From: Cytophagaceae bacterium
GTDB lineage: Bacteria > Bacteroidota > Bacteroidia > Cytophagales > Flexibacteraceae
Direction: 5' to 3'
Length of the DNA stretch: 35,182 bases
Assembly (NCBI GenBank): GCA_027487695.1
Contig: JAIYDB010000025.1
Coordinates: 1-35,182, forward strand
Under the pieces are notes generated by a model. The model did no database searches and was not told the DNA's origin. It worked only from the letters and a program-made list of their open reading frames with translations. This document shows positions 1-35,182 of this stretch, one piece after another. Made by a program: the position numbers and the translations under genes. Position 1 is the first letter of the stretch; every line of letters begins with the position of its first letter.

Positions 1-135
1 CCGATTGATGTTGCTCAATTACTTACACCTGCCCAAATTTCCAGCCTTGAAGAAACTAAAAGGCTTATTTCTGAAGGAAAAATGGAGTTTTATGATTGGG
101 ACGATATTAAAGAGGATTTACTTAGCGTCAATTAA
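1..135 (+). CDS. C-terminal fragment of an antitoxin-like protein (5' end outside the window)
   Basis: Frame 1 is open from the first base to a TAA at 133-135 and gives 44 residues. The visible piece contains LLTPAQI followed by a helix-rich acidic tail with a Y-D-W-D motif. It aligns with the C-terminal half of the next gene (195-419): both have a D-V-x-x-L-(L/F)-TPAQI block, a Gly about 18-20 residues later, and a D-W pair near the end. The two are therefore paralogs placed head to tail. The next gene is followed directly by a toxin, so this fragment is most likely an antitoxin of the same family. No toxin ORF lies between 136 and 194, so this copy is either an orphan or served by the downstream toxin. 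The N-terminal part cannot be seen. Confidence 0.6.
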   Translation, partial: PIDVAQLLTPAQISSLEETKRLISEGKMEFYDWDDIKEDLLSVN

Positions 136-194
136 GTTTCAAACTGCTTTTAACTAAAATATCTTTAATAAAATTCACTTAAAAATTTACCGAT

Positions 195-419
195 ATGACC
201 CGTATAACTGTTGAAATTCCAGATGAATCAAAAGCCAATTTGGTAAGTTATTTAGAAGCCAACGGCTTTTACTTTGAAGAAAATAAGGAGGAGGATGTAA
301 AAGACCTTTTTACACCTGCACAAATCGAACGCTTCGATAAAATTAGCGCTGGAATTAAATCAGGTGAAATTAAACACACTGACTGGAATATCTTAAGAAA
401 GAAATATTTTAATGACTAA
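195..419 (+). CDS. Antitoxin of a RelE/ParE-type toxin-antitoxin pair
   Basis: This is a 74-residue acidic protein. Residues 1-10 (MTRITVEIPD) look like the first beta strand of a DNA-binding or dimerisation domain. The middle is very acidic (EENKEEDVKD), and the tail after LFTPAQI is amphipathic helix of the kind that wraps a toxin. Its TGA-less TAA stop overlaps the next start in ATGACTAA (412-419), which is typical of toxin-antitoxin translational coupling. A near-match to the Bacteroidota -7 element (TATCTTTA, 160-167; consensus TAnnTTTG) lies 27 bases upstream of the start, but I see no good -33 element. The role is inferred from size, order and overlap with a recognisable toxin; I do not recognise the exact antitoxin family. 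Confidence 0.7.
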   Translation: MTRITVEIPDESKANLVSYLEANGFYFEENKEEDVKDLFTPAQIERFDKISAGIKSGEIKHTDWNILRKKYFND

Positions 420-705
420 CACTTATATTATTTCCGTATCTGATATTGCTGAACAAAGTATTGAAGAGGCCTACCTATTTTATCTCGATAAGAATGAAAA
501 ACTTGCTATTAGATTTCTATCATGTTTAGATAAGAAATTAAAGTCATTGTCTACCTTTCCTGTTAGAACAAGAGCCCAAGCCAATTACCATTATTATCCA
601 TTAAATGACTTTCCTTACGCAATCGTTTATACTATTGATTCAACGGATTGTATTGTTTTTATTACAGATGTTATTCATACATCAAAAGAACACAGCTATT
701 TTTAA
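412..705 (+). CDS. RelE/ParE superfamily toxin
   Basis: The protein has 97 residues, the normal length for this fold. Helices near the N terminus (SIEEAYLFYLDKNEKLAIRF) are followed by the family's signature strand-rich end: a central F-P-(V)-R segment, then FPYAIVYTID, a strand with IVFITDVIHTSK, and a short tail. The F-P-Y-x-I-V-Y pattern and the terminal V-I-H-T-S strand are what I recognise as ParE/RelE-like in Bacteroidota. ParE toxins inhibit gyrase and RelE toxins cut mRNA; the sequence alone does not tell which applies. The start overlaps the antitoxin by 8 bases. The gene converges with the topoisomerase IV A gene only 15 bases away, and no terminator is visible between them. Confidence 0.8.
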   Translation: MTNTYIISVSDIAEQSIEEAYLFYLDKNEKLAIRFLSCLDKKLKSLSTFPVRTRAQANYHYYPLNDFPYAIVYTIDSTDCIVFITDVIHTSKEHSYF

Positions 706-720
706 TAGTTAGGTATTTTT

Positions 721-3258
721 TTACCCTTCCGTTTCTTCAACTACCTCTTTTTCAACTGCTGTAAACACAGCCTCTGCAATATTTTGCTGCATTAATCTAG
801 CACCAAGTGCAGTTCTACCTACTTCTTTTGGAAGCAATACAGTAGTTTTAAAATCAACACTTTGGGTAGTTTTCTTCTTTAAATCTGTATAGAAATCAAC
901 CTTTAGGTTTAACTCATTGCCAATGGCTGCAGAGAGTATATAACTTCCTTTTTCACCACTATTACATTGGAATCGTTTACCCGTAGTTGTGGTATCAATT
1001 AAGAATCGTTTGAAGTACCAAGCCTTTTGACCTGCCTCATAGTGAACAAGGTTAACAACCGCATCTTTATCGAACTTACCCAGATAACGTAGTTGCTCAT
1101 TATCGTACCTATTGGTTAATGCAAATGCATCAAGCTCATAGGTACCATCTTTGTAAACCGCCAAAATGAGGTCGTCTGGTTCAAAATCAGCTAGTTTAGC
1201 ACCATGACCTGTGGTATTGAGTTTACCCACTGCCGCATCGTACCATACTTCCTGACCGCCTAAGGTACTCTTGCCCTTTGCTTTAAACTTCACTTCCTTA
1301 ACAGGATAGCGAGTTAGGATGTTACCACCTGCTGCTCTACCCTTGATGGCAACTGTACTAAAATCAAAATCAAAAATCTTGTTTCTAGCGGTACTTGCTG
1401 GGGTAAGTTTTACGGTAACTATTTCAGCCTCACCATTAGGGTTAGCACTGAAATAGGTCATTTTATCGTTTTTGCCGCCTTTGTGAACTGTATACTCTTT
1501 ATCACGAGTTACACCTGTAACTTGGAAACGCTTCACCATAGTGTGACCTGTTTCCGTATCTAGGTAGGTAACATTATAGGTGGTGCGCTCATCGCCTTTG
1601 CGGTACACCCAAACGTATTCTACGTTTTTACCTACAAAAACCTTTTCCCCTATTTTAACAACCTTGTAGGTACCATTTTTAAGGAATACAATTACATCGT
1701 CTAAGTCTGAACAATCGCAAATGTATTCGTCTTTCTTTAAGCTGTACCCTAAGAAACCATCTGCACGGTTCACATATAGCTTTTGGTTATTAGCCGCCAC
1801 TACCACAGCCGAGATATTATCAAACTGACGGATTTCAGTTAAACGTTCTCTGCCTTTGCCGTACTTTTTAAGGAGGTCTTTATACCATGCAATGGTATAT
1901 TCTTTCAGGTGGTTTAGGTGATGTTCTGTTTCAGCTAATTCCTTTTCAAGATTTCTGATTAGTTCATCGGCCTTAAAACCATCGAACTTAGAAATACGCT
2001 TGATCTTAATTTCGGTTAAGCGAACTATATCGTCAGTAGTAATAACCCTATAAAACTGTGGCTTAAATGGTTCTAAGCCTTTATCAATAGTACTGATTAC
2101 TGCATCCCAAGTTTCGCATTCTTCTATATCACGATAAATGCGATTTTCAATAAATATCTTTTCTAGGGAACTGAATAGGATTTTCTCCATCAGTTCCGCT
2201 TTTCTAATCTCTAATTCCCGACGTAGTAATTCCTTGGTTTGCTCCGTGCAAATTTTCAGAATGTCTGATACCCCAACAAAGTGTGGCTTATCGGCAATGA
2301 TAATACAAGCATTAGGCGATACACTGTTCTGGCAAAGTGTAAATGCATAAAGAGCATCAATAGTGATATCAGGAGATACTCCAGGTGCCAAATGCACTTG
2401 AATTTCAACATCCTTGGCGGTGTTATCAATTACCTTTTTAATCTTGATTTTACCGCTATCGCTTGCCTTGATAATGCTTTCGATTAGCTTGTCGGACGTT
2501 ACTCCGTATGGTAGGTCTTTAATGACTACCATTTTTTTGTCCACATCTTCAATGTGGGCACGTACCCTTACTTTTCCACCTCGGTTACCATCTTTGTATT
2601 CAGATACATCGACCATACCAGCGGTAAGGAAATCTGGATATAATTCAAAAGGCTTATTCTGCAAATGCGCAATACTTGCTTCACACAGCTCGCAGAAATT
2701 ATGAGGTAAAATACTGGTACTTAAACCTACTGCAATACCTTCAACGCCTTGCGCAAGCAGTAAAGGGAACTTAACTGGCAGGGTTACTGGTTCACGCTTT
2801 CTACCATCATAGCTTAGTTGCCAATCAGTAGTTTGCGGATTGAATAATATATCGAGGGCTAACTTACTAAGTCTAGCTTCTATATAACGAGGGGCAGCAG
2901 CACCATCGCCAGTACGAACATCGCCCCAGTTACCTTGGGTATCAATAAGTAAATTTTTCTGTCCAAGGTTTACGATAGCATCGCCTATACTCGCATCACC
3001 GTGTGGGTGATACTGCATAGTTTGACCAATAATATTGGCTACCTTATTAAACCTGCCATCGTCCATTTCCTTCATCGCATGGAAAATACGACGTTGAACA
3101 GGCTTTAATCCATCTTCAATTGAAGGTACCGCACGTTCTAAGATAACGTAACTGGCATATTCCAAAAACCAATTCTCAAATAACCCACCTACAGCAATGG
3201 CATCTTGCATTGCAGGTTCATTGTTACCAAGTTCGTTTTCAGGTATATTTTCTTCCAC
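721..3258 (-). CDS. parC: DNA topoisomerase IV subunit A (ParC/GyrA family)
   Basis: This 845-residue type IIA topoisomerase A subunit breaks and rejoins DNA, probably for chromosome decatenation. The N-terminal breakage-reunion domain shows VILERAVPSIEDGLKPVQRR (residues 38-57), YHPHGDASIGD (83-93) and AAAPRYIEAR (120-129), with catalytic Tyr125. A long coiled coil (about 345-470) is followed by a beta-pinwheel-like C-terminal domain. No GyrA box (QRRGGRG-type) is visible in that domain, which favours topoisomerase IV over gyrase. The position equivalent to GyrA Ser83, in the quinolone region, is Ala89, which I believe is usual for this Bacteroidota group. The partner parE is not in the window. 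A TATCTTTG -7 element sits about 40 bases upstream of the ATG. Annotation pipelines often call this family DNA gyrase/topoisomerase IV subunit A. Confidence 0.9.
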   Translation of the reverse strand: MEENIPENELGNNEPAMQDAIAVGGLFENWFLEYASYVILERAVPSIEDGLKPVQRRIFHAMKEMDDGRFNKVANIIGQTMQYHPHGDASIGDAIVNLGQKNLLIDTQGNWGDVRTGDGAAAPRYIEARLSKLALDILFNPQTTDWQLSYDGRKREPVTLPVKFPLLLAQGVEGIAVGLSTSILPHNFCELCEASIAHLQNKPFELYPDFLTAGMVDVSEYKDGNRGGKVRVRAHIEDVDKKMVVIKDLPYGVTSDKLIESIIKASDSGKIKIKKVIDNTAKDVEIQVHLAPGVSPDITIDALYAFTLCQNSVSPNACIIIADKPHFVGVSDILKICTEQTKELLRRELEIRKAELMEKILFSSLEKIFIENRIYRDIEECETWDAVISTIDKGLEPFKPQFYRVITTDDIVRLTEIKIKRISKFDGFKADELIRNLEKELAETEHHLNHLKEYTIAWYKDLLKKYGKGRERLTEIRQFDNISAVVVAANNQKLYVNRADGFLGYSLKKDEYICDCSDLDDVIVFLKNGTYKVVKIGEKVFVGKNVEYVWVYRKGDERTTYNVTYLDTETGHTMVKRFQVTGVTRDKEYTVHKGGKNDKMTYFSANPNGEAEIVTVKLTPASTARNKIFDFDFSTVAIKGRAAGGNILTRYPVKEVKFKAKGKSTLGGQEVWYDAAVGKLNTTGHGAKLADFEPDDLILAVYKDGTYELDAFALTNRYDNEQLRYLGKFDKDAVVNLVHYEAGQKAWYFKRFLIDTTTTGKRFQCNSGEKGSYILSAAIGNELNLKVDFYTDLKKKTTQSVDFKTTVLLPKEVGRTALGARLMQQNIAEAVFTAVEKEVVEETEG

Positions 3259-3298
3259 GTTACTGTTAAATTGATAAGGTATTAGGGTAATAAGTTTG

Positions 3299-3306
3299 CA
3301 AAGATA
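3299..3306 (-). promoter_or_regulatory. Probable -7 promoter element (TATCTTTG) for parC
   Basis: On the minus strand this reads TATCTTTG, a full match to the Bacteroidota -7 consensus TAnnTTTG. It lies in the 50-base gap between the permease and parC, leaving a leader of roughly 35 bases. No clear TTG is found at the -33 spacing, so only half of the promoter is supported. Confidence 0.5.
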
Positions 3307-3308
3307 CG

Positions 3309-4172
3309 CTAAACTTTGGCAGGTGAAAGTTTAAAACTATTCCTTAAAAGAAAGGCAGCCACTAATTCTATTCCTGTAAAAACTGCCATAGATCCTGCTA
3401 TGCTACTATTCCACCATAAGGCTAAGTAATAACCACCAATGGCAGCTGCTACGCCAAATAGAATGGCTAAAACCATCATTTGTTTAAATTGTGTAGTTAG
3501 CAAATAAGCCGCTGATGCTGGCACCACCATTAAGGCAACCACCAATATTGCCCCGACAGCATCAAAAGTGGTTACTGTAGTAACTGATACCAATGCCATA
3601 AGCACCTGATTCCAAAAGGCCACGTTAATGCCTATGGCAGCAGCGTAATTAGGATCGAACGAGGTTAGGAAAAATTCTTTGAAGAAAATACCGATTACCA
3701 AGGAAATGATTAGGATTACAACTCCCATTACATAGGCTATTCTTGGACCAAATTCAAGTCCTGTTGCGGAGCTAATTAGATCAAATGGAACCAATGCAAT
3801 TTCTCCATACAGTACACAATCTTGGTCTAAATCTACCTGACTTGCAAAAGCTGTCAGTAAGATTACGCCACCAGCAAAAAGCCAAGTAAATGTTACTCCA
3901 ATGGCCGCATCTGATTGTAAACCAGCTTTTTTGTGTAGAAATTCGATAAATAAAGAACTGAAAACGCCAGCAGCAACTGCACCTGCCAGCATTACATAAT
4001 TATCTCTTGAGCCACTGATTAGGAATGCCAAAACTATACCAGGCAAAACTGCGTGGCTAATCGCATCTGATACCATGGACATTTTCCGAAGCACCAAAAA
4101 GCACCCAGGTATAGCACAGGCTATTGCCACTAAGCAACCAGATAATAGTATATAAAATTCTTCTAATGCCAT
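3309..4172 (-). CDS. Metal ABC transporter permease (ZnuB/MntB/TroC-like, ABC-3 family)
   Basis: A 287-residue integral membrane protein with about eight hydrophobic segments, the usual length for ABC-3 permeases that import Zn, Mn or Fe. Recognisable family features are the N-terminal CFLVLRKMSMVSDAISHAVL stretch (24-43), LQSDAAIGVTF around residue 90, the VDLDQDCVLYGEIALVP region after the third or fourth helix, and a C-terminal DAVGAILVVALMVVPASAAY block. The VDLDQDCVLYGE segment resembles the Mn/Fe-type permeases (TroD/SitD) more than ZnuB, but the metal cannot be fixed from sequence. The ATP-binding protein and substrate-binding protein expected beside such a permease are absent: upstream is a divergent gene and downstream is parC. 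They must be elsewhere in the genome. Confidence 0.88.
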   Translation of the reverse strand: MALEEFYILLSGCLVAIACAIPGCFLVLRKMSMVSDAISHAVLPGIVLAFLISGSRDNYVMLAGAVAAGVFSSLFIEFLHKKAGLQSDAAIGVTFTWLFAGGVILLTAFASQVDLDQDCVLYGEIALVPFDLISSATGLEFGPRIAYVMGVVILIISLVIGIFFKEFFLTSFDPNYAAAIGINVAFWNQVLMALVSVTTVTTFDAVGAILVVALMVVPASAAYLLTTQFKQMMVLAILFGVAAAIGGYYLALWWNSSIAGSMAVFTGIELVAAFLLRNSFKLSPAKV

Positions 4173-4202
4173 TTTCTACTATTTCAACTCGATTACAATA
4201 CT

Positions 4203-4210
4203 TATATTTG
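4203..4210 (+). promoter_or_regulatory. Probable -7 element (TATATTTG) for the MbnP-like gene
   Basis: TATATTTG fits TAnnTTTG and lies 38 bases upstream of the ATG at 4249, in the 76-base divergent spacer with the permease. No TTG is found at the expected -33 position. Confidence 0.5.
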
Positions 4211-4219
4211 TAAATCGTT

Positions 4220-4227
4220 CAAATGTA
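4220..4227 (-). promoter_or_regulatory. Probable -7 element (TACATTTG on the minus strand) for the metal permease
   Basis: The complement of CAAATGTA is TACATTTG, matching TAnnTTTG, about 48 bases upstream of the permease ATG (4172). It lies only 10 bases from the opposing -7 element for the MbnP-like gene, so polymerases at the two promoters would compete. No -33 TTG is seen. Confidence 0.4.
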
Positions 4228-4248
4228 AAACAACCTACCCGAATATAG

Positions 4249-5004
4249 ATGAAATTTAACTTAAAAATAGCTGCCCTAGCCATTGCTTTATCTGGGCTTT
4301 GGGGTTGCGGCAAAGATAGTGGTACCACTTCAAATCCAGAATTTGGTACAGTAAAGGTAGTTATCAACCATAAAGTTAATAATCAACCTCTTGTATTGAG
4401 CACATCGGCAATTCCAGATTCTTTAGGAAATAGCGTTGTTCCTAATGCGATGTCGTTTTATTTGAGTAATTTAACTTTGAATGGAACTAAGCCATTTGTA
4501 GAAAATTTAAGCTATCACCTAGTTAGAGTAAGCGCAACTACTGATAGTTCTGTTTTCCTAGTTAAGAATGTACCTACCGGGACTTATACAGGTTTAGATA
4601 TGAGTTTTGGGGTGGATAGCGTTGCAAACGGCAGAACTGATTTTGTAGGCGACTTGGATATCTCTAATCATATGTCTTGGAATTGGGATACGGGCTACAA
4701 GTTCTTGTTATTAGAAGGTAGCTATGTTGCTCCTGGTCAACCAAATCAAGGTGTAGTTTACCATTTAGGCCGTCAAGAGGCTTTTGGCAAAATAAACTGG
4801 TCTGGCTTTAATGGTGCCGAACTAAAAGTAAGCAACGAAAAAACTACAACCTTACGTCTTATAGCTAACTACGATAAGCTATTTGAAGGTGTAAATGTAA
4901 AGACTAACTTTATGGTAATGGGACCTGGTGTTCCAAATAAAAGTGTTGCACAAAATTTCCAAAACAAGGTTATTGGTCTTGTGGGGGTGGGTAACCCTCA
5001 GTAG
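4249..5004 (+). CDS. MbnP-like lipoprotein
   Basis: A 251-residue exported lipoprotein. Residues 1-20 form a lipoprotein signal with the lipobox LWGC (Cys20). The MbnP signature is clear: a first strand ending INHKVNNQPL, MSFYLSNLTL (68-77), YHLVRV, GTYTGLDMSFGVDS (111-124), GDLDISNHMSWNWDTGYKF (134-152), LLEG and YHLG (171-174). In characterised methanobactin producers, MbnP binds copper and carries a tryptophan that its partner MbnH, a MauG-like diheme enzyme, oxidises to kynurenine. The candidate tryptophans here are Trp144, Trp146 and Trp184. The next gene is a diheme peroxidase of exactly that partner type, and its start overlaps this gene's end by 77 bases. No methanobactin precursor or MbnB/MbnC is present, so a role in copper handling is inferred from family and neighbours. 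Confidence 0.85.
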   Translation: MKFNLKIAALAIALSGLWGCGKDSGTTSNPEFGTVKVVINHKVNNQPLVLSTSAIPDSLGNSVVPNAMSFYLSNLTLNGTKPFVENLSYHLVRVSATTDSSVFLVKNVPTGTYTGLDMSFGVDSVANGRTDFVGDLDISNHMSWNWDTGYKFLLLEGSYVAPGQPNQGVVYHLGRQEAFGKINWSGFNGAELKVSNEKTTTLRLIANYDKLFEGVNVKTNFMVMGPGVPNKSVAQNFQNKVIGLVGVGNPQ

Positions 5005-5941
5005 TTTACTATTTAGTTGTGAGCGGAGTTATCCACTTCAACCTATTAGTGAAATACCAGACTATTTCCCTAAACCATTTCCTGATGATAGTTTAAATAA
5101 AAGCACTCCCCAAAGAGTGCTTTTAGGTAAAGAATTGTTTTTTGAAACACAATTAAGTGCCGATGGCAAAGTTTCCTGTGCTTCTTGTCACAATCCTAAG
5201 CTTTGGTATTCTGATAAGGTAGCGCATTCAAAATCAGCCTTTGCAGACGATAGTACCATTAGAAACGCTCCTCCAATCTTTAACTTAGCTTGGAAGAAAC
5301 CGTTCTTTTGGGATGGAGGTATTAAGAATTTAGAATCCTTATCTTTTGCACCTTTACAAAGTCATTCGGAAATGCGTGCCGATTTGGCTAAACAAATTCC
5401 CTTCTTAAATAGAAAGGTAGCTTATAGGGTTTTAGCTAGACAAGCATATAACTCGGACACAATCAACAGCCAAGTTTTAGGTAGGGCATTAGCTGTTTTT
5501 ATCAAAAGTATAACCTCTTACAACAGTAAGTGGGATAAGGTGCAACAAGGCAAATCAGCCTTTTCAGCTTATGAATTACAAGGAAAAACCATTTTTGAGC
5601 GTAAGTGCCAATCGTGCCACAAACCGCCCTTGTTTTATGATAATAAGCATCATAATATATTCCTAGATACAGATTCCTTACCGAAGGACCACGAAAAGAT
5701 TTTCTACGGTAGGTATAGGATAACCTACAATGCAGAAGATATTTATGCCTACTCTACTCCTAGTTTAAGGAACCTTGTTTTTACCGCTCCTTATATGCAC
5801 GATGGCAGGTATAAAACTTTAGAGGAGGTACTTACCTTTTATGAGGATGGATGCAGACCTATTCATCACTTAAAATCTAATGAAAAGGCACCTTTATTGG
5901 CTTTTCTCAAAACATTAACCGATTCAACAGTTGTTAAATAA
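4928..5941 (+). CDS. Diheme cytochrome c peroxidase, MbnH/MauG-like lipoprotein
   Basis: Up to 337 residues with two c-type heme sites: CASCH (84-88) and CQSCH (227-231). Other family blocks are RVLLGKELFFETQLSADGKV (63-82), APPIFNLAWKKPFFWDGG (114-131) and APYMHDGRYKTLEEVLTFYE (287-306), whose Tyr289-Met290 region usually supplies a heme ligand. A hydrophobic stretch ends in the lipobox LFSC (Cys31), giving an envelope-anchored, periplasm-facing enzyme. The only start giving the full signal peptide is GTG at 4928, inside the MbnP-like gene; GTG 4943 or TTG 4946 would also keep a basic N region and the lipobox. The pairing with MbnP suggests it oxidises a residue on that partner, but simple hydrogen peroxide reduction is the alternative. 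Confidence 0.88.
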   Translation: MFQIKVLHKISKTRLLVLWGWVTLSSLLFSCERSYPLQPISEIPDYFPKPFPDDSLNKSTPQRVLLGKELFFETQLSADGKVSCASCHNPKLWYSDKVAHSKSAFADDSTIRNAPPIFNLAWKKPFFWDGGIKNLESLSFAPLQSHSEMRADLAKQIPFLNRKVAYRVLARQAYNSDTINSQVLGRALAVFIKSITSYNSKWDKVQQGKSAFSAYELQGKTIFERKCQSCHKPPLFYDNKHHNIFLDTDSLPKDHEKIFYGRYRITYNAEDIYAYSTPSLRNLVFTAPYMHDGRYKTLEEVLTFYEDGCRPIHHLKSNEKAPLLAFLKTLTDSTVVK

Positions 5942-5943
5942 TA

Positions 5944-5977
5944 TGAGTGCAATGATTAAAATCAGTGAATGCACTCA
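5944..5977. repeat. Inverted repeat between the peroxidase and SCO genes
   Basis: TGAGTGCA (5944-5951) and TGCACTCA (5970-5977) are perfect inverted copies. Between them TGAT (5953-5956) and ATCA (5961-5964) can extend the hairpin across a small asymmetric internal loop. It starts 3 bases after the peroxidase stop. No T-run follows (AGAATTTCTC), so it is not a standard intrinsic terminator. It could stabilise or process the mRNA, attenuate transcription, or act as an operator. Confidence 0.45.
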
Positions 5978-6023
5978 GAATTTCTCTTATCCTTGCATTA
6001 ATTACTCTGATTAAATATTCACT

Positions 6024-6689
6024 ATGAAATTACAATCGCTTGTTATAGTTGTAGCTGTGTTGGGTGTACTTGGTTATTTTGGTTACAAGGCCTACAACCA
6101 GTTTACTAATGAAAAGCCTGAAAGAGAGTTGCTATACTTTGGTCCAATTAAAAAGGAGCAAGATAGTACTGTGGTTTACCATTCAGTTGCAGACTTTAAA
6201 TTCTTAGATCAGGATAGTAACGAAGTAACACCTGCCAATTTTGAAGGGAAAATCTATGTTACCGATTTCTTCTTTACCACCTGTGAAACCATTTGCCCTA
6301 TTATGAGCAAGCAAATGCAGCGCGTTGTAAAGACCTTTGAAAACGAACCTAGAGTTGCTTTCCTAAGTCATACGGTTGAACCTGAATACGATTCAGTTTC
6401 TATTCTGAAAGATTACGCCAAAGAGCACGAAGCAGATAGCAAAGTATGGCACTTTGTAACGGGGCCAAAACCAGAACTTTACAGAATGGCAAGAGAATCG
6501 TACTTCCTAGTAGATTCTCACGGTGATGGCGGTCCTGACGATTTTATCCATACTGAGCGTTTTGCACTAATTGATATGGACCAACATATTCGTGGATATT
6601 ACGACGGTACAGATAGCGCCGATGTAGATAAGCTAATTAACGAAATGAAGCTTTTACTTAAGTATTACGACTACAAGGCAAAGCAATAA
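6024..6689 (+). CDS. SCO1/SenC family copper chaperone
   Basis: A 221-residue protein anchored by an N-terminal membrane helix (about 4-22) with a thioredoxin-fold domain outside the membrane. The copper-binding CxxxC motif is CETIC (Cys87, Cys91) and the distant histidine is His176 in FIHTERFALID, so all three SCO copper ligands are present. SCO proteins deliver copper to the CuA site of cytochrome c oxidase or act as thiol-disulfide reductases. It follows the MbnP/MbnH pair by 82 bases on the same strand with no TAnnTTTG element in the gap, so the three are probably co-transcribed. That supports copper or respiratory maturation as the theme of the cluster. Confidence 0.93.
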   Translation: MKLQSLVIVVAVLGVLGYFGYKAYNQFTNEKPERELLYFGPIKKEQDSTVVYHSVADFKFLDQDSNEVTPANFEGKIYVTDFFFTTCETICPIMSKQMQRVVKTFENEPRVAFLSHTVEPEYDSVSILKDYAKEHEADSKVWHFVTGPKPELYRMARESYFLVDSHGDGGPDDFIHTERFALIDMDQHIRGYYDGTDSADVDKLINEMKLLLKYYDYKAKQ

Positions 6690-6702
6690 TTCCTAATTAT
6701 AA

Positions 6703-9552
6703 CTACCTGCCGCACATAGGCTTAAATTCGCAATACTTGCAATTATCTAAGTTTTCAGTTTGGGTAAATGGCAAGTTTATATCAAACAGGGTAGCCAGTT
6801 TTTCGCCTATCAATTGCTTAAACTTATTGAGGTATGCTGTGTCAAACGGCATACCTTTTTCATAATCCTTTATATGGATTTTGTAGTTATTGAGCGGGTC
6901 GTATCCAGGACTAATCATTTCAGCTAGCTTATAAATCCCAGGTTCAAATTGCGTATCGGTATCTTGTAAATACATAATTGCATATACAAATACTTGCATT
7001 ATAGCCTTTACTGATTTTTTAGCATTACGATCAAACAAGGCTTCCACGTTTGGCGCATCCAAAACATCTTTACCTGTTTTGTAATCGATAATTCTCAAGG
7101 TATCTCCTACCCTATCAATACGGTCTATTTTACCATTGATTTGGATTGTAAATTCAGTTCCATCGGCAAGGGTTATTGGCAATAAAAGTGGTTTTTGAGC
7201 TTCTTGGGCTACAATTTGTAAATCGGTAAGTTTTGAATCGGCTGTAATAACCTTGTTCAGGTAATTTTTAATTAGCTCAATGGTTAATATACTTTCTCCT
7301 TTTACCTCATTAGCTGGTACGCCAAAGTGTTGCTCTATCTTTTGATAAAATGCAGCGAATGCTAACTTTCTTACTTGCTCAAAATCAGACTCTTGCAAAA
7401 TGATTCCTTTGCCTTCAAATGGTTTATAACCTGCCTCAATAGATTCGTGGAAAAAAGTACCAATTGTAGCGGCATCCATACCTATAACTACCTCTTCAGG
7501 TGCGCTTAAATACGCCATCCTATGTAAGTAAAACCGTAAGCTACATTCAAGGTATTCATTAATAGCAGATGGTGAAATTCCTTTAGAAGTAGCCCCAAAG
7601 CGCTGGTTTAGCTTATTAACAATTGCAGGTGTTTTAGGAATTACAATAGGCGGAATACTTCCTGTCCCTACCGTAGTGCTTAATGCAGTTTGAGCAATTG
7701 GGTAATTTAATAGGTACTTTAACTGCCCCAAGAAACGAGTAGGTTCATTATTACTAGTATCATCAGACCCTACAGAATAAAAAATATGGGCTGTTTTACT
7801 TCTGCTTAATAACCTAAAAAACTGGTACGAGAAGTTTGCTGCAAGCTGTTCTGGCAAAGGCAATCCAAATCCCTTTCTTAAGTTATATGGCACAAATGAT
7901 CCACGGCTTTGGAACTTCGGAGGCAAACTGCCTTCATTAGCTCCAAGTATAAATACAGTATCAAAATCTAAGGTCATAGACTCTCGCAACTGCATTATTT
8001 GAAGACCAATCAATGGCTCGCCCAAGAATGGTATTTGCGCACCACCTAGTACCTGCAATGCCAAACGCCAAACATCATAAGGTTCAACACCTGAATCATA
8101 AGTGTTCAATACCTCCTGTAACGACGATAGCTGCAGGAATGCAATATGGTAAAACTGTTCTTCAAACGAATTTTTGAACCAATCGGTACTAATGTTTGGA
8201 GTAACCAAGGTATTAAGCAACTCAAACAAAAGACTAAATACTTGTGTTGGCTGGGTAACTCTAGTAAAAAGTAGCGATTGTAGTTTGCTGCCATCTATAA
8301 ATTCGGTGGCATAGACATATTGCTTTTTGTCCTTTACAATCTTTTCAATGACCTCCCTTTCAACATTAACTTGAATAGCCCTCGCATAATCATTTCTTAA
8401 AAAGGATAGCATCTCAGGACTTTCGTACTGCGTTTTACCACTTTCCCTTAAGCGGATAAAACTCTGTAAAAAGCTATATAAGGTGGTTTGCTTAAAAGGA
8501 AACTGTAAGGTTACGTTAATGGTACCAATCTCCTTAGGAATAGCGTGCAATAGCGGAATCAGGTAACTACCATCAGGAATAATTACAGCCACTTTTTGGT
8601 AAGCCGTATCGGTAGGTAGTTGTCTAATTAAGGTGGCAGTAAGTTTTACTTCTTCTGTTAAGCCACCGCATATATAGCTTTGGGTAGTTGTTTCTGGAAT
8701 GGTGATATCGTCTTTGGTGAACTTAGGCAGTGTTTCAGAAAGCAGGTAGTGTTTTTTGTACCTGTTATAATACTGACTTACCTCTGCACCATCCATTTGC
8801 AAATACCATGGGTTATAATCCCAAATAATTTTTGCTTTGTACTTTTCTAGTAATAAACATATTAGCTTTTCTTCTGCTTTACTTAATTGGTTGAAGCCTG
8901 CGATTATTATGGTTTTGTACTGGCTAGCATCGTCCCATTTGCTTTGTTCTAAGTACTCAACCGCCTTCTTTAATCTGAAGCCTCTTGCACCTGCTTTTAG
9001 CTCTTCACACTTTTCAGTGTAAAGTTTATATAGCATAGGTAATTGCTGCCAAAATGCTAAGAATCGCTGTTTTTCTTCAGTTATATCGCTGTTATCGGCA
9101 ACGTGAATACTGTTCCAGAACATCTTTAAATGTTCTATTTGTTCTGGTTCTAAGCCTTCAAAACGAAGGTCAATTTCCTTAATGCTGCCCACATATTCCA
9201 ATACCTTTTCAGCATCGGCAAGAGATGCATCTATATCATTAAAGTCGCTAAGGAGCATATTGCCCCAAGTAAAAAATCGGGAAATGGTTTCTGCATCAGG
9301 AACCAACTTTCTATAAATATTAAAAAGTGTAAATACTTGTGCATTGGTATCTAAGGCACTGGTATTGCCAATACGAGCAGCCAATTCATCAAGCGTAGTA
9401 ATTTCTGGTAGCCAAATGGTTTTGTTAAAGTGCTTACCAAGTATTTCGGAAAAAAACAAACCGGCTCTTTTGGTAGGGAATACCACAAGAGCCGATTGTA
9501 ATTCATTAGGGTCAGTAAACTGACTAGCTACGGTTGATAAAAAAGCGTTCAA
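6703..9552 (-). CDS. AddB-like PD-(D/E)XK nuclease with degenerate helicase region
   Basis: A 949-residue protein resembling AddB/RexB, the second nuclease subunit of a recombinational exonuclease. The N-terminal part is helicase-like: ALVVFPTKRAGLFFSEIL replaces a normal Walker A motif, and FILGANEGSLPP (about 534-545) matches the AddB motif III region. The nuclease lies at the end: FFHESIE (His702), GKIDRID (807-813, Asp810) and LRIIDYKTGKD (819-829, with Asp823 and Lys825). Cys670, Cys938, Cys941 and Cys947 fit the four-cysteine iron-sulfur staple of AddB-type nucleases. AddA, the active helicase partner, is not in the window. The gene is 13 bases downstream of the metallo-beta-lactamase gene, so they are probably one transcript. 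It converges with the SCO gene. Confidence 0.87.
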   Translation of the reverse strand: MNAFLSTVASQFTDPNELQSALVVFPTKRAGLFFSEILGKHFNKTIWLPEITTLDELAARIGNTSALDTNAQVFTLFNIYRKLVPDAETISRFFTWGNMLLSDFNDIDASLADAEKVLEYVGSIKEIDLRFEGLEPEQIEHLKMFWNSIHVADNSDITEEKQRFLAFWQQLPMLYKLYTEKCEELKAGARGFRLKKAVEYLEQSKWDDASQYKTIIIAGFNQLSKAEEKLICLLLEKYKAKIIWDYNPWYLQMDGAEVSQYYNRYKKHYLLSETLPKFTKDDITIPETTTQSYICGGLTEEVKLTATLIRQLPTDTAYQKVAVIIPDGSYLIPLLHAIPKEIGTINVTLQFPFKQTTLYSFLQSFIRLRESGKTQYESPEMLSFLRNDYARAIQVNVEREVIEKIVKDKKQYVYATEFIDGSKLQSLLFTRVTQPTQVFSLLFELLNTLVTPNISTDWFKNSFEEQFYHIAFLQLSSLQEVLNTYDSGVEPYDVWRLALQVLGGAQIPFLGEPLIGLQIMQLRESMTLDFDTVFILGANEGSLPPKFQSRGSFVPYNLRKGFGLPLPEQLAANFSYQFFRLLSRSKTAHIFYSVGSDDTSNNEPTRFLGQLKYLLNYPIAQTALSTTVGTGSIPPIVIPKTPAIVNKLNQRFGATSKGISPSAINEYLECSLRFYLHRMAYLSAPEEVVIGMDAATIGTFFHESIEAGYKPFEGKGIILQESDFEQVRKLAFAAFYQKIEQHFGVPANEVKGESILTIELIKNYLNKVITADSKLTDLQIVAQEAQKPLLLPITLADGTEFTIQINGKIDRIDRVGDTLRIIDYKTGKDVLDAPNVEALFDRNAKKSVKAIMQVFVYAIMYLQDTDTQFEPGIYKLAEMISPGYDPLNNYKIHIKDYEKGMPFDTAYLNKFKQLIGEKLATLFDINLPFTQTENLDNCKYCEFKPMCGR

Positions 9553-9565
9553 GTATATTATGCGA

Positions 9566-10897
9566 TTAGTATTTCTTTATTTCATCGCTAATATCGTAAA
9601 TTTCTAATTCATTATTGAGTGATTTTAAAATACTTTGAGCAGCTGCACTGCGATAGCCTGCTGCACAATGCACTACAATAGGCTTAGAACCATCAATTTC
9701 GCCAGCTCTATCTAATAGTTCAGGCAAAGGGATATGCTTAGCTGAAGGGAAAATCACTTTGTCTTTGTATTCACCTTGGTTGCGCACATCTATTATTTGT
9801 AGTTCAGATTTCTTAGCTTCAAAATCAGGAATAGAAATCTTTGAAAGGCTAACTTTTTCACCTGATGGATTTACGATTAGTCCTTTCACAAAGCTTTCAT
9901 ATCCAATTTTACTTAGTTTGAATAAAGCGGTTTCTAGCTGTTCGCTGCTATCGCCAACCAGATAAAAACTATTGTGAGGAGCTACAATGCTTCCTACCCA
10001 AGTTTCAAATTTTCCTCCTTCTTGTATGTTCCAAGCACCTTTTAAGTGGCTAGCTTTAAAGGTTTCTTCTGGTCTTATATCTATTATAATAGCTCCAGCT
10101 TCTATCACACTACCTTCTGGCAAACGAGCTACTTTATCAAGGCTTTCTTGCAGGTTAGGCGCCCCGTTCTTGTTAAGCTCCACATTATAGCCAAAGTATT
10201 TTGGCATAAAGGGTTGGTCGGCCAGCAATGTTTTTATAAAGCTAGGCTCATCCATAGGTTGTAAAGCGTAGTTGCTGCTAAGTTCTCTTCCGATTGTACT
10301 ATGCAAATCTGGACTTAAACTTTTACCACATAAAGAACCAGCACCGTGGGCAGGATAAACCAAGGTATCAGGCTCTAACATCATAATGATTTCACGAGTC
10401 GATGCATACATGGCAGATGCAAGTTTTTCTCTGGTAGCTGTAATATTACCAGCATTCTCTCTTAAATCTGGACGTCCTACATCGCCAACAAATAAAGTAT
10501 CGCCACTGAAAAGGGCGTGTTCATTGCCTTGCTCATCAATCAATAACAAGCTGATACTATCTGGTGAATGTCCTGGTGTGAACAATACTCTAATTGAAAC
10601 ATCGCCAATTTTTATTTCTGTTCCGTGCATCACTGCCTTATGAGCATAAATTGCCCCATATTCTTGGCTTACATAAATAGTGGCACCTGTTAATTTAGAT
10701 AGTTCTAAATGCGAACTAACAAAATCGGCATGAGGGTGGGTTTCAAAAATGGAGGTAATTTTTGCACCATATTGTTCGGCAAATTCTAAGTAAGGTTGCG
10801 GATCGCGAGCAGGGTCCACTACTGCCATTTCACCATTACTTATAATTGCATAAGAGCCGTGGGCTAAACCTTTATCGTAAAACTGTTCTAAAATCAT
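9566..10897 (-). CDS. Metallo-beta-lactamase fold hydrolase fused to rhodanese domains (persulfide dioxygenase/sulfurtransferase-like)
   Basis: 443 residues in three parts. The metallo-hydrolase domain (about 1-240) has THPHADF (53-59; His54, His56, Asp58), TPGHS (His110), SGDTLF (Asp133) and YPAHG (His184). The first rhodanese-like domain (about 265-345) lacks an active-site cysteine. The second (about 365-443) has CAAGYRSA with Cys411. This organisation matches the persulfide dioxygenase-rhodanese fusions that oxidise low-molecular-weight persulfides such as glutathione or CoA persulfide. The usual HxHxDH motif has Phe59 in place of the last histidine, as in the ETHE1-related mono-iron enzymes' relatives I recall from Bacteroidota. 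The activity is inferred. A TATATTTG -7 element lies 40 bases upstream. Confidence 0.85.
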   Translation of the reverse strand: MILEQFYDKGLAHGSYAIISNGEMAVVDPARDPQPYLEFAEQYGAKITSIFETHPHADFVSSHLELSKLTGATIYVSQEYGAIYAHKAVMHGTEIKIGDVSIRVLFTPGHSPDSISLLLIDEQGNEHALFSGDTLFVGDVGRPDLRENAGNITATREKLASAMYASTREIIMMLEPDTLVYPAHGAGSLCGKSLSPDLHSTIGRELSSNYALQPMDEPSFIKTLLADQPFMPKYFGYNVELNKNGAPNLQESLDKVARLPEGSVIEAGAIIIDIRPEETFKASHLKGAWNIQEGGKFETWVGSIVAPHNSFYLVGDSSEQLETALFKLSKIGYESFVKGLIVNPSGEKVSLSKISIPDFEAKKSELQIIDVRNQGEYKDKVIFPSAKHIPLPELLDRAGEIDGSKPIVVHCAAGYRSAAAQSILKSLNNELEIYDISDEIKKY

Positions 10898-10936
10898 CTA
10901 TTTAAGTGGGTTTAATAGCTTTGTGAGTGCTTTCAA

Positions 10937-10944
10937 CAAATATA
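10937..10944 (-). promoter_or_regulatory. Probable -7 element (TATATTTG) for the metallo-beta-lactamase/rhodanese gene
   Basis: CAAATATA reads TATATTTG on the minus strand and fits TAnnTTTG, about 40 bases upstream of the ATG. A small palindrome ATTAC-gtt-GTAAT (10955-10967) lies just upstream, where an operator could sit, but it is too short to be convincing. No -33 TTG is seen. Confidence 0.4.
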
Positions 10945-10990
10945 AGGGGATATGATTACGTTGTAATGTTTAACCTGCCAAAGTTTTTGA

Positions 10991-10998
10991 TAGTTTTG
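10991..10998 (+). promoter_or_regulatory. Possible -7 element (TAGTTTTG) for the glycosyltransferase gene
   Basis: TAGTTTTG fits TAnnTTTG and lies 45 bases upstream of the TTG start at 11044. The nearest upstream TTG (10961-10963) is 27 bases away, longer than the usual spacing, so this is weak. Confidence 0.35.
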
Positions 10999-11043
10999 AG
11001 GGTTTCAAATTTTGTACCTGAATTAATTTAATCCTCCAATACC

Positions 11044-11790
11044 TTGCAAACCGATAGTCTGGTCATAATTCCTACCTATAACGAGATTGAAAATATAGAA
11101 GCCATTATCCGAAAGGTGATGTCGCTTCCCTACCCTTTCGATATATTGATTGTAGATGATGGTTCGCCAGATGGAACTGCTTTAAAAGTAGAAGAATTGC
11201 AGCTTTTGTTTGAAAACAGGGTACATATACTCAAGCGTAAAGGCAAGCAAGGGCTTGGAACTGCTTACATTGCTGGGTTTAGATTTGCATTAGAAAAGAG
11301 CTACGAATTTGTTTTTGAAATGGATGCTGATTTTAGCCATAATCCTGACGATTTGGTTAGACTGCGTGAAGCTTGTCTGAATGGTGCCGATATGGCAGTT
11401 GGAAGTAGATATGTTTCAGGTGTAAACGTAGTAAACTGGCCAATGAGCAGGGTACTGATGAGCTATTTTTCGGGCTATTATGTGCGCTTTATCACCGGCT
11501 TACCAGTGATGGATACTACAGCAGGTTTTAAATGCTATCGTAGAAAAGTGCTACAAACTATCCCTTTGGATAAAGTACGCTTCGTAGGTTATGCCTTTCA
11601 AATAGAAATGAAGTTTACAACTTGGAAATATGGTTTTAATGTTGTTGAAGTACCTATTATATTTACCGATAGAACAAAAGGCGTAAGTAAAATGAGTACC
11701 AAGATTTTCAAGGAAGCTGTAATTGGGGTACTCCAAATGAAAATTGACAGTTTGTTCCGAAATTATAAAGTAAACTATTTAGAAGAGTAA
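11044..11790 (+). CDS. Polyprenol-phosphate mannosyltransferase-like family 2 glycosyltransferase
   Basis: A 248-residue cytoplasmic GT-A glycosyltransferase. SLVIIPTYNEIENIE (5-19), ILIVDDGSPDGT (34-45), the metal-binding D-x-D in EMDADFSHNP (Asp94, Asp96) and AVGSRYVSG (118-126) are the signatures of dolichol/polyprenol monophosphate mannose synthase. It would transfer a sugar from GDP or UDP to a lipid-phosphate carrier for extracytoplasmic glycosylation. No C-terminal membrane helices are present, so it is the soluble single-domain type. The start is TTG (11044), because the fold's first strand begins four codons later and no ATG is available upstream. FolC follows after 6 bases, so the two are co-transcribed. 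Confidence 0.88.
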   Translation: MQTDSLVIIPTYNEIENIEAIIRKVMSLPYPFDILIVDDGSPDGTALKVEELQLLFENRVHILKRKGKQGLGTAYIAGFRFALEKSYEFVFEMDADFSHNPDDLVRLREACLNGADMAVGSRYVSGVNVVNWPMSRVLMSYFSGYYVRFITGLPVMDTTAGFKCYRRKVLQTIPLDKVRFVGYAFQIEMKFTTWKYGFNVVEVPIIFTDRTKGVSKMSTKIFKEAVIGVLQMKIDSLFRNYKVNYLEE

Positions 11791-11796
11791 ACCGTT

Positions 11797-13092
11797 ATGT
11801 TTCAGACTTATGCAGAGGCTATGGATTGGATACTGTCCCAATTGCCGATGTTCACTAGAATTGGGGCTACAGCATATAAGCCTGGTATTGGCAATATAGT
11901 AGCCTTGTGTGAAGCATTAGGAAATCCGCATTTGAAATATCCTATTATTCATATTGCTGGAACAAATGGAAAGGGTAGTAGCAGTCATTCTATCGCATCT
12001 GTTTTGCAAGCAGCTGGTTACAAAACCGGTTTGCATACTTCACCGCACCTTAAAAAGTTTAATGAGCGCATTAGAATAAATGGATTTGAATGGGACGATG
12101 AGCAAATACTTCAGTTTATTAATACCCATCAAATTATAATCAACGTTATAAAACCAAGTTATTTTGAAATTTCAGTAGCAATGGCATTTTATGCTTTTGC
12201 AAAGGAAAACGTTGATATTGCGGTAATTGAAACAGGATTAGGTGGTAGGCTAGATAGTACTAACATAGTAAATCCTTTGGTTTCTTTAATTACCAATATT
12301 GGATGGGATCATACCGATTTATTAGGCGATACTCTTCCGAAAATAGCAGCAGAAAAGGCTGGTATCATTAAGCCCTATGTGCCTGCAATCATTAGTAAAT
12401 ATCAGGAAGAATGTGCACCTGTATTTATTAAAAAAGCAGAATCGGTTAATGCCCCACTTGCCTTTGCAAAAGACCATTTAAATGTGAAGGAATTAAGTAA
12501 TACCGGCTTGGAAGTTACTTATGGTGTTAATTGGAGCAATGGTAGCAGAATGGTGATTAACAGCGACCTTACAGGTAGCTATCAAATAGACAATATCCCA
12601 GGTATTCTGTTAACTATAAAAACCTTGCAAGACCAAGGCTTTGAAATATCAGCAGATGCTATTGCAAAAGGCTTAGCAAATGTAAAAGCCAATACTTGGC
12701 TAAAAGGAAGGTGGCAAGTTTTAAATGAACAGCCACTTACCATTGCAGATACTGGTCATAATAAAGATGGCTTAAAGCAAGTTTTTACTCAACTTGAAAA
12801 AGTTAGAACTGGGAAACTTTTTATCGTACTTGGTATGATGGCTGATAAAGACTTTGAAGCCATAAAAAATTTGTTCCCTACAGATGCACTGTACCTTACT
12901 TGTTCCCCAAATACTCCAAGGGCATTACCTGCTAACCAGCTAACAGAAAAGCTTTTAGCTATTAACTTGGAAGCTATTACTATAGGAACTGTTTCTGACG
13001 CATATGAAAAGGTAAAAGAGTTAGCCACTCCTTCAGATACTATTTTTATAGGTGGTTCAACCTTTGTGGTGGCAGAAATTCCTGATTTATAA
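11797..13092 (+). CDS. folC: Bifunctional folylpolyglutamate/dihydrofolate synthase
   Basis: A 431-residue Mur-ligase-family enzyme, the normal FolC length, adding glutamate to dihydropteroate and folates in the cytoplasm. The ATP-binding loop is AGTNGKGSSSH (54-64). HTSPHLKKFNERIRING (80-96) is the diagnostic FolC sequence, followed by AVIETGLGGRLDSTNIV and NIGWDHTDLLGDTL. The C-terminal domain contains IADTGHNKDGLKQV and a FIVLGMMADKD block. It is complete, with ATG start and TAA stop, and lies 6 bases after the glycosyltransferase gene. Confidence 0.95.
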   Translation: MFQTYAEAMDWILSQLPMFTRIGATAYKPGIGNIVALCEALGNPHLKYPIIHIAGTNGKGSSSHSIASVLQAAGYKTGLHTSPHLKKFNERIRINGFEWDDEQILQFINTHQIIINVIKPSYFEISVAMAFYAFAKENVDIAVIETGLGGRLDSTNIVNPLVSLITNIGWDHTDLLGDTLPKIAAEKAGIIKPYVPAIISKYQEECAPVFIKKAESVNAPLAFAKDHLNVKELSNTGLEVTYGVNWSNGSRMVINSDLTGSYQIDNIPGILLTIKTLQDQGFEISADAIAKGLANVKANTWLKGRWQVLNEQPLTIADTGHNKDGLKQVFTQLEKVRTGKLFIVLGMMADKDFEAIKNLFPTDALYLTCSPNTPRALPANQLTEKLLAINLEAITIGTVSDAYEKVKELATPSDTIFIGGSTFVVAEIPDL

Positions 13093-13099
13093 GAAGGCA

Positions 13100-13141
13100 T
13101 TAAACCTTTTAGGGTATTTTCCATCTAACCATTAGGTTTAA
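13100..13141. repeat. Inverted repeat upstream of the sigma-factor gene
   Basis: TTAAACCT (13100-13107) and AGGTTTAA (13134-13141) are perfect inverted copies around 26 bases. They fill most of the 72-base gap between folC and the sigma gene, ending 24 bases before the TTG start. No T-run follows and no TAnnTTTG element is found in this gap. It might be an operator or a processing hairpin; chance is also possible in AT-rich DNA. Confidence 0.3.
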
Positions 13142-13164
13142 AAGTAACTTCATACCCATTACCC

Positions 13165-13719
13165 TTGGAGCTAAGCGAACAAGAAATTATTGCCCTTATT
13201 CTTGAGCCATCTTCTAGAGAAGCTGCTTTTAAATTGTTGCTTAAAAAGTACCAACAGCGCATTTATTGGCATATCAGAAAAATGGTAATTGACCACGACG
13301 ATGCCGACGATGTAACCCAAGAAACCTTCATTAAGGTATGGACAGCTTTGCCAAACTTTAGGGGCGATAGCAAACTGTTTACTTGGATTTATAGAATTGC
13401 TACCAACGAATGTTTGAATTTTCTGGAAAAGAAAAAACGCAAACAAAGCGTATCGATCAATGGTGAGGAGGAGGAATTCTTTACTAGAAACCTTGAAAGT
13501 GGCAGTTATATAGATGGTACAGAAGTTCAATTGAAGCTACAAAAGGCCATTTTAACCTTGCCAGAAAAACAGCGTTTGGTATTCAATATGAAATACTTTG
13601 ACGATGTAACCTATGAGGAAATGAGCGAGATACTGGAAACATCGGTAGGTGCTTTGAAATCGAGCTACCACTTCGCAGTTAAAAAAATAGAATCCTACTT
13701 TGCCCAACAAGTATTTTAA
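13165..13719 (+). CDS. ECF-type RNA polymerase sigma factor
   Basis: 184 residues, typical for a group 4 (ECF) sigma factor. Region 2 covers about 20-92 and includes DADDVTQETFIKVWTALPNF (46-65) and SKLFTWIYRIATNECLNFLE (70-89). Region 4 includes LPEKQRLVFNMKYFDDVTYE (132-151), EEMSEILETSVGALKSSYHF and AVKKI, a helix-turn-helix for -35-type recognition. The start is TTG at 13165; no ATG gives an intact region 2. The next gene begins 1 base after its stop and encodes a membrane protein with a cytoplasmic N-terminal part, and the third encodes a Spy-like periplasmic protein. This three-gene order is a familiar Bacteroidota envelope-stress arrangement. No zinc-finger (ZAS) anti-sigma is present. 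Confidence 0.92.
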   Translation: MELSEQEIIALILEPSSREAAFKLLLKKYQQRIYWHIRKMVIDHDDADDVTQETFIKVWTALPNFRGDSKLFTWIYRIATNECLNFLEKKKRKQSVSINGEEEEFFTRNLESGSYIDGTEVQLKLQKAILTLPEKQRLVFNMKYFDDVTYEEMSEILETSVGALKSSYHFAVKKIESYFAQQVF

Positions 13720-13720
13720 T

Positions 13721-14371
13721 ATGGACTCATTTATAGAAAATATTGAAAACAGAATACTGCCAGGGGGTAAAGAACTTCCCTTTCAAGTACCTGCTGACTT
13801 TTGGCTAAGTCAAGAGAAACAAATATTGAGTGGTTTAAATACTGAAGTAACTTATAAACTACCGCACACTTTACCATTTCAAGTCCCTGAGAATTATTTC
13901 AGCAACCTTGAAGAAGCCATACTTGCAGGTATTTCAGACCAAGAAATTGTGCCAAGTTTTCCAATGGGTATTGGCTTACCTTTTCAGGCACCTAGCAAAA
14001 TGGAATTTGAAAAGGCAATTCTGCCTCAAGAACCAAAGCAAGTTGGTATTAATACAGTTCGAAAAATTTGGTATTATTCTGCTGCTGCAAGTGTAGCGAT
14101 TGCAATAGTGCTAGGGTTCCTTTATAGCAATCCTTTCGGTGGTAACAAATCCCAAGTAGCTGAAGGTTTGCAAGAAGTAAGTAAGGATGCTGTTGTTGAA
14201 TACTTGGCTTCAATGCCTGTGCATAATTCAGATATCGTAGATATGACCCCCGACGATCATCTGAATACAGTATTGGATGATATAAGTACTGAAGCACTTG
14301 CCCAACCATCTGAATTAGAATTAGAAAACTCCGACCTTAACCTTTACGCCGATGAAATTTATATTCAATAA
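13721..14371 (+). CDS. Single-pass membrane protein with triplicated LPFQ(V/A)P motif, probable anti-sigma factor
   Basis: 216 residues from the ATG at 13721, directly after the sigma gene's TAA. An upstream in-frame TTG (13700) lies inside the sigma gene and is less likely. The cytoplasmic part (1-115) has three copies of one motif: LPFQVPADFWLSQEKQIL (19-36), LPFQVPENYFSNLEEAIL (51-68) and LPFQAPSKMEFEKAIL (86-101). A membrane helix runs from about Trp117 to Tyr135, followed by an acidic periplasmic tail to residue 216. It has no cysteine, so it is not a ZAS-type anti-sigma. Related Bacteroidota proteins beside ECF sigma genes carry F-x-V-P-x-x-Y-F motifs. The anti-sigma role is inferred from position and topology. 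Its end overlaps the next gene by 20 bases. Confidence 0.65.
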   Translation: MDSFIENIENRILPGGKELPFQVPADFWLSQEKQILSGLNTEVTYKLPHTLPFQVPENYFSNLEEAILAGISDQEIVPSFPMGIGLPFQAPSKMEFEKAILPQEPKQVGINTVRKIWYYSAAASVAIAIVLGFLYSNPFGGNKSQVAEGLQEVSKDAVVEYLASMPVHNSDIVDMTPDDHLNTVLDDISTEALAQPSELELENSDLNLYADEIYIQ

Positions 14372-14870
14372 ATTATATTGTTTAGCATTAATAACAGCAA
14401 TGCTAGCCCTTGCGAACACCACCCAAGCGCAAACCGAGGAACCTAGCCAAGAAGAAGGTAGGCATGAACGCGGAAGACGTGGTAGGCATAAAGGAGATGG
14501 TAAAATTGAAGCTGCTAGAATTGGTTACCTAACCTCTAAGCTTGATTTATCCGAAGCCCAAGCAAAAGACTTTTGGCCAATTCATACGGAATACTCAAAA
14601 AAGCGTAAAGAGATTTATATGCAAATGAGGCAGTTAAAACGCGATATTGATGTTGATAACCTTACTGAAGACCAAGCCGCAGCTAAACTTAAACTACTAT
14701 TTGAGTTAAGAGAAACAGAGGTAAAGCTTGAAAAGGAATACAGCAAACGTTTCTTGAAGGTGTTAACTAACGTGCAGTTAGTGAAGTACTTTCAAGCGGA
14801 AATTGAATTTACCCGTATGCTTTTAAAGCGTTTAGGTAAAAGAGATATGCATCCGCCTATTGAAGAATAA
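14352..14870 (+). CDS. Spy/CpxP-like periplasmic protein of the sigma-factor operon
   Basis: 172 residues with a Sec signal peptide (about 1-26, cleavage near TTQA-QTEE). A basic, Arg/Gly-rich stretch (37-47) follows, then a helical domain with LDLSEAQAKDFWPIHTEYSK (65-84), LTEDQAAAKLKLLFELRETE and LTNVQLVKYFQAEIEF. The L-(S/T)-x-x-Q motifs resemble the LTxxQ pattern of Spy/CpxP, periplasmic chaperone-like stress proteins. In Bacteroidota, proteins of this kind in third place after an ECF sigma factor are sometimes annotated as its sensor. It would sense or buffer misfolded proteins or metal in the periplasm and signal to the membrane partner; that is inference. Its 3' end overlaps the convergent subtilisin gene by 14 bases. 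Confidence 0.72.
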   Translation: MKFIFNKLYCLALITAMLALANTTQAQTEEPSQEEGRHERGRRGRHKGDGKIEAARIGYLTSKLDLSEAQAKDFWPIHTEYSKKRKEIYMQMRQLKRDIDVDNLTEDQAAAKLKLLFELRETEVKLEKEYSKRFLKVLTNVQLVKYFQAEIEFTRMLLKRLGKRDMHPPIEE

Positions 14871-16548
14871 GAGGCAATCCTATTCTGCCACCTTTAGTTG
14901 TAATTACAACTGTATAGGTACCTGTTTTAAGTAGTTTACTGAAAGAAAGTTCAAAGTTATTAGAACCTTTAGAAGCATTAACCGATGCTTCTATTTTTTT
15001 ACCCGCACTTTCAAATAAGTCTATTTGCACTACTTCTGAAGCATTAGGTGTAGTAACTAATACCTTTCCTTTAGTAGGATTAGGACTTAGTGAATAGCCT
15101 TTTTTGGTTCCTGTGTTTTTAGTTGATAGAATTCGGTAGGCTTCTACAAATCTATTCCAACGAAAAAGGCCGTAACCGGTATTGTTATTTGGTGTTGGGA
15201 TAGCAGCGTTTAGGGTATCCATAGTGCAGCTTTCTTTGAAAACTTGGATAAGCTGGTATGGATGAATATTTGAATTGGTACGGTTATAGTCCCAACATAG
15301 TTTCATTATTCCTGCTATAAAAGGAGCAGCAAAAGAAGTACCACTAGCATTGGTCCCCCCACTAATGTTGTAAGGGTTCGCGACTGGAACTGATACTCCA
15401 AAGCCAGCTACATCAGGCTTTATTCTATTATTAGCGGTTGGACCTCTTCCACTTGAAGTTGCTCTTTGGCCTATTAAATCAATCGAGCCTACGCACAAAA
15501 TACTATCGGCATCGCAAGGCGCTGTAATCTTGCCTTGCCATAAACCATTATTGCCTTCATTACCTGCAGAGTTTACTACAATCATACCCACAGAGGCGGC
15601 TAAATCAGCCGCTCTACTAACCAGTATTGTATTGCCATCCATATGGCTGTAATTCAAGCTTAAATTCCTGTTATCAAACGTATTATACCCAAGCGAACTG
15701 TTGATTATATCTACCCCTAAGCTATCTGCTTTTTCTGCAGCAACCAACCAATAGAACATTTCTTCTGGTCTTTCAGCTGGGGCGTTTTCAGTTCTGTATA
15801 AAACGAAGTTGGCATCTTTCCCAGCCATAACCATCTCACCAGGTTTATTAGCTCCAATACAGCTAAGTACTTCAGTACCGTGGGTATCATCACCAATGCC
15901 GCCTCTGCTTCTATCTACAAAATCGAATTGGTCTTTTAACCTACGATTATCTGTGATATGCCTTAAGTAACTATGGTTGGTAACATTCATAAATCCTGCA
16001 TCAAATACTGCGATAAGGCAAGTATCGGCTACAGGTTGGGCAATACTATTCAAATCTGACAAGCCAACCTGATTGAACATTTGCTGCCAACTGCCAAAGT
16101 CGGTAGCCGTTGTTTGTTCTACTTGAGTTTTACCACCTTTTACTAAGATTTGGTTATACTGATTGTAGCTAAGCCTTTGGCTGCCTACTACATTCGGGTT
16201 GTTTTGTAATTGAATAAATTGGATGCTATCTGTTTCAACTAAAACAGCATTCAGCCATTTAGATGTATAAATAACGTTAGCTCCGCTTGCTCTTAAACTA
16301 GAAATTACCGTTTCGCTAACAGGTAAATCTCTTTCAGATAGGGGGATATTATGTCGCTGCCTTCTTAATAAAGCCCTTTGACTTAAGAAGTTTTGTGGTG
16401 CTGAAATTGTAAAGCTATTCGGTTGCTTACTATTTAGTAAAAGCATAGCCCGAAAACGCGGCTGCGCTTGCACATAGCCAGACGCAAAAAATAAAAGAAT
16501 AAGAAGTCCTATCTTATAGCTTGCCGCTTCTTCTAAACCTTTCCACAT
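14857..16548 (-). CDS. Secreted S8 (subtilisin-like) serine peptidase with T9SS sorting domain
   Basis: 563 residues from ATG 16548. The signal peptide MWKGLEEAASYKIGLLILLF ends near GYVQA-Q. Counting from this start, the catalytic triad is Asp183 (IAVFDAG), His223 (DDTHGTEVLS) and Ser405 (ASGTSFAAPF), with the oxyanion Asn330 (NSAGNEG). The last 80 or so residues (YSLSPNPTKGKVLV to GTYTVVITTKGG) are a type A T9SS sorting domain, so the enzyme is probably exported to the cell surface or medium. The frame is open to 16635, but starts upstream of 16548 lie deep in the preceding gene. The chosen start still overlaps that gene by 35 bases. It is last in a thioredoxin-to-peptidase run on the minus strand. 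Confidence 0.9.
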   Translation of the reverse strand: MWKGLEEAASYKIGLLILLFFASGYVQAQPRFRAMLLLNSKQPNSFTISAPQNFLSQRALLRRQRHNIPLSERDLPVSETVISSLRASGANVIYTSKWLNAVLVETDSIQFIQLQNNPNVVGSQRLSYNQYNQILVKGGKTQVEQTTATDFGSWQQMFNQVGLSDLNSIAQPVADTCLIAVFDAGFMNVTNHSYLRHITDNRRLKDQFDFVDRSRGGIGDDTHGTEVLSCIGANKPGEMVMAGKDANFVLYRTENAPAERPEEMFYWLVAAEKADSLGVDIINSSLGYNTFDNRNLSLNYSHMDGNTILVSRAADLAASVGMIVVNSAGNEGNNGLWQGKITAPCDADSILCVGSIDLIGQRATSSGRGPTANNRIKPDVAGFGVSVPVANPYNISGGTNASGTSFAAPFIAGIMKLCWDYNRTNSNIHPYQLIQVFKESCTMDTLNAAIPTPNNNTGYGLFRWNRFVEAYRILSTKNTGTKKGYSLSPNPTKGKVLVTTPNASEVVQIDLFESAGKKIEASVNASKGSNNFELSFSKLLKTGTYTVVITTKGGRIGLPLILQ

Positions 16549-17224
16549 AAAACTTGCCCACTTCAATGTTAAATGGCGGGGTGCAAGGAGGATCTGTTTC
16601 TTCATAGGTAAAGTTAGTGTAGGTTCTGTAAACAAGTCCTATACCTGGGGCATAGGTTTCTTCCTTATTGTATTTGCCTCTGCAACTGCTATCTGAACGC
16701 TGGGAAATAGTAATTGTTTTATCGAACCTTCTGCCGTTTATCACTTTTTCACGCTCAAATTCTGTTACCTTCCAGTTCTCCGTAATATCTGGTAGGTTAT
16801 TATTCAATTGGTTACCGTTCCAATTGCTGGTTCTCTTCAATGGAAATACCAGTTTAACAAAAGGAACGCTACTTTCATACCGCACTGCTTGGGTATTAGT
16901 CCTATAGGCTACCCAAATACTATCAATGGTCCAAGCATCAACCGTAGTATCTGTTCTAATTGCTCTCTCTAACTGGTAAGCAACTTGACCACCTTGCAAC
17001 GTAACAGTATCCTTTACTAGCTCCCTTAGTTGGTATTTACGGTTAATAGTGCCATCTACAAAGGTGTAATCGGTCTGTTCTACATCATAAATAATGAAAC
17101 TGCCTTTTTCTAAAGGAAAGTATGCCTCTGAGGAATTAAGGTCAGACGGTGATAGCGAACTTGTACTACAAGCCGAAAACAACCCTGCACTTAAAACCCA
17201 AAAGAAAAAAAGTAACTTCTTCAT
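16514..17224 (-). CDS. Lipoprotein of unknown function
   Basis: 236 residues. MKKLLFFFWVLSAGLFSAC is a lipoprotein signal with lipobox FSAC (Cys19). The mature part is beta-rich and opens with YFPLEKGSFIIYDVEQ (35-50), a start common in Bacteroidota lipoproteins of unknown function (the F-P-L-x-x-G-x-x-W/I-x-Y pattern). Several later segments look like strands of a small beta-barrel or sandwich. Two cysteines occur late (SSCRGKY and DPPCTPP). I do not recognise a named family. It lies 10 bases after mnmA and overlaps the subtilisin start, so the pair is probably translationally coupled; whether it works with the peptidase is unknown. Confidence 0.75.
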   Translation of the reverse strand: MKKLLFFFWVLSAGLFSACSTSSLSPSDLNSSEAYFPLEKGSFIIYDVEQTDYTFVDGTINRKYQLRELVKDTVTLQGGQVAYQLERAIRTDTTVDAWTIDSIWVAYRTNTQAVRYESSVPFVKLVFPLKRTSNWNGNQLNNNLPDITENWKVTEFEREKVINGRRFDKTITISQRSDSSCRGKYNKEETYAPGIGLVYRTYTNFTYEETDPPCTPPFNIEVGKFYVERFRRSGKL

Positions 17225-17234
17225 TATTATGAGG

Positions 17235-18350
17235 TTAGCTTGTAGTATTATAACTTTTCATAATCCAGCCACCAGCAACAACATCGTTAGTATCGTAAAA
17301 TACGGCGGCTTGCCCAGGAGCAATGGCGTTAACTGGTTCGTGAAAGTGCACCTCAATTGATTTATCAGTTGCACTTACAATAGTAGCTAAACTTCCTTTA
17401 TCGTTGTACCTAATTTTTGCAGTAACCTCTTTACCAACTAGGTCGGTAATTTCAGGATACTTCATTAGGTTTAACCTACTCACTGTCATTCCGTTTTTAA
17501 GCAATTTAGAAACATCGCCTAAAACAACTTCATTGGTTTCTTTCCTTATTTCCGTTACAAATGCAGGAAAGCCTAGGGTAATACCTAAACCTTTTCTTTG
17601 ACCAATGGTATAGAATGGATAACCCTCGTGTGTTCCTAAAACGGTACCATCGACAGTTACGAAGTTACCACCTGCAACTTCAGCTTCCAAAGTAGGCACT
17701 CTTCTTTTCAAGAAGCCACGATAGTCGTTATCAGGAATAAAGCAGATTTCGTAGCTCTCGCTTTTATTTACTAAATCGTAAAAGCCCTTTTGGGTAGCCA
17801 TTTCATAAATTTCCGACTTAAGTAGATTGCCTAATGGCAATATGGTTCTGCTTAAGCTTTCTTGGCTTACTCCCCATAAGGCATAGCTTTGGTCCTTATG
17901 GTCGTCAATTCCCCTTTGGATAATAAACCTACCATCTTTTTCAGTGATGCGAGCATAATGGCCTGTAGCAATAAACTGACATTCAAGTTTATCGGCACGG
18001 CGTAAAAGGGCATCCCATTTAATATGGGTATTGCACATTACGCAAGGGTTTGGAGTGCGCCCTGCTATATATTCTGAGGTAAAATGGTCAATTACAGAAT
18101 CGCCAAATTCCTCTCTTATATCCAAGATATAATGAGGAAAGCCTAAATCAACTGCAATATTACGGGCATCGTTAATACTATCTAAAGAGCAGCAGCCTGT
18201 TTCCTTTTTGCTGCTGCCACTAGAGGCATAGTCCCAGGTTTTCATAGTCATCCCGACTACTTCATAACCTTCTTCGTGCAACAAAACGGCCGCAAGGGAA
18301 CTATCAATTCCCCCGCTCATAGCCACTAAAACTCTTCCTTTAGTACTCAT
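17235..18350 (-). CDS. mnmA: tRNA 2-thiouridine(34) synthase MnmA
   Basis: 371 residues from ATG 18350. This ATP-dependent tRNA thiolase makes s2U34 in tRNAs for Lys, Glu and Gln. The PP-loop is AMSGGIDSSLAA (10-21). The catalytic cysteines are Cys103 (RTPNPCVMCN) and Cys203 (SYEICFIPDNDYRGF), close to Cys102 and Cys199 of the E. coli enzyme. FIATGHYARI (126-135) and HKDQSYALWGVSQ (151-163) are also diagnostic. A GTG at 18368 would add six residues but overlaps the upstream gene; the ATG lies 5 bases after that gene's stop and gives the usual N terminus. It sits downstream of thioredoxin and a small acidic protein in the same operon. Confidence 0.95.
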   Translation of the reverse strand: MSTKGRVLVAMSGGIDSSLAAVLLHEEGYEVVGMTMKTWDYASSGSSKKETGCCSLDSINDARNIAVDLGFPHYILDIREEFGDSVIDHFTSEYIAGRTPNPCVMCNTHIKWDALLRRADKLECQFIATGHYARITEKDGRFIIQRGIDDHKDQSYALWGVSQESLSRTILPLGNLLKSEIYEMATQKGFYDLVNKSESYEICFIPDNDYRGFLKRRVPTLEAEVAGGNFVTVDGTVLGTHEGYPFYTIGQRKGLGITLGFPAFVTEIRKETNEVVLGDVSKLLKNGMTVSRLNLMKYPEITDLVGKEVTAKIRYNDKGSLATIVSATDKSIEVHFHEPVNAIAPGQAAVFYDTNDVVAGGWIMKSYNTTS

Positions 18351-18355
18351 TGTAA

Positions 18356-18598
18356 TTAGTTCAGGCACTCACGTACACGGGTAGTGTAGGCTCTAAGTGC
18401 GCTTTTATAGTCGGCACCTTCGGTGCTCATTTTTTCTTGAATGTAAATAGCCGCTAAAACGTGGGTAAGTTGTTCACCTTCATCGTCACCTTCTACTTCA
18501 ATAGCAAGTGTTTCTTCGGCGTACAAAGCTTCTTCGGCTGCTTTAAGCTCTGTTGTATTATAAGTATCAACAAGCTTTTTAATGGCTGGCATTTTCAT
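18356..18598 (-). CDS. Small acidic conserved protein (DUF6952-like)
   Basis: 80 residues, soluble, no signal peptide. The sequence is mostly helical, with IKKLVDTYNTTELKAAEEAL (6-25), an acidic turn IEVEGDDEGEQLTHVLAAIY (34-53) and a basic C-terminal helix (YKSALRAYTTRVREC). I recall a Bacteroidota-wide small protein with the EGEDEGEQLTHVLAA core encoded next to thioredoxin and annotated DUF6952; that is memory, not a search. Its function is unknown. It lies 21 bases after the thioredoxin gene and 5 bases before mnmA, so the three are co-transcribed. A link to redox or sulfur transfer is possible but unproven. Confidence 0.75.
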   Translation of the reverse strand: MKMPAIKKLVDTYNTTELKAAEEALYAEETLAIEVEGDDEGEQLTHVLAAIYIQEKMSTEGADYKSALRAYTTRVRECLN

Positions 18599-18619
18599 AG
18601 CGATAACAGTTTTTGTGAA

Positions 18620-18937
18620 TTAGTTAAGTTTACCCAATAATTCAACTACCGATTCTTCTTTGCTGGCGCTTAAAGTTTCAACTAAATTTCCACCCTTGTA
18701 AACAGCGAAGAAAGGTAGGTTAGTTACGCCTGCCTGCTTTCTTGTTTCTGGGTTTTCTTCAGCGTTCACATCTAGGAAAGCAATGCCTGCAAAGCGCTCA
18801 TCGTCAGATAGTCTGCGGAATTTCGGAGCAAATAACTTGCAGCTTCCACACCAATCGGCATAAAACTTTACAATTACTTTTTCGTTATCTTGTAACAAGG
18901 TGCCAAATTCGGCGTCAGTTGTTTTTACTATTGCCAT
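18620..18937 (-). CDS. Thioredoxin family protein
   Basis: 105 residues, a single cytoplasmic thioredoxin fold. The active site is ADWCGSCK (Cys30, Cys33), with Ser in place of the classical Pro (WCGPC). The cis-proline is Pro75 in TNLPFFAVY. It would reduce protein disulfides or supply electrons to partners. WCGSC is common in Bacteroidota thioredoxin paralogs and usually shifts the redox potential relative to WCGPC. It is first in a five-gene minus-strand run (thioredoxin, DUF6952-like, mnmA, lipoprotein, subtilisin). A TAACTTTG -7 element lies only a few bases upstream of the ATG. Confidence 0.92.
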   Translation of the reverse strand: MAIVKTTDAEFGTLLQDNEKVIVKFYADWCGSCKLFAPKFRRLSDDERFAGIAFLDVNAEENPETRKQAGVTNLPFFAVYKGGNLVETLSASKEESVVELLGKLN

Positions 18938-18938
18938 A

Positions 18939-18970
18939 TTGCAAAGTTAATACAGTTAATTGTAGTTTTG
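18939..18970 (+). promoter_or_regulatory. Probable promoter for the TrpF-like gene (TTG-N21-TAGTTTTG)
   Basis: TTG at 18939-18941 and TAGTTTTG at 18963-18970 are 21 bases apart, within the Bacteroidota -33/-7 range. The leader to the ATG at 19056 would be about 80 bases. This promoter overlaps the opposing thioredoxin -7 element. Confidence 0.45.
18942..18949 (-). promoter_or_regulatory. Possible -7 element (TAACTTTG) at the thioredoxin start
   Basis: CAAAGTTA reads TAACTTTG on the minus strand and fits TAnnTTTG, but it ends 4 bases before the ATG (18935-18937). Transcription would start at or beside the ATG, giving a leaderless or nearly leaderless mRNA. No TTG is found at the -33 distance, so this could be chance. 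Confidence 0.3.
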
Positions 18971-19055
18971 GTTGTTTAATTATAACCATTCCAAAAAGAC
19001 AAGGTTCAAAATTAAACCAAATTTCTTTGTTGTAACATTAAATTAATCCTCGGAT

Positions 19056-19661
19056 ATGGCACTTAAATACGCAGTTAAACTAAGTCAAGTAACTAATCTT
19101 ACGGACGCTCGATATGCCGCTGGAATGGGGGTAGATTTTATAGGATTTACTTTTACTCCTTCTGATTTAGAAAACGATAATTTACTAACCCAAAGAGCAG
19201 AAATTGCCCAATGGATAGTTGGTCCTGAAATAGTGCTTGAAGATGGAGGTTTATCAATAAAAGAAGTGGAAACCTTGTTTAACAGACTTCCTTTTGCCTA
19301 CATCCAAACCAGAAACCTAAGAGTTGTTGGCGATAAAAGGCTTATTTACCCTATTCTCTTAACAGAGTGTTGCTTAAAAGAAATGGATTCTGTTTTGGCA
19401 GAGTATCCGCATGCTATATTCCTGATCTCTCTAATTGGTTCAAAGGTTATACCTGCCATTGAAGATTATCTTGTTAAGTATGCTGAAAAGTACCAGATAC
19501 TAGTCAATGCACCTGAATATGTAGGAAAGGACTTTTTACCATTACTTGAGAAGGTAAATCCCTTTGGTTTAGAACTTATAGGCGGTGAAGAAGAACGTCC
19601 TGGTTACCGAGATATGGGCCAAATGATGGATATTTTAGAAGCTTTAGAAGTTGAAGATTAG
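19056..19661 (+). CDS. TrpF-like (phosphoribosylanthranilate isomerase-like) barrel lacking catalytic residues
   Basis: 201 residues with the TrpF pattern: AVKLSQVTNLTDARYAAGMG (6-25), VDFIGFTF (26-33), AYIQTRNL (81-88) in place of the VQLHG strand, and a C-terminal phosphate-site-like GLELIGGEEERPGYRDMGQM (171-190). TrpF normally has a catalytic Cys in KICG and a catalytic Asp in a late LLDS-like strand. Here the first is Ser10 (KLSQ) and the second region reads ILVNAPE (148-154), so both catalytic groups are replaced. No other tryptophan-biosynthesis gene is nearby. It is better treated as a TrpF-fold protein of unknown activity than as the trp enzyme. Its last codons form one arm of a 19-bp hairpin with the stop codon in the loop. 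Confidence 0.75.
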   Translation: MALKYAVKLSQVTNLTDARYAAGMGVDFIGFTFTPSDLENDNLLTQRAEIAQWIVGPEIVLEDGGLSIKEVETLFNRLPFAYIQTRNLRVVGDKRLIYPILLTECCLKEMDSVLAEYPHAIFLISLIGSKVIPAIEDYLVKYAEKYQILVNAPEYVGKDFLPLLEKVNPFGLELIGGEEERPGYRDMGQMMDILEALEVED

Positions 19662-19680
19662 TCTTCAACTTCTAAAGCTT
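19639..19680. terminator. 19-bp perfect hairpin spanning the TrpF-like stop codon (possible bidirectional terminator)
   Basis: The arm at 19639-19657 is the exact reverse complement of 19662-19680, with a 4-base loop T-TAG that contains the stop codon (19659-19661). It lies between convergent genes, the DUF5686 gene ending 4 bases later at 19685. Flanks are only moderately T-rich (ATTTCTAT on plus), so it lacks a strong U-tract. Termination, or protection of both 3' ends, is the likeliest role. Confidence 0.6.
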
Positions 19681-19684
19681 ATTT

Positions 19685-22195
19685 CTATAACTGGAATTGC
19701 ACTGTTCCAAATATTCCAAAACTTCTTGAGCCTGGGGTATTGTAAGTAACCCTATGAACAAATTCTATACGTAGTAACCTGAAAATGTTTTCTACACCAT
19801 AGCCAACTTCAACGTAAGGATCGGTTCCAAGTGGGTTAAAGGCTTGGTTTCCATTTACAAAGTTCAGGTTTTTATTTTTCTCACTCACATCCCCATATAG
19901 CATTTTGCCTGTGGCTGTTAGACGCCAATTCCATTTTTTAAGTAAAGGCAATCGGTTGAACAGTAATCCTTCAAAATACTGGGTATAACGAACTGATGCC
20001 CACCTATCGCTTACGAACTCAAATAGGTTCATCAGGTTATAGCTTGAATTATTATAAAAAAAGCCTTGGTTACCTAAGTGACTTTTCAATAATGGATATG
20101 GTACTGCATCTGGTATGTAGCCTGCCTCCATACCAAACCTGCCATTTCCTAAAATACCTGTATTAAAGGCGTGGGTGGTAGAAAACTGGTACTTGGAATA
20201 AGTTAAATCGCCAAGTAAAAGTCCGTTAAATCCTCTGATGTACCTGAAATTAAAAACTGGCCATTTAAGCGTATTTACCGGGATACGCTCGTTATCGTTT
20301 TGAATGAAGTATTCAAATCTGGAATACCTAAGTGATAGTTGTACCTCGGTTGCATTAAAGGTTTTACTGATTGGCGGAATCACCGCACTTCCAGTTTCTC
20401 TTGGGTATTGGTAGTATCCAAAATCTGAATAAGTTGGATTAAAATCTCTTGTTTCTAAAACTACTTTGGCTTCTAAACCTTTGGAAAGTAAAGTGCTGAA
20501 GTAGGCATTATTGGTGGTTTGGTAAAATGGTCTTGACGTATTCAAGTTCCCTACCCTATTGAACGCAATAAACAAGGCATTACTGTTACTGAGGTTATCT
20601 ACCAAGGCAACCTGTTCTAAATCATAGGTGGAACTTACCCCAAAGGTGGTCCATCTGGTTTTATTGAAAATGTACTTTACATCTGCGGAATACTTAAAAA
20701 CTTTATCAGTTGTGCCATAGGCTCCCCAAGCCTTAGCAACTAAGTTTTTCGAAAAACTGTAATTGGTTTTAAAGCCTGCTCTAAATCTATGTCCTTCAAT
20801 ATTGTTCCAAGCATAGGAGTATAGGTAGGGACCCAAGGATATTTTACCTAGGTCATAATACCCATTCACGAAGATATCTGCTATTTCAACGTACGTTTTA
20901 ACAATAGGCAATTGCTTTACAGTATCAATCATTCGGAAAACGTTTTTCTCGATGGTTGAAAGACTATCGTGTCTATTCTTATTCCAAAATTCAGGGTCAA
21001 CTGTATTGGCATTACCTGCTACCTCTAGAGGAATCTCGTAAAATTTAACAGGCTTCGGCTCATCAACCCTAAAAGACTGATTACTAGAAAAGAACTTAGC
21101 AATCATTCCAGGGAACGATTTGGATAAATTACTAATGTTAATGGTAATCCTTGATTTGTTAGGTAACCAAGCGTCGCCATTTACCCTTACTAAAGTTTGC
21201 TGAATTTTAATTTTATCAACAAAGTTTATCCCTGTGGTTTTGGTGGTAGCTACATCAATTTGCTTGAGCGCATAATCCTCTTTAGAAATCCAGATGGTAC
21301 CTGTAAATGCATAATCACCTGCACGTTTTGGCTTTACGCTAAGTTTATAGCAATATTCTTCATTTATACTTACGCTATCTTCTAGTTCATAATCGTAAAT
21401 AAATCGCCAGCCATCAGCAATAGGACTGGCAAAATCTTTAGAAACGATATTGAGCCAGTTATTATAAAAATTGTATTGCTGAAAACTACTCCCAATAAAC
21501 TGATTGATAGTACTTCCATCTTCTAGTCCAATACCTACTGTTCTGGTATTCTTAATTTCCTCCCTTTGCGCTTGTGGATTTTTACGGTAGTAAAACTTAC
21601 TTATCGATTCTGAAATGAAAACAGGTAAAACAGGTTGTCCTTCATCGCCAGCCATTACTTGGATACTATCCATCACGGCTTGAATTTGCTTTACTACTTT
21701 TCGCTTTTTGAACTTTTCGCTTAGGTTATCTACATCAACCTCAATTTTAGTATAGCTATCGTACTCATAAGCAGTGAGTTTAGCCATATTATTCTTACGC
21801 TTATTATTGATAGCACGGCGCATAATTTCCCAAGCTGGGTTTTCGCCAGCCATAATTACCACGTCTTTTGTTGTAAGTCCTTCGGACTTGAGTTGGAAAT
21901 TAACCGTTTGATTTTCAACCTTTCTGAGTGCCTTTGTCCTGCTTTTGTAACCTACATAGCTACAAACTAAGCTATCAGAAATATCTGTAGTTGTAATTTG
22001 AAAGTAGCCATCGAAGTTGGTGATAGCCGAAGCTTTTTTACCTTTTAGTTTTACACCTGCAAAGGGAACAGGATCTCCAGTTTCTGCATCGGTAACTTTA
22101 CCCTTAATTAAAAAAGATTGTGCAACTGCCGGCATTATAGCCAACACATAAATAGCAGCAAGGGTGAACCAAAACGCTCTTACTTTCGTTTTCAA
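19685..22195 (-). CDS. DUF5686 family outer-membrane protein with carboxypeptidase-like regulatory domain
   Basis: 836 residues. A signal peptide (about 1-25, MKTKVRAFWFTLAAIYVLAI, cleavage near AVA-QSF) is followed by a carboxypeptidase-regulatory-like beta-sandwich (about 28-110, with IKGKVTDAETGDPVPFAGVK and TNFDGYF). The long middle and C-terminal region is strand-rich with aromatic alternation, consistent with an outer-membrane barrel. The motif AGENPAWEIMRRAINNKRKN (116-135) opens the DUF5686 region. I recognise this as the DUF5686/carboxypeptidase-like family typical of Bacteroidota. No TonB-dependent plug domain is evident, so it is probably not a SusC-type transporter. Its substrate is unknown. 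No TAnnTTTG element is found in the 165-base divergent spacer. Confidence 0.85.
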   Translation of the reverse strand: MKTKVRAFWFTLAAIYVLAIMPAVAQSFLIKGKVTDAETGDPVPFAGVKLKGKKASAITNFDGYFQITTTDISDSLVCSYVGYKSRTKALRKVENQTVNFQLKSEGLTTKDVVIMAGENPAWEIMRRAINNKRKNNMAKLTAYEYDSYTKIEVDVDNLSEKFKKRKVVKQIQAVMDSIQVMAGDEGQPVLPVFISESISKFYYRKNPQAQREEIKNTRTVGIGLEDGSTINQFIGSSFQQYNFYNNWLNIVSKDFASPIADGWRFIYDYELEDSVSINEEYCYKLSVKPKRAGDYAFTGTIWISKEDYALKQIDVATTKTTGINFVDKIKIQQTLVRVNGDAWLPNKSRITINISNLSKSFPGMIAKFFSSNQSFRVDEPKPVKFYEIPLEVAGNANTVDPEFWNKNRHDSLSTIEKNVFRMIDTVKQLPIVKTYVEIADIFVNGYYDLGKISLGPYLYSYAWNNIEGHRFRAGFKTNYSFSKNLVAKAWGAYGTTDKVFKYSADVKYIFNKTRWTTFGVSSTYDLEQVALVDNLSNSNALFIAFNRVGNLNTSRPFYQTTNNAYFSTLLSKGLEAKVVLETRDFNPTYSDFGYYQYPRETGSAVIPPISKTFNATEVQLSLRYSRFEYFIQNDNERIPVNTLKWPVFNFRYIRGFNGLLLGDLTYSKYQFSTTHAFNTGILGNGRFGMEAGYIPDAVPYPLLKSHLGNQGFFYNNSSYNLMNLFEFVSDRWASVRYTQYFEGLLFNRLPLLKKWNWRLTATGKMLYGDVSEKNKNLNFVNGNQAFNPLGTDPYVEVGYGVENIFRLLRIEFVHRVTYNTPGSRSFGIFGTVQFQL

Positions 22196-22360
22196 CTTAT
22201 AATTTCTTTCGTGTGTGAGTTTAAAGTGTAAAACGATAAACCTGTCTACTTTAGCTCAAATTACGCAAAAAATAATGAACTAATCAGAAACAAGGGCTGC
22301 CAAATACCTTATCTAAGTATATTGCACCTTGAAGTAAATGGCTTTTAGAGCTTTTAATAT

Positions 22361-23806
22361 ATGCAATTGACCTTTTGGGGTGCGGCCCGCCAAGTTACAG
22401 GAAGTACATATTTACTGGAACTTGCCGATGGATTTAAGATTTTAGTGGATTGCGGTGCCGATTTTACACGCGATGCTTATAATGGTAAAAACCCAACTAC
22501 CTTATACAGAGGTAATAGTTCTATTTTACCGTTTGACCCTACGGAGATAAACCTTGTTATTCTTACCCACGCCCACTTAGATCATAGCGGACATATTCCG
22601 CTTTTAATTAGAGAGGGTTATGAAGGTCAAGTACTTTGCACGCCCCCAACTTTCGATTTATGTAAATTACTTTTGATGGATAGTGCGCGCTTGCATAGAC
22701 GTAAGTACAATTCATTGGTAGGTACGCACAAGAAACAACCAAAAGTTCCTAGAGAACTATTGAATAGCCTTATGGCTGGGATGTTCTTAGAACACCACGT
22801 AGAAGAATCGTTCGAGCGATTTGTAACTATTCAATACAACCAACGCTTTAAAATTAAGAAGGGTGTACACCTTACTTTTATACAAACAGGTCACCTTTTA
22901 GGTGCTGCCAATGTACTCCTTGAAATTGAGGAAGATGGGGTTTGGAAGAAAATTGGGTTTAGTGGTGATATTGGAAGGTATAACTATCCATTGTTACAAG
23001 ATCCTGATTCGTTTCCTGAGGTAGATTATTTGATTTGTGAAAGTACCTATGGAGCACGTTATCACGAAGATGAAGGAGATCCTGCCGATCACCTAGAAAA
23101 GGTAATCCAAGAAACTTGTGTCGATAGACCAGGTAGATTGGTTATTCCTGCCTTTTCAATTGGAAGAACTCAGGCTATACTTTATACTCTAAATAGACTT
23201 TATGCAGAACGAGGTTTTGCTCCTGTTAAGGTATTTGCCGATAGCCCATTAGCAGTACAGAGCACAAGGGTTTATGAAAAGTATCACCGATATTTGAATA
23301 AGGAGGCGCAAGGCTTCTATGAAGATAATGAAGCATTGTTTGATTTTGAATCGCTTCATATCATTGAAAGTGCCAAGGAAAGTAACGAGCTAAAGAATCA
23401 CTTTGAGCCGTGCATCATCATCAGCTCTAGTGGTATGATTAGCGGCGGTAGGGTTGAACAGCACGTTAAAAACAATATTGGCAATCCATATGCCACCATT
23501 CTTATGATTGGATACGCAGCAGATGGTACCATTGGAAGAGAGTTATTAGATGGAGCCAAAATTCTGAAGTTTAATAATCTAGAACTTCCTGTAGCAGCTG
23601 ATATTAGACGTACAGATATCTTCTCTGGTCACGGTGATTTAGACGATCTGGTGCAGTTTGTTCAGCAACAAAAGCCTCAAAAAGTAAAAAAAGTGTTTCT
23701 AGTGCACGGCGATTTACCTTCTATGGTGAGCTTCCAAGCTACCCTTCAAATGATAGGCTATCAAAATGTTGAGACCCCTGCTAAGGGAGAAATGTTTGAG
23801 TTGTAA
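22361..23806 (+). CDS. Metallo-beta-lactamase/beta-CASP exoribonuclease-like protein
   Basis: 481 residues with the RNA-processing CPSF73-like architecture. MQLTFWGAARQVTGSTYLLE (1-20) and LTHAHLDHSGHIP (68-80; His70, His72, Asp74, His75) form the zinc site, with TGHLLGAANVLL (His in motif 3), GFSGDIGRYNYPLL and ICESTYGAR following. The beta-CASP insertion carries RLVIPAFSIGRTQAILYTL and FADSPLAV. IISSSGMISGGRVEQHV and FSGHGDLDDLV complete the pattern, and KVFLVHGD is the last metal-binding strand. Bacterial relatives are exo- or endoribonucleases, while some Bacteroidota homologs are annotated simply as MBL-fold hydrolases. The divergent spacer (22196-22360) holds a TATATTG near-match but no full TAnnTTTG. 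Confidence 0.9.
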   Translation: MQLTFWGAARQVTGSTYLLELADGFKILVDCGADFTRDAYNGKNPTTLYRGNSSILPFDPTEINLVILTHAHLDHSGHIPLLIREGYEGQVLCTPPTFDLCKLLLMDSARLHRRKYNSLVGTHKKQPKVPRELLNSLMAGMFLEHHVEESFERFVTIQYNQRFKIKKGVHLTFIQTGHLLGAANVLLEIEEDGVWKKIGFSGDIGRYNYPLLQDPDSFPEVDYLICESTYGARYHEDEGDPADHLEKVIQETCVDRPGRLVIPAFSIGRTQAILYTLNRLYAERGFAPVKVFADSPLAVQSTRVYEKYHRYLNKEAQGFYEDNEALFDFESLHIIESAKESNELKNHFEPCIIISSSGMISGGRVEQHVKNNIGNPYATILMIGYAADGTIGRELLDGAKILKFNNLELPVAADIRRTDIFSGHGDLDDLVQFVQQQKPQKVKKVFLVHGDLPSMVSFQATLQMIGYQNVETPAKGEMFEL

Positions 23807-23835
23807 AACTTCATCCTTTTAAAGTTATCCCCACA

Positions 23836-23865
23836 AAAAATGCCCGATGAAAGTCGGGCATTTTT
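23836..23865. terminator. Bidirectional intrinsic terminator
   Basis: AAAAATGCCCGA (23836-23847) pairs with TCGGGCATTTTT (23854-23865) around a 6-base loop. The GC core is flanked by A and T runs on both sides, so it should terminate the beta-CASP gene (plus) and the desaturase gene (minus), which converge here. Confidence 0.9.
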
Positions 23866-23883
23866 ACTAGATTATAATTCTGA

Positions 23884-24651
23884 TTAAGCTGCTGCTCTAT
23901 CGTGAGATACTAGGTATTGTGGATTTACCTTGATAATTCTTAACCAACTTAAAGTCTTAATAATTGGATAAGTAGGATCGAACTCAAACCACTTGGCTGC
24001 AAAGTTCATACGGTTAGGTAGTTTGTGGTGGTTGTTTTGGAACAACTCGCCCATCATTAACAAGTCAAAAACCAATGAATTACGGCTTTGGTCTTTGTTA
24101 TCAAAGTTTTGGTAACCGTACTTGTGACCGCTCCAGTTAACAATAGCACCGTGTACTGGTCCCATTAGGAAGTGGATTGGTAATAGTAGGTATAAATACC
24201 ACATATCTGAAGGAACTAGGAATATGTAGAATAACACATAAGAAGTACCCCAGAACAAACGGCTGAAGTAACTATCGCCAAGACGCTCAATAAAGTTCCA
24301 GTTAGGGATATCTCCATCGAAACGCTCATCGTGTTCGCTGCGGTAGTTCAATACATCGTTATAGATGGCTTTGGTCTTCCACATCATGGTAAATACGTTT
24401 GAAGCGTGGTGTGGAGTATGCGGATCTAATTCAGTATCAGAATAAGCGTGGTGCATTCTGTGTAAGGTACCGTAAGCACGAGGGCTTAAATAACTTGAAC
24501 CTTGGGTAAGGTAAGTGAACAAATAAAAGAAACGCTCCCAAAACTTGTTCATTACGAACATTTTGTGGGCCGAGTAGCGGTGCAAAAAGAACGTCTGACT
24601 AAATAGAGAGAGGTACCAATGCGCCACAAAGAAAATTAAGATAGCTACCAT
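23884..24651 (-). CDS. Acyl-CoA (stearoyl-type) delta-9 desaturase
   Basis: 255 residues, an integral membrane diiron desaturase introducing a double bond into acyl chains. The histidine boxes are HRYSAH (24-29), HRMHH (64-68) and NNHHKLPN (206-213), plus the extra NWSGH (172-176). Hydrophobic segments at about 1-20, 40-58, 128-150 and 152-170 fit the four-helix topology. It is shorter at the N terminus than many homologs, but the first box is intact, so it is probably complete. It has its own promoter region (CAAAGATA, 24727-24734 on the minus strand) and a strong terminator, so it is a single-gene unit, likely tuned to temperature or membrane fluidity. Confidence 0.93.
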   Translation of the reverse strand: MVAILIFFVAHWYLSLFSQTFFLHRYSAHKMFVMNKFWERFFYLFTYLTQGSSYLSPRAYGTLHRMHHAYSDTELDPHTPHHASNVFTMMWKTKAIYNDVLNYRSEHDERFDGDIPNWNFIERLGDSYFSRLFWGTSYVLFYIFLVPSDMWYLYLLLPIHFLMGPVHGAIVNWSGHKYGYQNFDNKDQSRNSLVFDLLMMGELFQNNHHKLPNRMNFAAKWFEFDPTYPIIKTLSWLRIIKVNPQYLVSHDRAAA

Positions 24652-24726
24652 TGAAAGGTGTTAAGTTTACTGTATGCTTATAAAACGCTGTTTTGCTGCA
24701 ATGTTTTACTAAGCACTAATTATTTA

Positions 24727-24760
24727 CAAAGATAATTACTAAAATGCAATCAATCACAAA
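24727..24760 (-). promoter_or_regulatory. Promoter for the desaturase gene (TTTG-N22-TATCTTTG)
   Basis: On the minus strand TATCTTTG (24727-24734) matches TAnnTTTG exactly. TTTG (24757-24760) lies 22 bases upstream, within the range for the -33 element. The leader to the ATG (24651) is about 70 bases. Confidence 0.6.
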
Positions 24761-24795
24761 AGAAATTGATTAATTACTGCTATTCATAGCTTTGG

Positions 24796-25494
24796 TTAGT
24801 AATTACTTAAGGCATAAGCAAGTAGGTTTGCTCCCATTCTTAAAGCTAGTTGGCGAACACTTTCAGGGTCGTTATATACTTCTTGGTCTTCCCAGCCATT
24901 GCCTAAGTCACATTCATAACTATAAAAGCACACTACCCTACCCTGATAAACTAGTCCATAACCTTTAGGGGCTTTATTATCGTGTTCGTGTACCTTAGGC
25001 AAGCCTTTTTCAAAACTGAATTTCTGATTATAAATAGGGTGATTAAAAGGTAATTCAACTAATTCTAGCTCAGGAAATACCTTTTTAAGTTCAATTCTAA
25101 TGAACTTATCCATCCCATAGTTATCGTCAATATGCAAGAAACCACCGCCTTCTAGGTATTTTCTAAGGTTTTTAGCTTCGCTATCGGTAAAAACAACGTT
25201 GCCATGCCCTGTCATGTGAACAAATGGATAGCTGAACAAATCTGGACTGCCCACTTCTACAATATCTTCTTGGGTTGCGATATTGGTTTTTAGCTGTTGA
25301 TTACAAAACGAAATTAAGTTAGGAAGCGATGTTTTATTGGCATACCAATCGCCACCACCATTATATTTTAACTTTGCTATTTTAAAGCTATACTGCTGAG
25401 CATAAGTACTACCCGCACTAATTACCAACAGTAAAATAATGCTGCCTAATACTTGCGCAGGCCACCATAGCCGCTGTTTCTGTGCGTAATACAT
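24796..25494 (-). CDS. DUF4159 domain exported protein
   Basis: 232 residues. An N-terminal hydrophobic segment (VLGSIILLLVISAGSTYAQQ, about 15-34) is a signal peptide. The mature part is a DUF4159-type domain with IAKLKYNGGGDWYANKTSLP (39-58), FVHMTGHGNVVFTDSEA (91-107), LRKYLEGGGFLHIDDNYGMD (110-129) and a late FYSYECDLGNGWED. The GHG, GGGFLHIDD and HPIYN elements resemble a ThuA/GATase-like fold, which I believe is how DUF4159 is classified. The enzymatic role is unknown; relatives in other phyla sit near MoxR/BatA-type genes, but not here. ATG 25494 overlaps rsmE by 77 bases, and no later ATG, GTG or TTG keeps the full signal. Confidence 0.8.
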   Translation of the reverse strand: MYYAQKQRLWWPAQVLGSIILLLVISAGSTYAQQYSFKIAKLKYNGGGDWYANKTSLPNLISFCNQQLKTNIATQEDIVEVGSPDLFSYPFVHMTGHGNVVFTDSEAKNLRKYLEGGGFLHIDDNYGMDKFIRIELKKVFPELELVELPFNHPIYNQKFSFEKGLPKVHEHDNKAPKGYGLVYQGRVVCFYSYECDLGNGWEDQEVYNDPESVRQLALRMGANLLAYALSNY

Positions 25495-26119
25495 TTGTTC
25501 CTAAGGTTACAGCTTGGTATTTGAGTGCCAAGGCTTGGTTTATTTCTTGTTGTGTAAAATCGCCTTCTGGTCCAATTAGAACGTTTATACTTTCTGGCTT
25601 ATTGGATAATTGGCTTGGGATAGTTCGGTTTTCTGTGCCCTCTTCTAAGTGGGCAATCAGATTAATGGTTGCTAAAGGTACATCTGAAAGACTACCAATA
25701 AGCGCAATTTTAGGTAACCAATCTTGCTTACTTTGCTTGATGGCTGAAATGGCTATCTTTTCAAAGCGCTCTAATTTTGGCTTTTGCTTTTCTGCTCTTT
25801 GGGTCGGCCAGAAATAAATATTAGCTACCCCAATTTCAACTACCTTTTCAACTAACCATTCCATACGGTCTTGGTGTTTTAAAGGAGCCACAATTAGGTT
25901 TATGGCTGGCTTTAAAGGTTCAGCAGTGTGTTGACTTTCTACCTGAAATTTTAGTGCCAGAAAGTTATTATCGGTAACCCTACCTGAAAAGCGAGTGCCT
26001 TTGCCATTGGTAAGCGCAATTCTATCACCTATTTCATAGCGAAGAACTTTGGCAATATGCTTACTTTCTTCGGCAGCAAATACGCCTTTTTCAGGATTGG
26101 GGTGGTAAAATAGTTCCAT
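25418..26119 (-). CDS. rsmE: 16S rRNA (uracil(1498)-N3)-methyltransferase
   Basis: 233 residues from ATG 26119. It has a PUA-like N-terminal domain and a SPOUT (knotted) methyltransferase domain. HIAKVLRYEIGDRIALTNGK (about 21-40) is the PUA-like region, followed by RMEWLVEKVVEIGV, QSKQDW, LIGPEGDFT (181-189) and LGTNVLRTETAAM (206-218), the SAM-binding knot. It methylates U1498 in 16S rRNA using S-adenosylmethionine. The ATG at 26164 (15 residues longer) lies inside the upstream gene, while ATG 26119 is 2 bases after that gene's stop and gives the usual MELFYHP-type N terminus. It is fourth in the minus-strand operon that begins with the START-like gene. Confidence 0.93.
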   Translation of the reverse strand: MELFYHPNPEKGVFAAEESKHIAKVLRYEIGDRIALTNGKGTRFSGRVTDNNFLALKFQVESQHTAEPLKPAINLIVAPLKHQDRMEWLVEKVVEIGVANIYFWPTQRAEKQKPKLERFEKIAISAIKQSKQDWLPKIALIGSLSDVPLATINLIAHLEEGTENRTIPSQLSNKPESINVLIGPEGDFTQQEINQALALKYQAVTLGTNVLRTETAAMVACASIRQHYFTVGN

Positions 26120-26121
26120 AG

Positions 26122-28239
26122 TTAAAAACTGAGTTGTATGCCTGGACCTACTAAATAGAACCACTTTTCTTCTTGTAAGAAATACCCAAATCCTAAGAAT
26201 AAGGGGAATTTTAATTTGCTCTTTGTTTGAATTGGATAAAGTGAACCAATGGTAACTATACCTAAATCCCGTCTGGTATTGTTAGAGCTAAAGTTGAAGG
26301 CATTAAGGGCAATGATACCAGCCCCTACTTTATAAGGGCGTAGTTTTTCTACTTCGTTAGGTTTGTAGAAGCTGAACTGACCCAAAATAGCTAACGATAC
26401 ACCTCCAAAATTACCAAAATTGCTACTGCCAATACGTTGTATAAGCAACCCCCCGGGAAACGATACCTCAATATCGAAACTACTGTGCTTTTGTAGTATC
26501 AACTCAATACGCTGAGTAAAACCAGGATCTGAATACTGGCTTTCCTTGTGTTTGATTATTACCTCTATTCTACTCCAATCGGCTAGGTCGTAGGTTTTAC
26601 GACTAATAAAGTTGTTTATGTTTATACTTCCTTTCTGGCAGTCCTTAGAATCGTAAAAGGCAAACCGCGGACTTACATCTGATGGGCAAACCACAAAATT
26701 ATCTATCACCCTAGACTCTAGTAACTCTCTTCGGTTATTGAATAGATTGATAGTGATAGTAAGGTATTGCTTTCCATAAAGTTTACCCACATTATCAATT
26801 AAATCGGGATTAAACTTAAGGCTAAGATCAGTAATTGATTTATCGTATAAAACAGGTTTTACTAGACTAGTTACTGGAATATAACTATCCCCATAATTAA
26901 TACTTACAAAATCTAAAGAACGAGGCTTTTGAAATTCCTTTACCAAGATATCGTTACCAATAGGGTTGCCGTTTTTGTAAATGCCTAGTTTTCTTTTAGA
27001 TACGTTACTAGGTATTTTAAACTTGATCACCTGCACGGCCTCACCTGAACGAGCGGAATCAATTTTAAATTCTTGGGCTTCTTCAATATTAAAAACAGCA
27101 CGGTTCAATCCGCTACCTTCTATTTTTAACTCTACGCTTTCTCCAGGATTTACTGTCAGATTACTGCTCCAATCAGAACCTTCGTGAAGGAGGCTTACTT
27201 TAGTGATATTAAACTTAGGCAGGATGTTGAAGTTGGTAATGAACTTTGGCTCATCACCATCTTTGATATACAGGTAGCCTTCACTTAAGCGATGAAGTGC
27301 AAAAGGCCTGAACCAGCAAAGGACCTTATCGTTATTAAGTAAGCCTCTAGTAAATATTTCGCCAATGAAAATACCGCCCGCTTCACTTTGGTCTTCAATT
27401 CGATAGGTTTTCTTTAATTGTAAATTTCTACTGTTTTCTAGCTGAATTTCAATACCACGGGCATTTGTAAATTCCATGGGTATATCTTGCCTATCTACAG
27501 TAAGAAACTGTAAACGAGTTTGCTTCACGTTACCAGTAATGTTGATAGGCTTTGCTCTATTGGTAAAGTCACCTTCTGAAGATAAAAAGTATTTGTTTAC
27601 AATAGGTACTATTGAAACGGCAAGTTTGCCACTTTCCTTAGGCAGAATCTGAAGTTTTAGACCGTGATCTTTTGTAAAACGGTAATCATACTTTTGGGTA
27701 TTTACCCAATCAGCCGATGTTTTTATGTATTCTGAAAACTGGTTATTGAGGGTAATTTCTTTTATTTCTCCGATATAAAAATCGTCCTCATTTCCTTTTA
27801 TAGCCTGAATATCAGGTATTTGATTCGGAAATAGCTTTACTTCATAAAAGCTTGGAGCGATATTACTTGCACTAACTTCAAATACAAGCGATACTGATTG
27901 ACTGCTAATGAGGTTGTTAAATCTGATCTTGGTTTTATAGTATTTCCCAAGCCAAACTAGGCTGTCAATTTCTTCAAAAGCGGTGGAGTTTACCAAGCGA
28001 ACTTGCTCATTGCTATTGTAATTTACTGGATAACAGTATAGTTCTGCTTCTAATTGTTTTTCTGTGTGGGTAAATAAAAGGTAGGGCTCCCCTTGCCAAA
28101 CAATGCGGTTTTTGTTGAGGCTAAACTTATTGGTATCGGTTCTGAGTTCTAGATCTTGAAAATAGCCTTGCTGCCCTATTGTAAGGGTAGGAATAAAGAA
28201 CAGTACAAATAATAAAAGCTTACAAACAGGTCTGAGCAT
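26122..28239 (-). CDS. Exported beta-rich protein of unknown function, possible outer-membrane barrel
   Basis: 705 residues; I do not recognise a named family. The signal peptide is MLRPVCKLLLFVLFFIPTLT, cleaved near TIGQ-QGYF. The middle (about 150-560) looks like several beta-sandwich domains, with repeated stretches of alternating hydrophobic residues and few cysteines. The last 110 residues (from about Phe595) contain PGGLLIQRIG, VSLAILGQFSFY, YKVGAGIIALNAF, FPLFLGFGYFLQ and a final YLVGPGIQLSF, a pattern of short amphipathic strands ending in Phe, as in outer-membrane barrels. Its ATG overlaps the stop of the LptF/G-like gene (TAATG), so the two are tightly coupled. A partner role in lipopolysaccharide or outer-membrane transport is conceivable but rests only on this coupling. 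Confidence 0.7.
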   Translation of the reverse strand: MLRPVCKLLLFVLFFIPTLTIGQQGYFQDLELRTDTNKFSLNKNRIVWQGEPYLLFTHTEKQLEAELYCYPVNYNSNEQVRLVNSTAFEEIDSLVWLGKYYKTKIRFNNLISSQSVSLVFEVSASNIAPSFYEVKLFPNQIPDIQAIKGNEDDFYIGEIKEITLNNQFSEYIKTSADWVNTQKYDYRFTKDHGLKLQILPKESGKLAVSIVPIVNKYFLSSEGDFTNRAKPINITGNVKQTRLQFLTVDRQDIPMEFTNARGIEIQLENSRNLQLKKTYRIEDQSEAGGIFIGEIFTRGLLNNDKVLCWFRPFALHRLSEGYLYIKDGDEPKFITNFNILPKFNITKVSLLHEGSDWSSNLTVNPGESVELKIEGSGLNRAVFNIEEAQEFKIDSARSGEAVQVIKFKIPSNVSKRKLGIYKNGNPIGNDILVKEFQKPRSLDFVSINYGDSYIPVTSLVKPVLYDKSITDLSLKFNPDLIDNVGKLYGKQYLTITINLFNNRRELLESRVIDNFVVCPSDVSPRFAFYDSKDCQKGSININNFISRKTYDLADWSRIEVIIKHKESQYSDPGFTQRIELILQKHSSFDIEVSFPGGLLIQRIGSSNFGNFGGVSLAILGQFSFYKPNEVEKLRPYKVGAGIIALNAFNFSSNNTRRDLGIVTIGSLYPIQTKSKLKFPLFLGFGYFLQEEKWFYLVGPGIQLSF

Positions 28240-29723
28240 TACTTCAAGTCTTCAGCAGTTAGATCGTCTAAGGAGTTAATTACTCTTTCTTGTGGTTCTG
28301 CTACCGATTTTTTTCCAAATATCTGCTTAAACAATGTACTGTAAAAATCCAGATCGAAAATTGAGGCATCGTTCCAAGCCTGATTCAAGAAAAATAGCCC
28401 AATAAGAAGCAATACCAATTCTCCTGCAATCATTCCAACTGGAACCAATACCTGACTTTCCTTGGCTGCTTTTTCACCATTGCTCATCAGTAAGTAAAAG
28501 AGGATAAAGAAAATAATCCCCACTAAAACAGGAATACCAAGTCCTCCTTTTCTAATAATTGCACCCAATGGCGCACCAATTAAGAACAAAATAAAGCAGG
28601 CAAATGGCGAAGTAAACCTTTTATATGCCTCTACTTCATACTGGTTTCTATCCTTGATAAGCTGTCTTAATTGATCGTCTTGACCTTGTATAAAGCTCTT
28701 GACATTTCGGGCTTGGTTGGTAGCTGAAGAAAGTATAGAAACCTTTTCAGCTTCACTTATGCTGCTGTTTTTAATGAATTTATTATAATCTAGCTTAATC
28801 GTTTTTACCTTCTTACCAGTATCGGCTCGTACATAGTAAGAGAAATAATAATCTAAAGATTTCTTATAGTTTTCTTTGGTTTTACCGTGCTCACGTTTAA
28901 GGCTATCAACATCAGTTAGTAGTTCCTTAAAGTTGCGCATCATTTTATTAGAGCGGAACAGATCTACATTAGTTCTGCTCATGTCAAAGCTACTTAGGTT
29001 AAAAACAAGTTTGCTGCGTTTAAACTCGTTTATTACAAATTCCTGACTAGGAACATTATTAACTACTTCACTATAATTTTTACCATTAAATAGCTCTAAT
29101 ACCAAGTACTTATCTTGCAGAATGGTGTACATCCTACCTCTTTGAGCCATAATCACATTGTTATTGCCTTGTCCATCAGAGTGGTCATAAATGATAACAC
29201 CAATTAATCCTTGCTCATCGTTAGGATCTTTGGAATCAACCTTCACTGTATAACCAGGCAAATCGTAATAAAATACCTTAGGCTTAATGTCCAAAGCTAC
29301 CTTTTTTGATTTAATATCATATAGTAGGGAAAAGGCCTTAAGGTTTGCCTTTGGTAGTATAAGATCATTATAAAAGTACAAACCTACTGAGGCAATAAAC
29401 ACGACTACCCCAATAGGTGCAAGCACCCTAATAAGTGAAATACCTGCTGATTTAATTGCAGCTAGTTCATTATGTTCTCCTAATGAGCCATAAGTAATCA
29501 AGCTAGCTAAAAGTATAGCCAATGGCATTGCCTGCGGCACCATAAACCCAGCGAAGTATAAAAAGAGTTCTGCATAAATACCCGCTCCTAGGTTTTTACC
29601 AAAGAGCTGATCTAGGTACTTCATAATGAACTGCATTAAAAAAATAAAAACCAGAACAGAAAAAGTCGCTAAAAAAGGACCTAGAAAGGCCCTTATTATA
29701 AATTTATCTAGTTGTTTAACCAT
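28239..29723 (-). CDS. LptF/LptG (YjgP/YjgQ) family permease
   Basis: 494 residues. The N-terminal membrane helices (about 10-35, 50-75, 97-117) include DKFIIRAFLGPFLATFSVLV (6-25), PLAILLASLITYGSLGEHNE (67-86) and AIKSAGISLIRVL, all typical of LptF/LptG. A large periplasmic beta-jellyroll domain (about 120-370) is expanded by helical insertions, and three further helices finish the membrane domain. LptF and LptG with LptB2 extract lipopolysaccharide from the inner membrane. Bacteroidota usually carry such permeases in separate loci and longer than the enterobacterial ones; LptF and LptG cannot be told apart here. LptB is not nearby. The gene lies 14 bases after the START-like gene and its TAA overlaps the next ATG. 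Confidence 0.9.
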   Translation of the reverse strand: MVKQLDKFIIRAFLGPFLATFSVLVFIFLMQFIMKYLDQLFGKNLGAGIYAELFLYFAGFMVPQAMPLAILLASLITYGSLGEHNELAAIKSAGISLIRVLAPIGVVVFIASVGLYFYNDLILPKANLKAFSLLYDIKSKKVALDIKPKVFYYDLPGYTVKVDSKDPNDEQGLIGVIIYDHSDGQGNNNVIMAQRGRMYTILQDKYLVLELFNGKNYSEVVNNVPSQEFVINEFKRSKLVFNLSSFDMSRTNVDLFRSNKMMRNFKELLTDVDSLKREHGKTKENYKKSLDYYFSYYVRADTGKKVKTIKLDYNKFIKNSSISEAEKVSILSSATNQARNVKSFIQGQDDQLRQLIKDRNQYEVEAYKRFTSPFACFILFLIGAPLGAIIRKGGLGIPVLVGIIFFILFYLLMSNGEKAAKESQVLVPVGMIAGELVLLLIGLFFLNQAWNDASIFDLDFYSTLFKQIFGKKSVAEPQERVINSLDDLTAEDLK

Positions 29724-29737
29724 TTAAGTTTTGCCAG

Positions 29738-30136
29738 TTAGCTATTCAAACTATCAGATAAGGCATAAACCAAGTCGTCCCAAAGCTCATCTAAATCGTC
29801 TAAATCGCTCATACCGCTATAATCGGTAATGGTGAGGAACACTTCATTTGTGAGCTCACTCGTATTTATTTTGAGTTCGGTCCAGCTTGGGTCGGCAATA
29901 TGGTTGCCATCCTCATCTAGAAACTCAAATTTCACCAATTTATTTGGTTTTACGCTTACCATTTTTGCTAAGTGGTCGCTACTATCGAACCTGAAATTAA
30001 AAATTTCACGGTTTCTATCGTAAACAGCATCTTCGGCAAACCATTTCGAAAGCCCATCAGGCGTTGAAATTAGGTTGAATAACTGCTTAGGTGATAGTTT
30101 TAAGCTGTAATCTTTAGTGAATGTAAGCTTTGCCAT
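29738..30136 (-). CDS. START-like (SRPBCC) domain protein
   Basis: 132 residues, no signal peptide. The fold is the START/Bet v1-like helix-grip: FTKDYSLKLSPKQLFNLIST (6-25), DGLSKWFAEDAVYDRN, then alternating strands, and a C-terminal acidic helix (DLDDLDELWDDLVYALSDSL, 111-130). A short Bacteroidota family of exactly this size is annotated START-like domain-containing; I recall it as PF19569. It may bind a lipid or other hydrophobic ligand. It heads the run to the LptF/G permease, the 705-residue exported protein, RsmE and DUF4159. No TAnnTTTG match is found in the 97-base upstream gap, so transcription may come from the gene before it. Confidence 0.85.
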   Translation of the reverse strand: MAKLTFTKDYSLKLSPKQLFNLISTPDGLSKWFAEDAVYDRNREIFNFRFDSSDHLAKMVSVKPNKLVKFEFLDEDGNHIADPSWTELKINTSELTNEVFLTITDYSGMSDLDDLDELWDDLVYALSDSLNS

Positions 30137-30233
30137 TCTTTATTCGGTGTTAGCAACTTTTTAAAGTAGTAAATAACTTAAAAGCTGTCCGCAGGATAAG
30201 AAATACTCCATTAAAAAGCAAATTTTAATATTG

Positions 30234-31400
30234 CTAATCTTCCAGGTTTATAGGAACTAATGCTCCGTCAACAAATTTAAAGAAGGGTAAAACTTGGTTA
30301 TCATTAGCGCCATTGTATTGGTAGCCACCTATTAACTTGGCTTTAATGGCCTTTGGCTGATGTACCCAATCTTTCAATCCTTGTTTTCCTACAAGACTTA
30401 ATCCTTTACCTAATAACCATAAATCTTCGAAACCAGCGGCTGCTGCCTCAGAGGCTGTTTTATTAAATTTTTTGGTAAAGCTTGCTTTAAATATCTGGTA
30501 ATCAGGATTATCAACAATAAACCCATCTGGCCAGAAGAAGTGAACATTAGCTTGTTCAAATAACTCATAAATAGAAGTGGGTTCTTCTATCCAATTGCCC
30601 CAGGTTAAAATGGGGGTATTTATTTTAAGTCCTTGCACTGCCCCAATCAATTGTACCCGAACACTTTTTTCATTGTTAGGTACAAATAAATGCCCCGTAC
30701 TATCAAGCCCAGATTTAGAGATAAACTTAGTAAGGTTGGCAGCAGAATTTTTTCCTACTTTATGAATGAGGACCACCGTTTTGCCAGAATCAATCATAAT
30801 TTGGCGGTATTGAGCGGCGATAACGCTATCTCGTTCATTAGGACCATAAACTATTCCTACTTTTTCAGATGGGAAATTTTTAAGGGTATAAGCCGCTGTT
30901 TTCTTTGCAATAGTTGCTGGTGTACTTGCCCCTAAAATGGCGTAATCGTTTGTGTTATCCCAAACTAGTTTTGAGCTTAATGGATTAAGCATCAATATTT
31001 TATTTTTCAGAGCAAATTCCGCCACTGCTGGTGAAGAAAGGGCTGAAACTGGTCCTATAATCGCATCCGCTTTCTTTAATTCTGGCTCGTTTAATATGCT
31101 ATTAGTTACAACAGGACTGCTTTTAGTGTCGTACATCATTAAGTTAATCCCAATACCGCTATCTGCCAACTGGCAACGCGCTATTTCCATGCCTTGTAAA
31201 AGCTCAAATACAGCTCTATCAATCGGACTTGGATTTTTAGGGTCAACCTTGTCAGTTTTAAAAGGTAGAATTACAGCAACGTTAAAAAATTGCTTAGGAA
31301 CTCTGATAGTATCTGCTTGACCATAAGCAGCTAAAGTCCCAAAACTCAAACAAAAACAGATAAAAACCCTAGCGAAGAGTTTGGTAGATTTTAAAAGCAT
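30234..31400 (-). CDS. Periplasmic amino-acid-binding-like (type 1 PBP) protein
   Basis: 388 residues from ATG 31400. The signal peptide (MLLKSTKLFARVFICFCLSF) is cleaved near AYG-QADT. The mature protein has the two-lobed periplasmic-binding type 1 fold: FNVAVILPFKTDK, an F-E-L-L-Q-G-M-E-I-A helix, ADAIIGPVSALSSPAVAEFA, KILMLNPLSSKL, VGIVYGPNERDS and a late AGFEDLWLLGKG. In Bacteroidota such proteins are often LpoA-like or amino-acid-binding-like and may carry a LysM domain; no LysM is present here. No ABC permease or ATPase is adjacent, so a transport role is unproven. ATG 31412 is four codons upstream, but a TAGTTTTG -7 element ends only 8 bases before it, which favours 31400. Confidence 0.8.
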   Translation of the reverse strand: MLLKSTKLFARVFICFCLSFGTLAAYGQADTIRVPKQFFNVAVILPFKTDKVDPKNPSPIDRAVFELLQGMEIARCQLADSGIGINLMMYDTKSSPVVTNSILNEPELKKADAIIGPVSALSSPAVAEFALKNKILMLNPLSSKLVWDNTNDYAILGASTPATIAKKTAAYTLKNFPSEKVGIVYGPNERDSVIAAQYRQIMIDSGKTVVLIHKVGKNSAANLTKFISKSGLDSTGHLFVPNNEKSVRVQLIGAVQGLKINTPILTWGNWIEEPTSIYELFEQANVHFFWPDGFIVDNPDYQIFKASFTKKFNKTASEAAAAGFEDLWLLGKGLSLVGKQGLKDWVHQPKAIKAKLIGGYQYNGANDNQVLPFFKFVDGALVPINLED

Positions 31401-31419
31401 GAGGTAATCCATAGCCTTG

Positions 31420-31427
31420 CAAAACTA
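31420..31427 (-). promoter_or_regulatory. Probable -7 element (TAGTTTTG) for the periplasmic-binding-like gene
   Basis: CAAAACTA reads TAGTTTTG on the minus strand and fits TAnnTTTG. Transcription would begin near 31413, giving a leader of about 13 bases to ATG 31400 and almost none to ATG 31412. No -33 TTG is visible at the usual distance. Confidence 0.4.
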
Positions 31428-31487
31428 TTCTTTATTAGTGCATTATGGAAATTTATTTAAAAGATTGCCTCAAATAAATTAAGATAA

Positions 31488-32672
31488 CTACTTATTTATT
31501 AATTGAGTAGCCACAATTCTTGCCTCTTTATCTTTTTCAACATAGGCAGCGATAGAAGTTGAAGCTGTGTTTTCTACCTTGTTCAAGGTTTCTTCTACTA
31601 TTTCAGCAATTTGCAGGAAGCCAATTTTATCGGCTAAGAAAGCCGCAACTGCAATTTCATTGGCAGCATTCAATATACAAGGTGCCGAATTGCCTGCGTC
31701 TAATGTGTCAAATGCAAGTTGTAACGCCCTGAAGGTAGTTTTATCTGGTTTTTCAAAAGTAAGCTGAGGGTAGTTTACAAAGTTGAACCTTGGGAAGTTA
31801 TTGGCTATTCTTTGAGGGTAACCTAAGGCATATTGAATAGGTAACTTCATATCAGGCAAACCCATTTGCGCTTTTATGCTACCATCTTCAAATTGCAACA
31901 TACTGTGTATGATACTTTGCGGATGGACAATTACATCTATCTGGTTAGGTTCTAGGTTAAATAACCACTTAGCTTCAATAACCTCTAAACCCTTATTCAT
32001 AAGGGTGGCACTGTCAATTGTAATTTTAGCTCCCATTGTCCAGTTCGGGTGCTTTAAGGCATTAGCCTTGGTTACCGATTGTAGTTCAGCCCTCGTTTTT
32101 CCACGGAAAGGACCACCGCTAGCTGTAAGAATAATTTTCTCTAATGGATTGTGGAACTCCCCTACCCAACACTGAAAAATTGCACTATGTTCGCTATCAA
32201 CTGGGTAAATATTAACCCCTTTTGTTGCAGCTAATTGTGTGATGAGTTCACCAGCAACAACCAAAGTTTCTTTATTAGCAAGTGCAATGGGTTTACCAGC
32301 TTCAATAGCCGCCATTGTAGGTTGTAAGCCAGCAAAACCTACTAATGCTGTTAATACAATATCAACAGTATCCATTTGGACTACACTTTGCAAGGCTTTT
32401 TCGCCCGTGTAAACCTTAATCCCTTCATTGAAAAGGGCATCCTTTACTTTTTCGTAAGCGCTTTCATTACCTATAACAACCACATTAGGCTTAAACTTTA
32501 AAGCCTGCGCAATTAACAAATCGGCATTATTGCCCGCAGTAAGTACTTCAGCAGTAAACAAATGCGGATGTTCTTCAATTACTTCTAAGGCTTGCACACC
32601 AATAGAACCTGTAGAACCTAAAATGGCAATTCTTCTTTTTTCTTGCTGCTCGGTTGCTTTGTTTATAGACAT
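31488..32672 (-). CDS. dxr: 1-deoxy-D-xylulose-5-phosphate reductoisomerase
   Basis: 394 residues, the standard length. It converts DXP to MEP with NADPH, the first committed step of the MEP isoprenoid pathway, in the cytoplasm. The NADPH-binding loop is AILGSTGSIG (16-25). NKETLVVAGE (133-142), PVDSEHSAIFQC (157-168; metal ligands Asp159 and Glu161), TASGGPFRGK (183-192), KHPNWTMGAKITIDSATLMN and GLEVIEA mark the catalytic domain. The C-terminal helices (FDTLDAGNSAPCILNAANE and IVEETLNKV) complete the enzyme. It is separated from the upstream nrdB by a strong terminator, so it has its own promoter, although no full TAnnTTTG match is visible in 32673-32736. Confidence 0.95.
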   Translation of the reverse strand: MSINKATEQQEKRRIAILGSTGSIGVQALEVIEEHPHLFTAEVLTAGNNADLLIAQALKFKPNVVVIGNESAYEKVKDALFNEGIKVYTGEKALQSVVQMDTVDIVLTALVGFAGLQPTMAAIEAGKPIALANKETLVVAGELITQLAATKGVNIYPVDSEHSAIFQCWVGEFHNPLEKIILTASGGPFRGKTRAELQSVTKANALKHPNWTMGAKITIDSATLMNKGLEVIEAKWLFNLEPNQIDVIVHPQSIIHSMLQFEDGSIKAQMGLPDMKLPIQYALGYPQRIANNFPRFNFVNYPQLTFEKPDKTTFRALQLAFDTLDAGNSAPCILNAANEIAVAAFLADKIGFLQIAEIVEETLNKVENTASTSIAAYVEKDKEARIVATQLINK

Positions 32673-32736
32673 TAGAACGATCTAAAAATTATAGTGTGCT
32701 TTAATAACGGTGCTAAGGTAATACCTGTTTATAAAA

Positions 32737-32769
32737 AAAAGCCAAACTCTGTGTTGGAGCTTGGCTTTT
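32737..32769 (-). terminator. Intrinsic terminator of nrdB
   Basis: Read on the minus strand, AAAAGCCAAGCTC pairs with GAGTTTGGCTTTT around a 7-base loop with one mismatch, and is followed by a run of eight T (32740-32733). It lies 26 bases after the nrdB stop. Confidence 0.9.
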
Positions 32770-32794
32770 GTAGATATTTAGATGACTTTCAAGA

Positions 32795-33775
32795 TTAAAA
32801 GTCTGCATTCATATCGAACATATTTTCTTCTTTGGTGCTAAGTACGCCGGCCTTTTGATAGTCGCTTACTCTTTGTTCAAAGAAGTTAGTTTTGCCTTGT
32901 AGGGAAATCAATTCCATAAAGTCGAAAGGATTTGCAGAACCGTAGTGCTTACTAACACCTAAAGAAACTAATAATCTATCGGCAACAAACTCAATGTATT
33001 GGTTCATTAAGCGGCTATTCATACCAATTAAATCCACAGGCAAGGCATCAGTTACGAATTCTTGCTCAATGGCTACAGCATCGGTAATGATTTCAAGAAT
33101 ACGTTCATCACTTAGTTTTTCAGTGATGTAGTTTTTATATAAGTAGCAAGCGAAATCGCAATGCAAACCTTCATCGCGAGAGATGAATTCGTTACTCTTG
33201 GCTAAACCTGGCATTAAACCACGCTTCTTTAACCAGTAAATTGAGCAAAATGAACCACTGAAGAAGATGCCCTCAACCGCTGCGAAGGCAATTAAACGCT
33301 CTGCAAAGCTATCTGAGTTAATCCAACGGATAGCCCACTCCCCTTTTTTCTGAACACAAGGTACCGTTTCAAGGGCGTTGAATAGCTTGTGCTTTTCTTC
33401 AGGGTTTTTAATTAAGGTTTCAATTAATAAAGAGTACATTTCTGAGTGAATGTTCTCCATCATTACTTGAAAACCGTAGAACGACTTTGCTTCAGAAACT
33501 TGAACTTCGTTAATGAAGTTAATGGCTAAGTTTTCATTTACAATACCATCAGAAGCGGCAAAGAAAGCCAAAACGTGACTTACAAAGTGACGCTCTCCAT
33601 CTGAAAGACGTTCCCAATCTTTCATATCGTTTGCTAAATCAATTTCCTCAACTGTCCAAAACGTGGCAACAGCCTTTTTATAGAAGTTCCAAAGGTCGGG
33701 GTATTCAATAGGGAACATCACAAAACGATTCGGATTTTCCTTTAATAGAGGTTCGTTGGCTAAAGCGGTGGACAT
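32795..33775 (-). CDS. nrdB: Ribonucleoside-diphosphate reductase subunit beta (class Ia)
   Basis: 326 residues, close to the short eukaryote-like R2 type. The diiron and radical residues are Asp46 (EEIDLAND), Glu107 and His110 ([10 protein letters not shown]), radical Tyr114, Glu168 ([11 protein letters not shown]), Glu202 and His205 ([10 protein letters not shown]). The C-terminal peptide FDMNADF is the R1-docking tail. It generates the tyrosyl radical used by NrdA to make deoxyribonucleotides. nrdA, often beside nrdB, is not found on either side: downstream is a terminator then dxr, and upstream is a tRNA. The 193-base upstream region (33776-33968) contains only a 7-of-8 match TACGTTTC (33793-33800, minus) and no NrdR box I can defend. 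Confidence 0.95.
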
Positions 33776-33924
33776 AGAAAGGTAAGATTAAGGAAACGTA
33801 GATAGTTTGTTGGTATAAAAGGTAGTGCAATATAGTAAGCAAATCACTACAACCTACTATGAAATAAACTGTATGGGCTTTAGGTTTCGTATTCTGTAAA
33901 AAATAAATAATAGGTATAAATAGC

Positions 33925-33954
33925 TTGTATGTGCAAAATTGTTCCTTATCTTTG
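33925..33954 (+). promoter_or_regulatory. Promoter of the tRNA gene (TTG-N19-TATCTTTG)
   Basis: TTG at 33925-33927 and TATCTTTG at 33947-33954 are 19 bases apart, matching the Bacteroidota -33/-7 consensus in both elements and spacing. The -7 element ends 14 bases before the tRNA, as expected for a stable-RNA promoter. This is the clearest promoter in the window. Confidence 0.85.
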
Positions 33955-33968
33955 CAGCCTGAAAACAC

Positions 33969-34042
33969 GGCGGGGTAGCTCAGATGGTTAGAGCGTAGGA
34001 TTCATAACCCTAAGGTCGGCAGTTCGATCCTGCTCCCCGCTA
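33969..34042 (+). tRNA. tRNA-Met (CAT anticodon), probably elongator
   Basis: 74 bases fold into a full cloverleaf. The acceptor stem is GGCGGGG with CCCCGCT (G1-U72 wobble), the D arm is GCTC/GAGC, the anticodon loop is TTCATAA with CAT at 34003-34005, and the T arm is GGCAG-TTCGATC-CTGCT. The discriminator is A73 and no CCA is encoded. The anticodon stem lacks the three G-C pairs of initiator tRNA, so it is not fMet. A CAT anticodon could also belong to the lysidine-modified tRNA-Ile2; I favour elongator Met from memory of similar Bacteroidota sequences but cannot exclude Ile2. Confidence 0.92.
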
Positions 34043-34047
34043 CTAGT

Positions 34048-34077
34048 AAAAATCCACTCTTTACGGAGTGGATTTTT
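34048..34077. terminator. Bidirectional intrinsic terminator after the tRNA
   Basis: AAAAATCCACTC (34048-34059) pairs with GAGTGGATTTTT (34066-34077) around TTTACG. T-runs follow on both strands, so it serves the tRNA (plus) and the surface-protein gene (minus) that end on either side. Confidence 0.9.
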
Positions 34078-34103
34078 TGTTGTGTATGTTGAGGGTAAAA
34101 AAA

Positions 34104-35182
34104 TTACTTCACCATCAGTTTCATAGCTGTTTGACCATTTACCGAGTTAATCACCACTTGGTATAAACCAGCAGCCAGACCAGTTAAGTCAATAGCGCCA
34201 GAAGTTTCTAAAGTAGTTTGATTGGCTAATTTCCCTTCTGTAGAATAGAAACGAAGCGTAATTGGTTCAGCGGTTGTAACATTAACAAGATTAGAAGCTG
34301 GGTTTGGATAAAGTAATACAGCTGTTTTGGTATCTATACTCGATTTGCCATTGGTAATAATAACTGGCAAAGAAGCCTCAGACAAACAATTTGAAAGTCG
34401 CTCCTGTACGGTAAGAGTATCGTTGGTTCTTACTACTAAGCGTGTATCAATTACGCCATTACTCCATAGATATTCAGAGCCTACATTAGGATTAATTACA
34501 GAAAGTATTGCTGAATCACCACTTATAATATTAGTTGCACTAACTGCAACTTGTGGTCTGATTAAGTTTATTTCCGTAACCCCAAAGATGCTACTTACTG
34601 CACTGGTACAAGTCCCCACAACTGAACGAACGGTATAGTTACCAGCATTTGAAACAGTGATACTTTGCGAAGTAGCCCCATTGCTCCAAATATTGCCTAA
34701 GGCAGCTGATGAAGTTAAAACGGTACTTTCTCCTTGACAGAAACTAGCACTACCAGAAATGGTAGGAGTAGTTGGTAAAGGCGTTTCGGTTACCCCAAAG
34801 ATGCTACTTACTGCACTGGTACAAGTCCCCACAACAGAACGAACGGTATAGTTACCAGCATTAGAAACAGTGATACTTTGAGAAGTTGCGCCATTGCTCC
34901 AAATATTTCCTAAGGCAGCTGATGAAGTTAAAACGGTACTTTCACCTTGACAGAAGCTAGCACTTCCAGAAATGGTAGGTGTAGTGGGAAGTGGTGTTTC
35001 CGTTACTCCAAAGATGCTGCTTACTGCACTGGTACAAGTCCCCACAACTGAACGAACGGTATAGTTACCAGCATTTGAAACAGTGATACTTTGCGAAGTT
35101 GCGCCATTGCTCCAAATATTTCCTAAGGCAGCTGATGAAGTTAAAACGGTACTTTCACCTTGACAGAAGCTAGCACTTCCAG
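34104..35182 (-). CDS. T9SS-sorted surface protein with near-identical Ig-like repeats (N-terminal part outside the window)
   Basis: The frame is open to the window edge; 358 residues are visible and the protein is certainly longer. Repeats of 71 residues, each with SGSASFCQGESTVLTSS, IWSNGATSQSITVSN and AGNYTVRSVVGTCTSAVSS, are Ig-like (beta-sandwich) domains with two cysteines each, probably a disulfide. Two full copies and most of a third are visible. A more diverged domain follows (YLWSNGVIDTRLVVR). The last 80 or so residues (VLLYPNPASNLVNVTT, GAIDLTGLAAGLYQVVI, MKLMVK) form a type A T9SS sorting domain for secretion and surface attachment. It is probably an adhesin or a gliding or matrix protein; no ligand can be named. 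An internal ATG at 35045 is not the start. Confidence 0.9.
   Translation of the reverse strand, partial: GSASFCQGESTVLTSSAALGNIWSNGATSQSITVSNAGNYTVRSVVGTCTSAVSSIFGVTETPLPTTPTISGSASFCQGESTVLTSSAALGNIWSNGATSQSITVSNAGNYTVRSVVGTCTSAVSSIFGVTETPLPTTPTISGSASFCQGESTVLTSSAALGNIWSNGATSQSITVSNAGNYTVRSVVGTCTSAVSSIFGVTEINLIRPQVAVSATNIISGDSAILSVINPNVGSEYLWSNGVIDTRLVVRTNDTLTVQERLSNCLSEASLPVIITNGKSSIDTKTAVLLYPNPASNLVNVTTAEPITLRFYSTEGKLANQTTLETSGAIDLTGLAAGLYQVVINSVNGQTAMKLMVK
34571..35182. repeat. Tandem 213-bp repeats (71 residues per unit)
   Basis: Units start at 34571, 34784 and 34997; the third is cut by the window edge at 186 bases. The period is exactly 213. Differences checked between units, such as TCA/TCT for Ser and TCG/TCT for Ser, are in third codon positions and leave the protein unchanged in the shared core. 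Confidence 0.9.

Follow-up and report, generated by a model that had tools for sequence, protein, structure and literature searches.

A putative copper-site MbnP-MbnH pair with a neighbouring SCO gene in a member of the Bacteroidota

Gene content and setting of the locus

The window, as the whole stretch of 35,182 nucleotides analysed here is called, contains three + strand ORFs between positions 4249 and 6689, encoding an MbnP, a diheme enzyme of the MbnH/MauG type and an SCO protein. They lie where a preliminary description of this DNA had placed an MbnP-like lipoprotein, an overlapping MbnH/MauG-like enzyme and an SCO, and the ORFs, the Pfam matches and the predicted lipobox cysteines agree with that account. 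The scores of the MbnP, CCP_MauG and SCO1-SenC matches are all above the gathering score.

4249..5004, + strand: mbnP-like lipoprotein, 251 aa (Pfam MbnP, 1.9e-34)
4943..5941 (longest ORF form 4928-5941, 337 aa), + strand: mbnH-like diheme enzyme, predicted lipoprotein (Pfam CCP_MauG, 3.9e-43)
6024..6689, + strand: SCO1/SenC-type copper chaperone, 221 aa, with a hydrophobic segment at the N-terminus (Pfam SCO1-SenC, 2.8e-25)

In its longest frame mbnH has no ATG ahead of the signal peptide, and translation therefore probably begins at the GTG at 4943 or the TTG at 4946, both inside mbnP, giving an overlap of 62 or 59 bases respectively with the mbnP stop codon counted. The SCO gene follows mbnH after a gap of 82 bases. 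Upstream of mbnP, and divergent from it, is an ABC-3 metal transporter permease (3309-4172, - strand; Pfam), and a long ORF (6703-9552) lies convergently downstream of the SCO gene. The window also carries a ParE-type toxin gene at 412-705 on the + strand (Pfam, 1.5e-08).

The host genome comprises 2.89 Mb in 129 contigs, of which the window is number 127, and is 96.4% complete. The MbnB family, PF05114, had no match anywhere in it, in keeping with the earlier statement that MbnB is absent, and a link to a methanobactin operon was rejected on this ground.

The MbnP-like protein and its conserved residues

The window MbnP scores 119.7 bits against the Pfam MbnP family (PF20243; gathering score 27), and its best NCBIfam model is TIGR04052, at 34 of 140 bits and therefore below the equivalog cut-off. 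A match to PF03718 (Glyco_hydro_49, 0.0062) was below cut-off and was disregarded. The AF2 model of the protein, built with 60 sequences, has a mean pLDDT of 91.8 and, as modelled, the protein has the MbnP fold. Foldseek returned six matches at E <=0.001, one for each chain of MbnP 7l6g, and VIA-align matched the predicted model to 7l6g with a Z of 16.3 over 207 residues (3.5 A, 18% identity), the entry after 7l6g reaching a Z of only 5.4. CorA and MopE are absent among the VIA-align matches listed, which is no evidence that their folds differ.

The sole cysteine of the window MbnP is the predicted lipobox residue, so the protein cannot carry the four-Cys motif that forms part of the molecule name of 7l6g, and which we take to belong to TIGR04052. 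A simple lipobox pattern marks 185 of the 213 distinct MbnPs, and 189 of the 202 distinct MbnHs, as apparently lipid-anchored. A charge count aimed at a surface-export signal found one Asp/Glu after the lipobox Cys in the window MbnP and one in its MbnH.

Residue conservation was determined for 141 MbnP frames from 134 fetched regions together with the window. An MbnP was called paired where an MbnH lies at most 600 bases away on the same strand, as is the case for 92 of the 141.

4306..4308, + strand: predicted lipobox Cys20; Cys in that column in 124/141
4672..4674, + strand: Met142, candidate copper ligand beside the WxW; 126/141 MbnPs and 86/92 paired, aligned with a Met of 7l6g
4678..4680, + strand: Trp144, first Trp of the WxW, predicted kynurenine site; 139/141 and 92/92 paired; aligned 7l6g counterpart, the first W of MAWNW
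4684..4686, + strand: Trp146, second Trp of the WxW; 131/141 and 90/92 paired
4762..4764, + strand: His172 (YHLG), candidate copper ligand; 126/141 and 88/92 paired; aligned 7l6g counterpart, the His of VHVG

The WxW is present as W144-N-W146, a motif at which oxidation would be expected, and Trp144 and Trp146, correctly numbered in the preliminary description, both lie within VGDLDISNHMSWNWDTGY. In the profile alignment to 7l6g (E 0.00041), the MxWxW and the HxG histidine coincide with the corresponding motifs of that protein. A 2021 PNAS abstract reportedly gives the first Trp of the WxW as the oxidised residue of MbnP, with a His and a Met as ligands. The alignment of homologs that had been proposed as a check on the modified Trp thus finds it here, and in every paired MbnP. 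Met224 is less widely kept (103/141 MbnPs, 72/92 paired), and the 88/92 for His172 may be a lower bound, because three of the four departures show a His a few residues off in the printed segment.

Trp144 is also kept in 36 of the 38 MbnPs that lack an MbnH within the stretch fetched, which suggests that this Trp may serve the structure or be modified by an enzyme at a distant locus. The notion that an MbnP without an enzyme has no need for the Trp does not, in its strict form, predict this retention.

The diheme enzyme and its partnership with MbnP

The best NCBIfam model for the window enzyme is TIGR04039 (MbnH, 5.7e-49), at 167 of 363 bits and again below the equivalog cut-off. When the window sequence alone was compared with the PDB, peroxidases led slightly (1iqc, 1.2e-30) and MbnH 6e1c was fifth (6.3e-29), whereas a profile of 24 relatives placed 6e1c first (6.3e-82), followed by peroxidases (from 4.5e-70) and MauG (from 4.8e-52). 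Residues of the enzyme are counted from 4943, which makes the predicted lipobox Cys residue 26.

5177..5191, + strand: heme motif 1, CASCH; C79, C82 and H83 invariant in the 24 aligned
5309..5311, + strand: Trp123 of FFWDGG, inter-heme Trp position; W in 211/220
5369..5371, + strand: Glu143, distal Glu position; invariant in the 24 aligned
5606..5620, + strand: heme motif 2, CQSCH; C222, C225 and H226 invariant in the 24 aligned
5840..5842, + strand: Tyr300, aligned with a Tyr of MbnH 6e1c and with a Met of peroxidase 1iqc

The labels of Trp123 and Glu143 are presumably those of MauG and of MauG/CCP respectively, and we take the Tyr300 site to be the axial position of the second heme. In enzymes of the MbnH/MauG type a bis-Fe(IV) state forms. 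At the Tyr300 position there are 214 Tyr, three Met and three gaps among 220 distinct enzymes, a set mostly gathered via MbnP with a profile built from such enzymes. Among the set are 28 loci retrieved separately, by searching 11 genomes of the same family with PF03150; these loci were the source of the three Met-type enzymes, none of which has an MbnP beside it. Among the MbnP-adjacent enzymes, Tyr is present in 187 of 188 and the remaining one is cut off at this point. The preliminary description had named the lack of the modified Trp, or a grouping with ordinary hydrogen-peroxide-reducing enzymes together with an unconserved gene order, as what would speak against it; neither outcome emerged, and the peroxidase reading was rejected because the Tyr/Met census and the profile ranking favour MbnH.

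Of 118 genomes sampled from the Cytophagales, the order in which the host is placed, 87 contain an MbnP. Besides the 92 paired cases, the 141 MbnPs comprise 10 with an MbnH further off in the stretch, 38 with none and one near a contig end, and the number of truly lone MbnPs is at most 38, because just 24 of these are flanked by 5 kb or more on each side. A second sample of 80 named loci (of 91 found), which was selected by MbnP pattern and draws partly on the same genomes, has 71 of 92 MbnPs paired. The distances among MbnPs and among MbnHs correlate at 0.75 over the 92 pairs, with full shuffles at <=0.16. For the 18 genomes with at least two pairs the correlation is 0.57, and none of 2000 partner swaps within genomes reached this value (mean 0.18, maximum 0.44). 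This co-divergence beyond within-genome swaps supports a specific MbnP-MbnH partnership.

Neighbouring genes and the proposed role of the locus

The SCO protein has CETIC at 87-91 and His176 where the family has a His, and we assume that the CxxxC and this His are its copper ligands. An SCO gene is present in the fetched region for 7 of the 141 MbnPs, and for two of the 92 MbnPs of the named loci, and the SCO as an obligatory third gene was rejected on these counts. Named strains with an SCO near the pair include Fibrisoma montanum (L245) and Flavobacterium soli (L253). The co-occurrence of MbnP, MbnH and SCO that had been suggested was therefore borne out for the recurrent, co-diverging pair but not for the SCO as a third core component. 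Outside the host genome, an SCO is near MbnP six times against 0.73 expected for 139 MbnP copies (P about 1e-4), an expectation that is taken from the SCO counts of the same genomes, assumes random placement, allows 12 kb for each copy and treats related genomes as independent. It sits before or after the pair, on the same strand in eight of the nine SCO loci seen (window included) and on the other strand in one, and so looks to have been recruited more than once. The host genome has two SCO genes, that of the window and another, which shares contig and strand with a COX1 gene about 4.3 kb away. All three COX1 matches of the genome are on contigs other than that of the window.

The commonest further neighbours in the related loci fall into two clusters, c2 (84 members in 75 loci) and c3 (67 loci). 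Members of c2 are small proteins with a hydrophobic segment at the N-terminus, a CxxxC and a Pro-Pro at the C-terminus, in nearly fixed spacing. The CxxxC is found in all 80 distinct sequences not cut by an end, in all of which it stands 62-70 residues from the last Pro-Pro, and PP occurs in the last six residues of 68 of these 80 as against 26 of 2273 other frames. The next gene on the same strand after c2 is mbnP (43) or mbnH (23) in 66 of 84 cases. The c3 proteins are about 300-330 aa in the examples below, with a CxxCxC-like motif at the N-terminus and, by eye, a sequence resembling an outer-membrane barrel, and are mostly encoded downstream of mbnP on the same strand. None of five c2 members scanned exceeded any curated cut-off of Pfam or NCBIfam, and two c3 members scanned had no match in either.

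L079:1566-1961 (host contig 99), L245:1606-2046 and L046:5260-5649: c2 examples
L079:1996-2916 and L082:3849-4832 (- strand): c3 examples

Judged by its sequence, c2 looks like a copper-sensing leader of the CutF/CruR type. It has the same anatomy as CutF, with a CxxxC and a C-terminal PP (PMC9973294), and with these it resembles CruR, in which the motifs are CXXC and a C-terminal RAPP (PMC9426467). The CutF paper reports that the CutF C-terminus gave no stalling in a reporter assay (PMC9973294), and a 2024 paper describes arrest by CruR and CutF as yet to be demonstrated (PMC10987492). According to a 2026 paper on CruR-linked copper transporters, a few operons contain ScoI and PCuAC genes; MbnP does not appear in its main text (PMC12914433). 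Neither c2 nor c3 is present at the window locus, which is thus without a copper-sensing leader gene.

Pairs of MbnP and MbnH outside methanobactin producers are widespread and already established in print. Conservation of the pair far beyond these producers was described in 2013 (PMC3621798), and a 2022 paper places MbnPH-like and ScoC genes among CruR-headed copper operons, not necessarily in one shared operon (PMC9426467), so that the novelty implied by the preliminary description does not stand. A methanotroph paper, also of 2022, still gives the role of the pair as unknown (PMC9601215). What is specific to the window is a lipid-anchored, cysteine-poor Bacteroidota form with an SCO neighbour. 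A search of the open-licence literature found no paper tying MbnP to Bacteroidetes, a result that shows no absence from print.

The closest comparison is with MbnP-MbnH of Methylosinus trichosporium OB3b (7l6g, 6e1c), which shares the MbnP fold, the WxW with its preceding Met, the HxG histidine and a Tyr-type diheme partner. The window pair differs in that both proteins are predicted to be lipid-anchored, MbnP has a single Cys, an SCO gene is adjacent and the genome has no MbnB-family match. Pairs covered by GenProp0940 (TIGR04039/TIGR04052) are of the same kind, although the window proteins are below both equivalog cut-offs. In CorA/CorB and MopE/SACCP of methanotrophs, too, a Cu(I) site of the kynurenine type goes with a partner that resembles diheme peroxidases; the Cu(I) site of CorA includes a kynurenine, but its Kyn62, His64 and His114 place a His two residues after the Kyn, where the window has Trp146 and hence no Kyn-x-His motif (PMC3912023). 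The CruR-headed operons with MbnPH-like, ScoC and PCuAC genes are similar in bringing MbnPH-like and SCO-type genes into copper operons, although that family is described mostly from Proteobacteria and the window locus has no leader gene (PMC9426467).

Building on the gene identities, the predicted fold, the residue conservation and the co-divergence of the pair, we consider it likely that in this member of the Bacteroidota the locus encodes MbnP and MbnH as a copper-site pair, with a second SCO beside it. MbnH, a predicted exported and lipid-anchored diheme enzyme of the Tyr type, would probably oxidise Trp144 of the neighbouring MbnP to kynurenine, by analogy with the characterised pair. The kynurenine would enable MbnP to bind a single Cu(I) close to His172 and to a Met, for which Met142 is the better-conserved candidate, and MbnP would then be an envelope protein for copper binding and acquisition. 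At the window locus the SCO is the likely taker of this copper, which would pass on most plausibly to cytochrome oxidase; this hand-over is the weakest step of the scheme. The link of the pair to copper rests on the Cu(I)-kynurenine site of the related protein CorA, the 66 of 84 leader-like c2 genes that precede mbnP or mbnH, and the excess of SCO genes near MbnP (6 vs 0.73). Against the scheme are the NCBIfam equivalog cut-offs, which neither protein reaches, the peroxidase that is the top PDB match by single sequence, the single Cys of MbnP, the rarity of SCO and its position on either side of the pair, the want of a leader gene in the window and the 38 of 141 MbnPs with no MbnH.

It is quite possible, if somewhat less than an even prospect, that the function is copper storage or acquisition only, with MbnP-MbnH self-sufficient, as CorA is thought to be in its methanotroph, and the SCO a chance neighbour with its own promoter. 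The 134 of 141 MbnPs with no SCO in the fetched region, the 82-base gap ahead of the SCO gene and the position of the other host SCO near COX1 on the same contig and strand all fit this, but chance adjacency sits poorly with the excess of SCO genes near MbnP (P about 1e-4) and with the shared strand in eight of nine loci. That MbnP, MbnH and SCO jointly provide a respiratory oxidase with the copper of its CuA site is doubtful: the CxxxC and the His at the family position in the SCO are as such a maturation device would have them, and ScoC and MbnPH-like genes are both reported among CruR-headed copper operons (PMC9426467), but none of the COX1 matches is on the window contig and SCO is no general companion of MbnP. 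With an SCO near just 7 of 141 MbnPs, oxidase maturation is kept as a hypothesis for the window locus. If the enzyme were an ordinary diheme peroxidase that reduces hydrogen peroxide, next to a structural lipoprotein, this would account for the single-sequence PDB ranking (1iqc 1.2e-30 vs 6e1c 6.3e-29), but such a reading is very improbable given the Tyr at the Met position of peroxidases, the profile that puts MbnH first and the co-divergence of the enzyme with MbnP.

Returning to the copper-site pair, a bolder and, on balance, unlikely extension is that the Cytophagales pair is a copper-starvation effector, often led by a nascent-chain copper sensor (CxxxC, Pro-Pro), and that the window holds a leaderless version with an SCO of its own joined to the pair, where an envelope lipoprotein, through its enzymatically formed kynurenine site, feeds a respiratory chaperone. 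If the chemistry of the copper-site pair holds, kynurenine-type copper sites would be common envelope parts in a large environmental group and not a methanotroph speciality. An intact pair is present in some named host strains, among them the culturable relatives Flexithrix dorotheae and Pontibacter ummariensis, so that its role could be tested by gene removal.

Further genes of these kinds are present elsewhere in the host genome. Contig 114 (L001 / L078) carries a second MbnP-MbnH pair, behind which a gene begins that resembles the proteins, labelled YHYH here, found after some other pairs, and contig 99 carries c2, c3 and a third MbnH-like gene.
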